Shown piece after piece: positions 1 through 64,000 of a stretch of DNA of 64,000 nt. The DNA is from Turicibacter sp. (GTDB lineage: Bacteria > Bacillota_I > Bacilli_A > MOL361 > Turicibacteraceae). The DNA lies in the NCBI GenBank assembly GCA_009780245.1, contig WRAJ01000001.1, positions 1 to 64,000 on the forward strand, given 5' to 3'. The notes under the pieces were generated by a model that saw only the letters and a list, made by a program, of their open reading frames with translations, did no database searches and was not told the origin of the DNA. Made by a program: the position numbers and the translations under genes. Positions within the stretch are counted from its first letter, which is position 1; each line of letters starts with the position of its first letter.

Positions 1-245
1 AGTTGTCAGGTGGGGAAAAGCAACGGGTTGCCATTGCGCGTGCATTGATCAAAAATCCTAGAATTATTGTGGCAGATGAACCAACTGGTGCATTGGATGA
101 AGAAACGAGGGATCAGATTTTGGAGCTGTTTAAAAAAATGATCAAGGATGGTACACAGTTTATTATCGTCACGCACGATGATGATGTAGCAAAGATCTGC
201 GAAAAGGTGTACTATTTGAAAAAAGGTGTTTTGAAACTAACTTAA
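1..245 (+). CDS. ABC transporter ATP-binding protein, C-terminal part (LolD/MacB-like)
   Basis: The gene is cut by the window edge; reading is open from base 3 and ends at TAA 243-245. The visible 80 residues begin with the ABC signature LSGGEKQR, followed by Walker B (IIVADEP), the D-loop (TGALD) and the H-loop histidine (IIVTHD). The 'DEPTGALD' wording is typical of the LolD/MacB/FtsE-like ATPases that drive peptide, lipoprotein or bacitracin-type exporters. The permease partner and the Walker A part lie outside the window, so the substrate cannot be given. A lipoprotein gene follows 16 nt downstream and may be in the same transcript. Confidence 0.9.
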
Positions 246-261
246 TTGGAGGTGTTTTACC

Positions 262-660
262 ATGAAAAAAGTACTAGGTTTTATCAGTATGATTGTACTA
301 ATAACCTTATTAACTGGATGTGGACGGGATCATTATTCAAGGGATATTTCAGATTTAATTGGCTCTTGGGCGCCAGACGGACGAGGGAGCGATTCTATTG
401 TACGTACTTATAACGAAGATGGCACTGGATACGTTTGGCATCGTTCTTTTGATCAAGTTGTCACAGAGATTGAATGGGAGTATCTCGGTGATGCACAAGT
501 TAGTATTCAATATCTTCATATTCATGCTAGTACAGGAGTTGGACTTACGGATAACTATATTATTTCATTTCGCATTGACGGCGATACTTTGATTGAAAGA
601 TTAGAAGGTTGGGGGGATTTAGGAATGGAAGCTACCTTCACACGTGTTGAGGATTGGTGA
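262..660 (+). CDS. small lipoprotein, lipocalin-like
   Basis: 132 residues. The N-terminus MKKVLGFISMIVLITLLTGC is a lipoprotein signal peptide with lipobox LTGC (Cys20), so the protein should be tethered to the outer face of the membrane. The mature part contains 'DLIGSWAPDG...RTYNEDGTG', a pattern seen in lipocalin-like DUFs in which a short beta-barrel reports on bulk change; no catalytic residues are recognisable. RBS GGAGG lies about 9 nt before ATG. It follows the ABC ATPase gene closely and is closed by a terminator at 724-744, so it may be an accessory protein of that transporter. The function is unknown. Confidence 0.75.
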   Translation: MKKVLGFISMIVLITLLTGCGRDHYSRDISDLIGSWAPDGRGSDSIVRTYNEDGTGYVWHRSFDQVVTEIEWEYLGDAQVSIQYLHIHASTGVGLTDNYIISFRIDGDTLIERLEGWGDLGMEATFTRVEDW

Positions 661-723
661 TTATCCTACCCACCATCAAAAGAACGTTATTTGTTTCAAA
701 GGTTTTGATGAAATGCCCCCTGC

Positions 724-744
724 AAGAGCCAACGGCTCTTTTTT
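724..744 (+). terminator. intrinsic terminator after lipoprotein gene
   Basis: A 7-bp stem AAGAGCC / GGCTCTT with an AAC loop is followed by a run of T. It separates the lipoprotein gene from alaS. Confidence 0.85.
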
Positions 745-758
745 CTTGTGTCAAAATG

Positions 759-767
759 TGTTATAAT
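759..767 (+). promoter_or_regulatory. extended -10 promoter of alaS
   Basis: TGTTATAAT (TGn + TATAAT) lies 35 nt before the chosen alaS ATG. No good -35 hexamer is visible, as is usual for extended -10 promoters. Because the -10 box overlaps the upstream in-frame TTG at 767, that TTG cannot be the translation start, which supports the ATG at 803. Confidence 0.7.
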
Positions 768-802
768 TGGCAGATAAATTCGAAATTAAGGTTGTGAGTG
801 TA

Positions 803-3496
803 ATGAGAAGAATGACTGGTTCTGAAATTAGGAAGATGTTTTTGGATTTCTTTGAATCGAAGGGGCATATGGTAGAGCCGGGTGCGTCTTTGGTGCCGCA
901 TGAGGATCCGACGTTATTGTGGATCAATAGCGGGGTGGCGGCGCTTAAAAAATATTTCGATGGGAGTGTTGTGCCAAAGAACCCGCGGATTGTGAATGCA
1001 CAAAAGTCGATTCGGACGAATGACATTGAGAACGTGGGGCACACGGCGCGTCACCACACGTTTTTTGAAATGCTTGGGAATTTCTCAATTGGCGAGTATT
1101 TCCGTGAGGAAGCCATGACTTGGGCATGGGAGCTGCTGACTTCGCCAGAGTGGTTTGCTTTTGATAAAGATTTATTGTACGTTACCATTTACCCAACCGA
1201 TGAAGCATCTTACAATTTGTGGCTCAAGCTCGGAGTAGACGCGTCGCACATCATTAGACTAGAAGAGAACTTCTGGGAAATCGGCGCGGGGCCTTGCGGG
1301 CCTTGTACGGAGATTTTCTTTGACCGTGGGACCAAGTACGATCCGGAAAACATCGGCGTGCGCCTGATCGAGGAAGACATTGAAAACGACCGTTATTTAG
1401 AAGTGTGGAACGTGGTGTTCTCGCAATTCAACTCTGACCCTGCCAAAGCGCGTCATGAGTACGAGCCGCTCCCGAATCAAAACATCGATACCGGGATGGG
1501 TCTGGAGCGTATGGCCTGCATCCTCCAAGAAGTTGAAACCAACTTTGAATCGGACCTGTTTATGCCGATCATCAAGAAAGCGGAAGAACTTTCAGGCAAC
1601 ACGTACAGCGATGAAACGAAAGTCTCGTTTAAAATCATCGCGGATCATGCTCGTACGGTGACGTTTGCTGTGGCTGACGGGGCGATGCTCTCTAATGAGG
1701 GCCGCGGCTATGTGTTGCGTCGTCTGTTGCGTCGTGCGGTGCGTCATGGTAAAAACCTGGGCGTCAAGGGCGCATTCCTGTTTGAGCTCGTGCCGGTCGT
1801 TGCCGAAATCATGAAAGATTATTACCCGACCGTCCTAGAGAAGGTGACACTGATTCAAGGGATCGTGAAAGACGAGGAAGACCGTTTCCTACGAACCTTA
1901 GCGGACGGTGAGAAGAAGTTTAACGAATTGGCAGCTTCCGCGACGAGCAACACGATCGGCGGGGCTGAAGCGTTTATGTTATATGACACGTACGGATTCC
2001 CGTTTGAGTTGACCCTTGAGCTGGCAGAAGAGCAAGGACTACAGGTTGACAAAGAAGGGTTTAATGCTTGTATGGAAGCGCAAAAGACCCGGGCTCGAAG
2101 TGCGCGTGGGGAAATGGATTCGATGGCGGCGCAAAGTGAGGCGTTGTTGAATTTTAAGGAAAAATCGGTATTTACAGGTAAGTTGTTGACGGTAGGAGAG
2201 GTGATTTTGCTGTTAAAGGACGGCGAGGTTGTGGATGCGCTTGAGGATGAAGAGGGGCAATTCATTCTAAATCAGACGGCGTTTTATGCGACCAGCGGTG
2301 GGCAAGTGGCGGATGATGGGCGTGCACGGGTCATCGTTAAGAGTCTGGTTGAGATTAAGGATGATGGGAGTGTCGTGCCCATTGAGACTGATAAGCGTGA
2401 GGGTGAAATCGAGATTAAGAACGTGGAGAAGGCGCCTCACGGTCAGCATTTGCATACGGGGCACGTGTTTGGGAAGGTCGAAATGGGCGATGTCGTGGTC
2501 TGCGAGGTGGCGCAAAGCTTAAGAAATTATACACAGCGCAACCACACGGCGACGCATTTGCTGCACCAGGCGTTAAAAGAAGTGTTGGGTGAGCACGCGA
2601 ATCAAGCGGGTTCACTAGTAAATTCGGAGTATTTACGTTTTGATTTTAATCATACGAAACAGGTGGAAGCGTCGGAGCTGGAAGAAGTGGAACGTTTGGT
2701 GAATCAAATGATTTTTGCTAAGCTGGATGTCTCGATCGATCACATGTCACTCGCTGAGGCAAAAGAAGAGGGTGCAACGGCACTGTTCGGTGAGAAATAC
2801 GACGCAGATAGGGTGCGCGTGGTGAGCATCGGCACTTTCGACAGCACGTTCAGTATCGAACTTTGCGGTGGCCTGCACGTGAAAAACACGTCCGAGATTG
2901 GCTTGTTTAAAATCACGAGTGAGTCGGGCATCGGCGCTGGTATTCGTCGGATTGAAGCTGTGACGTCAAAAGAAGCCCTAGCGTATTTAAATGATTATGT
3001 AACCCGGTTGCACGACCTTTCGGCAACACTCAAAGCGAAACCGAATAATCTAGAAACCCGTGTGGGGACGTTGGTGTCTGATTTAGCTGAATTGAAGCGG
3101 GAAAACGACGCCCTGAAAGCACAGATGGCGAATACGAAAGTGGCTGATCTGGTAAATGAGGTGCAAGTGATTAACGGCTTCAACGTGTTAACGGCTCGCA
3201 TTGACGGGGTGGTTATGAACGATTTAAAAACAATGATTGACGAGTTTAAACAAAAACTAAACAGTGCGGTGATTGTACTAGCAAGTGCGGCTGACGATAA
3301 GGTAGCGCTGGCTTGTGGTGTGACGGCCGATTATGTGAAGCAAGGCCTCAATGCCGGTCAGTTGGTGAAAGAAGTAGCGCAGGTTTGTGGTGGAAACGGT
3401 GGCGGTCGTCCGGATATGGCGACAGCTGGTGCGAAGGATGCGAGTAAAATCGAAGTAGGTTTTGCAAAAGTCGCGACTATTATTGAAGAAAAATAA
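803..3496 (+). CDS. alaS: alanyl-tRNA synthetase
   Basis: 897 residues with ATG at 803 (MRRMTGSEIRKMF, the usual family N-terminus). It charges tRNA-Ala with alanine in the cytoplasm and clears misacylated Ser/Gly. The class II catalytic domain comes first (ASLVPHEDPTLLW, RTNDIENVG, RHHTFFEMLGNFS), then the editing domain with zinc-binding HTATHLLH and CGGLH, where most family members have CGGTH, and a C-terminal C-Ala domain with a glycine-rich GGNGGGRPDMA. The length is slightly above the usual ~875-880. It heads the conserved Bacillota cluster alaS-ireB-ruvX-DUF1292. I see no T-box leader. Confidence 0.97.
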   Translation: MRRMTGSEIRKMFLDFFESKGHMVEPGASLVPHEDPTLLWINSGVAALKKYFDGSVVPKNPRIVNAQKSIRTNDIENVGHTARHHTFFEMLGNFSIGEYFREEAMTWAWELLTSPEWFAFDKDLLYVTIYPTDEASYNLWLKLGVDASHIIRLEENFWEIGAGPCGPCTEIFFDRGTKYDPENIGVRLIEEDIENDRYLEVWNVVFSQFNSDPAKARHEYEPLPNQNIDTGMGLERMACILQEVETNFESDLFMPIIKKAEELSGNTYSDETKVSFKIIADHARTVTFAVADGAMLSNEGRGYVLRRLLRRAVRHGKNLGVKGAFLFELVPVVAEIMKDYYPTVLEKVTLIQGIVKDEEDRFLRTLADGEKKFNELAASATSNTIGGAEAFMLYDTYGFPFELTLELAEEQGLQVDKEGFNACMEAQKTRARSARGEMDSMAAQSEALLNFKEKSVFTGKLLTVGEVILLLKDGEVVDALEDEEGQFILNQTAFYATSGGQVADDGRARVIVKSLVEIKDDGSVVPIETDKREGEIEIKNVEKAPHGQHLHTGHVFGKVEMGDVVVCEVAQSLRNYTQRNHTATHLLHQALKEVLGEHANQAGSLVNSEYLRFDFNHTKQVEASELEEVERLVNQMIFAKLDVSIDHMSLAEAKEEGATALFGEKYDADRVRVVSIGTFDSTFSIELCGGLHVKNTSEIGLFKITSESGIGAGIRRIEAVTSKEALAYLNDYVTRLHDLSATLKAKPNNLETRVGTLVSDLAELKRENDALKAQMANTKVADLVNEVQVINGFNVLTARIDGVVMNDLKTMIDEFKQKLNSAVIVLASAADDKVALACGVTADYVKQGLNAGQLVKEVAQVCGGNGGGRPDMATAGAKDASKIEVGFAKVATIIEEK

Positions 3497-3573
3497 GCAA
3501 TTTACTTTCTTTCTGAGGGGATTTAGTGTAAAATGATAGCTAAGTAAAAATTATATAAAAGTGGGTGGAAAAG

Positions 3574-3837
3574 ATGCTAGACAACAGAACGATGATGCTG
3601 GATGATTTAAAGCACCAATTGGATCAGAGCTCGCACGTTGAACGAATATTACTCGAGGTGCTGACATCGCTTGAATCTAAGGGATACAATCCGGTCAACC
3701 AAGTGGTGGGTTATTTGATTTCGGGAGATCCTGCGTACATTTCAAGTCATGACGGTGCACGTGGAAAAATTCAACAAGTTGAGCGCGATGAGATCATTGA
3801 GGTATTAATGACGCGCTTTATTGAGCATACTAAATAA
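3574..3837 (+). CDS. ireB: IreB family regulatory protein (UPF0297)
   Basis: 87 residues from ATG 3574; an in-frame GTG at 3565 is a less likely start because the GGTGG ribosome binding site sits between the two. The signature 'LESKGYNPVNQVVGYLISGDPAYI' region identifies the UPF0297/IreB family. In Enterococcus faecalis IreB is the phosphorylation target of the PASTA kinase IreK and acts negatively in cephalosporin tolerance; the same role here is inference. Its TAA overlaps the ruvX ATG by one base (TAATG), showing translational coupling. Confidence 0.93.
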   Translation: MLDNRTMMLDDLKHQLDQSSHVERILLEVLTSLESKGYNPVNQVVGYLISGDPAYISSHDGARGKIQQVERDEIIEVLMTRFIEHTK

Positions 3838-4253
3838 TGAAGACACTCGGACTTGATTTAGGTGATAAGACGCTTGGTGTGGCGATGAGTGATGCGCTTG
3901 GGATGATGGCACACGGTGTGGAGACGTTTACCTTCAAGACGGCGCATTATAAACATGCGCTTGAATACATCGTAGATGTGCTTAAGAAAGAGAATGTTTC
4001 GACGATTGTGCTAGGTTTACCGAAAAACATGGACAATACGGAGGGTGAACGTGCTGAAATTAGTCGGCGCTTTGCTAAGAAGGTGGAAGAGTCCACAGGG
4101 ATTCCGGTTGTTTTGTGGGACGAGCGGTTGACGACGATGCAAGCGGATCGTGTGCTTATCGACGGTGGCATGCGAAGAGAGAATAGGAAAAAACACGTTG
4201 ACAAATTGGCAGCGACCCTTATTTTGCAAAGTTATCTTGAGAGTAAGGGTTAA
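3837..4253 (+). CDS. ruvX: RuvX/YqgF pre-16S rRNA nuclease / putative Holliday junction resolvase
   Basis: 138 residues, the normal family length. The RNase H-like fold is seen in the N-terminal GLDLGDKTLGVAMSD (first catalytic Asp), the central IVLGLPKNMD and VVLWDERLTTMQA (DER motif), and the C-terminal HVDKLAATLILQSYL (Asp). Family members process the 5' end of 16S rRNA and were earlier proposed as Holliday-junction resolvases. It overlaps ireB by one base and precedes the DUF1292 gene by 18 nt, as in Bacillus. Confidence 0.95.
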   Translation: MKTLGLDLGDKTLGVAMSDALGMMAHGVETFTFKTAHYKHALEYIVDVLKKENVSTIVLGLPKNMDNTEGERAEISRRFAKKVEESTGIPVVLWDERLTTMQADRVLIDGGMRRENRKKHVDKLAATLILQSYLESKG

Positions 4254-4271
4254 TAAAAAGAGGTGTTCACA

Positions 4272-4589
4272 ATGACAGAAGAATTGGAAGAAATGAATAA
4301 ATTAATTGTTATTAACGAAGAAGGGGAGGAGATTGAGTGTGAAATTTTATTCACGTTTAACTCTGCTGAATACGAAAAGGATTACGTGGTTTACACGCCA
4401 CTTGGCGAGGACTATGTGGATGAGGATGGCTTCCCAGAAGTACACGTCTCTTCGTATACAACGAATGAAAACGGTGAAGGTGGCGGGCTTGAGCCAATTG
4501 ATGACGATGCGGAATGGGACATGATTGAAGAAGTGGTGGCATCATTTGTTGAAGCACAAGAAGAGGAAGACGATGAGCCAATCTCATAA
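4272..4589 (+). CDS. yrzB: DUF1292 family protein (YrzB-like)
   Basis: 105 very acidic residues from ATG 4272 (AGAGGTG ribosome binding site 6 nt before; the upstream in-frame GTG at 4263 lies inside that site). The pattern 'NKLIVINEEGEEIECEILFTF...YVVYTPLGED' is the DUF1292 core. The function is unknown; the gene is nearly always found with ireB and ruvX in Bacillota, and here it ends the operon before a terminator. About a third of the residues are Asp/Glu. Confidence 0.9.
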   Translation: MTEELEEMNKLIVINEEGEEIECEILFTFNSAEYEKDYVVYTPLGEDYVDEDGFPEVHVSSYTTNENGEGGGLEPIDDDAEWDMIEEVVASFVEAQEEEDDEPIS

Positions 4590-4610
4590 ATTTAAATTTT
4601 AGAATTTTAA

Positions 4611-4631
4611 ACGGACGGGTAGTCCGTTTTT
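4611..4631 (+). terminator. intrinsic terminator of the alaS operon
   Basis: Stem ACGGAC / GTCCGT with loop GGGTA and a TTTTT tail. Confidence 0.85.
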
Positions 4632-4663
4632 GTGCTTATTATACGAGGTAGGAGAAAGACATT

Positions 4664-5791
4664 ATGAAAAACTTTTTAATTACAATCGGAACGTTGTTGC
4701 TAATCATTGCCATCGTTTTTGGAGGGGGATATTTATTTGTTACACGGACGATTAATACCCATACTTACAGACCAATTGATGCTGAGGCGACGGAGGCAGA
4801 TGCGATTGTTTTTGAAATTAGGCCGGGGATGTTTGCTTCGGACGTTAATCGTGAATTGTACGAACACGGTTTGATTCGCCATGAGTGGATCGCTAATCAG
4901 CTGGTCAGGTTCAATAGCTGGAATCGCATTCAAGCAGGAGAATTTGAGATCCATGCAGGGATGTCTTTGTACGACATGTTTACGATTTTCACCCAATCGC
5001 AAGGGGTAGAGCAAATCTTTACTTATGTGATTGTTCCTGAAGGAGCGGATCTGGTTTGGATTGCACATATTTTTGCAGATGCGTTAGATTTAGATGCCGA
5101 CGCCATGATCGCACTTTGGTCGGACACGGCATTTTTGGAAGAATTAATTGATGAATACTGGTTCATCACCGATGAAGTGTTAGATCCGGTGTTGCTTCAC
5201 CCATTAGAAGGTTACATCTATCCGATTCGCCATGAAATTCCAGAAGGGATGACGGACTTGGCTGAGATCACGCGTGTGATTCTAAGTATGACGGGGACGA
5301 TCATTGCCCCTTACCGCACGCAAATTGAAGAACACGATATGACGTTTCATGAAATCCTTTCTTTTGCTTCCGTTGTTCAAGGTGAGACGCCTGATCCTGA
5401 GGACATGGCTACCGTGGCCGGTGTGTTCTTTAACCGACTGGCGACTGATCACCGCTTAGAAAGCTGTGCAACGGTGCAATATCTGGCGGAAGAGCGTGCG
5501 ATGCATGTCACGGATGCGATGCGATTTGGTATTGGCACGCATTTCGATTCGCCGTATAACACTTATTTAAGCGATGGGATTCCACCTGGTGCGATTAACA
5601 GCCCAGAACGTGCGGCCATTTTAGCAACGATCAACCCAGAGGTGCATGATTTCTTCTTCTTCATCGGAGATATTTTTAATTGTCAAAGCGGAGGTACTTA
5701 TTTCTTTACGAACTATAGTGAGCACCACGCGTTCTACCTTGCGAATTTAGCACCGTCTTACGCTAATAATAGTGTGAGTGTTTGTGAATAA
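4664..5791 (+). CDS. mltG: endolytic murein transglycosylase MltG
   Basis: 375 residues: one N-terminal transmembrane segment (about residues 4-26), a LysM-like region, then the YceG catalytic domain. The catalytic Glu corresponds to E241 in FASVVQGET, aligned with E218 of the Escherichia coli protein (MASIIEKET); the flanking first Glu is replaced by Gln here. Later motifs VFFNRL, YNTYLSDGIPPGAINSP and a C-terminal Asn-rich stretch match the family. It cleaves nascent glycan strands at the membrane and helps set strand length. It sits between the DUF1292 gene and two thioredoxin-like genes, whereas Bacillus has trmR directly next. Confidence 0.95.
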   Translation: MKNFLITIGTLLLIIAIVFGGGYLFVTRTINTHTYRPIDAEATEADAIVFEIRPGMFASDVNRELYEHGLIRHEWIANQLVRFNSWNRIQAGEFEIHAGMSLYDMFTIFTQSQGVEQIFTYVIVPEGADLVWIAHIFADALDLDADAMIALWSDTAFLEELIDEYWFITDEVLDPVLLHPLEGYIYPIRHEIPEGMTDLAEITRVILSMTGTIIAPYRTQIEEHDMTFHEILSFASVVQGETPDPEDMATVAGVFFNRLATDHRLESCATVQYLAEERAMHVTDAMRFGIGTHFDSPYNTYLSDGIPPGAINSPERAAILATINPEVHDFFFFIGDIFNCQSGGTYFFTNYSEHHAFYLANLAPSYANNSVSVCE

Positions 5792-5828
5792 TAACTGATA
5801 CCATAAGTGATAAAATGAGGGATTTAAG

Positions 5829-6281
5829 ATGAATAAAAAAAGTAGAGGCACGGAATTAATTATTGGCGCAGTGACGATTTTTGTCGTTTTAATCGGTTTA
5901 GTGATGGTCTTCAATGTCTTTGGCGGCGGGAGTAGGCTAGATACCATTGGTCTTTCAGAGATGAACGATATTTTGGCAGATGGTAGTGGTGAAGGGACGT
6001 TTGTTTATTTTGGCCGTCCAACTTGTCCGCACTGTGTGACGTTCGAACCGATTTTAGAAGATGTCTTGGATGACTTAGGTGTGCGACTTCCTTACTTTAA
6101 CGCAGACTTAGCGGATCAAGAAGACATTGATAGAAGAAGAGAGGTCTTTGCTCAGCTTGGCTTAGAAGGTGTACCAAAGATTGCTTACATCATCAACGGT
6201 GAAGCGGTCGATGTCTTAATCGGTGTGCAACCAGCTTCAGCCGTTCATGAATTCTTTGAAGACAACGGTGGGATTGAGTAA
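5829..6281 (+). CDS. membrane-anchored thioredoxin-like protein (CPHC)
   Basis: 150 residues. One N-terminal membrane helix (about residues 9-30) puts the thioredoxin fold outside the cell. The active site is RPTCPHC, with the cis-Pro loop GVPKIAY about 60 residues later, both as expected for thioredoxin/DsbA-type folds. CPHC is the DsbA dithiol sequence, so an oxidase or isomerase role for exported proteins is plausible but unproven. The next gene encodes a clear paralogue with a different anchor and a CPMC active site. The pair is inserted between mltG and trmR, which are neighbours in Bacillus. Confidence 0.85.
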   Translation: MNKKSRGTELIIGAVTIFVVLIGLVMVFNVFGGGSRLDTIGLSEMNDILADGSGEGTFVYFGRPTCPHCVTFEPILEDVLDDLGVRLPYFNADLADQEDIDRRREVFAQLGLEGVPKIAYIINGEAVDVLIGVQPASAVHEFFEDNGGIE

Positions 6282-6317
6282 CCGAGTAGATACTGAAGTG
6301 AAAGGAGTTGTATTAAT

Positions 6318-6788
6318 ATGAAAACTAAGAAACTCATTCTACTGCTATCATTATTCATTGTGAGCTTAGTACTCGTTGGTTGTGGAGAAAGTGACGAGGA
6401 GGTAACGACTTATCCTGGTCTTCATTACATTGGTAACGACGAACTTTATGAGCTATTAAATACTGAGACAGAAGATGAGGATGAAACGAGTGTTTTTGTT
6501 TATATTGGTCGTCCGACCTGTCCGATGTGTCAAGAATTTGAGCCGATCTTAGAAGAAGCCTTGGTGTATTTAGGGATGGAACTTAAGTACTTTCAAACCG
6601 ATATGGCCCGTGTGGAGAACGAGGATCTCATGTTGACGATGATGGAGACGCTAGGGATTACGGGTGTTCCGACCGTTGCGTACATCGTAAACGGCGAACT
6701 TCGCGATTTTCTAATGGGCATGTATGAAGTAGACGAAGTCGTGAACTTCTTCAGAACAAACGATCCAGCGCTCCTGGAAGAAAACTAA
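6318..6788 (+). CDS. thioredoxin-like lipoprotein (CPMC)
   Basis: 156 residues with a lipoprotein signal (LVLVGCG, Cys22), so it is lipid-anchored outside the membrane. The redox motif is RPTCPMC and the cis-Pro loop GVPTVAY. It is about 45% similar by eye to the preceding gene across 'FVY.GRPTCP.C..FEPILE' and 'YIVNGE', so the two are tandem duplicates whose anchors (helix or lipid) diverged. A terminator follows 20 nt after the stop. A role in thiol exchange on the cell surface is inferred from fold and location only. Confidence 0.85.
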   Translation: MKTKKLILLLSLFIVSLVLVGCGESDEEVTTYPGLHYIGNDELYELLNTETEDEDETSVFVYIGRPTCPMCQEFEPILEEALVYLGMELKYFQTDMARVENEDLMLTMMETLGITGVPTVAYIVNGELRDFLMGMYEVDEVVNFFRTNDPALLEEN

Positions 6789-6805
6789 ACCATAATATAA
6801 AAACA

Positions 6806-6838
6806 AACACTCGACATGATACGATAGTCGGGTGTTTT
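6806..6838 (+). terminator. intrinsic terminator after thioredoxin-like pair
   Basis: Stem AACACTCGAC / GTCGGGTGTT (one wobble) followed by TTTT. It sits just upstream of trmR, which begins 22 nt later. Confidence 0.8.
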
Positions 6839-6859
6839 GATGAGTAGAGTGATAACAAG

Positions 6860-7525
6860 ATGGAACAACTATACGAGTTAAATGACATATTAGAAACCGC
6901 GTTTAAAATTATCGCGCACGATGCGTTATCGTTGGAAATGAAAGCCTATGCGGAAGAAAACGACATCCCCATTATCGACGACAGCGGACTTGAAACGGTC
7001 TTGCAATTTTTAAAGTTAAAGAAGCCGAAGCGCATTCTAGAAATTGGCTCAGCGATCGGCTACTGGTCGACCATGGTGGCCAGGCACACTGGTGCTAACG
7101 TTGTCACCATCGAACGAGATGCCCAACATTACGAAAAAGCGTGCGCGTACATTGCCAAGTCAAGCGTCGCAAAGCACATCGAAATCTATAAAGCAGATGC
7201 CCTAGACTTTGACACAGCGCTACTAAAAAATCAAACGTTCGATGTGATTTTCATCGACGCTGCCAAATCAGCTTATCAGCGCTTCTTTGAAAAATACGAA
7301 CCGTTCCTGGCCAGTGACGGCTTAATGATTTCGGATAACCTGCTCTTCCACGGTCACATTTTCACGGATAAAAAAGACCTTGGTCGCAACTTACGCGATT
7401 TAACACGGAAGATTAAAACGTACTCCGCTTGGCTGGCTGAGCATCCGCATTACGAGACGATTTTTTTACCGCTAGGCGACGGGATTGCCTTTAGCTATCG
7501 AAAGGACGGTGAACGACATGACTAA
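6860..7525 (+). CDS. trmR: tRNA 5-hydroxyuridine methyltransferase (YrrM family)
   Basis: 221 residues of a class I SAM-dependent O-methyltransferase. SAM motif I is LEIGSAIGYWS, the acidic motif is VVTIERD, and FDVIFIDAAK plus MISDNLLFHG are the metal-binding and catalytic region of the caffeoyl-CoA-OMT-like family. In Bacillus subtilis YrrM (TrmR) methylates 5-hydroxyuridine at wobble position 34 of tRNA to mo5U. The next two genes are the matching hydroxylation genes, which strengthens the assignment. The stop overlaps the start of the next gene by 8 nt. Confidence 0.92.
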   Translation: MEQLYELNDILETAFKIIAHDALSLEMKAYAEENDIPIIDDSGLETVLQFLKLKKPKRILEIGSAIGYWSTMVARHTGANVVTIERDAQHYEKACAYIAKSSVAKHIEIYKADALDFDTALLKNQTFDVIFIDAAKSAYQRFFEKYEPFLASDGLMISDNLLFHGHIFTDKKDLGRNLRDLTRKIKTYSAWLAEHPHYETIFLPLGDGIAFSYRKDGERHD

Positions 7526-8459
7526 ACCGGAATTGTTGACGACACCCCAAAGCATAGACGAAATTCAAGTATTAGCCGAAGCGGGTGCAGAGGCGTTTGT
7601 GATCGGGGATGCTCGCTTCGCCCTCGTCGTGCGTGGGTCGTTTCAAGAAAAAAATTTGGAAGAGGCTGTGACAGTGATACACGAACTTGGGAAGAAGGTT
7701 TATCTGCTCATTGATGCGATTTTTCCCAATGCCTTGCTAGCCGAGCTTGAAATCTACCTACAAGCTATCAAACACATGCCATTTGATGGGGTTCGCGTGG
7801 CGGATTTGGGTGCTTATATGTTGATTAAAGATCTTCTACCGGAGATGCCGATTCAATTTATCGATGCCATGATGCTGACGAATTATGAGACAGTGAATTA
7901 TTGGGCGGATAAAGGGATTGCGCGAGCGCGACTTGCCCATGAATTGACGTTGGATGAAGTGTTAGAGATTAAAAAAGAAGCGAAGACAAAGATTGAAGTC
8001 CTGATTCAAGGAGCCCCGTTAATGTTTACATCACGTCGCAAATTGGTTGATAACTATCTTGATTTTCAAAAGACGTTAGGTAGAACGATGACTGTCGCAG
8101 CTGCTGGCAATTATTTATACGATGCGGAACGCCACTTGTATTACCCAATCATCGAAAACGACCACGGCACCCACATTTACGGTGGTAGCGACGTGTGTAT
8201 GATCGACGACCTGACCGACTTGCTTGACGCTGAAATCGATGCGTTGTACATCGAAAGCTTCACGCACGAAACGAAAGAACTAGTAAAACTAGTAGAACTA
8301 TACCGCGCCGCGATTGATTTAGCCACGACTGACGGTGTGAAATACCAACAAGTTGGTCGCGCATTATATGGCGAAGTAGAAAAGTTACAAACGGATAAAC
8401 GACCGATTGATCGCGGCTTTTATTACAAGCCAACGATTTACAAGAATCAAAGTAAGTAA
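7518..8459 (+). CDS. trhP1: peptidase U32-like tRNA hydroxylation protein (YrrN type)
   Basis: 313 residues from ATG 7518, with RBS AAAGGACGG about 8 nt upstream inside the trmR 3' end. The protein starts PELLTTPQSIDEIQVLAEAGAEAFVIGD, the U32 TIM-barrel opening, and carries IEVLIQGAPLMFTSRRKLVDNY in the middle. It is the smaller of the two U32 partners. In B. subtilis YrrN and YrrO make 5-hydroxyuridine at tRNA position 34 from prephenate; they are not proteases despite the family name. A 375-nt spacer with a hairpin repeat separates it from its partner, unlike the tight Bacillus operon. Confidence 0.9.
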   Translation: MTKPELLTTPQSIDEIQVLAEAGAEAFVIGDARFALVVRGSFQEKNLEEAVTVIHELGKKVYLLIDAIFPNALLAELEIYLQAIKHMPFDGVRVADLGAYMLIKDLLPEMPIQFIDAMMLTNYETVNYWADKGIARARLAHELTLDEVLEIKKEAKTKIEVLIQGAPLMFTSRRKLVDNYLDFQKTLGRTMTVAAAGNYLYDAERHLYYPIIENDHGTHIYGGSDVCMIDDLTDLLDAEIDALYIESFTHETKELVKLVELYRAAIDLATTDGVKYQQVGRALYGEVEKLQTDKRPIDRGFYYKPTIYKNQSK

Positions 8460-8499
8460 AAGCCATTTTGCAAGCATTGCTACCCTTTGCGAAAGACGC

Positions 8500-8672
8500 T
8501 CTGCCACTTTTTCGCGAAAAAACGGGCCTTAGTGGCAGAAACTCACCCGCTTTGACCTTTAGCTAATGTCAAACACCCCCAAAAATAGGCTAAAATCAAA
8601 ATCATTACCATATTCACAGGAAAACTTCTGCGGCTGTGCCACTTCTTCACGAAAAAACAGACCTTAGTGGCA
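8500..8672 (+). repeat. intergenic hairpin pair, TCTGCCACT word (gap 8460-8834)
   Basis: Two hairpins fill this 375-nt gap. Unit 1 (8500-8539) is TCTGCCACT, 22 nt, AGTGGCAGA; unit 2 (8637-8672) is TGCCACT, 22 nt, AGTGGCA. Both loops contain CGAAAAAAC and end in CCTT. The same two-unit arrangement recurs at 48076-48239 with the same word, including a shared CCATATTCA stretch upstream of unit 2. No open frame or tRNA is seen in the gap. Confidence 0.85.
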
Positions 8673-8834
8673 GAGAGGTCTTCCACAGCGAGCTACAAAG
8701 CAAAAATCAAAAACTAATAGGGTAATATCAGAGCGCAAACTGTTCGTAAAGCGCGAAAAATCAAATCTTACGACAGTTTTATGAGGGACAAGCTTGTAAT
8801 GAACGCGAATTAACTATTATCGGAGGTACAAATA

Positions 8835-10082
8835 ATGGCACGACCACCTATTTCAGAAATAAAAAATGGAAAACGGGTTATCCTAAAAAAGCCGGAGCTT
8901 CTCGCACCCGCGGGCTCACTAGAAAAGCTAAAAATTGCGGTCCGCTACGGCGCCGACGCTGTTTTTCTAGGGGGACAAGAATTCGGACTGCGCTCAAACG
9001 CGCAAAATTTCTCCCTAGAAGAGATCCGTGAAGCCGTGCAATTCGCCAGCGATTACGAGGCAAAAATCTATGTGACGACTAACATTATCGCACATAACGA
9101 AAACATCGAAGGGCTCGCTGAATACTTAACCGAGCTAGAGAAAATAAACATCGCCGGCATCATCGTGGCCGATCCCCTCGTCATCGAGACATGCAAACGG
9201 GTCGCACCCAATATCGAAGTGCATCTGTCAACGCAACAATCAACGATGAATCACCAAGCCGTCAAATTTTGGCAAGAAGAAGGGCTACACCGTGTCGTTC
9301 TCGCCAGGGAAACGACCAAAGATGAAATCCGCGAGATCATGGCAAAAACGGACATTGAAATCGAGGCCTTTATTCACGGTGCGATGTGCATTGCTTATTC
9401 GGGACGCTGCACGTTATCGACACACCTGACAGCCCGGGATTCTAACCGCGGTGGCTGCTGCCAAGCGTGTCGGTGGGAATTTGATCTGATCTCGGGTAAC
9501 GACTTGGTCAATGCTGAAGACGACGTCCAGTTCTCAATGAGTCCGAAAGATCTCAACCTGCTCAGCTCAGTACCAGAAATGATTGAGATGGGGATCGATA
9601 GTCTTAAGATTGAAGGTCGCATGAAATCCATTCATTATATTGCAACGGTCGTCAGCGTTTATCGCAAACTGATTGATCGCTACTGCGCCGACCCGGACGG
9701 TTTTGTATTCGACGAAGCCTTGATCGCCGATTTGGCCAAATGCGCGAATCGGCAAACTGCGCCCGCCTTTTTTGAAGGGATTCCGGCCAGCGACGAACAA
9801 ATGTACGACAACCGCGACGAGCATCCGACACAAGATTTTATCGGACTTGTGGTAGATTATTGTGAAAAAGAAGGTGTGGCAACCATCGAGCAAAGAAATC
9901 ATTTTAAACCGGGGCAGAAAGTTGAATTTTTCGGTCCTGTGATCGCCACAAGCGTGTGCGTCATAGACGAGATCTACGACGAGCACGGGGTAAGTTTGGA
10001 CGCAGCTCGTCATCCGAAGCAAAAACTAAAGCTCAAAGTGCCATTCAAAGTGCACCCGTTTGACATGATGAGGAAGGTTTGA
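8835..10082 (+). CDS. trhP2: U32 family tRNA hydroxylation protein (YrrO type)
   Basis: 415 residues. The U32 core begins PELLAPAGSLEKLKIAVRYGADAVFLGGQEFGLR, with cysteines in MCIAYSGRC and GGCCQACRWE that are the proposed Fe-S ligands of the family, and SLKIEGRMKS near residue 255. The C-terminal ~100 residues form the beta-rich extension (DFIGLVVDY...FKPGQKVEFFGP) seen in the longer U32 partner. With TrhP1 it should hydroxylate U34 in tRNAs before TrmR methylates it. RBS GGAGG lies 9 nt before ATG. pfkA follows after a 159-nt gap with its own promoter. Confidence 0.93.
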   Translation: MARPPISEIKNGKRVILKKPELLAPAGSLEKLKIAVRYGADAVFLGGQEFGLRSNAQNFSLEEIREAVQFASDYEAKIYVTTNIIAHNENIEGLAEYLTELEKINIAGIIVADPLVIETCKRVAPNIEVHLSTQQSTMNHQAVKFWQEEGLHRVVLARETTKDEIREIMAKTDIEIEAFIHGAMCIAYSGRCTLSTHLTARDSNRGGCCQACRWEFDLISGNDLVNAEDDVQFSMSPKDLNLLSSVPEMIEMGIDSLKIEGRMKSIHYIATVVSVYRKLIDRYCADPDGFVFDEALIADLAKCANRQTAPAFFEGIPASDEQMYDNRDEHPTQDFIGLVVDYCEKEGVATIEQRNHFKPGQKVEFFGPVIATSVCVIDEIYDEHGVSLDAARHPKQKLKLKVPFKVHPFDMMRKV

Positions 10083-10159
10083 TAGTCGTTTTCATAGCAA
10101 AAGTGTGCACGAACAATAAAAGAAAAATTTAAGCGTAACGTTTTCCGTCGTATTTCTAC

Positions 10160-10188
10160 TTTCCTCGCGGTGAAAAGACTGGTATAAT
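10160..10188 (+). promoter_or_regulatory. promoter of pfkA-pyk
   Basis: Extended -10 TGGTATAAT (TATAAT at 10183-10188) with a weak -35 TTTCCT at 10160, 17 nt apart. It lies 54 nt before the pfkA ATG. Confidence 0.7.
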
Positions 10189-10241
10189 ATGTGGTTGGGA
10201 AATGTTGAACAAATGAATCACGCGTAATGAGGTGAAAGAGA

Positions 10242-11201
10242 ATGATTAAGAAAATTGGAGTTCTGACATCTGGCGGCGATGCACCAGGAATGAATGCAGC
10301 GATTCGTGCCGTTGTTAGAACAGCTTTGGCATCCGATATAGAGGTTTGCGGCATCTATAACGGTTATGCTGGGTTAGTTAATGGCCAGATTCGGCAGTTA
10401 ACGCATCAAGATGTAGGTGGCATCATTAATCGTGGCGGCACGTTTTTAGGTTCAGCAAGATTGCCTGAATTTAAGGACGAAGAAGTCCGAAAAATTGGGG
10501 TTGCTAATTTAAAAAAGCACGCCATTGAAGCGTTAGTTGTGATTGGTGGTGATGGTTCTTACATGGGAGCTTTAAGGCTAACGGAGATGGGAATCAATTG
10601 CATTGCCTTACCAGGGACCATTGATAACGACATTGTAAGTACGGATTTAACCATCGGTTTTGATACGGCTTTAAACACGGCTGTTGATGCGATTGATAAA
10701 ATTCGTGACACATCATCGTCTCATGCTAGGTGTAATGTGGTGGAAATCATGGGTCGTCATTGTGGTGACTTGTCGATGTATGCTAGCATTGGCAGTGGCG
10801 CTGAAGACGTCATCATCGCTGAAAAAGAATTTGATTTTGAACGCATCATTAATCAAATTGAAGTGGGTAAGAAGCTCGGTAAAAAGCATTACATCATTGT
10901 ACTGGCTGAATTATTAAAGGATGCACACGAATTAGCTCGTGAGCTTGAAGTGAAAACAGACGTTGAAACGCGTGCAACCGTGCTTGGACATATCCAGCGT
11001 GGCGGTGCACCATCAGGACTTGATCGTGTACTAGCAAGTCGGATGGGTGCTTATGCGGTGGATCTGCTTCAAGAAGGATTAGGCGGGCGTTGTGTGGGCA
11101 TTATTGAAAATAAGTTACGTCACTTCGACATTACTGAGGCGCTTAAAATGCCACGCGAATTTGATGAGACATTGTACCAATTAACACGGAAGTTATCATA
11201 A
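10242..11201 (+). CDS. pfkA: ATP-dependent 6-phosphofructokinase
   Basis: 319 residues, the standard bacterial length. It phosphorylates fructose-6-phosphate to fructose-1,6-bisphosphate. Visible motifs are [19 protein letters not shown] (ATP site), [12 protein letters not shown], the PGTIDND catalytic loop, GFDTAL, and [12 protein letters not shown] (substrate binding). RBS AGGTGAAAGAG precedes ATG. pyk begins 45 nt after its stop, so the two key irreversible glycolytic steps are co-transcribed, as in many Bacilli. Confidence 0.97.
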
Positions 11202-11246
11202 AAAGATTCTTTAAAGACAATTAAAACTAAAAGCGAGGAAGAGAAA

Positions 11247-12677
11247 ATGAATAATACATTTAAGAACACGAAATTAGTATGTACAATTGGACCAAAATCT
11301 GAGTCTAAGGAAATGATGGCAAAGTTAGTTGACGCAGGGATGAACGTTATCCGCTGTAACTTCTCTCACGGTGATCATGCTGAGCAAGGCGCACGTTTTG
11401 CAACGATTCGTGAAATCAACGCTGAAAAGGGAACGCACGTAGGAACGCTTCTAGATACAAGAGGGCCAGAAATTCGTACGCACTTGTTTGAAAACGGTGG
11501 CGTTAACTTAGACGCTGGTCAGACAGTGATTGTATCAATGAACGAAGTATTAGGAACGAAAGAAAAGTTCTCGATTAACTACGCAGGATTAATTAACGAC
11601 ATTGACGTTGGTGGCACGATTCTTGTTGATGACGGTAACGTTGAATTAACGATTGTTTCGATGGATAAAGCAGCAGGTGAGATCACGTGTACGGTGAAAA
11701 ACGACGCGTTTATTAAAGACCGCCGTGGGATTAACGTACCAAGCGTGAAGCTAGGAATGGAATTCTTAGATGATAAAGACCGTGCTGATATTATCTTTGG
11801 TTGTGAAGAGCAAGTTGATTTCTTGGCTGCATCATTTGTTCGTCGTGCAGAAGACGTGGAAGCGATCCGCGCTATTTTTGCTGAGCACGGCAACATGCAC
11901 ACGAAAATCATTTCTAAAATCGAAAACCAAGAAGGCGTTGATAACTTAGATGAAATCATCGCAGCTTCTGATGGTGTCATGGTTGCTCGTGGTGATTTAG
12001 GGGTTGAAGTACCAGCTGAAGAATTACCAATGATCCAAAAAGAAATGATTGCTAAAAGTAATGCAGCAGGTAAGATCGTTATTACAGCCACGCAAATGTT
12101 AGAATCAATGCAACAAAACCCACGCCCAACGCGTGCGGAAGTGTCAGACGTTGCAAACGCTGTTTTAGATGGCACAGACGCTGTGATGTTATCGGGTGAA
12201 TCTGCAGCAGGTAAGTACCCGTTAGAGTCAGTTGAGACAATGGCAAGAATTGCTAAGCGTGCGGAAGTTGAGATTGATTTTGACGAGATGACGGCTCGTG
12301 CGTTATCAGGTTCTGAGCGTAACACGGCAAGTGCTGTGGCGTTATCGGTAGCTGATTCAGTAGCTGACTTAGGTGCTAAAGTGGTTATCGCAGCAACGAA
12401 CTCAGGTTCAACAGCTCGTACGATTTCTAAGCACCGCCCAGATGCACCGATCATTGCTGCAACACCATGTCCAAAAGCAGCAACGTCATTATCGTTAAAC
12501 TGGGGTGTTCATCCAGTGATCGTTTCAACGTTAGACAATAGCGACGATATCATTGATCAGTCTAAGAAAGTGGCTGAGACGGTTGGTTTAGAAAAAGGCG
12601 ATATTGCCGTGATTACAGCTGGTTTACCAAGCGGTGAAGGTCAGACTAACTTAATGAAAATTTATGAAGTAAAATAA
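11247..12677 (+). CDS. pyk: pyruvate kinase (short form)
   Basis: 476 residues. It converts phosphoenolpyruvate and ADP to pyruvate and ATP. Motifs include TKLVCTIGPKS, NVIRCNFSHG, LDTRGPEIRT, ISKIENQEG (catalytic Lys and metal-binding Glu), MVARGDLGVE and ATQMLESM. It lacks the extra C-terminal PEP-utiliser-like domain of Bacillus and Listeria enzymes (~585 residues), which argues against Bacillaceae. A strong terminator follows. Codon use is biased (GTT, GCA, GAA, TTA), as expected for a highly expressed gene. Confidence 0.97.
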   Translation: MNNTFKNTKLVCTIGPKSESKEMMAKLVDAGMNVIRCNFSHGDHAEQGARFATIREINAEKGTHVGTLLDTRGPEIRTHLFENGGVNLDAGQTVIVSMNEVLGTKEKFSINYAGLINDIDVGGTILVDDGNVELTIVSMDKAAGEITCTVKNDAFIKDRRGINVPSVKLGMEFLDDKDRADIIFGCEEQVDFLAASFVRRAEDVEAIRAIFAEHGNMHTKIISKIENQEGVDNLDEIIAASDGVMVARGDLGVEVPAEELPMIQKEMIAKSNAAGKIVITATQMLESMQQNPRPTRAEVSDVANAVLDGTDAVMLSGESAAGKYPLESVETMARIAKRAEVEIDFDEMTARALSGSERNTASAVALSVADSVADLGAKVVIAATNSGSTARTISKHRPDAPIIAATPCPKAATSLSLNWGVHPVIVSTLDNSDDIIDQSKKVAETVGLEKGDIAVITAGLPSGEGQTNLMKIYEVK

Positions 12678-12705
12678 GTTGTATATTAGCGGTATGTTTT
12701 GTGAA

Positions 12706-12737
12706 GCAGGCACTCTTTGTGAGGCCTGTTTTTTTTG
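12706..12737 (+). terminator. terminator of pfkA-pyk
   Basis: CAGGC / GCCTG based stem followed by eight T. Confidence 0.8.
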
Positions 12738-12840
12738 GTGTCTTTCAAATTCAGCGACGCTTTAGTAGAAAGTTCTCCATAAAATTCAAGATTATTTTTA
12801 GCGATTTATCGACAAATTAAGATATAAATTTGCAAAAAAC

Positions 12841-12865
12841 TTTGTTTGTATGCTAGACAAACAAA
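12841..12865 (+). promoter_or_regulatory. XylR-like operator overlapping the xylanase -35
   Basis: A perfect 9-bp inverted repeat, TTTGTTTGT - 7 nt - ACAAACAAA. The half-site closely resembles the Bacillus xylO half-site (AGTTTGTTT...AAACAAACT-type) bound by the ROK-family repressor XylR. It covers the -35 region of the promoter at 12854-12882. The position and the xylanase downstream fit xylose-induced derepression; the binding protein is not in this window. Confidence 0.6.
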
Positions 12866-12882
12866 TAGAAGTGTGTTACAAT
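12854..12882 (+). promoter_or_regulatory. sigma-A promoter of the giant xylanase gene
   Basis: TAGACA (12854) - 17 nt - TACAAT (12877-12882), one mismatch from consensus in each hexamer, 75 nt before the start codon. Confidence 0.7.
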
Positions 12883-12897
12883 TTTAGGTGTATTTTC

Positions 12898-12914
12898 TTG
12901 GAAACGCATTCCAA
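12898..12914 (+). promoter_or_regulatory. palindromic operator, possible cre
   Basis: TTGGAAACGCATTCCAA is a 6-bp inverted repeat around ACGCA, located about 10 nt after the expected transcription start. Its centre (GAAACGC) partly fits the CcpA cre consensus TGWAARCGYTWNCW, with three mismatches, so it could be a cre or the site of another LacI-type repressor acting as a roadblock. Confidence 0.45.
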
Positions 12915-12956
12915 GGGAGTAATGTGACATAAATCTATTTTAAGGAGAGTTGAGAT

Positions 12957-13865
12957 ATGCACGATTCAAAGACAAGTATGTTTCAAAAATGTTTATCAGT
13001 TTTTCTGGCATTTGCATTGATGCTTAGTGCGATGCCAATCACAGTTTTTGCTGAAACAACTGATTCAATCATCCTTGATGATGGGGCAGAAATTTTCGAG
13101 CACGAGTTAGGAGGTGAAAATGGCGACAACGGTGGTGAGTACGATGGCATTCTTAATGATGCTAACGATGATGCTCAAGCTGATGTATCAACGAGCGATT
13201 CGAACCCTTACCAACCCCCATCTCTTACTGAGGCGCATGAAGGTGAAGTAGCACCAGCAGAAAGAGAAATCATTTATACGCTTCGCTTAGATGCGGGTAT
13301 TCAAGACCAAGAGATTGGTACAACGGGAGCCGGGAATCCGATTTTAAATGACACGCCTCATTTAACGAATTCAGGAAACCCAACTTTTACCATTGTGGAA
13401 AACCCAGTAGGCGGTAATTCGTTACAAATCTCTGGCAGAGACGCGGATTGGCACACGATTGACCTTGTACGCGGTTCATTAGGTTTAGACGTAAGAAATA
13501 CCTACACCGTGACCGTTGAAGGAAGAATTTTAGGCGATAGAACGGGTGCACAAGCTCAGATTTCAAGAACCGGCGGCTCTTGGGGACCGTTTGTCAGTGT
13601 TGCACCAGCAGAGGACGGAACATTTGTGATCACCTTAACGGTTGATGCTGCCATGCATGCTGAATTAGCAGAAGTAGGCGGTAATGGCTTTAGAATCCGA
13701 ACGAATGGTAACGATGATTTTATTATTGACGAAATTATTGTTAGCCTCCCTCAAGTAGGAGACGTTGACATTCCTGAACCTGGTGTTGGCACGTTAATAC
13801 CAGAAAGTATTACGCTATCGCCAAACCGTGTGCGTGGTTTTGAAGTCGAAGACTTTGATGTCTAA
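12957..13865 (+). CDS. N-terminal fragment of giant xylanase: signal peptide + CBM-like domain
   Basis: 302 codons. A Sec signal peptide ends near residue 34 (ALMLSAMPITVFAET). Then comes an acidic linker and a beta-sandwich domain containing 'SGRDADWHTIDLVRGSLGLDVRNTYTVTVEGRI', which resembles xylan-binding CBM4/9/22-type modules. The same type of domain reappears later in the downstream part ('TGRTNDWHGLQILRTGLEAAGMSVGNTYNIVVIGRA'). The frame ends at TAA 13863-13865 inside an Ig-like domain (ITLSPNRVRGFEVEDFDV), and the same frame stays open for 9.8 kb beyond. RBS AAGGAGAG lies about 8 nt before ATG. On its own it would be a secreted binding module with no catalytic part. Confidence 0.85.
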   Translation: MHDSKTSMFQKCLSVFLAFALMLSAMPITVFAETTDSIILDDGAEIFEHELGGENGDNGGEYDGILNDANDDAQADVSTSDSNPYQPPSLTEAHEGEVAPAEREIIYTLRLDAGIQDQEIGTTGAGNPILNDTPHLTNSGNPTFTIVENPVGGNSLQISGRDADWHTIDLVRGSLGLDVRNTYTVTVEGRILGDRTGAQAQISRTGGSWGPFVSVAPAEDGTFVITLTVDAAMHAELAEVGGNGFRIRTNGNDDFIIDEIIVSLPQVGDVDIPEPGVGTLIPESITLSPNRVRGFEVEDFDV

Positions 13866-16800
13866 AGATCAGAGCTGTCATGGCAATTATCTGGCAACGT
13901 CTCAGATGACACAACGATTAATGACGGATTTTTAAGAATTGCAGACGACAACCCATTGGGAACGATTGTCGTGAGAGCGTATGTCACAGCGGATCCGACC
14001 ATCTATGGGATTGCCGTGGTGACCGTTGGCGGTGCTAGTACGTCTTTGATCCACAATCTGCCTGCTGGGCTTAACTTTGATCAATACCCAAGCTTAAGAG
14101 CAGTGTATCAAGACTATTTCAGCATGGGTGTTGCGGGTGATTCTCATTTGATTGCGGGCACGACTGGGATGGCGAATCTACGCGGTGAGTTAATCGGGCA
14201 TCACTACGATTCATGGTCGTTTGAAAACTCGATGAAACCACACCCTTTACGTGGCAATAATGCCGCTAACCGCTTGCAACCTAGCAATCAATGGTCTGGT
14301 ATTGCAGGGCCAACGAATACGATGAACGCAGCATTAGCACGCTACGAAGGGATGACGTTTGCCGGACACACAACGGCTTGGCATTCGCAATCACCTGATT
14401 GGATGTGGGACAGGCATGCGGAAGGCACTGCCGATCGTGACATTGCGTTAGAAAATTTACAATTTCATATTCACGAGACGTTCAGACAATTCGGACCTCA
14501 GCTGTCATCGATGGACGTTGTCAATGAAGCGTTAGGTTCTGTTAACCCAGCTGATCCTTCCGATTGGCGCGATGCCCTTACACGTGGCGAAGGGTGGGCA
14601 CCGACGTTAGGCTACGACTGGGTGATGTACGCGTTCGTTTTCGCAGCTGAAATCGTCGATGAATTAGAGTTAGATGTGACGCTTTACTACAACGATTTCT
14701 TGCTCCACACCACAAACAAAGGCATTGCAGCGTACACCATGGTGAGAGATATTAATCAAATGCACGCTGATGGTGACATCCTTCATCCGATTACAGGCGA
14801 CGTGTTCCAGCGTCCAAATGATCAACTGTTAATCGAAGGTGTTGGGTTACAAGATCGCCAAAGTGGCATCATTGATATTGATGGTTTCTCACATGCGATT
14901 AATCTATTTGCAGAGCTAGGGGTTGTTATTAGTATCACTGAAATGGACCTTTCTTGGCGCATCACTTCGCCTGATGGCTTGTTAACGGCAGAAGAGCAAA
15001 TTGCGCAAGGACAACAAATGGCACGCTTCTTTGAAATGATTAGAAGATACGCAATTGGTCCTGCGACTGCCGGGTCTCCTTATCCACGCGTGGTTGAGCG
15101 TGTGACGTTCTGGGGAATTGATGATACGCATTCTTGGTCGCCTGGAGAGCCAATGTTATTTGGTCGTCCAGACGTTGCCAATAACACGATTCCAGGAAAA
15201 GAGGCTTTAAGAGCCGTGTTAGATCCGTTCCAATTTTTAGAAGATCATCCTTGGGTGCCTGAAGAGCTGCCACCTGTAGCAGGTGTGCACATCTTTAATC
15301 TGCAAGACGATGGCTTCACGGGTGCAAACGTTATTTTAGGAAACGATGCAGAAGTTTGGCCGTTTTCAACAGCTGGTGAAGATGGTGCGGTGGCATTCAC
15401 ACCACAACCGGGTGCGACGTATCACATGCTTGTGCGTTACCAGACGTTTGGGACGTATGGGTTGGAAGCGCACTGGTTGAGCGATAATAGTGAAGACAAT
15501 TTCACGGCTGCCAATATAGAAGCGGCTTTAACCATGGAGACGATTACGAGAGGAAGTGCGGTTACGGGACCAGCGGCGACGGAAATACCAACTCGCTTCT
15601 TTAACCCTGGTGTTGGTGGGTCGTTCGCTTGGCTTGAAACAACTTTCACCATGCCGGAAGAGGCAACTGCCGATGATTTATTAGGAAACATTGCGTTAAG
15701 AGGGATTAACGGTGGGCATGAATTTGGGATTTATTCGATCCAAATTACTAGAATCAATGAGTCTGGCGAGGACGTTTTATTAGTGAATTATCCGTTCCAG
15801 CCGCCTTTGATCAGGCCGACGATTCCGGGTATTATTGTGCCTGAACCAAACGATGCACAAAGTAACGGTCGCGCAGACATTATCATTGGAACCGGCCGCG
15901 ATGTGTGGCCGTATGCAGATGCGCACGAGTCAGGTTTAGCGTTTGAGCCGGAACCGGGTGTCACGTATCGTTTGATGTTTAACATTCGAACAACGGGTGC
16001 TAACGGTTGGCGTGTGCGTTGGATTCCAGGAACGGGTGGCGAAGATTATACGACAGCAGACGGTGCGGTTGTAAACAGCTATCCGTTACGCGTTTCGTCG
16101 TTTGGGTTGGGTGTACCAACGCCTGATTTAATGCCTGAGATGCCAGTGGCGAGCTTTATTCCGTCGCACCAAAATCAAGGCGTTAGTGCAGCGGGTGTTT
16201 ACACGATTGTCCAAGACATTACCTTAAGTGCAGACGAAGATTACCAAGGATTAATTGGAAACATTGCGTTAAGAGGAACAGGTGGATCAGGTAGCTTTGT
16301 TGTCAACTGGATTTCCATTGAAGAACTAGAAGCAGGTCCAGGCAGCGAGGCAACCGAGACCCTTAACTTCTGGCCGTTTGGTGTTGACGCATTTGAAGGT
16401 TTCAGTGCGGATCCACTTGGGTTTATGCAAAATGTAGAAGGTTTCACAGCGGATCACTTTGAGCCAAACGTCTTAAACGTTGCCAATAATTCTTTAATGC
16501 CAATTACAAGACAAGGTGACAACCCGAACCTCACGCTTGATCAGCCGCCACTAGTTGGCGATACATTAGTAGCCGGTCGCATCTCTGGTGGTATTGGTGG
16601 TCCAGAAGGCACACTAAGAGCTGGTACCACGCAAGGCTTCTTAGCAGGACAACCACAATTTGAATGGCTGGTTGACGGTGTCGTGGTGCAAGAGGGAGCG
16701 AATGATACCTTCACAGTTTTACCAGCGCATGCCGGTCGCGTTGTACAAGTTCGCCTGTCATCGGATTGGGAGACGGGACAACTCACAAGTGCGGAAACAC

Positions 16801-19800
16801 CTGCTGTTTACGGAGAAGCGACAGACATTCGCATTCACCCAGAAACCATCACACTTAGACCGGATCGCACACGCGGTTTCATCTTAGAAGGAACCGATGA
16901 CGTTGCTGAATGGACGATAACAGGTGCACAAAATGTTGGCACAACCATTCGCTCGACGGATGAGGGTGGGTTCTTGGCGATAAGCCCAGACGAGCCAAAC
17001 GGTATCATCACGGTAACGGCACAAATCGCTGACCAGTTACCAGTAACCGCAACGGTAATGGTCAGCGCAGAAGACGGTGCTTCCATTATCGACGATTTAG
17101 ATCGCGGATTACCGTTCTTTAACTACCCAGCTTTACGGGATGTGTATGACGACTATTTCTTAATGGGAACCGTTTCCGGGCCACAAATCAACCCAGGAGC
17201 AGGGTCGAACTGGTCAAATAGACGTGCCGTGTTAGCACATAACTACAATTCTGTCACGTTTGGAAACGACATGAAACCAGAACCGCTAAGAGGAAACGAT
17301 CCTGCCAATCGTTTGCAAGATCCGCACGAGTGGCCGGGTCATGTGAGAGAAGGCGCAGCAAGCCTTAACCCAGAGCAAAGTCGCGGTTACGCGTTAGACG
17401 CGTTTCCTGATATGGTGTTTTACGGTCACACAACTGCTTGGCATTCACAATCGCCGTCTTGGATGTGGGACAGACACGATGGCGGAACGGCGGATCGAGA
17501 CGTTGCGCTGGAAAACATGCAACATCACGTTAGAGGCTTCTTCGAGCTTTACGGCGATTGGATTTGGGCCGTTGACGTGGTGAACGAGCCGTTTGGATCG
17601 GTTAATCCGGCTGACCCATACGATTGGCGTTTCTCATTAGCAAGAGGTGAAGGCTGGTACCCAACGCTCGGATACGATTGGGTGACGTACGCGTTTATCT
17701 TTGCGGCTGAAATCGTGGATGAGCTAGAACTGGATACGCAACTTTACTTGAACGAATTTAATGTCGCTACGGCACTTAAAGGCACGACGGTTTATGCGTA
17801 CATCAGAGAAGTTAACGCGTTACACGCAGCTGGTGAATTGATGCACCCGGTGACCGGAGAGCCGTTCCAACGTGAAAACGGGCGCATGCTCATTGAAGGA
17901 ATTGGGATGCAAGATCGCGCTTCTGGTGTGATGAACATTGAAGCGTGGGAAGCGTCGATTGTGCGCTTTGCCTCTTTAGACTTGCGCATTGCCATTACGG
18001 AGCTTGATCTTTCTTGGCGCATCAGTAGCCCAGATGGTCGTTTGACGCCAGAAGAAGAATTGGCACAAGGGATTCAATATGCACGTTTATTCGAACTGTT
18101 TAGACGATATGCCGCAGGCCCTGCCAACGCGGGTTCTCCTTACCCGCGTGTCATTGACGTGGTCACAACGTTTGCGCTGGTTGACGATCCACAAGGCTGG
18201 AACCCTAACATGCCTGCCATCTTTAACGCACCAGAACCTTACGATGGACCGGGTGCGATTATGGGGTACACGGTAACAGGGAAATACGGTTTATTAGGAA
18301 CGTTAGATCCACATCGTTTCCTTGAAGAAAACCCTTGGGTACCAGCTGAATTACCACCGATTGATGGGGTACACGTCTTCAATTTGGATGAAGACGGATT
18401 CACGGGTATGAACATTATATTAGGTAACGATGCCGACGTTTGGCCATTCTCAACAGCGGCCGATGATGGGTTGGTTGCCTTTACTCCAGAACCTGATGCA
18501 ACGTATTTAATGCGCGTTTACTATCAATCGCTTGAAACGTTTGGTTTAGAGGCGCATTGGATTAGCGATAACAGCGAAAATAATTTTACAGCAGCAAACT
18601 TGCTTGCAGCTGAAACAATGCCAACGATCACACGTGGTCCGGCTGCAGCTACGGGCGCGATGGCGGATGCGATTCCAAATCGCTTCTTCAATCCTGGCGT
18701 GAGTGGTTCTTACGCGTGGCTAGAAACCACCTTTACGCTACCAGCGGATGCCGAAGCGGATGGGCTCTTAGGCAATATCGCGTTAAGAGGGCATCACGGT
18801 GAGCATGGCGTTGCCATCCAAACCGTGCGCATCTACCGACTTGACGATGACGGTAACCCAGAGCAACTACTGGTCAATTACCCTTATCGCATTCCGTTAG
18901 AACGACCGGTGATTCCAGGCATTATCGTGCCAGAACCGAACGACACACAGTCTAATGGTCGCGCAGATATTATCATTGGAACAGGTCGCGACGTTTGGCC
19001 GTACGCGGATGCGCATGAATCCGGTGTGGCTTTTGACCCACAACCAGGTGTGACGTATCGTCTCATGTTTAACATGAGAACAACAGGTGCGAACGGCTGG
19101 CGTGTGCGTTGGATTCCAGGAACAGGCGGCGAAGACTATACGACGGCAGATGGTGCGGTTGTAAATAGCTATCCGATGCGTGTTTCCGCCTTCGGATTAG
19201 GTGTGCCAACGCAAGATTTAATGCCTGAGATGCCAGTGGCGAGCTTTATCCCGTCACATCCAAATCAAGGGGTTAGTGCCGCCGGTGTTTACACGGTTGT
19301 TCAAGACATTACGCTAAGCCCAGATGAGGTGTATCAAGGTTTAATCGGAAACATTGCGCTACGTGGAACTGGTGGTTCTGGTAACTTCGTTGTTAACTGG
19401 ATTTCGATTCAAGAATTAGAAGCCGGTCCGGGTAGCGAGGCTGTGGAGACACTTAGCTTCTGGCCGTTCGGGGTTGATGCGTTTGAAGATTTCAGTGCTG
19501 ACCCTGTGGCAACGATGCAAAACGCAGACGGTTTTGAACCAGATCATTTCCCACCAAACGTGTTAAACGTTGCCAATAACTACTTAACGCCAATCACAAG
19601 ACAAGCAGATCAGTCCGTTATTGACGCTGATCACCCGCCTTTAGTTGGTGATACGTTAGTGGCTGGTCGCATCTCTGGTGGTGCAGCAACGGGAGCGGCA
19701 ACCGGTCCAGAAGGATCGTTACGTGCTGGTGTCACACAAGGCTTCCTAGCAGGAAATGCGCAATTTGAGTGGCTTGTAAATGGTGAAGTGGTTCAATCCG

Positions 19801-19916
19801 GTACGGAAGAGACGTTCACCGTACTGCCAGAACATATCGGCTATACGATCGAACTTCGCTTAACGTCTGATTGGGAAACGGGGCAGCTGACGAGCGAAAC
19901 ACCAGCTGTCGAAGGG
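13791..19916 (+). repeat. in-frame tandem duplication of a ~3.06-kb Ig/GH10/CBM/CBM block
   Basis: Copy A runs from about 13791 and copy B from about 16845 to 19916, each with the order Ig-like, GH10, CBM-like, CBM-like, 'FWPFGVDAF' linker, and an Ig-like domain ending 'TSDWETGQLTS'. Identity is uneven: the second CBM-like module and linker (15825-16500 versus 18905-19590) are nearly identical in protein, whereas the GH10 catalytic domains differ at roughly 40% of positions by eye. Confidence 0.85.
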
Positions 19917-22900
19917 GACCTTGTACCAGACTACCCAGTTGTGTGGTCATTGCGAACCGATGCATACGTGCAAGATTTAGCACTAGGTGCTACGACGCTC
20001 GCTGGAACGCCAGTCTTAAACCCTGCTGGTGCTACTGTAAGTGCCGTTGTTAACGGCATCGATGCCGCTGACATCGCTTTAGAAGTCACCGGAAGAACAA
20101 ACGATTGGCACGGGTTACAGATTTTACGTACTGGTTTAGAAGCAGCTGGTATGAGTGTTGGCAACACGTATAACATTGTGGTCATTGGACGTGCGATCGA
20201 ACCACCTGCAAACGGACAAATGGTGCTGAGACAAGCAGGCAACCCATGGAATAATCTTTCAGGTGTTGTGGGTGTCACGCCTAGCAGCCCAGACTTTGTC
20301 ATTGATTGGACCTTTACGCCTGATCAACCGAACTTAGTGGGGCAGGATATCCGTATCCAAACACCAACAGGCCCATCGGCAACGATGTCGTTCGTCATTG
20401 ATGATATTATCATCACACGTACCATCGTCGGACCAGCGGCTTACACGCTTGCAGTAAACGGCGAGCCGGGTGTCGCAACAACAACCGAAATCACATTGAA
20501 TTTCTTAAGAGATATTTCGCCTGATTTAGCCCTTTCTCACATGACCTTTAATCCGCGAGCAACGGGTGCTGAGGTAGTGGGACTAAGAAGAATTTCAGCT
20601 GATGAGTACATCCTTGAGATTGAGGGTGCAACACGTTGGGGCTATGTTGGCGTAGTCATTGATCACCCTGATGTTCAAGCGGGTGAAAGAACGGTGATGA
20701 TCTATCACGCGGATGGTTACTTCATTCCAAATGCACCGTTACGTCCTTACTTCCCATGGGTACATGATCCTGACTTTAGGGAGCTAATGCCACTTGAAGA
20801 AATGTTAAACGACCCGTTCCAATTCTTTGTCACAACGGACGGGCAGTCGGGCGGTTACGGTGAGGTTGTGCCTAACCGTGTCGTGACAGAAGCCGACTGG
20901 GAGCATCGTCGTGCTGAAATTCGCGATTTAGTGATGTATTACTACGCTGGCTACTTATGGCCGACAACGGTGGATAACGTCACAGTTAACACCGATGAAG
21001 TGATCCGTGGGGAGGCAGCGAACGTGATTAACATTACGGTCGATGAGTACCGCTCAGACGGAACACCAGTGACCGCGACTGGTAACATTGCAACGGGTGT
21101 GTGGTTACCGACTTACGAACAACTTCGTGCAAACGGCTTCTATGAGACGGGCGGACCGATTATTATCGGAACGGGTCATACGTTAAGTGTGGCTTCTCGA
21201 AACGAAGCACTTGAAAGAGGGATTGCCGTTGCCGTCGTGCCTGGTCCAGGCGATGCAAGGCCTCACGCTGGCATGTATACCCAACTATTCCCACATAATC
21301 CAAATGTCACCGAGTATAACACGGGTGCGATGATGATTCACGCATGGAACGTATCAAGGTTCTTAGATACTTTGGAAATTATGCAAGACGAGTGGCGTGT
21401 TAATCCAAACATGTCAGTGACAATCGGAAACTCGTTCCAAGGAAAGCGCGCGATGTTTGCAGCCGTGATGGACGAGCGTGTTGCGATTGCTGCGCCACAC
21501 GAGTCAGGTGGAGACGGCGGGATGGCACCGTTTAGAGGTAGCCACGCAGGTCGCATTCACTTCTATTGGCACGACGGTGTTAACCGACCACATAGCTGGC
21601 ACGAAACACCAAGAGCTGGAAATCCTGGACGCCGTGCGCAAGGACCAGTTGTCGATTTATTATGGGGCAACTTGCCACATGAAGAAAGCACTTGGTTAGC
21701 GCCATTTGATATGCACATGGTAGCAGCACTACAAGCGGGGCCAGTAGCAGGCTTTGACGGGCCAGATGCGCCTGGACGCGCGTTCTTAAGTTTAGAAACG
21801 TCTAACTTTGGAACTTGGACGGGATGGTCATTAGGTAGAAGTGTGGCTGAAGCTGCTGGTGAAGTCTTCACCTTCTTAGGTTATGAAGGCTACATGGTTT
21901 ACTTTATGAAAAACAGCTCTCACTCGATTCACGATTCTGATTTCCCAGTGATTTTCGCCATCTTAGATTATCAATTTGGTGATAACGGTCGCAGAGAGGA
22001 AAACCAGGTGTACGTGCCAAACGTTCTGGGTGCAGCTTTACCAGGACTATGGGACGGTGGACTTTCAGCATTAGGACGCTCACCAATTGAAGTGGATTCA
22101 TTCTTTATGCCTTGGTCGCGCCCAGGGGTTCATCTATTATACACTGAAAACCAACTTGTCTCAGAAGGACTACCAGCAACCATTGTGGCACAAACGGATG
22201 CCCCTTACGTTGAGTTAATCTTATGGACGCACGGCGATGGGAATCGTCTGTGGGGCGTAGAAAACCCGCCGCAAGAACTTAACCGTTGGCAAGTCGCAAC
22301 GGTAGACGGCGTGGCAACGTTTAACCTATCGGGCGATGAAGTGTTGATCGGTCGCTATGAATTAAGAACAACCGGTGGCGACTTAGAAGATCGAAGCGTG
22401 TTCTTCCAAGGGATTGACGTGCGCACAGCCGTTCGAAATGCCCCAACCAGTGATAACATTGGCGCTGGTAATGCGATGTTTGGTTTCTCAAGTAGAATCC
22501 TTCCTGATGTGCAAGTGTACACAACAAACGCAGACGGCGTTGTCACTAGCCTTCAAGGACACACAACGCCAAACGTCACAAACACTTGGATCATGCCATA
22601 CGGTGTGCGTGTACCGGCAATTGCAGGTACAGGCCCTGATCGCTTCTACACGTTAAGAAACTTGCAGTTTGAAGCAGTGCCAGGCTTTACCTTTGAAATG
22701 TCGTTCCAAGAGAACTTGAACCTTGGCGGTTGGCCAAACCCAGACGTACCAGTGATTTGGAACGCAAGTCCTGCCGTTCAACACATCGGGCCATACCCGC
22801 ACTTTAGACCGGGTGGAAACGCACCGGCTTGGGGTGTGCCAAATGATACACACATGGGTTACTCACAAAACCGTAGCACAGAGTTCGAAGCAACGATCCT

Positions 22901-23693
22901 AAACCATGAAGGCATCGGGACGTTTGATGAAGATTTAGAGGTTTGGACAGAGCTTGACGCTTGGGTGATCACCTTTAGCGAAGCGATGAACCCACGTGAC
23001 TTCGGTATCGGATTCGACTTCTCAACAGACTTCACCCTTGACTGGAGCAACAACAACGAAGTGTTAACGGTGACGTTCAACGATTTCGATCCAGCCTTAA
23101 ATCCGGCTGATACGTATCTCAATATGCACATCACGCGTTTAAGAGATGCTAGGCCTGCAACAGGGAATTCAGCTGCCCAAATGGTACGTGTGCATAACGA
23201 TCTCATCTCTTACTCACTGCCAGGACCGGTTGAAGCAGGCATCCCTGATCCAATCGTTAACGTGGTGGTTGATGTAACGGTAAACCGTAATCGTGTCAAC
23301 ATTAGTGTGACACCAGACGTTGCTCATACCATTGCGGTGATTAACCGAGAGATCGTGATGACAATTCCGAATGCGGATGGCGACGTAAATATTGAGAACG
23401 TTATTGTGCCACCTGGTTGGCGCGTTGCGATCGATGAGGGTGCTGAGATTGTGCTGAGACTAACAGCACCAGCTAGATACGAGGTTGTATTGATTGCTGG
23501 TCGTATCATGGTAAGGCGAAGATTATTCCCAAGCCTTCCGAGTCTTCCAGGCTTGCCTAGTCTCCCACCATTCCCAGGCCTGCCAAGCTTCCCAGGATTA
23601 CCGAGCTTCCCAAGTCTTCCACCCATTCCGCCTTTACCACCGCTACCACCGATTTTCCCAAGACCACCACTATTTCCACGACTCTTGAGATAA
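13956..23693 (+). CDS. giant multidomain xylanase, downstream part: GH10 x2, CBM-like x4+, CE15-like esterase
   Basis: The frame is open from 13866, directly after the TAA; 13956 (TTG) is only the first usable start codon. Order by residue from 13956: end of an Ig-like domain; GH10 no. 1 (~30-430; HTTAWHSQ, acid/base E191 in DVVNEA, nucleophile E329 in ITEMD); two CBM-like modules; Ig-like; GH10 no. 2 (~1050-1470; E1211 in DVVNEP, E1349 in ITELD); two CBM-like modules; another CBM-like module (~1990-2160); a CE15 glucuronoyl-esterase-like domain (nucleophile S2493 in GNSFQGK, acid in HESGG, His in the SHSIHDSDFP area); an Ig-like C-terminal region; and a Pro-rich tail of about 50 residues. 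GH10 cuts the xylan backbone; CE15 cuts lignin-glucuronate esters. It has no export signal of its own. Confidence 0.85.
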   Translation: MGTIVVRAYVTADPTIYGIAVVTVGGASTSLIHNLPAGLNFDQYPSLRAVYQDYFSMGVAGDSHLIAGTTGMANLRGELIGHHYDSWSFENSMKPHPLRGNNAANRLQPSNQWSGIAGPTNTMNAALARYEGMTFAGHTTAWHSQSPDWMWDRHAEGTADRDIALENLQFHIHETFRQFGPQLSSMDVVNEALGSVNPADPSDWRDALTRGEGWAPTLGYDWVMYAFVFAAEIVDELELDVTLYYNDFLLHTTNKGIAAYTMVRDINQMHADGDILHPITGDVFQRPNDQLLIEGVGLQDRQSGIIDIDGFSHAINLFAELGVVISITEMDLSWRITSPDGLLTAEEQIAQGQQMARFFEMIRRYAIGPATAGSPYPRVVERVTFWGIDDTHSWSPGEPMLFGRPDVANNTIPGKEALRAVLDPFQFLEDHPWVPEELPPVAGVHIFNLQDDGFTGANVILGNDAEVWPFSTAGEDGAVAFTPQPGATYHMLVRYQTFGTYGLEAHWLSDNSEDNFTAANIEAALTMETITRGSAVTGPAATEIPTRFFNPGVGGSFAWLETTFTMPEEATADDLLGNIALRGINGGHEFGIYSIQITRINESGEDVLLVNYPFQPPLIRPTIPGIIVPEPNDAQSNGRADIIIGTGRDVWPYADAHESGLAFEPEPGVTYRLMFNIRTTGANGWRVRWIPGTGGEDYTTADGAVVNSYPLRVSSFGLGVPTPDLMPEMPVASFIPSHQNQGVSAAGVYTIVQDITLSADEDYQGLIGNIALRGTGGSGSFVVNWISIEELEAGPGSEATETLNFWPFGVDAFEGFSADPLGFMQNVEGFTADHFEPNVLNVANNSLMPITRQGDNPNLTLDQPPLVGDTLVAGRISGGIGGPEGTLRAGTTQGFLAGQPQFEWLVDGVVVQEGANDTFTVLPAHAGRVVQVRLSSDWETGQLTSAETPAVYGEATDIRIHPETITLRPDRTRGFILEGTDDVAEWTITGAQNVGTTIRSTDEGGFLAISPDEPNGIITVTAQIADQLPVTATVMVSAEDGASIIDDLDRGLPFFNYPALRDVYDDYFLMGTVSGPQINPGAGSNWSNRRAVLAHNYNSVTFGNDMKPEPLRGNDPANRLQDPHEWPGHVREGAASLNPEQSRGYALDAFPDMVFYGHTTAWHSQSPSWMWDRHDGGTADRDVALENMQHHVRGFFELYGDWIWAVDVVNEPFGSVNPADPYDWRFSLARGEGWYPTLGYDWVTYAFIFAAEIVDELELDTQLYLNEFNVATALKGTTVYAYIREVNALHAAGELMHPVTGEPFQRENGRMLIEGIGMQDRASGVMNIEAWEASIVRFASLDLRIAITELDLSWRISSPDGRLTPEEELAQGIQYARLFELFRRYAAGPANAGSPYPRVIDVVTTFALVDDPQGWNPNMPAIFNAPEPYDGPGAIMGYTVTGKYGLLGTLDPHRFLEENPWVPAELPPIDGVHVFNLDEDGFTGMNIILGNDADVWPFSTAADDGLVAFTPEPDATYLMRVYYQSLETFGLEAHWISDNSENNFTAANLLAAETMPTITRGPAAATGAMADAIPNRFFNPGVSGSYAWLETTFTLPADAEADGLLGNIALRGHHGEHGVAIQTVRIYRLDDDGNPEQLLVNYPYRIPLERPVIPGIIVPEPNDTQSNGRADIIIGTGRDVWPYADAHESGVAFDPQPGVTYRLMFNMRTTGANGWRVRWIPGTGGEDYTTADGAVVNSYPMRVSAFGLGVPTQDLMPEMPVASFIPSHPNQGVSAAGVYTVVQDITLSPDEVYQGLIGNIALRGTGGSGNFVVNWISIQELEAGPGSEAVETLSFWPFGVDAFEDFSADPVATMQNADGFEPDHFPPNVLNVANNYLTPITRQADQSVIDADHPPLVGDTLVAGRISGGAATGAATGPEGSLRAGVTQGFLAGNAQFEWLVNGEVVQSGTEETFTVLPEHIGYTIELRLTSDWETGQLTSETPAVEGDLVPDYPVVWSLRTDAYVQDLALGATTLAGTPVLNPAGATVSAVVNGIDAADIALEVTGRTNDWHGLQILRTGLEAAGMSVGNTYNIVVIGRAIEPPANGQMVLRQAGNPWNNLSGVVGVTPSSPDFVIDWTFTPDQPNLVGQDIRIQTPTGPSATMSFVIDDIIITRTIVGPAAYTLAVNGEPGVATTTEITLNFLRDISPDLALSHMTFNPRATGAEVVGLRRISADEYILEIEGATRWGYVGVVIDHPDVQAGERTVMIYHADGYFIPNAPLRPYFPWVHDPDFRELMPLEEMLNDPFQFFVTTDGQSGGYGEVVPNRVVTEADWEHRRAEIRDLVMYYYAGYLWPTTVDNVTVNTDEVIRGEAANVINITVDEYRSDGTPVTATGNIATGVWLPTYEQLRANGFYETGGPIIIGTGHTLSVASRNEALERGIAVAVVPGPGDARPHAGMYTQLFPHNPNVTEYNTGAMMIHAWNVSRFLDTLEIMQDEWRVNPNMSVTIGNSFQGKRAMFAAVMDERVAIAAPHESGGDGGMAPFRGSHAGRIHFYWHDGVNRPHSWHETPRAGNPGRRAQGPVVDLLWGNLPHEESTWLAPFDMHMVAALQAGPVAGFDGPDAPGRAFLSLETSNFGTWTGWSLGRSVAEAAGEVFTFLGYEGYMVYFMKNSSHSIHDSDFPVIFAILDYQFGDNGRREENQVYVPNVLGAALPGLWDGGLSALGRSPIEVDSFFMPWSRPGVHLLYTENQLVSEGLPATIVAQTDAPYVELILWTHGDGNRLWGVENPPQELNRWQVATVDGVATFNLSGDEVLIGRYELRTTGGDLEDRSVFFQGIDVRTAVRNAPTSDNIGAGNAMFGFSSRILPDVQVYTTNADGVVTSLQGHTTPNVTNTWIMPYGVRVPAIAGTGPDRFYTLRNLQFEAVPGFTFEMSFQENLNLGGWPNPDVPVIWNASPAVQHIGPYPHFRPGGNAPAWGVPNDTHMGYSQNRSTEFEATILNHEGIGTFDEDLEVWTELDAWVITFSEAMNPRDFGIGFDFSTDFTLDWSNNNEVLTVTFNDFDPALNPADTYLNMHITRLRDARPATGNSAAQMVRVHNDLISYSLPGPVEAGIPDPIVNVVVDVTVNRNRVNISVTPDVAHTIAVINREIVMTIPNADGDVNIENVIVPPGWRVAIDEGAEIVLRLTAPARYEVVLIAGRIMVRRRLFPSLPSLPGLPSLPPFPGLPSFPGLPSFPSLPPIPPLPPLPPIFPRPPLFPRLLR

Positions 23694-23728
23694 TCTACCT
23701 AGAAAGGCAAAGGTTTAGAAACAACGAT

Positions 23729-23772
23729 GAAAATGGCAATGACACAATGATGTGATTGTCATTTTCTTTTTT
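23729..23772 (+). terminator. terminator of the giant xylanase gene
   Basis: Stem GAAAATGGCAA / TTGTCATTTTC (one wobble pair) followed by CTTTTTT. Confidence 0.75.
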
Positions 23773-23799
23773 GAAAGCTTTGAAAAAATTAAGTTTTTC

Positions 23800-23828
23800 T
23801 TGCATTTTGAGGTTGCTTGTGATATATT
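23800..23828 (+). promoter_or_regulatory. promoter of the M-box/mgtE transcript
   Basis: TTGCAT (23800) - 17 nt - TATATT (23823-23828), about 35 nt before the M-box core. Confidence 0.65.
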
Positions 23829-23861
23829 ATTCTATGGCAATAACTTACATGAAAACTGAAT

Positions 23862-24082
23862 AACTTGTTAGGTGCGGCTCCTAGGAGAACACAGGCTACT
23901 GCCCGGAAATATCGAGAGATGCCAATGGGTAGAGCAGCTGAGGTCGGGTTAAGGCTTCGGATAAGGTAGCTATTCGCATACGTGCGAAATTACGTCTTCT
24001 AGTGCTTAAGCTCAGACGAGGAGTATGTTGATCTATTTTTTGGCGGGTCTAAATTGGCGAGCCTAAAGAATAGACGTGTCAC
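23862..24082 (+). ncRNA. M-box (ykoK leader) magnesium riboswitch
   Basis: Conserved M-box segments appear in order: TTAGGTGCGGCTCCTAGGAG, AGGCTACTGCCCGGAAA, TCGAGAGATGCCAATGGGT and GAGCAGCTGAGG. It is followed directly by an intrinsic terminator and then by the magnesium channel gene mgtE. In Bacillus this RNA senses Mg2+ and terminates transcription when Mg2+ is plentiful. The core is complete, with no missing helix that I can see. Confidence 0.92.
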
Positions 24083-24084
24083 GC

Positions 24085-24114
24085 AAGACAACTCCCTTTT
24101 GAGTTGTCTTTTTT
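24085..24114 (+). terminator. riboswitch-controlled terminator
   Basis: Stem AAGACAACTC / GAGTTGTCTT with loop CCTTT and a TTTTTT tail, placed immediately 3' of the M-box. It is the expected expression platform. Confidence 0.9.
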
Positions 24115-24191
24115 CGTGTGTGCGCGTACCGCAGGTCATCTAGTGGACATAGAATAGTTAATAGCAGGAAATTAGGCGTTGGTGGTAAGGG

Positions 24192-24357
24192 AAAAGTCAT
24201 CAAATTGCTGATTATCGCGATGCCATGACTTTTTAGAGGCCTTTTTCGCTTTGAAAAGTCACTGGATCAGTGATTTTCCTAATCTAATGACTTTTGAGGG
24301 CTGATTTTCATTGTGAAAAGTCACTAAATCCACGATCTTCGTGTTTCAATGACTTTC
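24192..24357 (+). repeat. hairpin array, AAAAGTCA word, period 62 nt (gap 24115-24498)
   Basis: Three 42-nt units at 24192-24233, 24254-24295 and 24316-24357. Each runs AAAAGTCA(T/C) ... ATGACTTTT with a ~24-nt loop, and units are separated by exactly 20 nt (AGAGGC..., GAGGGCTG...). A decayed fourth left arm follows near 24359. The array lies in the mgtE leader downstream of the riboswitch terminator, so it is present only in read-through mRNA. Confidence 0.88.
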
Positions 24358-24428
24358 GAAAAGCAACTAAGTCAATGATTAGCCGATTTTACAATTGCCT
24401 ATAAAAAAATAAAGCGAGGTGGGTCAAG

Positions 24429-24551
24429 ATGGATGAACCGTCCAGGCAGTATATAAATGTGAATTTTAAGAATACTAAATTACCGGAGGTACATAAAAAT
24501 GATGGATTTCAGAGAAGCTGTTTTGACTCATGTCAAAGCAAAAGAAATTAA
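24429..24551 (+). CDS. possible 40-codon leader ORF overlapping the mgtE start
   Basis: ATG 24429 follows a GAGGTGGG ribosome binding site at good spacing. The frame runs 40 codons and ends in TAA 24549-24551, inside mgtE, crossing the mgtE RBS and start codon in another frame. The peptide (MDEPSRQYINVNFKN...) matches nothing I know. Translation of it would cover the mgtE ribosome binding site and could couple to it; chance is equally possible. Confidence 0.25.
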   Translation: MDEPSRQYINVNFKNTKLPEVHKNDGFQRSCFDSCQSKRN

Positions 24552-26064
24552 TGGATTAAAGAAAATTTTAAACGAGGCGAATGGGCTAGACATTATCAAC
24601 ATCATGGATGAAATGTCTAACGAAGAGATTGTACTTGCTTATCGGCTTTTAAATAAAGATTTAGCGCTTGAAGTGTTCGAGGGCTTGGATTTAAATGACC
24701 AACAATGGCTCATCAAAACATTAACGGAAACCGATGCAGTCGCAGTCTTTAACGAGTTGGCACCGGACGATCGGGTTAGGTTACTTGATGAATTACCTGC
24801 TGGCGTGGCAAAAAGAATGTTAGCGTCGCTAGATCGAAAAGCGTGCGAGGACATCAACCTATTGATGGGATTTGCACCGGAGACTGCGGGTCGATTAATG
24901 ACACCTGAATACGTGCGCTTGCGCGGAGAATGGACAGCTGGTGAGGCGCTTGAGAAAGTGCGTGCCATCGCCAAAGATAAAGAAACGATTTATACGCTAT
25001 TCGTTACGGATGATAAAAGAAAACTAGAAGGTGTTATTTCTTTACGTGACTTATTTATTGCGGACGAAGAAGTGAAGATTACGGATATTATGACCGACGA
25101 TGTGGTCAGTTTTGATACGAGTACGGATCAGGAAGAAGTGGCGAAATCGCTACAAATCTTAGACTTGCTCGCCGTTCCAATTGTGGATAAAGAAAATCGC
25201 TTAGTTGGTATCATCACCGTTGATGATGCAATGGATATCTTACAAGATGAAGCAACAGAAGATATCTTAGCAGGAGCGGGTCTTGTCAGTAGCGGTGAAG
25301 TCGCAGGTAGTGAAACGATGCGAAGTGTGACGCTGATTGAGGGGAGTATGCCGAAGATTTGGCGTGCCCGGATTCCATTTCTTGTCATTACGATGGTAGC
25401 CGGATTTTTAGCAGCCGGTGTCATGGATCAATTCGAGGACATTCTGGAGTCAGTTGCAGTGGTTGCGATTTTCATCCCGATTATCATGGACATGGGTGGG
25501 ACGATTGGAACGCAGTCAGCGACGATCTTCACACGCGGTATTCTGCTAGGACACATTCAAACAAAAAGTATTCAAAAACATATTTTAAAAGAAGTGCTAG
25601 TCGGTATTAGTTTAGGAACAATCATTGGTGTGGTAACGGGAGCCATTGCTTATTTCTGGCAGGGCGATATGTCATTGGCATTAGCATTGGGATTAGCACT
25701 CGTTGCAACGATGACGTTAGCAGCTTTTCTCGGATTTACAGTGCCATACGTGTTAATGAAGCTAAACTTGGATCAAGCCACTGGAACTGGTCCGCTAATC
25801 ACCTCAATTAAAGATATCTCGGGGTTATTTATTTACTTTGGTCTTATCGCATTGTTCTTAGGTGTGTTAACACCAGATTACGAAGTGACAGGTATGTTCG
25901 TAGAAAAGGATGGTATTCATTACTTCTTAGATATGGAAGAAGAAACAGCGTTGGTGATTGAAATCGAAGGTTGTGAAGTCAACCTAGCAGATTGTGACGT
26001 TGAAATCCCAGAAGAAATTGAAATTAGTGATGACGAGTTTGAAGTGATCAGGTTAAGAGATTAG
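24499..26064 (+). CDS. mgtE: magnesium transporter MgtE
   Basis: 521 residues. A helical MgtE N domain (residues ~1-130) is followed by two CBS domains (~135-255), a plug helix and five membrane segments (~285-455), with GGTIGTQSATIFTRG being the family's pore signature. It is a Mg2+ channel gated by intracellular Mg2+. An extra acidic tail of about 65 residues after the last membrane segment (EVTGMFVEKDGIHYFLDMEEET... to the end) is longer than the usual family C-terminus (~450 total). Expression is controlled by the M-box upstream. RBS GGAGG lies 10 nt before ATG. Confidence 0.95.
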   Translation: MMDFREAVLTHVKAKEINGLKKILNEANGLDIINIMDEMSNEEIVLAYRLLNKDLALEVFEGLDLNDQQWLIKTLTETDAVAVFNELAPDDRVRLLDELPAGVAKRMLASLDRKACEDINLLMGFAPETAGRLMTPEYVRLRGEWTAGEALEKVRAIAKDKETIYTLFVTDDKRKLEGVISLRDLFIADEEVKITDIMTDDVVSFDTSTDQEEVAKSLQILDLLAVPIVDKENRLVGIITVDDAMDILQDEATEDILAGAGLVSSGEVAGSETMRSVTLIEGSMPKIWRARIPFLVITMVAGFLAAGVMDQFEDILESVAVVAIFIPIIMDMGGTIGTQSATIFTRGILLGHIQTKSIQKHILKEVLVGISLGTIIGVVTGAIAYFWQGDMSLALALGLALVATMTLAAFLGFTVPYVLMKLNLDQATGTGPLITSIKDISGLFIYFGLIALFLGVLTPDYEVTGMFVEKDGIHYFLDMEEETALVIEIEGCEVNLADCDVEIPEEIEISDDEFEVIRLRD

Positions 26065-26119
26065 CTATGATTAACATTTTTCAATTTTCACTGTGATACG
26101 CTGAAAAAGGAGTAGCAAA

Positions 26120-26896
26120 ATGACGATACTAGAAGCTATTATACTGGGGATTATCCAAGGTTTAGCAGAATTTTTGCCAGTCTCAAGTTCGGGACATTTG
26201 ATGGTGTTTCACCATTTACTTGGCATTGAGTCAAATGATAATTTAACGTTCATTGTCGTTTTAAATCTTGGCACTTTGTTACCGCTACTATTTATTTTTA
26301 GAAAAGACATTTTAGAGTTGGTTACACAACCTTTTCAAAAAACAGTTTATTTGCTGATCATTGCAACAATTCCCATTGTTGTTGCCACTTTGTTGTTTGA
26401 AGATTTTATCGAAGGGTTGTTTCAGTCAACACAATTTTTAGCGTTTGGATTCTTAATAACCGGAATTATATTGATTTTGACAGATAAGATTAAGGATAAT
26501 AATAAGTCGATGAAACAGATGAGCTATTTAGATTCAGTTGTGATTGGCTTGACTCAAGCAGCAGCAGTATTTCCTGGCTTATCAAGATCAGGAAGTACAA
26601 TTGCTGCCTCATTAGCTAGAGGTGTGAACCGTGAGGATGCGATGAAATTTTCTTTTCTCATGTCAGTTTTTACTGCGTTTGGCGCACTCGTGTTTAGAAT
26701 ATTAAGAATTTTCACGGGACATATCTTGGTTGCGGATTTAAATTTCATTAATTTATTCGCGGGTTTTCTCGCAGCAGTCATTTCAGGATACCTTTCGATT
26801 AATTTCATGATGAAGCTGGTTAAGAAAGCTAAGTTGAAATATTTTGCTTTGTTTTATGTATTTGGTTTAACCATTCTGATTTTCATTTTATTTTAA
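26120..26896 (+). CDS. uppP: undecaprenyl-diphosphatase UppP/BacA
   Basis: 258 residues with about seven membrane segments. It removes the terminal phosphate from C55-isoprenyl diphosphate so the lipid carrier can be reused in wall synthesis, and over-supply confers bacitracin tolerance. Family motifs are GLAEFLPVSSSGHLMV near the N-terminus and FPGLSRSGSTI around residues 152-162. RBS AAGGAG lies 7 nt before ATG. It is 55 nt downstream of mgtE and ends before a strong terminator. Confidence 0.95.
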   Translation: MTILEAIILGIIQGLAEFLPVSSSGHLMVFHHLLGIESNDNLTFIVVLNLGTLLPLLFIFRKDILELVTQPFQKTVYLLIIATIPIVVATLLFEDFIEGLFQSTQFLAFGFLITGIILILTDKIKDNNKSMKQMSYLDSVVIGLTQAAAVFPGLSRSGSTIAASLARGVNREDAMKFSFLMSVFTAFGALVFRILRIFTGHILVADLNFINLFAGFLAAVISGYLSINFMMKLVKKAKLKYFALFYVFGLTILIFILF

Positions 26897-26928
26897 TGAA
26901 AGGTTTTCTCAGCGTTTATCATAATCAC

Positions 26929-26966
26929 TCCCCCTTGGACATAGGATGTGTCAAGGGGGATTTTTC
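26929..26966 (+). terminator. terminator after uppP, overlapping the next RBS
   Basis: Stem CCCCCTTG / CAAGGGGG with a 14-nt loop and ATTTTT tail. The 3' arm AAGGGGGA is also the only ribosome binding site available for the ATG at 26970. Confidence 0.85.
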
Positions 26967-26969
26967 TAT

Positions 26970-27389
26970 ATGTTAAAAGTAGTTGGGTATACGCAAAACG
27001 ATGAAGCACAGGTTGTAGACTTCATTAGGAAAATTCAGTTGGACGTTGAACCTGATAAAGAAATTTTATCGTGTTCAGTACTGATTAAGGACGATAATCG
27101 TGTCGTGGGGATGGTGTCGTATGAGCCACATAGTGATATGGGTGTTATTCGTTATTTTCTTTATGATGCTCGCATTGCGGGAACTGACATAGTGGTGGGG
27201 ATGTTTTTTGAGCTATATAAAAAGGCGCGGGAAAAAGGCGTAAAACAGTTGATAGCTCAGGCTCCAAGCCAAGATGTGGGGATGTTGTTTGGTATGTTAG
27301 GATTTAGTAAAGTCACTGGAGATTTATCGGATTTTTCAGATTTTGTGAGAAACGATGCAGAGATCATGTTGATTAACTTAGAGGGATAA
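26970..27389 (+). CDS. GNAT-like acetyltransferase
   Basis: 139 residues from ATG 26970; the in-frame upstream start at 26946 lies inside the terminator hairpin and is unlikely. The layout of strands and the 'VVGMVSYEP' and 'KKAREKGVKQLIAQAP...LFGMLGFSKV' segments resemble the GNAT N-acetyltransferase fold, with a weak acetyl-CoA loop. The substrate is unknown. Its ribosome binding site (AAGGGGGA) is buried in the uppP terminator stem. Its stop overlaps the start of a terminator-promoter block. Confidence 0.6.
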   Translation: MLKVVGYTQNDEAQVVDFIRKIQLDVEPDKEILSCSVLIKDDNRVVGMVSYEPHSDMGVIRYFLYDARIAGTDIVVGMFFELYKKAREKGVKQLIAQAPSQDVGMLFGMLGFSKVTGDLSDFSDFVRNDAEIMLINLEG

Positions 27390-27453
27390 GGGCTAATACT
27401 TGGCGATATCCCTTTTTTTATGGGTGCTTTTTTGGTATAATGAAAGCATAAAG
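27383..27453 (+). repeat. terminator-promoter cassette, copy A
   Basis: This segment contains a hairpin (GGGATA ... TATCCC, then TTTTTTT) and, 17 nt later, an extended -10 promoter TGGTATAAT (27436-27441) followed by AGCATAAAG. The same series, with matching spacing, recurs at 27669-27741. Copy A serves as terminator for the GNAT gene and promoter for the small membrane protein gene. Confidence 0.85.
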
Positions 27454-27463
27454 GACTGATTCG

Positions 27464-27652
27464 ATGAATTTTAGAGTGAAAGAAAGAATGGTGCATTCTA
27501 AGTCTGAACATGCCAGATCGATGGCTGAGAATGCGGGAAAAGATATCAAGATTCCTCGTCGAGATACTTCTGCAAAAGGGATGATTGTCGTTGTTTTGCT
27601 TATTATTGTGATTTCGATCGTTGCTGTGATGTTACCGGTTCTTTTGCAATAG
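27464..27652 (+). CDS. small single-pass membrane protein
   Basis: 62 residues: a charged N-terminal 38 residues rich in Lys/Arg/Ser, then one C-terminal transmembrane helix (GMIVVVLLIIVISIVAVMLPVLL). It is therefore likely tail-anchored with its N-terminus inside. AAAGGA lies 8 nt before ATG, and an extended -10 promoter lies 23 nt before ATG. No family is recognised. The gene is bracketed by two copies of a terminator-promoter cassette. Confidence 0.65.
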   Translation: MNFRVKERMVHSKSEHARSMAENAGKDIKIPRRDTSAKGMIVVVLLIIVISIVAVMLPVLLQ

Positions 27653-27668
27653 ACGTTAGATGAAGGAA

Positions 27669-27741
27669 GGGATAATGGCTAAATATTTGGCGATGTCCCT
27701 TTTTTTATGTCTGCTTTTTTGCTATAATGAATAGCATAAAG
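27669..27741 (+). repeat. terminator-promoter cassette, copy B
   Basis: Copy B has hairpin GGGATAATGG ... GATGTCCC with TTTTTTT, then TGCTATAAT (27723-27728) and AGCATAAAG. By eye it is about 80% identical to copy A 286 nt upstream. It ends the small membrane gene and drives the epimerase-like gene. Confidence 0.85.
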
Positions 27742-27759
27742 ATACAAGGAAGTGACAAC

Positions 27760-28635
27760 ATGTATACAAAGAAAAATGATAAATTGGAAATTGTGGTTAA
27801 TCCTCACGGGGCGGAGTTAGTTAGTGTGAAAAAAGACGGCCAGGATCGGTTATGGGACGGGAATCCTGCGTTCTGGGGACGGACGTCACCAGTTCTGTTT
27901 CCCATTGTCGGGGCGGTTGCAGAAGGAAAATACTTTGTTGATGGGGAAGAATTTGCGATGGGGCAGCATGGATTTGCGCGCGATATGGCATTTGTGGTGT
28001 TTGAGCAGTCTCCAAATGATATTTGGCTTAAGCTTGTTTCGAATGACGAGACGCGCAAGAAGTATCCGTTTGATTTTGAGTTGCAGATTGGGTACTACCT
28101 TGAGGATGAGGATACAGTGACTGTCTATTGGGAAGTTGTGAACACGGGCGATGTGACGATGCCGTTTTCGATTGGGGCGCATCCGGCGTTTTTAGCTGGG
28201 CCGGATTTGGACGATTATTCGTTACATGTGACAGGGGCGCAGGGGATTGAGTCTTACGTGTTTGATAACGACCGTGGACTCGTTGATGTGGCGGCAGGGA
28301 AGGTGCAGATTGTCGAGGATTTGCCGTTTATACCGCTGAGTAAGGATTTGTTCGAGGCGCATCCGACGCTGATTTTGGAAGGCGAATCTGAGATAACGTT
28401 GCGTTCTTATACGCACGATCGTGAAGTGACGGTTGCGTTTGACGAGTTTCCGTATGTCGGCATTTGGGCGCCGATTAACGCAGCGGGGGAGATAGCACCG
28501 TTTGTTTGTATTGAACCCTGGTATGGCATGGCAGATACAACCCCAGAACCGGGCGAGTTGGCGGATAAGAAGGGAATCCAATTGCTGCCAGCCGGTGAGA
28601 GTTTTCAAGCCGAATATAAGATGACGTTTAAGTAG
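27760..28635 (+). CDS. aldose 1-epimerase-like protein (LacX type)
   Basis: 291 residues from ATG 27760 (AAGGAAGTG ribosome binding site; the upstream in-frame start at 27727 overlaps the -10 box). The galactose-mutarotase beta-sandwich is seen in IVVNPHGAELVSVKKDG, RTSPVLFPIVGA, MGQHGFARDM (catalytic-type His) and FSIGAHPAF (second His). Relatives of the LacX/YeaD type interconvert sugar anomers, sometimes of hexose-6-phosphates. No sugar genes are adjacent, so the substrate is open. A hairpin repeat follows. Confidence 0.85.
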   Translation: MYTKKNDKLEIVVNPHGAELVSVKKDGQDRLWDGNPAFWGRTSPVLFPIVGAVAEGKYFVDGEEFAMGQHGFARDMAFVVFEQSPNDIWLKLVSNDETRKKYPFDFELQIGYYLEDEDTVTVYWEVVNTGDVTMPFSIGAHPAFLAGPDLDDYSLHVTGAQGIESYVFDNDRGLVDVAAGKVQIVEDLPFIPLSKDLFEAHPTLILEGESEITLRSYTHDREVTVAFDEFPYVGIWAPINAAGEIAPFVCIEPWYGMADTTPEPGELADKKGIQLLPAGESFQAEYKMTFK

Positions 28636-28663
28636 TGCTCTGGGGTAAGCGTAGCGTCGGCTA

Positions 28664-28762
28664 ACTGTAAATCTTTGAAAACGGCTTACTATAGTGAATT
28701 TTTCGTATAAACAGGCTAGGAATTCACTATAAACCTTTTAAAACGAGCTGTTATAGTGAATT
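28664..28762 (+). repeat. two hairpin units, ATTCACTATA word
   Basis: Unit 2 (28721-28762) is AATTCACTATAA, 18 nt, TTATAGTGAATT. Unit 1 (about 28664-28702) has a good right arm (TATAGTGAATTTTT) and a worn left arm (ACTGTAAA). The word and unit length match the five-unit array at 58184-58472, 30 kb away. Confidence 0.85.
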
Positions 28763-28781
28763 TTTCGTAAAAGTAAGCGCA

Positions 28782-28826
28782 AAAATGACCATGAATCTCG
28801 AAAAAGAGGATCCGTGGTCATTTTCT
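28782..28826 (-). terminator. terminator of ddl-murF
   Basis: Read on the minus strand, AAAATGACCA ... TGGTCATTTTT forms a long stem with an inner CTC/GAG pairing, directly after the murF stop. Confidence 0.75.
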
Positions 28827-28837
28827 AAAACTTTCAC

Positions 28838-30199
28838 TTACTTCAACTGCTCAATCACGTCTTCCAGTGCCATCCCGCGTGACCCCTTGATCAAACAGAC
28901 ATCTCCCGCGCTAGACAGTTCTTCCAAGGCAGCAGCGAGCGCCATCTTGTCATCGAAATGCCTGGTCACCGCCACACCAGACTTAGCAGCCGTGTGCTCA
29001 GACAACGGACCGTATGTCAACAGAATATCAATCTCGTTAGGGTCGACATAAGCCCCAATCTCTTCATGGTATTGCACCGTACCCTCACCGAGCTCTAACA
29101 TATCAGCCAACACAACGATTTTGCGACCATACCCAGTTAAAGAAACCAGTAGATCCACCGTTGCACGCACCGACGTTGGGCTCGAATTATACGCATCATT
29201 AATGATCATCAAACCGTTGCGCGCCCGACAAATCTCCATGCGCATCTTTGACATTTCCACGTCCGCAAGCCCTGCCTTAATCGCCTCAAACGAGACCTCA
29301 AAATGACGCGCCACCGCAATCGCCGCCAACGTGTTCATCACATTATGCTTACCTAAAACCGACAGGTTAAACGTCAAATCGCTCTGCGGAATCGTAAAGA
29401 CCATCCCGCTCCCGTCCACATCAATTGAAGTCGGGTAATACGCATTATCAGACGCATCGCCAAACGAAACCATCTGAAACGCAGGGCGAGCCTCAGCAAT
29501 CCGCGCATCCAACAAAGGCTCATCCCCGTGATAAACAAACAAGCCATCCGCCGAGAGCCCCGACGTAATCTCAAACTTCGCAATCGAAATATTCTCCCGC
29601 GAACCCAGCTCCTCAATGTGCGCCTCCCCGATGCACGTAATCACACTCACATCCGGACGCGCCATGTCCGAGAGTAACTTAATCTGCCCAAGCCCGCGCA
29701 TCCCCATCTCCAGCACCGCAATCTCCGTATCCACCGGCGCCGCCAACAACGTAAGCGGCATCCCAAACTCACTATTCAAATTCCCCGGCGTCTTATGCAC
29801 CCGATACGTCGTCCCCAAAATACTCGCCAAAATATCCTTCGTCGACGTCTTCCCGTTACTCCCTGTAATGCCAATCACTTTCATATCCAGGTCATCTTTA
29901 TACGCGATCGCCAACAACTGCAAAGCCTGTTCCGTATTTGCAACCCTAATAACGGGCACATCTGCTGGCATCCCCGGCTGCCCCTCCTGCCAAAACATCG
30001 CGGCGGCACCTGCAAGGAAGGCCTGATTCGCATAATCATGTCCATTAGCGCGCGCCCCAATAATCGGGATATACAAATTCCCAGCAATGACAGCTCGCGA
30101 ATCAATCACAACCCCTTCAGCCGTTACATCTTCAAACTGCTCTTCCAAGCCGCTCCCATTTACCATCTGCTGTATTTCTTTTAAAGTACGTTTTATCAT
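28838..30199 (-). CDS. murF: UDP-N-acetylmuramoyl-tripeptide--D-alanyl-D-alanine ligase
   Basis: 453 residues, the normal length. It adds D-Ala-D-Ala to UDP-MurNAc-tripeptide in the cytoplasm. The Mur ligase P-loop is GITGSNGKTSTKD (~residue 110), followed by NLNSEFGMPLTLL, EMGMRGLGQI, the carbamylated-Lys region and the C-terminal INDAYNSSPTS and KGSRGMALE motifs. RBS CAGGAGTGG precedes ATG at 30199. It lies 15 nt after ddl, which makes its dipeptide substrate. GC is somewhat higher here than in the neighbouring small genes. Confidence 0.96.
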   Translation of the reverse strand: MIKRTLKEIQQMVNGSGLEEQFEDVTAEGVVIDSRAVIAGNLYIPIIGARANGHDYANQAFLAGAAAMFWQEGQPGMPADVPVIRVANTEQALQLLAIAYKDDLDMKVIGITGSNGKTSTKDILASILGTTYRVHKTPGNLNSEFGMPLTLLAAPVDTEIAVLEMGMRGLGQIKLLSDMARPDVSVITCIGEAHIEELGSRENISIAKFEITSGLSADGLFVYHGDEPLLDARIAEARPAFQMVSFGDASDNAYYPTSIDVDGSGMVFTIPQSDLTFNLSVLGKHNVMNTLAAIAVARHFEVSFEAIKAGLADVEMSKMRMEICRARNGLMIINDAYNSSPTSVRATVDLLVSLTGYGRKIVVLADMLELGEGTVQYHEEIGAYVDPNEIDILLTYGPLSEHTAAKSGVAVTRHFDDKMALAAALEELSSAGDVCLIKGSRGMALEDVIEQLK

Positions 30200-30214
30200 C
30201 TATTTCCACTCCTG

Positions 30215-31129
30215 CTAATGCTTAATATCCCAAGAAACCTCAATCATCTTCGTCAATAAATCCGTGTAGCTATGCCCTTCACCAAGCGACGCATAACTCT
30301 TCGGCACCAGGCTCTTAGGCGTCATCCCCGGTAACGTATTCGCCTCAAGGAAATACGGCACACCCTCGCGCACCAGCATGTCAATCCGTGCATAAGACTC
30401 CAGCTTTAGCTCGCGCCAAGTCGTATGCAACATCTCCTCAACCTCTTCTTTAAGCGGCGAGTCAAGATCTAACACGACGTATTCCGTGCCAACTGCCTCG
30501 TACTTCGCTTTAATGTCATAAAATTCACCCGCAGGCTTAATCGCAATGGTCGGATAAATGTCTCCATCAATCATTGGAATCGAAATTTCATCCCCGTTAA
30601 TGTAAGCCTCAATCATCACTTCGTTATCGTATTTAAATGCTTCTGCAACCGCTTCGGCAAGGTCCTCTTTTTGGCGTACCAAGTTGGTCGCGATCGACGA
30701 ACCACCTGAGTTGGGTTTCACGAAAACCGGATAGCCAATGGCAGCGACACCCTCGTAATCGATTTGATCTTTTTCAGTCACGACCAGCCAATCGGCCGTT
30801 CGCACGCCAGCAAAACGCAACAATTTCTTCGACGTATCTTTATCCATCGCCAACGCACTTGGCAACGGCCCGCAGCCCGAGTACGGAATGTCCATGGCTG
30901 ACAGGATGGACTGGACACAACCGTCCTCACCAAACTCACCGTGTAGACCAATCAAAGCAAAATCGATGCCCTGACACTTCGTAAACACATCGTCTTTTTT
31001 ATTAATTTCAATCGGAATCGCTTCAAATTTCTCTTTATCTAAATGCTTCATCATGCCGCGCGATGACATCAGTGAAATCTCGCGCTCACTAGAAATACCA
31101 CCCATTAACACACCAATTTTCTTTTTCAT
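30215..31129 (-). CDS. ddl: D-alanine--D-alanine ligase
   Basis: 304 residues of the short ATP-grasp Ddl type. It joins two D-Ala to make the dipeptide used by MurF next door. Motifs include KKIGVLMGGISSEREISL, LHGEFGEDGCVQ, YPVFVKPNSGGSS, and EANTLPGMTPKSLVPK near the C-terminus. The omega-loop segment DIKAKYEAVGTEY keeps the Tyr normally linked to D-Ala-D-Ala rather than D-Ala-D-lactate products, so vancomycin-type depsipeptide synthesis is not indicated. RBS AGGAGG lies before ATG. Confidence 0.96.
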   Translation of the reverse strand: MKKKIGVLMGGISSEREISLMSSRGMMKHLDKEKFEAIPIEINKKDDVFTKCQGIDFALIGLHGEFGEDGCVQSILSAMDIPYSGCGPLPSALAMDKDTSKKLLRFAGVRTADWLVVTEKDQIDYEGVAAIGYPVFVKPNSGGSSIATNLVRQKEDLAEAVAEAFKYDNEVMIEAYINGDEISIPMIDGDIYPTIAIKPAGEFYDIKAKYEAVGTEYVVLDLDSPLKEEVEEMLHTTWRELKLESYARIDMLVREGVPYFLEANTLPGMTPKSLVPKSYASLGEGHSYTDLLTKMIEVSWDIKH

Positions 31130-31168
31130 AACGTCATAACCTCCTGGGTGCTGAATTGGAACTTTCTT

Positions 31169-31202
31169 ATTGTATCATATTTCATTAAAAAAGTGTAACG
31201 AA
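31169..31202 (-). promoter_or_regulatory. promoter of ddl-murF
   Basis: On the minus strand an extended -10 TGATACAAT has TTACAC 18 nt upstream. That -35 lies within the 3' arm of the terminator of the preceding LysM gene, so terminator and promoter are interleaved. Confidence 0.55.
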
Positions 31203-31215
31203 TCGCTACACTTTT
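31187..31215 (-). terminator. terminator of LysM gene
   Basis: AAAAGTGTA / TACACTTTT with a 9-nt loop and TTTTTT on the minus strand, starting 5 nt after the stop codon. Confidence 0.85.
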
Positions 31216-31220
31216 CTAAA

Positions 31221-31850
31221 TTACCGGTGATGCCCACCGCCGCCATGGAAACCACCGCCGTGCCAACCGCCATGTCCACCGTGCCAACCACCGCCAAAGC
31301 CTGGTCCAAATCCGGGAATTGGGATCGGGACACCGTATCCGTACCCGTATGGCGGATAGCCGTAATAAGGATACGGTGGTGGGTAATATGGCATTGGTGG
31401 CACAATCAATCGGTGATGAGGGTGAAGAGATGAGAAGTGATGAGAACCCGGATTCCACGGGTGATGAGGCGGCGCCTCCTTGTTTAAAGCGTGTACTTGC
31501 TCATTTAAATGACTCCATGGCGTCGTGTGCTCTGGCGTGTGAGCATGATGTTGCCCAGACACCGCCGTCGCTTCACCTTGTGCTTCCGGGAACGGCTTCA
31601 TGCCGATTGGCACCGCGTGTTCGTTTAAGCTCTGTGCGTTTTCTAGATTTGGATAAAACTTTTCAATGTGCTCATTGGCTTGAGATGACTTTGCCCGTAT
31701 CACATCCGGAATCTTTAATTTAAGACCTGAAACTAGGTTCGATGTTAAATTAATGTGCGGATTAATGCCAATTAAATCTTGTTGACTAACTGAATATTGA
31801 CCAGCGACTTCCTCAATGGTTTCGCCTTGCTTCGTAATATGAATTTTCAT
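31221..31850 (-). CDS. LysM protein with His/Gly/Pro/Tyr-rich tail, SafA-like
   Basis: 209 residues and no signal peptide. An N-terminal LysM domain (MKIHITKQGETIEEVAGQYSVSQQDL... to ~residue 50) matches the start of the spore-coat morphogenetic protein SafA, which begins MKIHIVQKGDSLWKIAEKYG. The remainder is low-complexity: a Pro/Tyr-rich stretch (PYYPPPYPYYGYPPYGYG) followed by a Gly/His-rich end (GGWHGGHGGWHGGGFHGG) that could bind metals. A spore-coat role is inference and would imply a spore-forming lineage; no other sporulation gene is in the window. Confidence 0.7.
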   Translation of the reverse strand: MKIHITKQGETIEEVAGQYSVSQQDLIGINPHINLTSNLVSGLKLKIPDVIRAKSSQANEHIEKFYPNLENAQSLNEHAVPIGMKPFPEAQGEATAVSGQHHAHTPEHTTPWSHLNEQVHALNKEAPPHHPWNPGSHHFSSLHPHHRLIVPPMPYYPPPYPYYGYPPYGYGYGVPIPIPGFGPGFGGGWHGGHGGWHGGGFHGGGGHHR

Positions 31851-31891
31851 AACAGCAACCTCCTATGCGCAAACATGCTTATTATTAACAG

Positions 31892-32056
31892 TTAAGGGTA
31901 TCTCTATCAATGTCCACAAGCCATCTTTCGCCAAAAATCCGCTATCCTGCGTCAACTCCTCCTAACGTACGTCCCTGTACGCGTCGTCGTCGTTTCCTTG
32001 TCTAGCAAATTTTTGTCGGAAACCTGGCAATGTGGAATTAATAGAGATACCCTTAA
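31892..32056 (+). mobile_element. MITE-like palindromic element, copy 1
   Basis: 165 nt bounded by perfect 16-bp terminal inverted repeats TTAAGGGTATCTCTAT / ATAGAGATACCCTTAA. The two arms stay complementary, imperfectly, for about 50 nt inward. No ORF is carried. A second copy lies at 44470-44635. It sits between the divergent LysM and GH1 genes. Confidence 0.85.
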
Positions 32057-32201
32057 GGGTATGCGATGGCAATCTGAAATATGATCATCACTTCACCGTT
32101 TTTTGCATGGAAATTTGTTTTTAATTAGTCAGATACCGTGTACTTTTTTGAATAAAAGCGCTATAATGAACCTAATGAAAATAAGAGGAGTGAAATTTAA
32201 T

Positions 32202-33608
32202 ATGTCGAAAACAACCTATCAATTTCCAACAGGTTTTTTATGGGGAAGCGCGTCATCAGGTCCGCAAACAGAGGGTGGTGCAGACGAGGGCGGCCGTAAG
32301 CCGTCGATTTGGGATCATTGGTATTCACTAGAACCGAGCAGGTTCCACAACGAAGTAGGACCAACCAATACGTCGAACTTTTATCATCAATACAAAGAAG
32401 ACATCGCTTTAATGAAAGAAACGGGACACAATTCATTTAGAACGTCGATTCAGTGGTCGCGCTTAATCCCAGACGGCATTGGCGAAGTGAACGAAGAAGC
32501 GGTTGAGTTTTATAACCGTGTCATCGATGAGCTCATCGCGAATGGCATTGAGCCGTTTATGAATCTGTTCCATTTTGATATGCCGATGGCCATGCAAGAA
32601 ATGGGCGGTTGGGAAAATCGTGAAGTCGTCGATGCGTTTGCAAGTTTTGCGACCGCGTGTTTTGAGCTGTTCGGCGATCGCGTGAAGCATTGGATCACAT
32701 TTAACGAACCGATTGTCCCGGTTGAAGGCGGGTACATGTATGACTTCCATTACCCGAACATCGTCGATTTCAAACGCGCCGCACAAGTTGCCCATCACAC
32801 GATTGTGGCCCATGCGTTAGCGGTGAAATCGTATAAGTCTTTAGATTTAGGTGGTAAGATTGGTACGGTATTAAACTTGACCCCGTTCTACCCGCGAAGC
32901 AAAGACAATGCGGCGGATGTTAGAGCGGCTCACGTAGCGGATCTATTTTTTACTCGCAGTTTTTTGGACCCGATGCTCAAGGGTGAGTATCCGAAAGAAC
33001 TGGTTGTAATCATGCGCGAATACGATGTATTGCCTGCTGATGTCCGTGATGAGGATTTGGCAACGATCAAAGAGAACATCATTGATTTTATCGGGCTGAA
33101 CTATTATCAACCGCGTCGTGTGAAGTTAAAAGAACACGCGGTTCATCCAGATGCCCCGTTTATGCCGAATCATTTATTTGATAACTACGAAATGCCAGGG
33201 CGAAAGATGAACGTGCATCGCGGGTGGGAAATTTGCGAAGCGGCGATCTATGACATGGCGATGGATATTTATCATCACTACGGAAACATCCCGTTTTACA
33301 TTGCTGAGAATGGTATGGGAGTCGAAGGCGAAGAGAAGTTTAAAAACGAAGCGGGCAACATCGAAGACGATTACCGCATCGCCTTTATTAAGGGTCACTT
33401 AAAGCACCTCCATCGTGCAATCGAAGAAGGAGCCAATTGCTTCGGCTACCACCTATGGACGTTCGCCGACAACTGGTCGTGGATGAACGCTTATAAGAAC
33501 CGCTACGGCTTAGTCGAGGTGGACATCAACGACGGCTTCAAGCGTCGCGTAAAAAAATCAGGCCGCTGGTACAAGGAATTGTCGGACAATAACGGGTTTA
33601 GTGAATAA
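32202..33608 (+). CDS. GH1 family beta-glycosidase
   Basis: 468 residues from ATG 32202 (AGAGGAG site 10 nt upstream; the earlier in-frame start at 32103 precedes the -10 box TATAAT at 32162 and is not used). GH1 retaining glycosidase: N-terminal FPTGFLWGSASSGPQTEGG, acid/base E169 in TFNEP, nucleophile E369 in IAENG. No signal peptide, so it acts on imported beta-glucosides. In the region where 6-phospho-glucosidases have Ser and Lys for phosphate, this one reads SWMNAYKNRYG with Met and Asn, which favours an unphosphorylated substrate. Confidence 0.92.
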   Translation: MSKTTYQFPTGFLWGSASSGPQTEGGADEGGRKPSIWDHWYSLEPSRFHNEVGPTNTSNFYHQYKEDIALMKETGHNSFRTSIQWSRLIPDGIGEVNEEAVEFYNRVIDELIANGIEPFMNLFHFDMPMAMQEMGGWENREVVDAFASFATACFELFGDRVKHWITFNEPIVPVEGGYMYDFHYPNIVDFKRAAQVAHHTIVAHALAVKSYKSLDLGGKIGTVLNLTPFYPRSKDNAADVRAAHVADLFFTRSFLDPMLKGEYPKELVVIMREYDVLPADVRDEDLATIKENIIDFIGLNYYQPRRVKLKEHAVHPDAPFMPNHLFDNYEMPGRKMNVHRGWEICEAAIYDMAMDIYHHYGNIPFYIAENGMGVEGEEKFKNEAGNIEDDYRIAFIKGHLKHLHRAIEEGANCFGYHLWTFADNWSWMNAYKNRYGLVEVDINDGFKRRVKKSGRWYKELSDNNGFSE

Positions 33609-33615
33609 GATGTGA

Positions 33616-33644
33616 AGAGCGAGTCTATGATGGCTCGTTTTTTT
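33616..33644 (+). terminator. terminator of GH1 gene
   Basis: Short GAGC/GCTC stem followed by TTTTTTT. Confidence 0.55.
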
Positions 33645-33713
33645 ATGGCGCCGATTTCAAAGATCATTAGAAAAACCAACGAATTATTTCCAATTTATTG
33701 GCTTTTAGTGCCA

Positions 33714-34421
33714 TTATTCATTTTGATTGACGTCATCATCCTCTAGAATTTGTATCAAGTCTTCGATTGTTAATACTAAATCATTTTCTGGATTAACACT
33801 TTCTAAAGATTCGTGAACATCAATATTTGCAAGTTCTTCGGCCTCAATACTCGCAATCCCTTCGCTTGCACTTATCGACGCAAAGTGATAGGCTCCTTGA
33901 TAAGGATTTAATAGGACTGCGGGGAAGTTTTCAATATAAGATGCTCGTAAAAATAAAACTAGATCATCTCCTACTGCTAAGGAAACCTCATCTGTATTGA
34001 TTACCCTTAAACTATCCGTTTCACCTCCCATTTGTCGTACTTCTAAAATATCTCCTACTGTGGCATCACCTTGAAATACTTCTAGTACTCTAATTCGATA
34101 TATTGTGTATAAATTATAAGGATCAATTTCTGATGGAGGAGGTGCTAACCACGTGTTAAGCCATTCTACTCTTTCATCTAATACTTCTACACGCACAACA
34201 TCAGTTGCATAGGAAGCTAAATGAGTAATGCTATCATAATGAGGGTAGTCTGCCATTATCCAGACCGTCTCTACTTCGTCTAAATCATTGTCAGCATTCG
34301 TTACTTGAGCTACAAAGTTGTTTTCAGCGTTATTTGATAAAGCTTGGCTTCCGCAAGCTGACAACCCCAGCAGTGTAGTGATGATTGCTGTTGTTAAGAA
34401 AATCTTTTTCATATTTTTCAC
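33714..34421 (-). CDS. acidic lipoprotein of unknown function
   Basis: 235 residues. The signal peptide ends in lipobox GLSACG (Cys23), so it is surface-anchored. The central part (about residues 75-175) reads like a small beta-rich domain: ATDVVRVEVLDERVEW, YRIRVLEVFQGDATVGDILEVRQMGG, DDLVLFLRASY. That pattern occurs in uncharacterised Bacillota lipoproteins. The C-terminus is Asp/Glu-rich. It starts 5 nt after the upstream protease gene and is clearly its operon partner, so a role in controlling or binding that protease is possible. Confidence 0.7.
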   Translation of the reverse strand: MKNMKKIFLTTAIITTLLGLSACGSQALSNNAENNFVAQVTNADNDLDEVETVWIMADYPHYDSITHLASYATDVVRVEVLDERVEWLNTWLAPPPSEIDPYNLYTIYRIRVLEVFQGDATVGDILEVRQMGGETDSLRVINTDEVSLAVGDDLVLFLRASYIENFPAVLLNPYQGAYHFASISASEGIASIEAEELANIDVHESLESVNPENDLVLTIEDLIQILEDDDVNQNE

Positions 34422-34426
34422 ACTCC

Positions 34427-35659
34427 TTAACGATATAGAATATTCACACTTTCAAGGTCAAAGTGTGTAGGTCCTACTACTATGTTTCTATTTCTTGCAC
34501 TGTTCATTAAACTTCCATTACCAGGAGCTGCTGGAGGATTATCGATCAATCCTACAGCATGGCCGAGCTCATGGGCGAAAACACTTTCGATGTAGTTAAC
34601 GCGATTATTTATTGTGCGTGAGTTCATTGTAATCACGAATTGAGACATTGTAGGTCCTACTACTCCGCCACCTGCATACCAAAATACAATTCTCCCGAAA
34701 TATGCACCATCACTGGTTACTACAGAAGCGGTATTGTTTGAGTTACTATTTTCATTAAATGTAACAGGGACATTGCTGTTATTCCAACTATTTCGCCCTC
34801 TTCTCATAGCCGTTAGCCATGTGGCATCACCATTAGTAAATCTAAACGTGATGTTTGTGTGTGGGAGTGTTGGTGGTGTCCAAGTACTTAAGTGACGACT
34901 TGGATCAGACCATCGCGCATGATAAGTAACATTTGAGTTTGGAACAATTGTATTTGCTGCTACTCTGTTTCCACCAGTTACGTTTGCTGTTGTGAACCAA
35001 CCAATAAAATGACGACCTTGTCTAGTTGGCGTAGGCAAGGTTCCAATAGAAGTTCCTGGTGCTCTATTTTGAGTTCCTGGATTAACGCTTCCACCATTCG
35101 CATTCCATGTGATTCGTACTGTTGCAGGTACCCATCGGGCATGTAATTCTATATGTCCAGATCCTGGTGCTACTGTTGTGGTATGATTCACGCGTGTTCC
35201 ACCTACTGCGGCAGTATACCACCCTGAAAATGTAAAGCCTTCTCTTATCGGTGCTAGACGTGCTGGTCCTGTTGTGCCAATACCGGCGAGTAGATCCCGA
35301 TTATTTGTGTTCATTACTTGACGATAATTTGTTGATGATGAGTTCATTGAACGCCATATTGTACCGCCTTGGGCAATCATTCCAGAAGAAGCTGGCCACG
35401 TTCCGCCTTGTGGATTGAACCATACATTCCGTGCTACAACTACAGTATTACGACTGTCACCAACAACTGGTCTGTCAGATGAAAATGATTCCATTTGTGA
35501 GTTATCTTCTATCTCAGAAATTTCCGAAGTGGAGATAAAATCAATATCATCAACAGTTGGTTCTTCTAAACCATTCGCTGACACTGAAAATGGCATTGCA
35601 ATCATCACTGCCATCATCAAAGAAAGCGGCAACAGGATTTTAAAAAACTTTTTCATCAT
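34427..35659 (-). CDS. secreted metzincin-type metalloprotease with InlB B-repeats
   Basis: 410 residues. Signal peptide (residues ~1-29, ending FSVSANG), then two Listeria/Bacteroides InlB B-repeats (NPQGGTWP...SGWYT...LHARW; ITWNANGGSV...IGWFTT...YHARW), then a C-terminal zinc protease domain. The zinc motif is HELGHAVGLID (HExxHxxGxxD), followed by LMNS as the Met-turn, which is the matrixin (M10-like) arrangement. The order of repeats before protease is unusual. It probably attacks host or environmental protein at the cell surface. It is followed at once by a lipoprotein gene. Confidence 0.85.
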   Translation of the reverse strand: MMKKFFKILLPLSLMMAVMIAMPFSVSANGLEEPTVDDIDFISTSEISEIEDNSQMESFSSDRPVVGDSRNTVVVARNVWFNPQGGTWPASSGMIAQGGTIWRSMNSSSTNYRQVMNTNNRDLLAGIGTTGPARLAPIREGFTFSGWYTAAVGGTRVNHTTTVAPGSGHIELHARWVPATVRITWNANGGSVNPGTQNRAPGTSIGTLPTPTRQGRHFIGWFTTANVTGGNRVAANTIVPNSNVTYHARWSDPSRHLSTWTPPTLPHTNITFRFTNGDATWLTAMRRGRNSWNNSNVPVTFNENSNSNNTASVVTSDGAYFGRIVFWYAGGGVVGPTMSQFVITMNSRTINNRVNYIESVFAHELGHAVGLIDNPPAAPGNGSLMNSARNRNIVVGPTHFDLESVNILYR

Positions 35660-36047
35660 AATAAATTTCCTCCTTTTACCCTTTTATGTTTTTGAATAAA
35701 CCACTCTAGCTCGCGACACTAAAGCTGTATTCTAGATATACTTGCGCATGTATGATACCTAGGGCGATCTTGCCCAATATTCGATGTTCTTCATGTCAAA
35801 TCAATCCTTTCATTTTAGTTTACAATGTTCTCGTCTCGTTGAGTTTGGATATTATCCATTCATAACTCTCATTACTAAAACGCATTAAACCATAAAAAAA
35901 TCCTGAAAACAATGTTTTCAGAATTAACTACCCTTTTTTCGGAATTAGCTCATTCACAGTTATTTATCACATTAAAACAAAAACTCCCCTAAATATCATT
36001 TTGTTGTTTCTTTTTTTCACTAAAAATTAAAATGAGTGTATTAAGGT
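35660..36047. other. gene-free stretch with a hairpin
   Basis: 388 nt between the divergent protease and nuclease genes. A perfect hairpin CTGAAAAC AAT GTTTTCAG (35903-35921) followed by TTTTTTT on the minus strand looks like an intrinsic terminator, although no minus-strand gene ends there. A second small palindrome GGGCGATCTTGCCC lies at about 35762-35775. I see no convincing promoter with both hexamers. Confidence 0.5.
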
Positions 36048-36938
36048 ATGAGCAAAAAATCAGGGCGGTTACTGCCCACAACGGCACTAGGGTTTGTCAA
36101 GGCATTCGCAACAGAGGGAAAAGAGCATCTACCATTAGCCTTCATTAATGACGTGCTAGTGAATGATGTAAAAAAATTTCGGAAGAAGGTGAAAAAGCTA
36201 AAAGTGGGAAATCCCTACAACATCATCGAAGTAAATAAATTGTCAGAAGAGGGCATATTGAAATACTTGATGAATACAGAGCTAGATTTATACTGTATCA
36301 CCGATGACGGTCAAAGTTTTTGCGCTGAGTTACAAAATCGCCGAGAGGAGTATTATGAGGAGAGAATATTCCACAACACCATCTTGAAATATCAAGCCAA
36401 TTATGCTAGAATATATGATACAAAGAGTGATGATGATTCGCAATCAAAATATGCGAGCCTAATGCCAACCGTATCACTGAACATTCTAGGGTACGATCAT
36501 TTCGACACATCCGAAGCCATTCACTTTTTCCGTCTTTACGACGTGATGAATCAAAAATATCCTTTAAAAGCAAATCGTTACATTGAAATATTTTTTGAAT
36601 TTAAAAAAGATGATGAAAGACTATCAACCAACCTAAAGCACTGGCAACACTTCTTCCAAACGGGAGAAGCATTACCAGAAGCACCAAATTATATAAAGGA
36701 GCTGTCAACTATGATGGAAATAGCAAACCTAACACAAGAGGAACGAAGAGTTTACGAGGCATCTCTGAATGCAAAGTATAAACGAATGAATCGCGAGATG
36801 TATGTTGAGAAGCGTGGTGAGAAGAAAAAAGCGATTGAAATGGCAAAAGCGGCTTTAGAAAATAAGTTACCAACCGATCTTATATCTAAACTCACTGGTC
36901 TGCCAACTAACGTCATTTCAAGTTTAGAAACAAACTGA
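36048..36938 (+). CDS. PD-(D/E)XK nuclease family transposase (Rpn-like)
   Basis: 296 residues. The N-terminal layout (LPTTALGFVKAFATEGKEHLPLAFINDVL) and the nuclease core ELDLYCITDDGQSFCAELQNR (Asp ... Glu-x-Gln) match the PDDEXK_2/Rpn family of recombination-promoting nucleases. The C-terminal third is a Lys/Glu-rich helix with 'ALENKLPTDLISKLTGLPTNVISSL', the usual small helical repeat end of these proteins. A degraded second copy lies directly downstream. The RBS (TTAAGGT) is weak. Confidence 0.85.
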   Translation: MSKKSGRLLPTTALGFVKAFATEGKEHLPLAFINDVLVNDVKKFRKKVKKLKVGNPYNIIEVNKLSEEGILKYLMNTELDLYCITDDGQSFCAELQNRREEYYEERIFHNTILKYQANYARIYDTKSDDDSQSKYASLMPTVSLNILGYDHFDTSEAIHFFRLYDVMNQKYPLKANRYIEIFFEFKKDDERLSTNLKHWQHFFQTGEALPEAPNYIKELSTMMEIANLTQEERRVYEASLNAKYKRMNREMYVEKRGEKKKAIEMAKAALENKLPTDLISKLTGLPTNVISSLETN

Positions 36939-36949
36939 TAGATTTCGTA

Positions 36950-37046
36950 AGATCCGCAATCATCAAACAACTTAAAGCATTGGCAACATTTTTTTCAAAC
37001 GGGAATTGCGCTGTCAGATGTATCAAAAGAGACAAGCCTTGATTAG
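36950..37046 (+). pseudogene. remnant of a second Rpn-like nuclease gene
   Basis: The frame around 36966-37046 reads NLKHWQHFFQTGIALSDVSK, stopping at TAG. It matches residues ~204-223 of the upstream nuclease (NLKHWQHFFQTGEALPEAPN) with six silent or near-silent base differences in the first 35 nt. Neither a start nor the catalytic core is present. It is either a relic of a tandem copy or of an insertion of a related gene. Confidence 0.75.
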
Positions 37047-37135
37047 AACAAGTATAAAGTTAGCTTTTGGATATAAAGCAACGACAAAGCAAGTCAAAAA
37101 TGAACTCGTTTTTTCACGAAATTTCAGCATTTATT

Positions 37136-37163
37136 TTGATAATCCAAAAGGATGTGCTATAAT
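37136..37163 (+). promoter_or_regulatory. promoter of nfnAB
   Basis: TTGATA (37136) - 16 nt - TATAAT (37158-37163), 60 nt before the nfnA ATG. Confidence 0.75.
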
Positions 37164-37223
37164 AACCTTGTAAAAATGTTTAGTTTTTTATAACTATCTT
37201 TTGATTCAGGAGGACTGAGGCAG

Positions 37224-38102
37224 ATGTATGAGATTTTAAAAGTAGAAAAATTGGCAGATAACACGTTGCTCATGGACGTCAAAGCACCGCGTGTGGCGAA
37301 ATATTGCGATCCTGGGCAGTTTCTGATCGTCAGATTGGATGAAAAAGGCGAGCGAATCCCGTTAACGATTTGTGATTACGACCGCGAAGCAGGCACGGTG
37401 ACGATTGTGTTCCAAGCGGTTGGGACTTCAACGAAAAAAATGCTTAGCTTAGGTGTCGGCGATGCGTTCAAAGACTTCGTAGGCCCGCTCGGGTGTGCGG
37501 CAGAATTTGTTAAGGAAGATGTGGACAACCTTAAAAACAAGAAGTTCTTATTTGTTGCTGGTGGCGTTGGATGCGCGCCCGTCTATCCACAAGTAAAATG
37601 GCTGCATGAACGAGGCATTCAGGCAGACGTGATCGTGGGAGCTAGAAATGCAGACATGCTAATTCTCGAAGAAGAAATGCAGTCGGTAGCGGGCAACCTC
37701 TATATCGCAACGGACGACGGTAGCGCGGGGCATCACGGGCTGGTAACCGATGTGATCAAAAAATTAGTCACGGTTGACGGTAAAGCGTACGACGAATGTA
37801 TCGCGATTGGTCCGATGATCATGATGAAATTTGTCGCGTTATTAACGAAAGAATTGGCAATACCGACGATCGTTAGTATGAATTCCATCATGGTGGACGG
37901 CACTGGGATGTGCGGAGCGTGTCGCTTGACGGTTGGCGATGAAATTAAATTTGCCTGCGTAGACGGGCCAGAATTCGACGGGCATTTGGTTGATTTTGAC
38001 GAAGCGATGAAGAGGCAACAAATGTACAAAGCGGACGAGACCAAAGCGATGCTGAAATTGAAAGAGAATCACGTTGGCGGCTGTTGCGGAGGTGACCAGT
38101 AA
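37224..38102 (+). CDS. nfnA: NfnA: NADH-dependent ferredoxin:NADP+ oxidoreductase, small subunit
   Basis: 292 residues. An FAD-binding ferredoxin-reductase-like barrel (PGQFLIVRL...RIPLTICDYD) is followed by an NAD-binding domain (FVAGGVGCAPVYPQV) and a C-terminal [2Fe-2S] loop (GTGMCGACRLTVG ... FACVDGPEFDGH), the order of the NfnA and PyrK-like family. With NfnB it couples NADH and reduced ferredoxin to NADP+ by flavin-based bifurcation. The C-terminal GGCCGGD is a cysteine-rich extension. The TAA and the nfnB ATG overlap by one base. Confidence 0.92.
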   Translation: MYEILKVEKLADNTLLMDVKAPRVAKYCDPGQFLIVRLDEKGERIPLTICDYDREAGTVTIVFQAVGTSTKKMLSLGVGDAFKDFVGPLGCAAEFVKEDVDNLKNKKFLFVAGGVGCAPVYPQVKWLHERGIQADVIVGARNADMLILEEEMQSVAGNLYIATDDGSAGHHGLVTDVIKKLVTVDGKAYDECIAIGPMIMMKFVALLTKELAIPTIVSMNSIMVDGTGMCGACRLTVGDEIKFACVDGPEFDGHLVDFDEAMKRQQMYKADETKAMLKLKENHVGGCCGGDQ

Positions 38103-39490
38103 TGAGTGTATTAAAAGCAATTCCTGTAAGAGAACAAGAAGGAAAAGTCCGAGCGACTAATTTTGAAGAAGTTTGTTTCGGATATAATTTAGAAGAAGCG
38201 ATGGCTGAGGCGGAGCGTTGCATTAACTGCCGCAATGCAAAATGTATCGCGGGTTGTCCGGTTGCGATTGATATTCCGGCGTTTATCACGGAAGTGAAAG
38301 AAGGGAACATCGAAGCGGCGTATCAGACGATTGCAAAGTCATCAGCACTACCGGCCATCTGTGGGCGCGTTTGTCCGCAAGAGACGCAATGCGAGGCGGT
38401 CTGTATTCGCGGGATTAAAGGGGATTCCGTTAATATCGGAAAGCTTGAGCGCTTCGTTGCAGATTGGGCTCTCGAGAATGATATTCAACCTGAAAAGGCT
38501 GAAACGTTGAATGGACGTAAAGTAGCGGTCGTCGGTTCAGGGCCAGCGGGACTTACCTGCGCGGGTGACTTGGCTAAAATGGGCTATGATGTAACGGTGT
38601 TCGAAGCTTTACACGAATTGGGTGGCGTCCTGGTGTACGGGATACCAGAATTCCGATTACCTAAGCAGGGGGTTGTCGCAAAAGAAATTGAAAAAGTTAG
38701 CGAGCTTGGCGTGAAGTTCGAAACGAACGTGGTGATTGGGAAGTCGATCACGATTGATCAGCTCATGGAAGACGAAGGTTTCGAAGCTGTGTTCATTGGC
38801 TCGGGGGCTGGTTTGCCGAAGTTTATGGGGATTCCTGGGGAGAACGCTAACGGTGTTTTCTCGGCGAACGAGTACTTGACGCGCAGTAATTTAATGCGAG
38901 CAATCAATGCTGATTCTGACACGCCTTTGATCACAGGTCGTAAAGTCGCCGTTGTCGGTGGCGGAAACGTAGCGATGGATGCCGCTCGTACGGCGCTGAG
39001 ATTAGGAGCCCAGACACATATTATATACAGAAGAAGCGAAGAGGAGCTTCCGGCACGCGTAGAAGAAGTACATCATGCCAAAGAGGAAGGCATTATTTTT
39101 GATGTGTTAACCAATCCGACCGAGATTCTCGTAAATGACGAGGGTTGGGTGCGCGGAATCCGCTGCGTGAGAATGGAACTTGGAGAGCCGGATGATTCAG
39201 GGCGTCGTCGTCCAGTCGTGGTAGAGGGTTCTGAATTCGATATCGAGGTGGATACCGTGATCATGTCGCTGGGAACATCGCCGAACCCACTGATTGCTTC
39301 AACGACGGAAGGCCTTGAAGTGAATCGTTGGGAATGTATCGTGGCTAGTGAGGAAGCGGGGCAGACGAGCAAAGAAGGCGTCTTTGCCGGCGGGGATGCG
39401 GTAAGCGGAGCGGCAACAGTAATTCTAGCGATGGAAGCGGGGCGCGTTGCAGCGAAGGGGATCGACGAGTACTTAAAGAAAAAAGTATAA
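38102..39490 (+). CDS. nfnB: NfnB: NADH-dependent ferredoxin:NADP+ oxidoreductase, large subunit
   Basis: 462 residues of the glutamate-synthase small-subunit family. Two N-terminal Cys clusters (CINCRNAKCIAGCPV and CGRVCPQETQCEAVC) bind two [4Fe-4S]; then two Rossmann folds for FAD (VAVVGSGPAGLTCAGDLA) and NADPH (VAVVGGGNVAMDAARTA), ending FAGGDAVSGAATVILAMEAGR. No glutamate synthase large subunit is nearby and nfnA is directly upstream, so this is NfnB rather than GltD. The complex points to ferredoxin-based fermentation and supplies NADPH. A terminator follows. Confidence 0.92.
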   Translation: MSVLKAIPVREQEGKVRATNFEEVCFGYNLEEAMAEAERCINCRNAKCIAGCPVAIDIPAFITEVKEGNIEAAYQTIAKSSALPAICGRVCPQETQCEAVCIRGIKGDSVNIGKLERFVADWALENDIQPEKAETLNGRKVAVVGSGPAGLTCAGDLAKMGYDVTVFEALHELGGVLVYGIPEFRLPKQGVVAKEIEKVSELGVKFETNVVIGKSITIDQLMEDEGFEAVFIGSGAGLPKFMGIPGENANGVFSANEYLTRSNLMRAINADSDTPLITGRKVAVVGGGNVAMDAARTALRLGAQTHIIYRRSEEELPARVEEVHHAKEEGIIFDVLTNPTEILVNDEGWVRGIRCVRMELGEPDDSGRRRPVVVEGSEFDIEVDTVIMSLGTSPNPLIASTTEGLEVNRWECIVASEEAGQTSKEGVFAGGDAVSGAATVILAMEAGRVAAKGIDEYLKKKV

Positions 39491-39495
39491 GCAGA

Positions 39496-39524
39496 AAATC
39501 CAGACTTCGGTTTGGATTTTTTTT
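39496..39524 (+). terminator. terminator of nfnAB
   Basis: AAATCCAGAC TTCG GTTTGGATTT hairpin with a UUCG-type loop and eight T. Confidence 0.88.
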
Positions 39525-39533
39525 GCGTGCGAA

Positions 39534-39690
39534 TTTCCCTAGAAGGGCGCTGTGGCGTGGCATCTAGGGAAAATTTCCCTAGAAGGGTGCTGTAACGTGG
39601 TATCTAGGGAAAAATTTCCCTAGACGAGCCTTATATCTTGCCATCTAGGGAAAAAGATGCCTAGATGTTTACCATAGTTTCAAATCTAGG
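39534..39690 (+). repeat. hairpin array, TTTCCCTAGA word (gap 39491-39932)
   Basis: Three 39-nt units at 39534-39572, 39574-39612 and 39615-39653, each TTTCCCTAGA - 19 nt - TCTAGGGAAA with perfect 10-bp arms, plus a worn fourth unit (CCTAGAT ... ATCTAGG, 39660-39690). Units are separated by only 1-6 nt. The loops of units 1 and 2 are close (AGGG[C/T]GCTGT...CGTGG); that of unit 3 differs. The array lies between the nfnB terminator and the next promoter. Confidence 0.9.
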
Positions 39691-39800
39691 GAATTTGTCC
39701 TGAAAACATTCTTGTGAAGTCGTTTCACAATTGAAAGCAGAGGTTCACAAATGTAAGCGGAGTGAAAGCGAAAAAATACAAAAATTTCTCAAAAAAATAC

Positions 39801-39829
39801 TTGCATAACAAATTTCAGTGTGATATTAT
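39801..39829 (+). promoter_or_regulatory. promoter of the oligosaccharide ABC operon
   Basis: TTGCAT (39801) - 17 nt - TATTAT (39824-39829), 104 nt before the binding-protein ATG. Confidence 0.7.
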
Positions 39830-39843
39830 ACACCTAAGCTCTT

Positions 39844-39870
39844 ATTGCGAACGACGTTCGTAATTACGAA
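39844..39870 (+). promoter_or_regulatory. overlapping operator palindromes
   Basis: Two palindromes share an arm: ATTGCGAAC GAC GTTCGTAAT (39844-39864) and TTCGTAATTACGAA (39857-39870). They lie just after the expected transcription start of the ABC operon, where repressors of the LacI or GntR type bind. The regulator is unknown; the IclR gene at 53130 is one candidate. Confidence 0.55.
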
Positions 39871-39932
39871 TCGACGAAAACAATCAAGAGTCTGAAACTA
39901 AAAATAACTTAATTCCATGGGAGGAATAAAAA

Positions 39933-41306
39933 ATGAAAAAGAACAAACTATGGTTATTGGTTGCAACTTTCGCTGCTGCTTTCTTATTTTTAGCGGCTTG
40001 TGGAGACAGTGACGATAATGGCGCTGATGACTACGACAACGGTGACGACACGACAGCTGACGAAGTTGAAGATAACGAAGATGCTGGCGAGTTAGAAGGA
40101 ACGATCACAGTTAGCTGGTGGGGTAACGAAGGACGTCACGATGCGACAAACGAAGTCATCGATTTATTCGTATCTGAAAACCCAGGTGTTACCATTAACC
40201 CACACTACGGTGCTTGGGACGGATGGCAAACGGCTTTCGCTGGTGATTTAGAAGCTGGACAAGAAGCTGACTTAATGCAAGTTAACTTTAACTGGTTACA
40301 ATTATACTCACCATTCGGAACGACGTTCGCTGATTTAGAAGACCCAGCAATTGCTGCGCATTTAGACTTAAGCAACTGGGATTCTCAATACATTGATGTA
40401 ACACGCCAAAGCGGTGTTGTTCAAGGTGTACCAGTTGGGATGACGGCGCGTGTACCGTTTATGCGTGCTGATATTTATGAAGCAGCTGGCTTAGACGTTC
40501 AGGACATCAACACGTGGGACGATTTAATTGCTGCAGGTAATGCGATTCAAGAACACCACGGCGATAGCGTATTTGCTTTATCACCATTAGGACCACAGTC
40601 AATGGCTTACATGGTATTCTCTTGGTTAGAGCAATACACAGGTCGTTCGTTTGTAGATGCAGATGGTCAGCTTAACTATTCATTAGAAGAGTTAACAGAT
40701 GGATTCCAATTGATTCAAGATTTCATCGATAACGGTGTTATGCCAGATGGTGCGTTTGACTCAGACCCAATTAACGCTGAAAACCCAATGTGGATTGAAG
40801 GTGCATACGGTGGTGTAAGTGAGTGGGATTCATCAATCAATGCATGGATCAACAACTTAGGTGAAGGTGGAGAAGACCTAGTTGAAATTCGTCCTCATTT
40901 CACAATGGACGGTGCGCAACTAAGCGGTTGGATGTCTAGACCTTCAATGGTATTCTCAATTTCTAATAACTCTGATTACCCAGAAGTTGCTGCAGCATTC
41001 TTAAACTTTATGTTAACGGATGAAAGAGCAATTGAAATCATGGGAACTGACCGTGGTGTGCCATTAAACACAGTTGGACGTGCATACTTCGATGCATTAG
41101 GATTAGGTGGACACGTTGTCGCTGCAAATGCGATCCACGCAGAAGCTGAAACAACAACAATGAATGCAATCTTCGAATTCCCAGAAGTACGTGAAGTTTA
41201 CGAAAGCCAATTAATGGAAATCTTTAACGGAACGAGCACGGTTGAAGCAGCAGCTGAATTTGTTTATAACAACATTCAAGCAGTCATTGATAGCTTATTA
41301 GATTAG
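39933..41306 (+). CDS. sugar ABC transporter substrate-binding lipoprotein (family 1)
   Basis: 457 residues. Lipoprotein signal with LAACG (Cys23), then an acidic 30-residue linker (Asp/Asn/Glu/Gly), then a family 1 oligosaccharide-binding fold starting ITVSWWGNEGRHDATNEVIDLF. The matched permeases follow, and GH105 and GH28 genes lie in the same cluster, so oligogalacturonides or rhamnogalacturonides are the likely cargo. A strong hairpin after the stop should let more of this protein be made than of the permeases. RBS GGGAGG. Confidence 0.9.
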   Translation: MKKNKLWLLVATFAAAFLFLAACGDSDDNGADDYDNGDDTTADEVEDNEDAGELEGTITVSWWGNEGRHDATNEVIDLFVSENPGVTINPHYGAWDGWQTAFAGDLEAGQEADLMQVNFNWLQLYSPFGTTFADLEDPAIAAHLDLSNWDSQYIDVTRQSGVVQGVPVGMTARVPFMRADIYEAAGLDVQDINTWDDLIAAGNAIQEHHGDSVFALSPLGPQSMAYMVFSWLEQYTGRSFVDADGQLNYSLEELTDGFQLIQDFIDNGVMPDGAFDSDPINAENPMWIEGAYGGVSEWDSSINAWINNLGEGGEDLVEIRPHFTMDGAQLSGWMSRPSMVFSISNNSDYPEVAAAFLNFMLTDERAIEIMGTDRGVPLNTVGRAYFDALGLGGHVVAANAIHAEAETTTMNAIFEFPEVREVYESQLMEIFNGTSTVEAAAEFVYNNIQAVIDSLLD

Positions 41307-41333
41307 TAGACTAATTCGTGATTATTTAATTGT

Positions 41334-41365
41334 AAAGAGTCGGTCGAAACGCCGACTCTTTATTC
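41334..41365 (+). terminator. attenuating terminator between binding protein and permeases
   Basis: Perfect 10-bp stem AAAGAGTCGG / CCGACTCTTT with an 8-nt loop, then ATTCTT. Confidence 0.8.
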
Positions 41366-41418
41366 TTAAACGAAGATTGAAAATTATCTGATATTTGATC
41401 ATATAAGGAGATGGAATC

Positions 41419-42381
41419 GTGAGTACGCAAGTTAAAAAGAAGAGAGCAAAGTTTCAATGGAGCGACGCTTATCTTTACTTAATTCCTTGGCTAATTGGGA
41501 TACTAGTTTTTAGACTTTATCCGTTTATTGAAGCATTTAGAATTAGTTTATTCAACCAAAGAATCGGTAGACCAACGGAATTTGTTGGGCTAGGAAACTT
41601 TACAGAAATTTTATTTGGGGATAGCATGCATGGAAATTTATTCAGGCATTCATTAAATGTCACATTTAGATACGTGTTCTTGACCGTGCCACTAGTTTTA
41701 ATTTTTGCCTTATTTATTGCCTTTATTTTAAACTTTAAAATCAAAGGGATCGGCTTCTTTAGAACGGCTTTCTATATTCCATCTATCTTAGGTGGAAGTG
41801 TATCGGTTGCCTTACTATGGCGTGCCGTTTGGGGAAATCGTGGGTTAATTAACTCGTTCATTGTGATCATTGTTAATGGGCTTAATTTCTTACCTTTTGT
41901 GAACATCTATGCCCCAGAAGGCTGGGTGCCAGTTGGTTGGATGGTCCAAGGTGGCACAGCACTCGTTGTCATGGCGATCCTTCGTGCGTGGCAGTTTGGT
42001 TCTGCGATGTTAATTTTCTTATCGGCACTTCAAAACGTACCAGCAACCTTGTACGAAGCAGCATCGATTGACGGCGCTAAGAAATGGCGTCAGTTCTTCA
42101 CTATCACCGTGCCAATTATTACACCGACCATTTTATTTAACGGTATTCAGTTACTAACAGCGGCCTTCCAAGAGTTTAATGCGGCGTACTTAGTACCCGC
42201 ACAACCTGGTGGACCAAACAATGCCACGTTACTACTAAACATCTTTATTTACCAACGTGCATTTGAGCAGAATAACTTTGGTATTGCAGCTGCGGCATCA
42301 TGGATCATGTTTATCATCGTCATGATTATCGCAACCATTGTTCAAACGACCTCAAGTAAATGGGTTCATTATAACGATTAA
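41419..42381 (+). CDS. sugar ABC transporter permease (LplB/UgpA type)
   Basis: 320 residues with six membrane segments. The EAA loop that contacts the ATPase reads LYEAASIDGAKKWRQFFTITVPIITPTI, the CUT1 form. The N-terminal 'YLYLIPWLIGILVFRLYPFIEAF' is typical of oligosaccharide permeases. It works as a pair with the next gene, whose start is 17 nt after its stop. No ATP-binding gene is in this cluster, so the pair must borrow a shared MsmX-type ATPase. Confidence 0.92.
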   Translation: MSTQVKKKRAKFQWSDAYLYLIPWLIGILVFRLYPFIEAFRISLFNQRIGRPTEFVGLGNFTEILFGDSMHGNLFRHSLNVTFRYVFLTVPLVLIFALFIAFILNFKIKGIGFFRTAFYIPSILGGSVSVALLWRAVWGNRGLINSFIVIIVNGLNFLPFVNIYAPEGWVPVGWMVQGGTALVVMAILRAWQFGSAMLIFLSALQNVPATLYEAASIDGAKKWRQFFTITVPIITPTILFNGIQLLTAAFQEFNAAYLVPAQPGGPNNATLLLNIFIYQRAFEQNNFGIAAAASWIMFIIVMIIATIVQTTSSKWVHYND

Positions 42382-42398
42382 GAAAGGAACGACTGAAC

Positions 42399-43268
42399 AT
42401 GACTTTTTCTGTAAAAACAAAATTATTAAACGCGCTTAGGTACCTTGTTCTAGGGCTTGTTGCCCTCATCATGTTATACCCGCTATTGTGGATGATTGCC
42501 GGTATTTGGAGACCTAATGACGAAATTTTCACCTCTGCGGGTTTAATGCCGCAAAACCCAGTTGACGGGTTTGAAAACATTAGAAACGGTTGGATGGTAC
42601 AAGGTAGAAGTTTGTTATTCTATTTCGGCAATACGCTACGATTTTTGATTCCACGTGTGGTTGGTCAAGTGGTTTCGTGTGTGCTTACCGCTTATGCCAT
42701 TACGCGCTTCGAGTTTAAAGGAAAGAAAATTGTCTTTGCTTTGGTGCTCGCAACGTTATTGATGCCAGAAGTAATCTTCCGTATTCCGTTATTCCAAATG
42801 TATTCTGGCGATAACCCGTTTGGAATCAATCTACTAGGAACGTTTATGCCGTTATGGCTTGAGAATGCTTTTGCGACGGGATCGTTTTTCGTTTACATGC
42901 TCGTTCAATTTATGCGCGGGATTCCAAGGGATTTAGATGAAGCCGCTAAAATTGACGGCTGCAATTCATTCCAAACGTTGACTTTGATTCTATTACCAGT
43001 GATGAAGCCGGCTGTCATTACAGTAGGGTTATTAACTTTTATGTGGGGAATGAACGATTTCATTGGTCCGCTTATTTACATCCGTCAACCAGAGATGAGA
43101 GTCTTGCAACAAGCACTTCGAGTTGGATCTGAAGCAGGTGACGGTGGCGTTATCTGGGGTCAAATTTTTGCTATGTCTGTAATGGCCTTGATACCAGCGA
43201 TTCTGTTATTCTTTGTGGCACAAAGGTACTTTATGGATGGTATTGCCTCGACTGGTTCGAAAGAATAG
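42399..43268 (+). CDS. sugar ABC transporter permease (LacG/UgpE type)
   Basis: 289 residues with six membrane segments and the EAA loop DLDEAAKIDGCNSFQTLTLILLPVMKPAVITV. It is the second CUT1 permease of the importer. RBS AAAGGAACG. It ends before a 14-bp perfect hairpin and the GH105 gene. Confidence 0.92.
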   Translation: MTFSVKTKLLNALRYLVLGLVALIMLYPLLWMIAGIWRPNDEIFTSAGLMPQNPVDGFENIRNGWMVQGRSLLFYFGNTLRFLIPRVVGQVVSCVLTAYAITRFEFKGKKIVFALVLATLLMPEVIFRIPLFQMYSGDNPFGINLLGTFMPLWLENAFATGSFFVYMLVQFMRGIPRDLDEAAKIDGCNSFQTLTLILLPVMKPAVITVGLLTFMWGMNDFIGPLIYIRQPEMRVLQQALRVGSEAGDGGVIWGQIFAMSVMALIPAILLFFVAQRYFMDGIASTGSKE

Positions 43269-43281
43269 CATTTTATATCTA

Positions 43282-43318
43282 ACAAATAACTAATGCGTCT
43301 TACTCATTAGTTATTTGT
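43282..43318 (+). terminator. strong hairpin after the permease genes
   Basis: Perfect 14-bp stem ACAAATAACTAATG / CATTAGTTATTTGT with a 9-nt loop but no T-run after it; it may be an RNA 3' stabiliser or a weak terminator. Confidence 0.55.
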
Positions 43319-43392
43319 GTATAAGGGAAAAAATGAAATTTTTTTCACAAATCCGCATGGATAGACGTTAACAAATGGGAGGCGATAACGTG

Positions 43393-44523
43393 ATGAATAA
43401 ACTTGAACCATACTTTAAAGCATTTCTAAACCAATTCACCCCTTACAAAGGGTTCTGGTGTTACGAAGACGGCGTTGTACTAAAAGGTGCCATGGACTTA
43501 TACGAAGTCACCGGTGAGGCGTGCTATTGGGATTTTATTGAAACGTATTTAAACGATTTCGTCGATGCAGAGGGAAGTCTGAAGGGCTATGCTGTGGCGG
43601 AGTATAACATCGATCACATTCATCCTGGAAAAATATTGTTCTTTGCGTATGAAAAAACAAAGGATGAGCGATTTAGGAAAGCCATCGAAAAGCAGATGGA
43701 TCAACTGCGCAACCACCCGCGTCTACCCTCTGGGAATTTCTGGCACAAAGGTCGCTATTCGCAGCAGCTGTGGTTAGACGGGCTATACATGGCCTTACCG
43801 TTTTATGCCGAATACGAAAACAAGTACAACGGTCATAAAGAGTACGAAGACATTTATAACCAGTTTCTAGCAGCTAGAACGCTTTTGCGCGATGAGAAAA
43901 CGGGACTTTATTACCACGCTTACGATGACAGTCGATTAATGTTTTGGTCTGACCCTTATACGGGGCGTTCAGAAAATTTCTGGCTCCGTGCGCAAGGGTG
44001 GTTACTGATGGCCTTAGTGGACACAGCGGATAAAATGAGCGAAACGATTTTTGAATATCACAAGGCTTTAAAAGACTTCGCGAAAGATACCATTATGGAA
44101 ACATTAGCGTTTCAAGACGCACAGACGCAGCTATGGTGGCAAGTGATGGATCAAGGCGGTCGTGCTGGTAATTACGTTGAAACATCAGGAAGTGCGATGA
44201 TCATTTATACGATTTTAAAAGGGATTCGTTTAAATATACTAGATGAATCGTTAAAAGAAGTCGCGGTTCGCGCACTGGAAAGCCTCTTAGCCGTTCACGG
44301 TTATGAAGAAGACGGAAAGCTTCGCATTGGCGGCATGGTGGGAACGTGTGGTGTGGGCGACTACGAAGGCGTGCGACGAGATGGGACGTATGACTACTAC
44401 GTTTCTGAAGCGGTTGTAGTGGATGATGCAAAAGGGGTAGGGCTCTTAATGTCAACGTACGCGGAATATTTAAGGGTATCTCTATCAACGTCCTCAAGTC
44501 ATCTTTCATCAGAAATCCCCTAA
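43393..44523 (+). CDS. GH105 unsaturated rhamnogalacturonyl/galacturonyl hydrolase
   Basis: 376 residues from ATG 43393 (GGGAGG upstream; the adjacent GTG 43390 is almost as good). The family 105 (alpha/alpha)6 barrel is seen in GFWCYEDGVVLKGAMDLYE, IDHIHPGKILFFAYE, WLDGLYMALPFYAEY, FWLRAQGWLLMALVDT and YYVSEAVVVDDAKGVG, matching YteR/YesR of Bacillus. It removes the unsaturated uronate left by pectate or rhamnogalacturonan lyases. No signal peptide, so it is cytoplasmic. The last 17 residues and the stop codon come from an inserted MITE-like element. Confidence 0.9.
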   Translation: MNKLEPYFKAFLNQFTPYKGFWCYEDGVVLKGAMDLYEVTGEACYWDFIETYLNDFVDAEGSLKGYAVAEYNIDHIHPGKILFFAYEKTKDERFRKAIEKQMDQLRNHPRLPSGNFWHKGRYSQQLWLDGLYMALPFYAEYENKYNGHKEYEDIYNQFLAARTLLRDEKTGLYYHAYDDSRLMFWSDPYTGRSENFWLRAQGWLLMALVDTADKMSETIFEYHKALKDFAKDTIMETLAFQDAQTQLWWQVMDQGGRAGNYVETSGSAMIIYTILKGIRLNILDESLKEVAVRALESLLAVHGYEEDGKLRIGGMVGTCGVGDYEGVRRDGTYDYYVSEAVVVDDAKGVGLLMSTYAEYLRVSLSTSSSHLSSEIP

Positions 44524-44635
44524 CCTGCGTCAACTCCTCCTAACGTACGTACCCGTACGCTTCGTCGTCGTTTCCTTGTCTAGTGAATTTCTGATTAGAA
44601 ACCTGACAATGAGGAGTTAATAGAGATACCCTTAA
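44470..44635 (+). mobile_element. MITE-like palindromic element, copy 2
   Basis: 166 nt with the same 16-bp ends as the copy at 31892 and about 85% identity to it. The central part (CTCCTCCTAACGTACGT and TCGTCGTCGTTTCCTTGTCTAG) is nearly invariant. It begins inside the last codons of the GH105 gene. Differences between the copies are matched on both arms. Confidence 0.88.
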
Positions 44636-44661
44636 GACTAATAAGGTAGGAACTTTAGGCT

Positions 44662-46221
44662 ATGAAATGTAAACCAATATTAATCACATCAACAAGTGCC
44701 ACATTTGAATTGGAAAACGAGGCGGTCTATCGCCTCGTAGAAACATACGACGTGTTGTTAAACGGCGAACTTGTATTGACTGGGATCTCAAAAAATGTAT
44801 TTTCCTTGTATAACCTAACGCCCCACAGGAATTACGACATCACATTGAGGGGCACTGACGGGAAAAGCCCAACCGTTTCCTTCGAGACGAAAAGCGAAAC
44901 GATGTGCTTGAACGTCAGGCGATTTGGTGCTGTTGGTGACGGTGTTGCTGACGATACGCAAGCGATTCAAGCAGCGATTATGTCTTGCTGTGAGAATGGC
45001 CGTGTGCTTATACCAGCGGGCACTTATCACGTGAAGACGATTTTCTTAAAATCAAATTTCACGCTAGAACTGGCGAAAGGGGCGACGTTGTCTTATCAAG
45101 GTGCGTTTCATCAAGGTGCGATCCTCCCAGGCTATACGTTTGATGCCCAGGGCGAGGAATATTATTTGGGCTCTTGGGAAGGCAATCCGATCGACAGTTA
45201 TACCGCGCTGATTCAAGGCATTAACGTGGAAAACGTGAACCTCATTGGCGAGGGTGTTCTTGACGGAAACGGTCATAACTGGTGGGGTTATCCCAAAGTG
45301 AGAAAAGGGGCATGGCGACCCCGGTTGGTACAGTTGATCCATTCAAAAAGGGTTAACCTACAAGGTCTTACGGTTCGAAATTCGCCGTCTTGGACGATTC
45401 ATCCCCTCTTTTCAAGCGACTTGATTTTCGCGGATTTAACCATCATCAACCCAAAAGATTCACCAAATACAGACGGATTAAACCCGGAAAGTTGTCATCA
45501 CGTCTTAATCGTTGGCGTCTACTTCTCTGTGGGTGACGACTGTATTGCGATTAAGTCAGGCAAAATTTATTTGGGTCGTAAATTGAAGCGACCGTCACGG
45601 CGCATCACCATTCGCAATTGTAGCATGAACTTCGGACACGGCGCGGTTGTAGTGGGGAGCGAGATGGCCGGTGGCGTCAAGGATGTGACCGTTAGTCAGT
45701 GCTTGTTCAACGAAACCGATCGCGGCTTACGAATAAAAACGCGACGCGGACGTGGCAAGGATGCCATTGTTGACGGCATTTATTTTAAAAACATCCAGAT
45801 GCACCGTGTGCAGACCCCGCTTGTGATCAATAAGTTTTATTTCTGCGACCCAGATGGGCACAGCGATTATGTGAGAACAAAAGAGGCGTTGCCCGTTGAT
45901 GAGCGAACGCCGTATATTGGGAAGTTAGTGTTTGAAGACATTGCATCCGAGGCTAGCTCGGTTGCAGCAGGGTTCTTCTATGGGTTACCTGAGCAACCTA
46001 TTTCAGAGCTAGTGTTGAAAAATTGTTCTTTTTCGATGGTGAGCGATGGCGAAGCTGATTATCCGGCAATGATGGATGATATTTCGAAGTATGCACAGGC
46101 GGGCTTGATTTTTCATCACGTCAAGTCGCTTGTGATGAACAACGTCACACTTGATGGGGTCGTTGGTGAGAAGGTGGTATTAAACGATGTGGATAAGGTG
46201 GTAATGGAAGATGATCATTAG
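44662..46221 (+). CDS. GH28 polygalacturonase-type glycoside hydrolase
   Basis: 519 residues. A fibronectin-like N-terminal ~80 residues precede a right-handed beta-helix starting LNVRRFGAVGDGVADDTQAIQAAI. All GH28 motifs are present: N269-T-D-G (D271), D292-D293 in GDDC, H326 in GHG, R357-I-K. It is an inverting hydrolase for galacturonides or rhamnogalacturonides, probably exo-acting on imported oligomers because there is no signal peptide. RBS GGTAGGAAC is weak. Its 3' end overlaps the RDD gene by 11 nt. Confidence 0.93.
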   Translation: MKCKPILITSTSATFELENEAVYRLVETYDVLLNGELVLTGISKNVFSLYNLTPHRNYDITLRGTDGKSPTVSFETKSETMCLNVRRFGAVGDGVADDTQAIQAAIMSCCENGRVLIPAGTYHVKTIFLKSNFTLELAKGATLSYQGAFHQGAILPGYTFDAQGEEYYLGSWEGNPIDSYTALIQGINVENVNLIGEGVLDGNGHNWWGYPKVRKGAWRPRLVQLIHSKRVNLQGLTVRNSPSWTIHPLFSSDLIFADLTIINPKDSPNTDGLNPESCHHVLIVGVYFSVGDDCIAIKSGKIYLGRKLKRPSRRITIRNCSMNFGHGAVVVGSEMAGGVKDVTVSQCLFNETDRGLRIKTRRGRGKDAIVDGIYFKNIQMHRVQTPLVINKFYFCDPDGHSDYVRTKEALPVDERTPYIGKLVFEDIASEASSVAAGFFYGLPEQPISELVLKNCSFSMVSDGEADYPAMMDDISKYAQAGLIFHHVKSLVMNNVTLDGVVGEKVVLNDVDKVVMEDDH

Positions 46222-46624
46222 GCGAATAGCAGCAAACGTCATTGACTTGATTGTTTTAATTGGTTCAATTGCTGTCGGCGTGTACTTTGCAGGACAATTA
46301 GCTGACATGTTTGAAGAACCGTTCTTTTTGTTAACCGCGAGCATGACAGCGATTATTATTTTAGTGCCCATTGGGATTCAATCTTTGTTTTGGCTGGAAA
46401 GCACAACCCTTGGAAAAACCATGGTGTTTATTAAGGTTGTGAGAAACGAAGACGGTGAAGACCTAGATTACTTCCAAATGTTTGTCCGAGACTTTTTGTT
46501 AAAAGTGTTATCGGCTAACCTGATGACCTTACCAGCCTTTGTTGGAAGACCGACGATTCACGATGTTATTTTAGATTCAAAAGTGATTATAAAACCAAAA
46601 GTAAAGCGAGGGAACAAGGCGTGA
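46211..46624 (+). CDS. RDD family membrane protein
   Basis: 137 residues: Arg-rich start MIIRRIAANVIDLIVL (the R..A..D pattern of RDD proteins), two or three membrane segments (about residues 10-30, 42-64), then LGKTMVFIKVVRNEDGEDLDY. The function of the family is not settled; some members act as Na+/H+ exchangers. It is tightly packed between GH28 and uxaC (overlaps on both sides), so it is translated with them. Such a gene is not a usual part of uronate operons. Confidence 0.8.
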   Translation: MIIRRIAANVIDLIVLIGSIAVGVYFAGQLADMFEEPFFLLTASMTAIIILVPIGIQSLFWLESTTLGKTMVFIKVVRNEDGEDLDYFQMFVRDFLLKVLSANLMTLPAFVGRPTIHDVILDSKVIIKPKVKRGNKA

Positions 46625-48036
46625 AGAAATTTTTAGACCAAGATTTTTTATTGCATAACGAAACGGCGAAAACGTTGTATCACGAGTATGCAGCTAAAAT
46701 GCCAATCATTGATTTCCACAACCACTTAAGTGCACAGGAAATTTATGAAAACAAGCAGTTTAACGACATTTCGGAAGTTTGGCTAGGTGGCGATCATTAC
46801 AAATGGCGTGCGATGAGGACGTTAGGTGTCGCGGAAGACATTGTGACTGGACCTGCATCTGCCAAAGAAAAATTCGCTGCTTGGGCGAAATCGGTACCTT
46901 ACCTAGTAGGGAATCCGCTGTATCATTGGACACACATGGAGCTTCAAAGGTACTTCGGCATTGAAACGTTGTTAAATGAACAAACAGCGGATGAGATTTT
47001 TGAAACGTGTAACGCGATGCTGCAAAAAGAGGCATTTCGCGTGCGTGGTTTGCTGGAAATGCAGCAAGTACAAGTGGTCTCGACAACGGATGATCCGGTG
47101 GATGATTTAAAGTATCATCAGCTCATTGCGGAGGATGCGAGCATTGACTTACAAGTGTTACCAACGTTTCGCCCGGATAAATCCGTTAACATTGACTTAA
47201 GTTGGTTCAACGATTGGATCGATACGCTTGCCGGTGTGGTGGGGCATGGCATTGATGAGCTCGATGATTTGTTTCAAGCATTAGCGAGTCGCATGGATTT
47301 CTTTGTCGATGCCGGTGCGAATGCTTCGGATAATGGGCTTGATGTGTTTGCCTACGCAGAATCAACGTTGGAAGAGGCTGCGGCTATTTTCTTGAAAGCC
47401 CGCTCTGGTGCGTCGTTAACAGAAGAAGAAGTTGAAAAGTATAAAACGCAAGTCTTCCTCTTCTTAGGAAAGGAATACCACAAGCGTAACTGGGTGATGC
47501 AACTGCATATTGGGGCATTGCGTAATAACAACACGCGTAGATTAAATGAGCTTGGGCCAGATACTGGTTACGACGCGATTAATAACTCGTTTGACATTGC
47601 GAAGCTATCGAAATTCTTGAACGCTTTAGATGCGAACGATCAGTTGCCGAAGACGATCATTTACGATTTGAACCCAGCGGATAATCATAAAGTGGTGACG
47701 TTGATGCAGTGCTTCCAAGACGGCGTGACACCAGGGAAATTACAGTTTGGCTCTGGTTGGTGGTTCATGGATCAAAAGGACGGGATGATCGATCAAATGC
47801 GCGCGTTGGCTGCCAATGGCGTTCTGTCTAAGTTTGTTGGGATGTTAACCGACTCAAGAAGCTTCTTATCGTTTCCGCGTCACGAATACTTCCGACGTAT
47901 TCTATGCCAATTATTAGGTGAGTACGTGGAAGCAGGTGAATACCCGGCAGACATTGAATTCCTAGGAAGCGTCGTCGAAGATATTTGTTACAACAATTCA
48001 AAAGAATATTTTGGTTTCGAGAATTTGAAATTATAA
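46621..48036 (+). CDS. uxaC: glucuronate/galacturonate isomerase
   Basis: 471 residues from GTG 46621, overlapping the RDD stop by 4 nt. It isomerises galacturonate to tagaturonate (and glucuronate to fructuronate). Family motifs are PIIDFHNHLSAQEI (metal-binding His pair), RWRAMRTLG-like KWRAMRTLG, HWTHMELQRYFGI, VVSTTDDPVDDL and GWWFMDQKDG...LTDSRSFLSFPRHEYFRR. First committed step of the uronate pathway whose later enzymes lie downstream. Confidence 0.96.
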   Translation: MKKFLDQDFLLHNETAKTLYHEYAAKMPIIDFHNHLSAQEIYENKQFNDISEVWLGGDHYKWRAMRTLGVAEDIVTGPASAKEKFAAWAKSVPYLVGNPLYHWTHMELQRYFGIETLLNEQTADEIFETCNAMLQKEAFRVRGLLEMQQVQVVSTTDDPVDDLKYHQLIAEDASIDLQVLPTFRPDKSVNIDLSWFNDWIDTLAGVVGHGIDELDDLFQALASRMDFFVDAGANASDNGLDVFAYAESTLEEAAAIFLKARSGASLTEEEVEKYKTQVFLFLGKEYHKRNWVMQLHIGALRNNNTRRLNELGPDTGYDAINNSFDIAKLSKFLNALDANDQLPKTIIYDLNPADNHKVVTLMQCFQDGVTPGKLQFGSGWWFMDQKDGMIDQMRALAANGVLSKFVGMLTDSRSFLSFPRHEYFRRILCQLLGEYVEAGEYPADIEFLGSVVEDICYNNSKEYFGFENLKL

Positions 48037-48075
48037 TTTAGAATTACCCCCAGTACTAATTTTCAGCAGGTTACG

Positions 48076-48239
48076 TCTGCCACTATTTCCTTTCAAAACA
48101 GAGTTTAGTGGCAGAAATTGACATTTAGCGTGTGTTAAAGGCTGTTAAATAGGGTTGGAAATTAAATTATTTCCATATTCAGCGGAAAATGATTGGCGTT
48201 TTGCCACTTCTTTCTCGAAAAAGAGGGTTGAGTGGCAGA
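48076..48239 (+). repeat. intergenic hairpin pair, TCTGCCACT word, second locus
   Basis: Unit 1 (48076-48115) is TCTGCCACT - 22 nt - AGTGGCAGA. Unit 2 (48201-48239) is TTGCCACT ... AGTGGCAGA with CTCGAAAAA in the loop. Spacing and the shared CCATATTCA...GGAAAA stretch before unit 2 match the locus at 8500-8672. It fills most of the 256-nt gap between uxaC and uxaB. Confidence 0.87.
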
Positions 48240-48292
48240 ATGACAGTTAACTGGTTCATGCAAGGACTAAATAAAATAGGAGGCTTTATTTG

Positions 48293-49753
48293 ATGAAGGT
48301 ACTAAGTAATGAAGTAGTAGAAAATCGCCCGGAGCGTCCAATTAAAATCGTTCAGTTTGGAGAAGGGAACTTCTTAAGAGCGTTTGTGGATTGGATGTTA
48401 CAAGAGTTAAATAACGCTGGGATTTACAACGGTGACGTTGCGGTTGTTCAACCGTTAGATTTCGGACGCATTAAAGAGCTGGAAGAGCAAGACGGTCTAT
48501 ACACGTTAGTCCAAGAAGGTGTGAAAGACGGTGAGTTTATTGCTAGCACGCAAGTGATTGATATTTTAAGCAAATTTGTTAATCCGTATGCCGATTACGA
48601 GGCGTATTTAAAGTTAGCAGAGATCGACACGTTAGAATTTATTTTTTCTAACACAACGGAATCAGGGATTGTATTGGACGAGTCGGATACGATCGAAAAT
48701 ACACCACCGCAATCATTTCCTGGGAAATTATTGGCGTTTCTGCATCACCGCTACGAAAAATTTGCGGGTGCGATGGATAAAGGGTTGTTTATTGTCCCCT
48801 GTGAATTGATTGACGATAATGGCGATGAGCTTTACAACTGTGTGAAGCGACTAGCAGAAATTCATCAGTTAGACGCTGGTTTTATGAAATGGTTAGACGA
48901 GGCAAATACGTTTACGAACACGTTGGTTGATCGCATTGTACCAGGCTACCCGGCAGCGCGTATTGATGAGTTAACTAAAAAGCTAGGGTACGTGGATAAC
49001 AACATCGTGATGGGTGAAATTTTCCATTTATGGGTGATTGAAGATCGTAACGGCATTGGTAAGATTTTAGACGGTGCGAAGGCTGGGTTGAACATGGTCT
49101 TCACCGATGATATTAAACCTTATAAAATCCAAAAAGTACGTATCCTAAACGGCTTGCACACGTTGATGGTGCCGGTTGCTTATTTAAAAGGCATTGATAC
49201 GGTTGGCGATGCAATGAAGGATGAGCTGATGTTGACATTCATCAAGAATACCAACGATTTAGAAATCATCCCAGGAACGGAGCATTACTTGTCAAAAGAA
49301 ACCTTAACGGCGTATGCCAATGAAATTTATGACCGCTTTGGAAATCCGCAAGTGCATCATGAATTAATGGCAATTTCGCTAAATTCAACGGCTAAATTTA
49401 AGAGTCGTTTATTGCCAACAGCGCTTGATTATGTTAAAGTAACGGGAAGATTCCCAGCGCACATGGCGTTCTCTTTAGCGAGTTTGCTCGTGTTTTTCAA
49501 AGGTGAGCGTCATGGTGAGAAGATTGACTTACAAGATGAACCGCAATTTTTAGAATTTTACGCAGATGTGTGGGCGAAATATGAGGCCGATGAGCTGGAT
49601 GCACGCGGTGTTGTCGCCCAATTCTTAGGCTTAACTTCACATTGGGAACAAAACTTAAATGAAATTGCTGGCCTCACTAACCAAGTGACTGAAACGGTCG
49701 AAGCGATTTTAGCCGATGGCATGGAAGTAGCATTAGCTAATTTCTTAGCCTAG
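48293..49753 (+). CDS. uxaB: tagaturonate reductase (altronate oxidoreductase)
   Basis: 486 residues from ATG 48293 (AGGAGG 9 nt upstream). It reduces tagaturonate to altronate with NADH. The mannitol-dehydrogenase family Rossmann fold starts PIKIVQFGEGNFLRAFVDWM; the catalytic region KIQKVRILNGLHTLMVPVAYLKG contains the conserved Lys and Asn-His. It belongs to the UxaB rather than UxuB branch because of the NxLHT context and the uxaA gene downstream. Confidence 0.93.
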   Translation: MKVLSNEVVENRPERPIKIVQFGEGNFLRAFVDWMLQELNNAGIYNGDVAVVQPLDFGRIKELEEQDGLYTLVQEGVKDGEFIASTQVIDILSKFVNPYADYEAYLKLAEIDTLEFIFSNTTESGIVLDESDTIENTPPQSFPGKLLAFLHHRYEKFAGAMDKGLFIVPCELIDDNGDELYNCVKRLAEIHQLDAGFMKWLDEANTFTNTLVDRIVPGYPAARIDELTKKLGYVDNNIVMGEIFHLWVIEDRNGIGKILDGAKAGLNMVFTDDIKPYKIQKVRILNGLHTLMVPVAYLKGIDTVGDAMKDELMLTFIKNTNDLEIIPGTEHYLSKETLTAYANEIYDRFGNPQVHHELMAISLNSTAKFKSRLLPTALDYVKVTGRFPAHMAFSLASLLVFFKGERHGEKIDLQDEPQFLEFYADVWAKYEADELDARGVVAQFLGLTSHWEQNLNEIAGLTNQVTETVEAILADGMEVALANFLA

Positions 49754-49780
49754 TACGGCACATGGAAGGCGGAGTTGTTC

Positions 49781-50746
49781 GTGATATTAGTAAAGCTACT
49801 TGATAAATATTTTCCATTTTTAACACCGATCTTTTTGATTTTAGGGTTACTACTAGGTGCTAATGTTGGAAGGCATGTAGGGGTTGTTCCTTGGCTATTT
49901 GCCTGGGCAACGTTTATAGGCAGTTTGAAAATTGATTTTAATTCTTTTGTGGAAACGGTGAAACACCCGAAAGGCATTTTAGTGGTCATGTTGATTTTAA
50001 GGGTGTTGATGCCGGTGATTGCATTGGGATTTGGTTTGATCTTTTTTTCAACCGATATTTATACGCGGACAGGTTTACTATTGTTTGGTTTGCTTCCAGT
50101 AGCGATCAATAGCGTGTTATGGACGGTTATTACAAAAGGGAACGTGTCTTTAACGTTAAGCGTTGTGTTACTAGACACGGTCATTGCACCGTTGGCTTTG
50201 CCGTTTTCGATTCTACTATTGACGGGTGCACGTATTGACCTCGATACGATGGGAATGATGCGAAGCTCACTATTAATGGTCGTATTGCCATCGCTAGCAG
50301 GGATGAGCTTAAATCAGTTGACTAAGGGAGCGTTTGGCAAAACGTGGAGTGTGAAACTAGCGCCATTAGCAAAGGTGTCACTCTTAGCGGTCATCTTAAT
50401 TAACGGCGGTAACATCCGCAGGTATTTCCCGCCGATAAATTTGCACTTATTGGCCATTATGCTCAGCATCACGACATTAGCAGTTTGTGGTTATATCTTG
50501 TCGTGGAAATTAGCCAAATGGTTGAAACTACCTGAAGAAGATGTGAAAGCAGTCGTCTTCTCAGGCGGTATGAGGAACATGAGTACCGGCGTCGTGATTG
50601 CCGTGGCTTATTTTCCACCAGCCGCCGCCATTCCAATCGTGACAGGCATCTTTTTCCAACAGCTAGTTTGTGCCACGATTGCGAATTTAATTGAGAACTA
50701 TTATAAAAAGTCCACGGTAACATCGGTTAGCTCAGAAACGACCTGA
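49781..50746 (+). CDS. BASS (bile acid:Na+ symporter) family transporter
   Basis: 321 residues from GTG 49781; the TTG at 49775 sits against the GGAG site and cannot be used. Nine or ten membrane segments. Family marks are FIGSLKIDFNSF after the second segment and VVFSGGMRNMSTG near the C-terminus, corresponding to the conserved '..G.QN' loop of BASS proteins. Known members carry organic anions with Na+. Placed between uxaB and uxaA, it is a good candidate for uptake or release of a uronate or 2-keto-3-deoxygluconate, but this is inference. Confidence 0.8.
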   Translation: MILVKLLDKYFPFLTPIFLILGLLLGANVGRHVGVVPWLFAWATFIGSLKIDFNSFVETVKHPKGILVVMLILRVLMPVIALGFGLIFFSTDIYTRTGLLLFGLLPVAINSVLWTVITKGNVSLTLSVVLLDTVIAPLALPFSILLLTGARIDLDTMGMMRSSLLMVVLPSLAGMSLNQLTKGAFGKTWSVKLAPLAKVSLLAVILINGGNIRRYFPPINLHLLAIMLSITTLAVCGYILSWKLAKWLKLPEEDVKAVVFSGGMRNMSTGVVIAVAYFPPAAAIPIVTGIFFQQLVCATIANLIENYYKKSTVTSVSSETT

Positions 50747-50773
50747 TGTTTACCGAGGGAAGGAGCATAGAAC

Positions 50774-52267
50774 ATGAGAGACTTCATTAAACTGCACGGT
50801 AATGATAATGTCATTATTGCTTTGAAGCATTTAGAAGCGGGCACAGTTGCTGAAATTGACGGCGAAACCCTGACGTTGCAAGAACCGATCAAGCAAGGAC
50901 ACAAAATTGCTACGACAGCGATTACTGCGGGTCAAGATGTGATTAAATACGGCTTTCCAATTGGTCACGCAACGGTTGATATTAAGGTCGGTTATCACGT
51001 TCATACGCATAACATCAAGACGAGTTTAGGTGAACAACTGGCATATGAGTACGCACCTGAACTCGAAGAAAAGGTGATGCAGGCAAAAGATCGTGAAGTT
51101 GACGTGTATCACCGCAAAAACGGCGACATCGGCATTCGGAATGAATTATGGATTATCCCGACCGTTGGCTGCATCAATAAAATCGCTGTAAAAATTAAAA
51201 ACGATGTGTTAAGAAACCTAGGCGAACTTGCCGCAGACGTTGACGGGATTTTCGTTTTCGAGCACCCTTATGGCTGTTCACAGATGGGCGATGACCACGA
51301 AACAACAAAAGAAATTTTGCAAAACATCGTCAAGCACCCAAATGCCGGCGCCGTACTGGTCGTTGGTCTTGGTTGCGAGAATAACCAAGTGGCTGAGTTT
51401 AAACAGACGCTTGGTGAATACGACGACGAACGCATCCGCTTCATGATCGCACAGGAGCACGAGGATGAAATTGAAGTCGGAATCGAAATTGTGAAGGATT
51501 TGTACGACCTCATGAAGCAAGATCGCAGAGCGGCATCGCCACTTAAAAACCTGCGCATCGGGTTGGAATGCGGCGGTAGTGACGGTTTCTCGGGGATTAC
51601 CGGAAACCCGTTGTTGGGATACTTCTCCGACTACCTTATTGGCCAAGGTGGAACAACGGTTTTGACCGAGGTGCCGGAAATGTTCGGAGCTGAAACGATC
51701 TTGATGAATCGCTGTGAGTCAGTGGAAGTCTTTGATAAGACGGTTCGTTTGATCAATGATTTCAAGCAGTACTACGAAGATAACAATCAAGTGTGCTACG
51801 AAAATCCGTCACCGGGCAATAAAGACGGTGGGATTACGACTCTTGAAGACAAGTCGCTCGGCTGCACGCAAAAAGCGGGAACGTCCAACGTGGTGGATGT
51901 GTTATTCTACACCGATCGCTTAAAGAAAAACGGACTGAATTTAATGCAAGGTCCAGGTAACGACCTCGTTGCGACAACGGCACTCGGTGCTGCTGGGTGT
52001 CACATGGTACTCTTCACAACCGGTCGTGGGACGCCTTACGGTGGTTTTATCCCGACGATCAAAGTGTCAACGAATTCAGACCTAGCGAAAAGAAAACCGC
52101 ATTGGATTGATTACGATGCCGGGAAGATGTTAACCGCAGCAACGACGGAAGAAGTTGTGGAAGACTTTATTAACTATGTGATTGACGTTTGCAACGGCAA
52201 ATGGGCATACAATGAAACGAACGACTTCCGTGAAATTGCCATTTGGAAATTCGGGGTGACGTTATGA
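50774..52267 (+). CDS. uxaA: altronate dehydratase
   Basis: 497 residues. It dehydrates D-altronate to 2-keto-3-deoxygluconate with Fe2+. The N-terminal SAF domain (residues ~10-95, ending HTHNIKTSL) is followed by the catalytic domain with HPYGCSQMGDDHETT, VGLGCENNQ, LECGGSDGFSGITGNP and GAAGCHMVLFTTGRGTP. Full length and unbroken. Its stop codon overlaps the start of the next gene (ATGA). Confidence 0.96.
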   Translation: MRDFIKLHGNDNVIIALKHLEAGTVAEIDGETLTLQEPIKQGHKIATTAITAGQDVIKYGFPIGHATVDIKVGYHVHTHNIKTSLGEQLAYEYAPELEEKVMQAKDREVDVYHRKNGDIGIRNELWIIPTVGCINKIAVKIKNDVLRNLGELAADVDGIFVFEHPYGCSQMGDDHETTKEILQNIVKHPNAGAVLVVGLGCENNQVAEFKQTLGEYDDERIRFMIAQEHEDEIEVGIEIVKDLYDLMKQDRRAASPLKNLRIGLECGGSDGFSGITGNPLLGYFSDYLIGQGGTTVLTEVPEMFGAETILMNRCESVEVFDKTVRLINDFKQYYEDNNQVCYENPSPGNKDGGITTLEDKSLGCTQKAGTSNVVDVLFYTDRLKKNGLNLMQGPGNDLVATTALGAAGCHMVLFTTGRGTPYGGFIPTIKVSTNSDLAKRKPHWIDYDAGKMLTAATTEEVVEDFINYVIDVCNGKWAYNETNDFREIAIWKFGVTL

Positions 52268-53103
52268 TGAGAATAGGCATTAGAGGACATGATTTAGGGA
52301 AGAATACGCCTGAGAAGTTTGCGCAATCGGTGGTAGATGCTAAGCTTGAATCGCTACAGCTGGTATTGCCGAAAGCCATTGAATTTTCTGGTGAGGGGCC
52401 GCCGATTTTGAATGACGACTTGACCCGCGAGGTGAAGGAGCAGTTGGATCGTCACGGTGTGAAGGTTGCGATGATGGGAGCGTATTTTAATCCGATCCAT
52501 AGCAATAAGGAACTCGCTCTACAGACGGTTGAAAATTTTAAAAACCATCTTAAAAAAGCGAAATTTTTTGGAACGGAGCTTGTCGGAACCGAAACGGGTT
52601 CTTACAACGACGATGAGTGGACTTGGCATGAGGATAACGATTCGGAAGAGGCGTTCCAGGAAGTACTGCGTGTTTTTAAAGAGATTTTACCGGTCGCTGA
52701 GGAGGCAGGTGTGTGCTTAACGATTGAGCCGGCTTACCACCACGTGATTTCCACGCCTGCTAGGTTGAAGCGGTTAGTGGATGAGTTAAATTCGCCGCAT
52801 GTGCGTGTCATCTTTGATTTGTTCAACTTGTTGCATAAAGGGAATACGCACGAGCAGCACACGTTGACGGATGAGATGGTCGCGTTATTCAGCGATCAGA
52901 TGATGATCGTCCATGCGAAAGATTTTGTGCTGGAGGACGGTGAGTTGGTGCAAGTGGCACCGGGCCGTGGGGATATGGATTATCCGTACTTGATTGAAAA
53001 GTTAAGAACGTTGAACACCACGCCTGATATTATTTTAGAGGGAGTAGTTGGTGAGGACATTCCGTTTAGTCGAGATTTTTTGGCTGAGTTGTTAAAGAAG
53101 TAA
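52264..53103 (+). CDS. sugar phosphate isomerase/epimerase-like TIM-barrel protein
   Basis: 279 residues from ATG 52264. It belongs to the xylose-isomerase-like TIM-barrel superfamily: metal ligands are suggested by LTIEPAYHHV (Glu), VRVIFDLFNLLH (Asp), MIVHAKDFV (His) and IILEGVVGED (Glu). No exact enzyme is recognised. It is translationally coupled to uxaA, so it may act on a uronate, ketouronate or aldonate, for example as an epimerase that would let fructuronate enter the tagaturonate branch. Confidence 0.75.
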   Translation: MMRIGIRGHDLGKNTPEKFAQSVVDAKLESLQLVLPKAIEFSGEGPPILNDDLTREVKEQLDRHGVKVAMMGAYFNPIHSNKELALQTVENFKNHLKKAKFFGTELVGTETGSYNDDEWTWHEDNDSEEAFQEVLRVFKEILPVAEEAGVCLTIEPAYHHVISTPARLKRLVDELNSPHVRVIFDLFNLLHKGNTHEQHTLTDEMVALFSDQMMIVHAKDFVLEDGELVQVAPGRGDMDYPYLIEKLRTLNTTPDIILEGVVGEDIPFSRDFLAELLKK

Positions 53104-53129
53104 TACGATGTGATGAGGGAGTAGTTGTG

Positions 53130-53879
53130 ATGAAAATAAACCGTACTGTTGAAAGAGCCGTGGAAATCTTGGAGTTGATCGCGTCAACGGATCGTGAGTT
53201 GACGTTGAGCGACATTGCGAAAGAGCTTGAGATGCCGAAGACGAGCACGTTTGATATTTTAGAAACACTGGTTCATTCCAATATGTTATACACCAAAGAA
53301 AACGGAATTAAAACCTATAAGATCGGTGTGAAGGCTTACTCGATTGGAAGCAACTATTCAAGAACGTCATTGCTTTTAAATGCGTCTGAGCCGATTATCA
53401 AAGAGTTGGCGCAGGCAACGGGCTTAACGATCCTCATTGCCAAAGAGACAAGCGGTGAAATTGTCTTTACATTAAAGCAAGAACCAGAGAAAAAAACCAT
53501 TGCGACACCGAGCATTGGCGACCGACTGCACATTCATACCACGAGTATCGGGAAATCGATTTTAGCTTTTTCACATAAGCAAGAGCGCTTGTTTGAACAG
53601 ATTGATTTCTGTGCGCAAACGAATATGAGTATTACGTCAAAGTCTGACCTTGTCAAGGAGGTTGAAAAAATAAAAGCACAAGGTTATTCGATTTCAAACC
53701 GTGAGAATGAAACGTACACGTTCTCGATTGGTGCGCCGATTTTTGATCACCGTGGGTACGTGACCGCTGCGATTGGGACGCTTGGTTTGTACGAGGAATC
53801 TTACGATCCGACGCGCGATATTGAGTTGGTGAAGGTCGCGGCGATGAGAATTTCGAAGTTGCAAGGGTATAAGGGTTAG
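53130..53879 (+). CDS. IclR family transcriptional regulator, KdgR-like
   Basis: 249 residues from ATG 53130 (GAGGGAG site). N-terminal winged helix (TVERAVEILELIASTDRELTLSDIAKELEMPKTSTFDILETL) and C-terminal IclR effector domain (LAQATGLTILIAKE...HTTSIGKSILAF...FSIGAPIFDHRGYVTAAIG). In pectin degraders KdgR of this family is a repressor released by 2-keto-3-deoxygluconate, the central product of this cluster. Its position amid uxa and kdu genes supports the same role. The operator is not proven. Confidence 0.88.
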   Translation: MKINRTVERAVEILELIASTDRELTLSDIAKELEMPKTSTFDILETLVHSNMLYTKENGIKTYKIGVKAYSIGSNYSRTSLLLNASEPIIKELAQATGLTILIAKETSGEIVFTLKQEPEKKTIATPSIGDRLHIHTTSIGKSILAFSHKQERLFEQIDFCAQTNMSITSKSDLVKEVEKIKAQGYSISNRENETYTFSIGAPIFDHRGYVTAAIGTLGLYEESYDPTRDIELVKVAAMRISKLQGYKG

Positions 53880-53908
53880 GGGCATTACAAGTAGAAGGAG
53901 AGATTAGT

Positions 53909-54745
53909 ATGAATTTAGAAACGAGATATTCCAACCATCCAGAGGATGTAAAGCACTATACAACGGAGGAATTAAGAGAGCATTTTTTGATCGAATCGGT
54001 GTTTGTTGCCGATGAGGTTAACTTAACTTATTCGCACAACGATCGCATTATTGCGGGTGGGATTATGCCAGTGAAAGAAACCCTGACGTTAACAGGTGGG
54101 AAAGATTTAGGCGCAGATACGTTCTTTGAGCGTCGTGAAGGTGGGATCATCAACATCGGCGCGGCAGGTGTGGTTGTGCTGGATGGCGAGGAGTTCGCTG
54201 TGAATCACCAAGATGGCCTGTACATCGGAAAAGGCGTAAAGGAAATTTTCTTTAAGTCGGTGGATGCGGCGAACCCTGCGAAGTTCTATTTCAACTCAGC
54301 ACCGGCACATCATGTGTATCCGCATAAGTTGATCACATTAGCGGATGCGAACAAGTTGCATCTAGGTGAAGTGGCGACGTCGAATAAGCGTACGATTAAT
54401 CAGTACATCGTACCAGGCATTGTGGCGTCGTGCCAGTTGGTGATGGGAATGACGATTTTAGAGCCAGGTAGTACTTGGAACACGATGCCGTGTCACACGC
54501 ATGAGCGTCGTATGGAAGTTTATTTGTATTTCAATATGGAAGCTGATACACGTGTGATGCATTTCATGGGTGAGCCGACACAGACGAGACATTTAGTCGT
54601 GGCGAACGAGCAAGTGATTATTTCACCAAGCTGGTCGATTCATTCGGGTGTTGGGACGAGTAATTATACGTTTATTTGGGGAATGTGTGGGGAGAATATG
54701 ACGTTTGATGATATGGATCATGTGGCGATGGGGGATTTGAGGTAG
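53909..54745 (+). CDS. kduI: 4-deoxy-L-threo-5-hexosulose-uronate ketol-isomerase
   Basis: 278 residues, the standard length. It converts 5-keto-4-deoxyuronate, the product of GH105 and lyase action, to 2,5-diketo-3-deoxygluconate (DKII). The cupin metal site is seen in MPCHTHERRMEVYLYFNM (His-x-His...Glu) plus a later HxxxG (IHSGVG). RBS AAGGAGAG. It is followed by a 397-nt spacer before its pathway partner kduD. Confidence 0.96.
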   Translation: MNLETRYSNHPEDVKHYTTEELREHFLIESVFVADEVNLTYSHNDRIIAGGIMPVKETLTLTGGKDLGADTFFERREGGIINIGAAGVVVLDGEEFAVNHQDGLYIGKGVKEIFFKSVDAANPAKFYFNSAPAHHVYPHKLITLADANKLHLGEVATSNKRTINQYIVPGIVASCQLVMGMTILEPGSTWNTMPCHTHERRMEVYLYFNMEADTRVMHFMGEPTQTRHLVVANEQVIISPSWSIHSGVGTSNYTFIWGMCGENMTFDDMDHVAMGDLR

Positions 54746-55142
54746 GGTGTGTTTGTTGTGGGCTCTTTGTTGGTGGGGGTGCGCCCTTTCGTGATCAGTT
54801 TGATGCGCTCTTTAATTTGGCTGAGAGTTAGCGCCCTTTCGGTGACCATGATGTGAACGACTTGCTCGTGTTTTTGGCCATTGCGGGAGTTTAGTGCTCT
54901 TTAGCTTGCGCGCGCCCGTGAAACTTGCGAATGAAATTCGCATTAGTTGAACCAGTGCCAAAGCTTGGAAAGTTGAAAACTTTCCGCTTGTGGTGCCTTT
55001 CGGCTTACTGGAATTATTTTTGGTGTTCAGAACCTGCTTCGCAGAACCTAAACACCAAAAATAATTGTAAATGTTGGGTGTGTTTGTTTGCATGAGGTTA
55101 GTAATAGAATTTTTAAAAAATACAATTCAGGAGAGATGAGAC
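54746..55142 (+). repeat. kduI-kduD spacer with direct repeats and hairpins
   Basis: The left half has five degenerate copies of GCGCCCTTT/GCGCTCTTT (54760, 54781, 54805, 54831, 54894), two of them followed by CG(G)TGA and 50 nt apart. The right half has hairpins: GCGAATGAAATTCGC (about 54927), GGAAAGTT GA AACTTTCC (about 54967) and a perfect 16-bp stem AATTATTTTTGGTGTT / AACACCAAAAATAATT (55012-55066) whose loop holds another hairpin CTGCTTCGCAG. No reading frame with a good start is seen. Confidence 0.75.
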
Positions 55143-55907
55143 ATGATTTTAGATAACTTCAAATTAGATGGTAAAGTAGCGGTTGTAACAGGTGGGGCAG
55201 TTGGTTTAGGTAAAGGGATGGCGCTTGGTTTAGCTGGTGCTGGTGCGGACATCGTTGCGGTTGGGCATACGCCGGATGATCAAGGGATGGTGGCTGAGGT
55301 TGAGGCGTTAGGACGTAAGGCGATTTATATTCAGGCTGATTTGATGAAGCTTGATCCGATTGATGGGATCATCGCGAAGGCGGTTGAGACGTTCGGGCAC
55401 GTTGATATTTTAGTTAACAATGCCGGGATTATCCGTCGTGAAGATTCGGTGAATTTCTCTGAGCAAGATTGGGATGACGTTATGAACATCAATGTGAAGA
55501 CGGTGTTCTTCTTCTCACAAGCGATGGCGAATCAGTTTTTAAAGCAAGGAACTGGCGGAAAAATCATCAACATCGCGTCGATGCTATCGTTCCAAGGTGG
55601 GATTCGTGTGCCTTCTTACACGGCTTCGAAGTCGGGTGTTAAAGGGATTACGATGCTACTTGCAAACGAGTGGGCGAAGCACGGGATCAACGTTAACGCG
55701 ATTGCACCGGGATATTTTGCAACGGATAACACGGCGCAGCTTCGTGCAGATGCCGCGCGTAGTGCAGAAATCTTAGGCAGAATTCCAGCTGATCGTTGGG
55801 GGAATCCTGAAGATTTAGCAGGAACAGCCGTGTTCTTAGCGTCGAAAGCAGCGGACTATATCAACGGTTACACAGTAGCGGTTGACGGTGGTTGGCTAGC
55901 ACGTTAA
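55143..55907 (+). CDS. kduD: 2-dehydro-3-deoxy-D-gluconate 5-dehydrogenase
   Basis: 254 residues of the short-chain dehydrogenase family. NAD-binding TGGAVGLGKGMA, NNAG, catalytic Ser in IASMLSFQGG and YTASKSG (Tyr-x-x-x-Lys). It reduces the KduI product to 2-keto-3-deoxygluconate, joining the galacturonate branch. RBS AGGAGAG. A terminator follows. Confidence 0.95.
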   Translation: MILDNFKLDGKVAVVTGGAVGLGKGMALGLAGAGADIVAVGHTPDDQGMVAEVEALGRKAIYIQADLMKLDPIDGIIAKAVETFGHVDILVNNAGIIRREDSVNFSEQDWDDVMNINVKTVFFFSQAMANQFLKQGTGGKIINIASMLSFQGGIRVPSYTASKSGVKGITMLLANEWAKHGINVNAIAPGYFATDNTAQLRADAARSAEILGRIPADRWGNPEDLAGTAVFLASKAADYINGYTVAVDGGWLAR

Positions 55908-55929
55908 TTAATAAGTGACAAATTAAAAT

Positions 55930-55959
55930 AGGCGAGCCGATACAAGCTCGCTTGTTTTT
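55930..55959 (+). terminator. terminator of kduD
   Basis: GGCGAGC / GCTCGCT stem followed by TGTTTTT. Just downstream a single loose hairpin of the CCCC-AGA ... TCT-AGGGG kind lies at about 56002-56035. Confidence 0.75.
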
Positions 55960-56089
55960 AATGAGGTAGTTGCCGAAAGAGTGGCAGGAACAACGCCCCA
56001 GAACTGTTAAAATTCGCAATCTAGGGGCGGTAACGTAGGAATATTAAGTTTCACAATGACTAATTGTTTTTAATGAATGGGAGGCAATG

Positions 56090-57499
56090 ATGCCAGAAAC
56101 GAAAGAAGTCAACTTATCAGAAAAAGAAGCAAAACTGCGCGACTTTATTTTAAACGATTCGATGTTTAAGGTGATTTTAAAGATTGGCTTGCCCATTGCG
56201 TTTTTCCAAGGCTTAAATAACCTGTTGCGGATACTAGATGCTTTTATGGCAACGAGTATTGACTCGACAGCAGCGTCAATGGTCACCTATTTTGGCCAGA
56301 TGAACTTGATCATAAACGCCCTCGGCCTCGGCCTAGCCACAGGGGCGACGCTGAAGATCAGTCAGATGTATGGGAAAGGCGATTACGCGACGGTTAAAAA
56401 ACAAATCAGTTCGCTATTTGCGTTTGCAGGAATTTTTTGCCTCGCGTTACTGGTGATTGTCGCGCCATTGGCAACGCCGATTTTAAGGATGATGAACGCG
56501 CCAGCTGAGTTTATTACGTTGGGCCGAAACTACTTTTTGATCGAACTGTTCAGCACAATGATCACGATTTGGAACGCGATTTATATTGCGCTTGAGCGGG
56601 TGCAGGGCAATGCGAAGCGGATTCTGTACATGAACCTTGTCGCCATGGCCATCCGGTTGAGTCTCACCGCGTTTAGTGTGTATATTTTGCGTGAAGGTAT
56701 CACGTTTATTGCTATTTCAACCCTCCTATCACAGAGTTTCATTTTCGTTTACGGATTGTATAATTTGATGAAAAAAAGCGATGTATTCACGATTTCAGTA
56801 AAAGAGGTATCGTTTAAACGAAAGCTGTTGTGGCCGATGATCGGGATTTCCATTCCAATTATGATTGAACGTTCGGCATTCCACGTGGGAAAAACCGTGG
56901 TTAATGCGATGATTACGACTTGGGGCTCGCTCGTGGTCGGTGGGCTCGGAATTTCCAATCTTATTTGTGGGGTCAGTGTGGCGCCGCAAATGGGGATGCA
57001 GGATGCGTCGATTTCGGTGATGGCGCAGAATTTAGGTGCGGCGAAGGTGAAGCGGGTGATCGAAGCTTTCAAAGCGGTGCTAGTGATTAATGTGATTCAA
57101 GCGACCCTGTTCTTTTTGCCTTCGTTTATTTTTGCTCGGCAAATCACGGGCTTGTTTGCGATTGGCGATCCGATGTTTCACGATATTTTATATGCGATTT
57201 ACCTATTTGATGTGTGGAGCATTTTAGCTCTTTCGGCGTATAACGCGGTGATGGCTTTGTTGTTTGGCCTGGGCTATACGAAACTCACGTTATTTTTGAA
57301 TTTTTGTCGGATCTTTTTATTCCGAATTCCGGTGTTGTTATTGTTGCAACATTTTACGAATATGCAAGAAGAGGCCGCTGGGTTTGTGATGGTGTTTAGT
57401 AATATTTCGGTTAGTTTACTGGGGGTAGTGATCGGGATTATTTGTTTGATAAGGTTGTGCCGGAAACATGAGATTTCGTTTTGGGAAACAGCTAAATAA
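56090..57499 (+). CDS. MATE family efflux transporter
   Basis: 469 residues with twelve membrane segments in two halves (breaks near residue 235). Typical MATE features: FKVILKIGLPIAFFQGLNNLLRILDAFMA at the start, VTYFGQMNLIINALGLGLATGATLKISQMYGKGD, and MIGISIPIMIERSAFHVGKTVVNAM at the start of the second half. ATG 56090 is preferred over 56087 because GGGAGG is too close to the latter. It is only 16 nt upstream of the KDPG aldolase gene, suggesting it exports something tied to uronate catabolism. Confidence 0.9.
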   Translation: MPETKEVNLSEKEAKLRDFILNDSMFKVILKIGLPIAFFQGLNNLLRILDAFMATSIDSTAASMVTYFGQMNLIINALGLGLATGATLKISQMYGKGDYATVKKQISSLFAFAGIFCLALLVIVAPLATPILRMMNAPAEFITLGRNYFLIELFSTMITIWNAIYIALERVQGNAKRILYMNLVAMAIRLSLTAFSVYILREGITFIAISTLLSQSFIFVYGLYNLMKKSDVFTISVKEVSFKRKLLWPMIGISIPIMIERSAFHVGKTVVNAMITTWGSLVVGGLGISNLICGVSVAPQMGMQDASISVMAQNLGAAKVKRVIEAFKAVLVINVIQATLFFLPSFIFARQITGLFAIGDPMFHDILYAIYLFDVWSILALSAYNAVMALLFGLGYTKLTLFLNFCRIFLFRIPVLLLLQHFTNMQEEAAGFVMVFSNISVSLLGVVIGIICLIRLCRKHEISFWETAK

Positions 57500-57515
57500 G
57501 GATGTGTAGGAAGTA

Positions 57516-58157
57516 ATGAAAAAATTTGATGTATTAAATAAATTAACAGCAACAGGAGTTGTAGCGGTCATTCGTGCTGAAAGCGAAGAGCAGGCCATCG
57601 ACATTTCGAAAGCTTGTTTAGCAGGCGGTGTTAAAGGGATCGAATTGACGTTTACAGTGCCGGGAGCGGATCGCGTGATTCGTGCTTTGTCAGAAGAGTT
57701 TGGCGATGACATGTTAATCGGAGCAGGGACAGTTTTAGATAGTGAAACGGCGCGGATCGCGATCTTAGCGGGTGCGAATTACATCATTTCACCAGGGTTT
57801 GACGAGGCGACAGCAAAGCTCTGTAACAGATACCAGATTCCTTATATGCCGGGTTGTATGACCATCACTGAGATGATGAGAGCGATGGAAGCAGGGTGTG
57901 ACATTGTTAAGTTATTCCCGGGTAGTGCGTTTGGACCGGATTTCGTGAAAGCCGTGAAAGGACCGTTGCCACAGGTTAACATTATGCCGACTGGCGGTGT
58001 GAACATTGACAACGCGGATCAGTGGATCAAAGCGGGTTGCGTCGCGATTGGGGCTGGCAGTGATTTAACAGGACCGGCGAAGACGGGCGACTATGCAGGT
58101 GTAACGGACCTAGCGAAGCAGTTTGTTGCGAAGGTGAAGGCTGCACGTGGTGAGTAG
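57516..58157 (+). CDS. kdgA: KDPG/KHG aldolase
   Basis: 213 residues. It splits 2-keto-3-deoxy-6-phosphogluconate into pyruvate and glyceraldehyde-3-phosphate. Motifs are GVVAVIRAES (catalytic Glu region), GIELTFT, GAGTVLD, NYIISPGFD and the Schiff-base Lys in ADCDIVKLFPGSAFGP-like GCDIVKLFPG. RBS AGGAAG. A large hairpin array separates it from the kinase that makes its substrate. Confidence 0.95.
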   Translation: MKKFDVLNKLTATGVVAVIRAESEEQAIDISKACLAGGVKGIELTFTVPGADRVIRALSEEFGDDMLIGAGTVLDSETARIAILAGANYIISPGFDEATAKLCNRYQIPYMPGCMTITEMMRAMEAGCDIVKLFPGSAFGPDFVKAVKGPLPQVNIMPTGGVNIDNADQWIKAGCVAIGAGSDLTGPAKTGDYAGVTDLAKQFVAKVKAARGE

Positions 58158-58183
58158 AGCATTTTGCTTGGCTAGGGCAGGGA

Positions 58184-58472
58184 CTCACTGTAAATCCTGA
58201 AAAACTGAGGGCTATAGTGAATTTCTCGGCTGAACCGCTGGAAGACTCACTATAAATGCTGTAAAATCGAGGTTTATAGTGAATTTCAGGGCTAAATCGG
58301 AGGGAAATTCACTATAAAGAGCAGAAAATCGAAGTTCATAGTGAATTCTGAGGCTAAAACGCCGAAAAACTCACTATAAGGGTTGAAAATACAAGGTTTA
58401 TAGTGAATATCGAGGTCAAAACGATAAAAAACTCACTACAAAACTAAAAATACCGATAATCACAGTGAATTC
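58184..58472 (+). repeat. five-unit hairpin array, ATTCACTATA word, period 61-63 nt (gap 58158-58495)
   Basis: Units at 58184-58224, 58245-58286, 58306-58347, 58369-58410 and 58431-58472. Each is A(C/T)TCACTATAAA, about 18 nt, TTTATAGTGAATT. Loops share a GAAAA-T/C-CGAGG pattern and the ~20-nt spacers share GAGGCTAAA. The first and last units carry paired changes (CTGTA, CTACA). The array ends 23 nt before the kdgK ATG. The same word is at 28664-28762. Confidence 0.92.
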
Positions 58473-58495
58473 AAAATACAAGAGGTGTAAAGGAC

Positions 58496-59428
58496 ATGGC
58501 TAAAGTATTATTAATCGGAGAGCCGATGGCGTTGTTAATTGCTGATACGGTTGGTCCGCTAGAAGAAGTTGAAAGTTTTACACGAAAGCTTGCCGGTGCA
58601 GAGGTGAACGTCTGTATCGGGCTCACGCGTCTTGGGCACGAAGCGACGTACGTGACGCGCCTCGGCGAAGATCCGTTTGGCACCTACACAAAGACGACGC
58701 TCGAGCAAGAGGGAATCAGCACGGATTTCATTACGTTTGACGACGCGTACAAGACGGGTATGATGCTCAAAGGGAAGGTCACAGATGGCGATCCGCACGT
58801 CGCCTATTACCGCAAAGGATCTGCGGCATCAAAGATGAACCCGCAGCAAATGGATGCCATTGATTTAACTGGCTTTGATCTGGTTCACATGACGGGCATC
58901 TTGCCGGCGCTATCACCAGATTGCCGTGCAGCAACAAAACGCCTGATGGAACGGGCAAAAGCGGCGGGTATTACGGTAAGCTTTGACCCAAACTTGCGAC
59001 CGACGCTATGGGAAAGCAAAGAAATCATGGCAGAGGTGCTGAACGACCTAGCAAAACTGGCTGATATCGTGCTTCCGGGCGTCGAAGAAGGAATGACGTT
59101 GATGGGTAGCGAAGATCCGGTTAAAATCGCAGACTTCTATCAATCACTCGGCGCGAAACAGGTCGTGGTGAAAGTGGGCGCTGAAGGTGCTTATGCACGT
59201 GATGGTGATGTGTCAACCATGATGCCTGGTTTTAAGGTTGACACAGTGGTTGATACCGTCGGTGCAGGAGACGGTTTTGCCACAGGCGTGATCAGCGGCA
59301 TTGTGGAAGGTCTGTCGTTCAACGATGCGGTACTGCGCGGCAATGCGATTGGCTCGATTCAAGTGCAGCACATCAGCGATAACGAAGGGTTGCCGACGAG
59401 GGAAGAGTTGGACGCTTATATGAAGTAG
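58496..59428 (+). CDS. kdgK: 2-keto-3-deoxygluconate kinase
   Basis: 310 residues of the PfkB ribokinase fold. It phosphorylates 2-keto-3-deoxygluconate to KDPG for the aldolase upstream. N-terminal VLLIGEPMALLIAD and GAEVNVCIGLTRLGH (di-Gly-like region), then SFDPNLRPTLW and the C-terminal catalytic VDTVGAGDGFATGVI (Asp base). RBS GAGGTG lies 13 nt before ATG, partly beside the last hairpin unit, so the array could affect its translation. A terminator follows. Confidence 0.95.
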   Translation: MAKVLLIGEPMALLIADTVGPLEEVESFTRKLAGAEVNVCIGLTRLGHEATYVTRLGEDPFGTYTKTTLEQEGISTDFITFDDAYKTGMMLKGKVTDGDPHVAYYRKGSAASKMNPQQMDAIDLTGFDLVHMTGILPALSPDCRAATKRLMERAKAAGITVSFDPNLRPTLWESKEIMAEVLNDLAKLADIVLPGVEEGMTLMGSEDPVKIADFYQSLGAKQVVVKVGAEGAYARDGDVSTMMPGFKVDTVVDTVGAGDGFATGVISGIVEGLSFNDAVLRGNAIGSIQVQHISDNEGLPTREELDAYMK

Positions 59429-59439
59429 TCGTAAAATTC

Positions 59440-59476
59440 AAGCACAGAGCTCAAATTGAGTTTCTGTGCTTTTCTA
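59440..59476 (+). terminator. terminator of kdgK
   Basis: AAGCACAGA / TCTGTGCTT stem with an inner CTCA/TGAG pairing and a TTC tail. Confidence 0.75.
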
Positions 59477-59489
59477 CGACTTTTTCGTT

Positions 59490-59503
59490 TGAAAACGTTT
59501 ATA
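59490..59503 (+). promoter_or_regulatory. cre-like site upstream of the xylF-type promoter
   Basis: TGAAAACGTTTATA matches the CcpA consensus TGWAARCGYTWNCW at all but one position. Confidence 0.55.
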
Positions 59504-59532
59504 AATGTTTAGTGAAAATTGTCGCAATTATA

Positions 59533-59561
59533 TTGACAGCGCCATCACCATCGGGTATAAT
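59533..59561 (+). promoter_or_regulatory. consensus promoter of the monosaccharide ABC operon
   Basis: Perfect TTGACA (59533-59538) - 17 nt - TATAAT (59556-59561). Confidence 0.9.
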
Positions 59562-59577
59562 TGAAAACGTATTAACA
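59562..59577 (+). promoter_or_regulatory. second cre-like site just after the -10 box
   Basis: TGAAAACGTATTAACA starts one base after TATAAT. It fits CcpA cre with two mismatches; binding there would block RNA polymerase. Confidence 0.5.
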
Positions 59578-59617
59578 TACAATCTTTAGAAAACAATTTT
59601 ACGGAGGTAAGAGAGAG

Positions 59618-60757
59618 ATGAAAAAAATATTAATGACTCTATTTAGTTTTACAGCGTTACTATTTATCCTAGTTGCGTGTGATAACAACGGTGACAATGG
59701 CTATGATAACGGTGACGAGAACGGATACGAAGAAAACGGCGATGATAACGATACGGCTGAAGGCAATGAAGGGTTTGTAGGTGTTTCGATGCCGTCATTA
59801 GCCTTAGAACGTTGGGAACGCGATGGCACTCAAATGGAAGCAAACTTAATCGCGGCTGGCTTCACCGTTGATTTACAGTTCGCACAAGATGATGTGGCGA
59901 CACAGATCAACCAAATTGAGAACATGATCACAGCTGGTGTAGACATCTTAGTGGTCGCACCGATTGACGGTGAAACGTTGACGGGTGTACTAGAGTCGGC
60001 ACACGCGCAAGGCATTTATGTGATTGCTTACGATCGCCTGATCATGGATTCAGAGTACGTTAGCTATTACGTGACGTTTGATAACTTCTACGTGGGTGTG
60101 ACGCAAGGGAACTTCTTAGTGGATGCCTTAGGATTAGGTCAAGGCGACGGGCCATTCAACATTGAATTATTCGGTGGTTCACCAGATGACAACAACGCAT
60201 TCTTCTTCTTTGAAGGAGCGATGTCAGTGTTACAAGAGCACATTGACAGCGGTGAGTTAAACGTGGTAAGTGGTCAAACTGACATGATGCAAATCGGTAT
60301 TTTAGGTTGGGGAACGGCTGATGCGCAAGTGAGAATGGATAACCTGTTAAGTGCTTATTACTCAGACACAGAATTACATGCCGTGTTATCACCTAACGAT
60401 TCATTAGCATTAGGCATTGTTTCTTCACTAGAAAACTTAGGATTTGGTGACACACTGCCAATGCCAGTAGTGACAGGACAAGACGGAGACTTAGCAAACG
60501 TGCAGTCTATTCTTGCTGGTGGACAAGCTATGACCGTATTTAAAGATACGCGCGTTTTAGCGGAAGCAGCAACGCGCATGGTAACTGAAATCCTTAACGG
60601 CGAGACCGTAACGGTAAACGACACGGAAACTTATGACAACAACGTCAGAGTGGTACCGACGTTCTTAGCTGAGGTCTTCACAGTAACGGCAGATAATGTT
60701 TATGAAATTTTAGTTGAGTCTGGCTTCTACACAGCAGAAGAGTTAGGATTAGACTAA
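59618..60757 (+). CDS. sugar ABC substrate-binding lipoprotein (XylF/ChvE-like)
   Basis: 379 residues. Lipoprotein signal (LILVACD, Cys21), a 35-residue acidic Asn/Gly/Asp linker, then a periplasmic-binding-protein-like fold (GVSMPSLALERWERDGTQMEANLIAAG, QINQIENMITAGVDILVVAPIDGETL, YVIAYDRLI). The 'ERWxxDG' and 'AYDRLI' wording is closest to XylF and ChvE proteins that bind xylose or related pentoses and uronates. With the two genes downstream it makes a CUT2 importer. Confidence 0.88.
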   Translation: MKKILMTLFSFTALLFILVACDNNGDNGYDNGDENGYEENGDDNDTAEGNEGFVGVSMPSLALERWERDGTQMEANLIAAGFTVDLQFAQDDVATQINQIENMITAGVDILVVAPIDGETLTGVLESAHAQGIYVIAYDRLIMDSEYVSYYVTFDNFYVGVTQGNFLVDALGLGQGDGPFNIELFGGSPDDNNAFFFFEGAMSVLQEHIDSGELNVVSGQTDMMQIGILGWGTADAQVRMDNLLSAYYSDTELHAVLSPNDSLALGIVSSLENLGFGDTLPMPVVTGQDGDLANVQSILAGGQAMTVFKDTRVLAEAATRMVTEILNGETVTVNDTETYDNNVRVVPTFLAEVFTVTADNVYEILVESGFYTAEELGLD

Positions 60758-60783
60758 GAAGTTAATTTGTTACTTTATACTTA

Positions 60784-60831
60784 GAAGTGCTTTTCACTCT
60801 TGCCTTTTAGGTGGGACGTGCAAAGCACTTC
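60784..60831 (+). terminator. hairpin between binding protein and ATPase genes
   Basis: GAAGTGCTTTTCAC ... GTGCAAAGCACTTC forms a 13-bp stem with one mismatch. No T-run follows, so it is more likely a 3' stabiliser or attenuator that favours the binding protein. Confidence 0.55.
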
Positions 60832-60936
60832 ATCTGTTTTGGTGGGAAATTCAGGGGGTTACATAGCAATGACAAAGCTGAATATCATGGACTTAGGGTT
60901 GCAAATGATCATTGTCATAAATAAGGAATGGGAGCG

Positions 60937-62493
60937 ATGAATGTGTCTGATGTTATATTAGAAATGAAAGATATCACGAAACAGTTTGCTAGTGTTAAAG
61001 CGTTAGACAAAGTTAATTTTAAAGTGAAGCGTGGGGAAATTCATGCGCTTTGTGGTGAAAACGGGGCAGGAAAGTCAACGTTGATGAAGGTTTTGAGTGG
61101 TGTTTACCCATTTGGGGATTACGAGGGTGATATCGTATTTGAAGATGGGGTCTGCCAGTTTAAAAATATTCGGCAAAGTGAAGATTTAGGGATTGTCATT
61201 ATCCATCAGGAGCTTGCGCTCATCCCTCATCTGTCCATCGCAGAAAATATTTTCCTTGGAAATGAACAAGAAAAAAACGGCATCATTAATTGGAACGAGA
61301 CGCTTGCGGAGGCGAAGAAATATTTAGAGATGGTTGGGTTAAGTGAAAGCCCTGAGACGTTGATCACCGACATTGGTGTGGGGAAGCAGCAGTTGGTCGA
61401 AATCGCAAAAGCGATCGCGAAGAAAGTGAAGTTACTCATTTTGGATGAACCGACCGCGGCGCTGAATGAGGACGATAGTGAGAATTTATTAAATTTATTG
61501 CTGACGTTTAAAGAGCAAGGCATTACGTCGATTATTATTTCGCACAAGTTAAATGAGGTGACGGCCGTTTCGGATTCCATTACGATTTTGCGTGACGGTC
61601 AAACGATTGAGACGCTCGATAAGGCAAAAGGTGAAGCGACGGAGGAACGCATCATTAAAGGCATGGTGGGGCGAGACCTATCACAGCGATTCCCAGAGCG
61701 TGAACCTAACATTGGTGAGGTTATCTTTGAAGTGAAAAATTGGAACGCTTATCACCCGCTGCATAAAGATCGAAAAATCTTAGATGATATTAATTTCCAC
61801 ATTAGAAAAGGTGAGATTGTCGGGATTGCTGGGTTAATGGGTGCGGGCCGAACGGAACTTGCCATGAGTATTTTTGGCAAATCTTACGGAGCTAAAATCA
61901 GCGGTGAGATGTTCAAAGATGGGAAAGAACTGCGTCTTAATCATGCAACGGATGCGATTGAGGCAGGTCTTGCCTATGTGTCAGAAGATCGAAAAGGAAA
62001 CGGCTTGTTGCTTGAGGAGACGGTCATGCGAAACATTTCGCTTGCAAGCTTAGGTAAATTATCTAGCAACGGTGTGATGAACGAATACGAAGAAGCAAAG
62101 GAAGCCGAAGATTATCGCAAAAAATTGAACATTAAAACGCCGAGCATCTGGCAATTGGTGGGAAATTTAAGCGGTGGGAATCAGCAAAAAGTTGTTTTGA
62201 GTAAATGGATGTTATCAGAGCCGGATATCTTGTTTTTAGATGAACCGACAAGAGGGATTGATGTCGGATCAAAATACGAAATCTATACCATTATTCAAGA
62301 GTTAGCTGCGATGGGCAAAGGCATTTGCATGATCTCATCTGAATTGCCAGAGATTCTAGGCATCTGTCATCGCATTTACGCCATGAACGAAGGTCGCATC
62401 ACAGGCGAAGTGCTGCAAAAGGATGCAACCGGCGAAATTATGATGGGTTATATGACCAGCCATGTGGAAGGAGAAATCAAAAATGAAAAATAG
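60937..62493 (+). CDS. sugar ABC transporter ATP-binding protein (XylG/MglA type)
   Basis: 518 residues from ATG 60937 with two fused ABC domains, the CUT2 pattern. First domain: Walker [10 protein letters not shown], signature [14 protein letters not shown], Walker [14 protein letters not shown]. Second domain: degenerate Walker [11 protein letters not shown] (no Lys-Ser/Thr), intact signature [15 protein letters not shown] and Walker [14 protein letters not shown]. The degenerate second P-loop is normal for the family. The permease overlaps its 3' end by 11 nt. Confidence 0.93.
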
Positions 62494-63697
62494 TGTGACA
62501 ACAGATGAAAAACAAAATGGGACGGATGAACAAAACGTGAAAGGTCTAGCTATTTTGGGCAACATGAAGCAATACAGCATGGTTCTTTTTCTAGTGATTG
62601 TGGGTGCGTTTTTCCAATTTTTAACAAACGGGACGTTCTTGCGACCTTTAAACGTTACCAATGTTATTTTGCAGAATAGTCACATTTTGATTTTAGCCAT
62701 CGGGATGTTAATGGTCATTGTGTTAGGGCACATTGATTTATCGGTGGGATCGGTTGCCGCCTTTGTTGGTGCCGTTGCGGCGATTTTGATTATCAACAAC
62801 GGCATGAATCCGTTTCTTGCCATTTTGCTTTGCTTGATGTTGGGCGGTGTGATCGGTGCTTGGCAAGGGTTTTGGATCGCGTATGTCAAAGTACCGGCCT
62901 TTATCGTCACGTTAGCGGGGATGCTCGTGTTTCGAGGGTTAACGATTGTGGTGCTTGGTGGGCGAACAATTGCCTCGTTCCCGGATATGTTTAGATCGTT
63001 AAGCTCTGGCTTTATTCCGGATGTGTTTGGCGGTGGCACAGAGCTGCATGTCACCACTTTGTTGGTAGGCGCCCTCTTTTCACTCGTGATTGCGATCATT
63101 TTGGTTTTAGCACGAAAAAAGCGTATTTCTTACTCGTTTAGCGTTCCTTCAATGCCAGTGTTTATTGTGCAATTAGTTGCGATCGCAGCGATTGTGATGG
63201 CATTTAGCTACACATTGGCTTCTCATGCCGGTATTCCTAACGTGTTGTTCATTTTGGTCTCTTTGATTGTGATTTATTATTTTGCGACCACCAAGATGAA
63301 AGCCGGGCGTTATTTATACGCCATTGGTGGGAATGAGAAAGCCGCGCAGCTATCGGGGATTAAAACGCAGAAAGTCGTGTTTTGGACGTTCGTGAACATG
63401 GGAATGCTCGCTGGGTTATCAGGCTTAATCTTTTCAGCTAGACTAAACGCTTCCACAGCAGCAGCAGGTGATTTATTCGAGTTAAACGCGATCGCGGCTT
63501 GCTTTATCGGGGGCGCTTCCTCATCAGGCGGTGTTGGTAAAGTCATGGGAGCCATCGTCGGTGGTTTGGTCATGGCGATCATTAACAACGGGATGTCTTT
63601 ACTTGGTGTTGGGATTGACTGGCAACAAGCGATCATGGGGCTTGTTCTGTTATCAGCCGTGGCTGTGGATGTTTATAATAAGAAATCGGCTGCTTAA
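62483..63697 (+). CDS. sugar ABC transporter permease (XylH/MglC type)
   Basis: 404 residues from ATG 62483 (AAGGAG site; the earlier in-frame ATG 62462 lies before this site). About ten membrane segments. Family pattern: [29 protein letters not shown] and [39 protein letters not shown], then [19 protein letters not shown]. Completes a xylose or related monosaccharide importer. A 17-bp terminator follows. Confidence 0.93.
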
Positions 63698-63720
63698 GGG
63701 GTTAGGGTTAGGTGGAATTT

Positions 63721-63763
63721 GAAAAGAAACCGTCTGGTAGTATGTGCCAGGCGGTTTCTTTTC
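63721..63763 (+). terminator. terminator of the monosaccharide ABC operon
   Basis: 17-bp stem GAAAAGAAACCGTCTGG / CCAGGCGGTTTCTTTTC with one wobble pair. Confidence 0.85.
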
Positions 63764-63832
63764 ACTTTAGTCGGTGTATGTATAAATATCCTTTTACCAC
63801 AGATTAACAGAAATTTAAACGTCTTTGAGCGG

Positions 63833-63861
63833 TTTAACTTTGGACTGACTTGTGGTAAAAT
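63833..63861 (+). promoter_or_regulatory. promoter of the last, truncated gene
   Basis: TTTAAC (63833) - 17 nt - TAAAAT (63856-63861). The -10 lies in a TGTGGTAAAA half-site whose inverted partner TTTTACCACA is at 63792-63801. Confidence 0.6.
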
Positions 63862-63937
63862 AGTAGTGTTGTCTTTATCCTTAGAATAAACAAAGGTGAA
63901 TCAGACAAATTAGTACGTAAGAAAGTAGGCGTTTATC

Positions 63938-64000
63938 TTGGATAAGTATCAACCATATAAACCTAAAGATGGCAAGGTCAATTTTAAAGCAGCAATCACA
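63938..64000 (+). CDS. start of an unidentified gene, cut by the window end
   Basis: From TTG 63938 the frame reads MDKYQPYKPKDGKVNFKAAIT and runs off the edge. It lies 77 nt after a plausible promoter and has a weak AAGTAGG site 9-10 nt upstream. I do not recognise the 21 residues. The start is uncertain. Confidence 0.4.
   Translation, partial: MDKYQPYKPKDGKVNFKAAIT

Follow-up and report, generated by a model that had tools for sequence, protein, structure and literature searches.

Two palindromes of about 165 bp whose arms change in step between copies raise the question of what is maintained in such an element: its ends, the sequence between them or a folded strand and, in the last case, whether this strand acts as DNA or as RNA. 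They lie in a stretch of 64,000 nucleotides from a Turicibacter sp. (hereafter the window), which belongs to a 2.1-Mb metagenome-assembled genome (MAG) that is 76% complete. The initial annotation had described palindromes with identical 16-bp ends at 31892-32056 and 44470-44635, and exact end matches bear this out. The terminal inverted repeats of copy 1, both exact matches, are found at 31892-31907 on the plus strand and at 32041-32056 on the minus strand, and those of copy 2 at 44470-44485 (plus) and 44620-44635 (minus). The sequence TTAAGGGTATCTCTAT is matched exactly four times in the window, against 0.41 occurrences expected with up to three mismatches. Both copies belong to a family that we call A and are read on the minus strand, which is the purine-rich folding strand; the opposite strand folds less well. 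In copy 1 the MFE is -54.7 on the plus and -77.5 on the minus strand (z-scores of -8.6 and -12.1, respectively) and the arms pair over about 55 nt, in keeping with the approximately 50 nt proposed before. Neither copy contains an open reading frame of 80 amino acids, and about 165 bp is too short to code. The stepwise differences reported between the copies (AAT/AAC, CCACA/CCTCA, GCCA/GTCA and CAAAAA/CAGAAA) are each present on both arms. Two copies alone are nevertheless insufficient to demonstrate selection for folding as paired changes also arise from template switching within a palindrome.

The genome of the window harbors four full family A copies, one of them enlarged by an internal insert of some 85-90 nt, as well as isolated ends and a 57-bp match to the central part alone with other flanks. 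An orphan family A end, TAAGGGTATCTCTATTAATTC, is located just ahead of a gene start near position 2555 of locus L094 (G000:C1:117355), without partner end or core, and a short family A element without core (L148, G000:C29:20281-20352) is a deletion derivative. Around copy 2, a pectin and uronate cluster (43375-48036) comprises genes for a GH88 enzyme, a GH28 polygalacturonase-like protein and glucuronate isomerase. The GH88 gene (43375-44523) extends 54 nt into the element, from which its last codons and stop are derived, and the insertion seems to have truncated or fused it. Elsewhere in the window, an M-box (magnesium) riboswitch at 23857-24031 precedes an mgtE-type transporter gene (24499-26064), and an open reading frame of 3245 amino acids, very long for this genome, occupies 13956-23693.

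The central parts of the two palindromes had been described as invariant. The description has to be corrected, since these parts belong to a 56-nt core (the middle 57 bp or so of the element) that recurs in many element families with unrelated terminal repeats. A covariance model of this core, R1, was built from families A to D and recognizes it on the minus strand at 31947-32000 in copy 1 (68.3 bits) and at 44525-44578 in copy 2 (66.1 bits). On the purine-rich folding strand, the core reads as a motif, a helix that we call P, a second motif and an apical hairpin. In copy 1, alignments A4 and A5 place the CAAGGA strand of the first motif at 31995-32000, opposite its partner GACGCAG at 31947-31953. 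Helix P follows, its 5' side at 31989-31994 and its 3' side at 31954-31959, with Watson-Crick pairs alternating with tandem G.A; the second motif opposes GACGACG (31982-31988) to UUAGGA (31960-31965), and the apical hairpin CGTAC-loop-GTACG (31966-31981) closes the structure, all on the minus strand. Both motifs are alike and arranged head to head, each being a non-canonical internal loop of the form 5'-CUAGGA/GACGACG or CAAGGA/GACGCxG built from a closing pair and a bulge together with a non-canonical pair that covaries, A.G, G-C and tandem G.A/A.G. Among 99 distinct cores, the non-canonical pair is C-A in 45, A-U in 45 and another combination in nine for the second motif, and U-A in 57, A-C in 21 and G-A in 13 for the first. 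The 6-bp helix P, flanked by the two motifs, compensates freely and ranges from full Watson-Crick versions (AGCGGC/GCCGCU) to tandem G.A versions (AGGAGC/GCGACU), while the AGGA/GACG loops beside such helices are near-invariant.

Three families carry this core in the genus of the window. Family C was found in the same genome as the window copies (L007) and family B in WRKJ01 (G001), a MAG from the gut of Termes hospes (source study: PMC7024585) and the only congener in the genome set examined; in both the core matches and the arms are quite different. A pattern scan of GTDB species genomes uncovered family D in a second termite MAG, WRAW01 (G395), from the gut of Labiotermes labralis. In this genome a strict core pattern gave three places, against about 140 core matches with the R1 model. 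Sixty-nine of these matches were read out and revealed at least eight further end types around the same core, including CTAGTGTTCCATCCGG, TAGGGTGTGTCGTCAATAG, TAGGGCGTGTCGACATGAG, TATAGCTGTTCC, TAGACCTCTTCCGAAA, AGAGCCTATCCAACAATA, AGGGCGTATTCCCACTA, AGAGCCTGTTTAATATC and others; G395 holds about ten or more element families. The terminal repeats of the other families match at 15-18 of 18 positions, and element length without inserts is nearly constant at about 160-170 bp. Within the order of G395 the core occurs in 18 of 96 sampled genomes, with copy numbers between one in G571, which is a single contig of 3.76 Mb, and at least 59 in G550. On the side of the window, class- and phylum-wide samples confine it to the genus: none was found in other genera of the family, and among 392 sampled genomes of the phylum only G000 carries it. 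The only match in viral, phage and plasmid collections is an IMG/VR contig of 9486 bases, the same size as contig C87 of G395.

Several variants of these elements were encountered. In several end families of G395, a hairpin unit of about 45 nt (CCGGGGxCCCCACGAAGCC..GGCTTCGTGGGGTGGA) is nested in the right arm at a roughly constant position (L119, L124, L152, L156, L159, L160, L186, L194, L208, L225, L227, L231, L235 and L240). Some copies (L116, L153, L155, L160, L238, L242 and L244) carry another hairpin, GGATGCTGTGTGCCxGTGGCACACGTYTAGCATCC plus about 20 nt, inserted in the core directly after the AGGA of the second motif, where it resembles an optional extra domain. Locus L050 (G001:C75) is a deletion derivative whose apical part was lost between direct repeats CGTCCT. 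A Guanidine-I riboswitch lies near the single core copy of the one-contig genome G571 (L259, 2436-2537, minus strand).

The MITE-like nature proposed for the window copies is supported: the elements have terminal inverted repeats, are dispersed in many copies and, in family D, are flanked by target duplications, and they are non-autonomous. In 21 of 23 family D copies the same three bases adjoin either end, and they are always TNA; TGA/TGA and TCA/TCA are among them, and since the middle base agrees between the two sides these are direct and not inverted repeats. No consistent target duplication was seen for family A, where the TTAA ends are ambiguous. Three-base TNA duplications characterize the IS1031-like subgroup of the IS5 family, which family D resembles in this respect. 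Unlike IS5-family elements, those described here contain no transposase gene. A transposase with matching ends, which the initial annotation had proposed to look for, was not found: an end-pattern scan of the genome of the window detected no such gene between family A ends, and none of the PF01609 loci of three genomes, the only transposases searched, carries any of the ends. Among the first 100 of the 162 family D ends of G395, the distance between facing ends is just 99-350 bp, which leaves no autonomous element among these matches. These searches ran on incomplete MAGs. Single-strand HUH transposition of the IS200/IS605 type leaves no target duplication, and such elements, together with REP sequences, are excluded by the terminal repeats and the TNA duplications.

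Evidence that the fold itself is maintained comes from larger sets of copies. In a MAFFT alignment of 23 family D copies, not fitted to any model, 97.3% of the cells are paired and 23 of 59 pairs have changed on both sides, against 13.1 ± 2.0 in shuffles and five to seven in slid controls. A set of about one core per genome displays changes on both sides in 13 of 16 Watson-Crick core pairs, with 91.2% of cells paired (74.3 ± 1.2 when shuffled, 18-49% in slid controls) and a covariation of 0.506 against 0.197 ± 0.017; having been fitted to the model, this alignment leans towards the structure. Both partners changed on 26 branches in family D (6.4 ± 2.4 expected) and on 49 in the core (10.2 ± 4.1 expected). 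An R-scape-like pairwise G-test with a tree null has little power here and found 0 of 59 and one of 24 pairs significant. Uncompensated arm differences, which had been named in advance as grounds for refuting a role of the folded form, do exist: family D underwent about 32 pair-breaking steps against 77 pair-keeping ones. The role itself is supported, compensation being frequent without being complete.

The pairing preferences are those of one strand, not two. In a palindrome kept by arm conversion in the double strand, G.U and A.C would be expected to be equal. In the helices of families D, B and A, G.U and A.C cells number 95:13, 71:3 and 14:0, and G.A and C.U cells in the internal loops number 239:12, 120:3 and 34:0. 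The bias is also seen in an energy-free comparison without folding, for which the right arm of each of 88 elements was reverse-complemented and aligned with the left arm. The outer 27 nt gave 153:20 for G.U:A.C and 94:7 for G.A:C.U, so that the bias reaches the terminal repeats; further inside, the ratios are 182:28 and 247:13, and elements from other genomes yield 42:13 and 50:6. All 88 elements fold better on the purine-rich strand, with a mean of -89.7 against -73.1 kcal/mol. Single steps off Watson-Crick pairs lead to G.U rather than A.C at ratios of 33:13 (p 0.0045) and 12:1 (p 0.0034), those of family D to G.U comprising 17 C>U and 15 A>G. The preference is retained on terminal branches, at 22:11 and 9:1, with the caveat that source copies missing from the sample may be concealed there. 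The G.U excess is not accounted for by mutation bias, as unpaired columns run mostly in the opposite direction (27 G>A against nine A>G). As the initial annotation had inferred from paired changes, the folded form matters: compensatory change and strand-specific G.U and G.A pairing indicate that a folded single strand is under selection.

We consider it probable, though only by a little, that the elements are built in three layers, namely the 56-nt core, the inner arms around it and terminal inverted repeats that can be exchanged, that the selected form is RNA and that they are moved in trans. The RNA would arise by read-through of the element and fold into a rod; this is inferred in the absence of expression data, and no conserved internal promoter was recognized by eye. 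The core, being nearly two-fold symmetric, may bind a protein, probably as a dimer, a partner that remains hypothetical. Movement in trans is presumed to rely on DDE transposases, which for the TNA families would be IS5-like; if these enzymes read only the double-stranded ends, the ends could be swapped, and the RNA module might be kept because it helps the element to persist or spread. RNA is favored over single-stranded DNA as the acting molecule because it best accommodates G.U pairs, tandem G.A motifs and the covariation within the loops.

Single-stranded DNA is the main rival and is not excluded, since G.T and G.A are among the most stable DNA mismatches. The same elements would then be selected as a DNA substrate, one strand folding while the element is replicated or transposed and being recognized by a protein, in the manner of attC sites. 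A DNA intermediate accounts without extra assumptions for the random orientation of the elements relative to flanking genes (40 of 83 loci in G395, G001 and G000, p 0.83), and the extension of the pairing bias into the terminal repeats speaks in the same direction. At 53 of these 83 loci the folding strand lies on the C-rich strand, a weak excess (uncorrected p 0.015) that would be relevant to a DNA mechanism linked to replication. Against these points, the exact TNA duplications of family D indicate double-strand DDE and not HUH transposition, and a covarying non-canonical loop pair is, in our judgement, more typical of RNA motifs. We regard the DNA alternative as a serious possibility of rather low probability.

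A further alternative, which we hold to be unlikely, is that of a regulatory RNA serving the host, such as a riboswitch, leader or processing signal, spread by transposition and now kept at individual sites. The G.U bias on terminal branches is consistent with it, insertions are mostly intergenic (11 of 83 overlap a long open reading frame), and MITE-like repeats in untranslated regions of Bacillus cereus are often transcribed, one of them affecting decay (PMC3446304). It is weakened by up to about 140 core matches in one genome, by the lack of any credible Rfam match and by an orientation that is random to both neighbors: without orientation preference, a folded RNA cannot be needed in host transcripts at every site, and a cis-regulatory reading was rejected on this tally. 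Copies in either orientation and few overlaps with reading frames make it more plausible that the structure serves the element than each neighboring gene. Least tenable, and in our view very improbable, is the absence of any selection on a folded strand, with template switching or arm-to-arm conversion keeping the arms complementary and the core reflecting common descent: a single template switch in a quasi-palindrome does suffice for a paired change, single branches often carry double changes (23 such events in family D) and whole arm segments of that family change together, but such a process predicts no strand asymmetry, contrary to the excess of G.U over A.C and of G.A over C.U in the family sets tested and to the single steps favoring G.U, and it leaves near-invariant AGGA/GACG loops next to compensating helices unexplained.

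Several known systems share some of these traits. Integron attC sites, recognized by integron integrases, are strand-specific folded palindromes with conserved unpaired features. The present elements are similarly strand-specific and, unlike attC sites, have no cassette at the loci read and form a mobile unit of about 165 bp with terminal repeats and target duplications. Likenesses to attC, CsrA sites, K-turns and bridge RNAs were dropped on informal comparison since the defining layout appears to be absent. The bcr repeats of the Bacillus cereus group are close in kind, being intergenic repeats of Bacillota of which bcr1-bcr3 are MITE-like and often found in transcripts and bcr10 and bcr18 have a conserved RNA structure (PMC3446304). 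The difference is that MITE-like character and RNA structure are described there for separate families, whereas here one core extends across many end families and several genomes. Bacterial MITEs such as NEMIS/Correia, RUP and EFAR are 70-300 bp long, have terminal repeats of 15-30 bp, are non-coding, fold robustly and can be mobilized in trans by transposases (PMC3733652); the elements of the window are likewise short, folded, bordered by terminal repeats and devoid of coding capacity. In a survey of stem-loop repeats, folding was generally common to both strands (PMC2267715), and the elements studied here depart from such repeats and from MITEs in favoring one strand and in keeping a fixed internal core under unrelated ends. 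Rfam gave only chance-level matches on the elements and no description of them was found in the open-access literature; they apparently constitute a large, undescribed superfamily of hairpins of about 165 bases in gut bacteria.

MITEs are usually viewed as passive filler between ends recognized by a transposase. In these elements it is the filler that is conserved and the ends that vary. A wider interpretation, possible and so far only tentative, is that of a mobile structured RNA whose twofold-symmetric, protein- or RNA-binding core spreads in Bacillota on interchangeable transposon ends, the folded RNA being needed for spread. The R1 covariance model and the list of carrier genomes offer an immediate way to follow these elements. 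If the acting molecule is RNA, they would represent a mobile RNA family with up to about 140 core copies per genome, and the question of whether MITEs need an RNA would become directly testable.

Follow-up and report, generated by a model that had tools for sequence, protein, structure and literature searches.

The window analysed here, a stretch of 64,000 nucleotides from a Turicibacter sp. assembly (GCA_009780245.1, contig WRAJ01000001.1, positions 1 to 64,000 of the forward strand), carries a short tandem array of hairpin-forming units between two plus-strand genes. The upstream gene (38102..39490, +) is of the NfnB/glutamate synthase small-subunit type; its ORF matched TIGR01316 ("gltA, NADPH-dependent glutamate synthase") above cut-off, which is consistent with an NfnB-type subunit. 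A possible U-tract hairpin, read by eye as the terminator of this gene, lies at 39498..39527 (+), where the consensus scan reported no terminator. Downstream of the array lies a gene for a lipoprotein of the ABC substrate-binding type (39933..41306, +), for which no NCBIfam match was found, and two further downstream ORFs gave sub-cut-off matches to ABC sugar permeases. The control region of this importer, as judged by eye, contains a promoter-like TTGCAT-17-TATTAT sequence (39801..39829, +), which has a counterpart in the same-genus genome and at which the consensus scan reported no promoter, and an imperfect palindrome, ATTGCGAACGACGTTCGTAAT (39844..39864, no strand assigned), which is conserved in the same-genus genome and is likely the importer operator.

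Re-reading of the sequence at 39534-39694 bore out three units, each with a 19-nt loop between perfect 10-bp arms, located at 39534..39572, 39574..39612 and 39615..39653 (no strand assigned), all of the form TTTCCCTAGA-N19-TCTAGGGAAA and separated by linkers of 1 and 2 nt, and a worn fourth unit (39656..39694, no strand assigned) mismatched at 4 of 16 arm positions, three in the left arm and one in the right. The sequence-only reading had placed the array at 39534-39690; its start was correct, but its end falls short, because the worn fourth unit runs to 39694. The loop drift claimed there was also confirmed, the loops of units 1 and 2 being near-identical and that of unit 3 diverged, with identical arms in all three. 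Because the strict 10-bp-arm pattern matched three times in the 2.1-Mb genome to which the window belongs (hereafter the own genome), each time in the window array, with no match for the control, the array is not a product of chance. This exact form had no match outside the window array among the 40 genomes searched, the own one included. A scan for tandem pairs of 6-nt arms of any sequence at a period of 40-43 found four arrays in 515 kb of own sequence, the window included, whereas neither Markov shuffles nor 400 kb from the same-genus genome gave any. With 7-nt arms, such a scan of a fresh 395 kb of own sequence returned two arrays, L139:10250 being probably chance, and a loose scan for pairing only, which returned two arrays in own sequence and four chance-like ones in the same-genus sample, showed no excess over the same genus.

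The window array belongs to a dispersed family, which the sequence-only reading had missed, as it had the MITE-borne copies described below. The core TTTCCCTA-N23/24-TAGGGAAA was found in at least 26 intergenic arrays of the own genome, comprising 75 units (the window's fourth unit, with its four mismatches, included), with three units in 19 of the 26 arrays, two in five and four in two. When up to two mismatches were allowed, TTTCCCTA-N23-TAGGGAAA gave 51 forward matches in the own genome compared to 1 in the reversed-pattern control; in seven family relatives the unit pattern gave 0-4 matches compared to 2-12 in the controls. A covariance-model search, in which 150 of 486 own-genome candidates were scored and whose counts are thus lower bounds, gave at least 144 strand hits there compared to a single weak one in the same-genus genome, and three further arrays, of 40-nt units, were reached through it. 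The start-to-start distance between neighboring units was 41 nt in 30 of 43 cases, 42 nt in 11 and 40 nt in two, with the three late arrays of 40-nt units left out, and the linkers were mostly 2 nt long. No ORF of 90 aa or more spanned any of the 26 arrays, and some arrays sit in short gaps between codirectional genes, where they are probably co-transcribed. Two arrays ~85 nt apart at L073 were entered separately, and ten scan rows with five arm mismatches, nine of which resemble flanking sequence, were left out, although one of the ten, L077:4853, may be a worn unit. An apparent absence of arrays from the large contigs C2-C7 was weakened by the 40-nt-unit arrays on C5 and C7. Adjacency to terminators, frequent by eye, is not claimed here, a strict terminator lying within 70 nt at 3 of the 18 arrays that lack the terminal repeats (TIRs) described below.

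Comparison of arms and loops across the family pointed to conservation of sequence and not merely of pairing. Between arrays of the TIR-less class, arms were 93% identical and loops 58%, with shuffled loops at 53% (figures covering 15 of the 18 arrays and 45 of the 54 units), and the loops of these copies are near-random. Between the eight arrays of the other class, the corresponding values were 95% and 76%. Loops within an array were 64% alike (null 49%) compared to 58% between arrays (null 53%). Since the arms had served as search bait for most arrays, so that some of their conservation is ascertainment, the comparison was repeated on six elements found via a leader sequence outside the arms, itself taken from arm-found elements; mismatches numbered 7 of 256 positions to the consensus arms and 60 of 368 in the loops, a difference whose p of 1e-8 overstates the certainty because units within an element are non-independent. 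In an alignment made up of 39-nt units, 37 out of the 66 identified by that stage, and therefore biased to well-kept copies, 15 arm cells were changed, of which 11 broke the pair, three gave G-U and one was compensated, and the loop pairs tested showed no covariation beyond shuffles. Arm changes being mostly uncompensated, it is therefore the sequence, and not merely the pairing, that is kept. Position 9 of the half-site was never A in the 54 TIR-less units, though mostly unpaired, and was A in 1 of 21 units of the TIR-bearing class; at position 10 of the TIR-less units A or T was preferred. The kept feature, as far as these alignments indicate, appears to be the half-site sequence TTTCCCTABW together with a spacing. 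The sequence-only reading had proposed that the arms were under selection or recently homogenised; the within-genome comparison of arrays supports selection and argues against homogenisation, as one arm sequence occurs in 26 arrays with diverged loops, and loops as conserved as arms were not seen among the own-genome arrays.

Three arrays outside the 26 (L080:7340, C11:9029 and C12:26904) have arms that are altered yet complementary. The first of these (L080:7340-7418, at about 71340 of own contig C1) consists of two units whose arms read TGATCATAGA...TCTATGATAA and whose loop is similar to that of window unit 3; by eye, a TATAAT-like box directly precedes the array, and a lipoprotein-like ORF lies downstream.

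A minority of arrays is carried by elements with the features of a MITE. The TIR TAGGCAATTGCGAAA was present at both ends, with no more than three mismatches each, in 5 of the 26 arrays; a sixth had the leader end only, and two more were assigned to the TIR class by decayed flanks, read by eye, or by loop similarity only. These elements measured 128 nt with two units and 168-169 nt with three, a difference of one ~41-nt module, and occurred in both orientations relative to genes. Flanking 9-mers matched at 8 or more of 9 positions in 11 of 19 TIR elements compared to 0.6% of mismatched pairs, with a boundary slack of 0-3 nt on each side in test and null alike; the 19 comprise 18 of 21 TIR-pair rows (three overlapping longer or shifted pairings being left out) and L142. 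The duplications are ~9-10 bp long and were present in four of the five array elements with both TIRs. At the 18 TIR-less arrays, the window's included, no target-site duplication was detected (0/18), TIR remnants scored as in shuffled sequence (mean 4.14 vs 4.04, with 552 of 2000 shuffles as high), and no common flanks rose above shuffles. The TIR-bearing copies have the ends and duplications expected of MITEs, and the window array by itself does not. Among TIR hits with up to two mismatches, one pair lay ~1.1 kb apart (C32:20515-21592); reading of the ORFs in this interval and around the unpaired TIRs at L101, L113 and L115 revealed no transposase-like ORF, and no parent transposase, at these places of the own genome, which is 76% complete.

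The same TIR also encloses six other interiors, and MITE-like elements with TIR TAGGCAATTGCGAAA and unrelated palindromic or tandem interiors were noted at L097, L099, L104, L106, L108, L110, L112, L118 and L122. A second array family, TGCACC...GGTGCA, comprised 34 exact units at 13 places in the own genome, with three units at 40-42-nt spacing at 10 of the 13. In the seven places checked for ends, four arrays had both TIRs with no more than three mismatches, a fifth had TIRs with four and two mismatches, and two had one unrecognisable end. By eye, TGCACC units of the same rank in different arrays are alike, as if whole triplets had spread. The window itself holds a different hairpin unit at 28690-28761, TTCACTATAA...TTATAGTGAA, which the unit model matched weakly (16.8 bits); an additional half arm lies 61 nt upstream of it. 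A further hairpin, CCCTAGAGAGTAGAC...GTCTACCTTCTAGGG, has 15-bp arms and 3-5 near-identical copies per genome in three family genomes (L004, L005 and L006); in L005 and L006, where its surroundings were read, the hairpin is followed by an ORF that begins MSKKLFTPQEIEQ or similar and that we presume to be transposase-like. The hairpin was set aside as a different element.

Against 28 forward matches in the own genome, the tandem pattern had none in the 394 other genomes searched from the class, of which seven belong to the family. Two patterns, the tandem one among them, had no match in viral contigs; phage records gave no match to the window array, nor did plasmid records to the one TIR element compared with them; a single-unit match to a cyanobacterium in the contig database was taken as chance. 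The TIR looks lineage-specific too: when up to one mismatch was allowed, it matched six times in 395 kb of own sequence and not at all in 400 kb from the same-genus genome. An array is flanked in the own genome by a transketolase-transaldolase pair (L064), and the same-genus genome keeps this pair and a spacer of similar length without an array of the family. That spacer could not be taken as a plain empty site, since it contains an inverted repeat of its own (L149:12391-12512; GTCTTCGGTAAATAGGC / GCCTATTTACCAAACAC, 17-nt arms at 88% complementarity), which may be a small mobile element of another kind. Among the open-licence papers listed in literature searches, none was seen to describe the present repeats, and in a search by motif letters all titles among the matches listed were unrelated.

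What calls for explanation is a dispersed family with a fixed period, conserved arm sequence, near-random loops in its TIR-less copies and MITE-like carriage of some members. The reading we favor, with a confidence that is about even, is that the arrays are lineage-specific, carried by MITEs and made of helically phased half-sites that a putative protein recognises. Each unit consists of two half-sites, 5'-TTTCCCTABW-3', in inverted orientation, with 31-32 bp between their starts, and units arranged head to tail repeat the pattern every 41-42 bp, or about four helical turns. With this period, kept although the loops have lost similarity, the half-sites fall on about one face of the helix, where a sequence-specific DNA-binding protein of the lineage could recognise them in double-stranded form; recognition by a protein is favored because the period is kept and the sequence is conserved mostly without compensation. 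The arms would be kept because this candidate protein recognises them, and the arrays would have spread as MITE cargo. The TIR-less copies, that of the window among them, may be older ones in which only the recognised half-sites were maintained after the ends decayed; against such a descent, the 18 arrays show neither target-site duplications nor TIR remnants. Effects on neighboring genes, such as mRNA stability or insulation, would be secondary. The three arrays with changed but complementary arms are not predicted by a purely sequence-specific reading, and tandem duplication could likewise have handed down a constant period. A bolder version, which we regard as doubtful, is that one MITE chassis spreads several phased half-site arrays (TTTCCCTA, TGCACC and others) for lineage-specific nucleoid or regulatory proteins, with selection retaining the sites alone once the ends have decayed; if true, it would amount to transposon-driven wiring of a chromosome-wide binding network.

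The main rival, possible though clearly less probable than protein recognition, is a purely selfish repeat whose arms serve transposition only, being bound by a transposase or accessory factor like subterminal repeats, with no function for the host. The absence of the tandem pattern from the 394 other genomes of the class fits such an element, as do the freedom of all 26 arrays from spanning ORFs of 90 aa or more, the unrelated neighboring genes, the TIRs and target-site duplications on some copies and the occurrence of one TIR around different interiors; in the account by Croucher et al. (PMC3049150), the pneumococcal BOX, RUP and SPRITE repeats are likewise argued to be parasitic. Against it, 18 of the 26 arrays lack TIRs and target-site duplications yet keep their arms, with loops near random, whereas decayed, immobile copies should lose both alike.

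An RNA-level element, in which a transcribed hairpin rod would stabilise, attenuate or terminate transcripts or be processed, appears improbable. Strong predicted folding (RNA z-scores of -7.2 for the window array and -8.6), the probable co-transcription of arrays in short codirectional gaps and the altered yet complementary arms at L080:7340 speak for it, but loop pairs did not covary, arm changes were mostly uncompensated, TIR-bearing elements occur in both orientations relative to genes, and hairpins do not need a fixed period of 41-42. No Rfam 15 match at gathering score covered the window array, and nine further loci, six of them with arrays of this family, yielded two tRNAs in L075 and nothing else.

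Still less probable is that the arrays arose by neutral tandem duplication and were homogenised locally by template switching. The greater likeness of loops within arrays than between them (64%, null 49%, compared to 58%, null 53%) would be expected from such a process, and palindromic arms can correct one another, but the presence of one arm sequence in 26 separate arrays with loops near background goes beyond local homogenisation. That the window array, which lies ~110 bp upstream of the promoter-like sequence of the adjacent sugar importer, serves this importer as an operator or regulatory array is very improbable and was rejected. The importer binding protein is 64% identical to its same-genus orthologue, and by eye the same-genus importer retains the promoter-like sequence and a palindrome, TTGCGAAYGACGTTCGTAA, with no hairpin array seen upstream; the window array thus appears not to be part of the importer's conserved control region. 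Moreover, the same units adjoin unrelated genes, among them ones that we take, from reading translations, to be rplT, groEL, secA and purL. A CRISPR-like array of 18-nt palindromic repeats and 23-nt spacers, suggested by the short palindrome TAGGGAAA-NN-TTTCCCTA between variable stretches, can be dismissed, as the arrays end in half-repeats rather than full ones, comprise 2-4 units at 26 places and often have similar neighboring loops rather than unrelated spacers.

Among known systems, the family is best read as a MITE-borne kind nearest to the described "minisatellite inside a MITE". BrickBuilt and MITE464/PgRS of Porphyromonas gingivalis are described as intergenic, species-restricted MITEs enclosing a minisatellite; the two types have nearly the same TIRs and enclose unrelated tandem repeats, of which one is 41 nt long, and some copies lack leader, tail or both (PMC4596501). 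Near-identical ends around unrelated tandem repeats, and copies without ends, are thus common to both systems. The P. gingivalis repeats are direct, with 23-nt ones reaching 22.8 copies, whereas those described here are inverted half-site pairs in 2-4 copies and several arm families; a pattern of conserved arms and drifting loops is not reported in the passages of that article describing the elements, the two systems being compared by description only (PMC4596501). The BOX elements of Streptococcus pneumoniae, according to the description in PMC3049150, similarly combine modular ends, a repeatable internal module, TIRs and target-site duplications with lineage restriction and a strong predicted fold. 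Fixed ends around a repeatable module are also seen in the TIR elements here, a likeness of layout; unlike BOX as described there (PMC3049150), the present arrays are built from palindromic half-site pairs whose arms stay constant, one kind of TIR surrounds several unrelated modules, and most arrays lack ends. REP/BIME and REPIN sequences, as outlined in PMC3733652 and PMC3116915, resemble the arrays in being extragenic inverted palindromes, with REP doublets around a spacer, dispersed and sometimes tandem. Membership in the REP/REPIN class was rejected, as no RAYT-type Y1 transposase (PF01797) was matched in the own genome (76% complete) or the same-genus genome, with the control positive in 5 of 14, and no GTAG or CGTC tag was seen by eye at unit ends in flanks and linkers. 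The SIRC elements of Arabidopsis are presented as short repeats broken by diverse sequence, proposed to be born inside MITEs and to persist after TIR loss, which is the scenario suggested here; they differ in being direct repeats of a plant nuclear genome, not phased inverted half-sites (PMC10342631). Minisatellite-bearing MITEs have been described in bacteria before; on the question of what maintains them, the present family has a built-in comparison of constant arms with drifting loops, both in copies that have transposon ends and in copies that lack them. At least two arm families share the same three-unit, 41-bp layout, so that recognition of the repeats, and their retention by the host after transposon death, become directly testable.

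Elsewhere in the window, an ORF at 36048-36938 (+) matched the Rpn family of recombination-promoting nucleases below cut-off, and the sole Rfam 15 match was an M-box (ykoK leader) magnesium riboswitch at 23857-24031 (+), scoring 133.9 bits.
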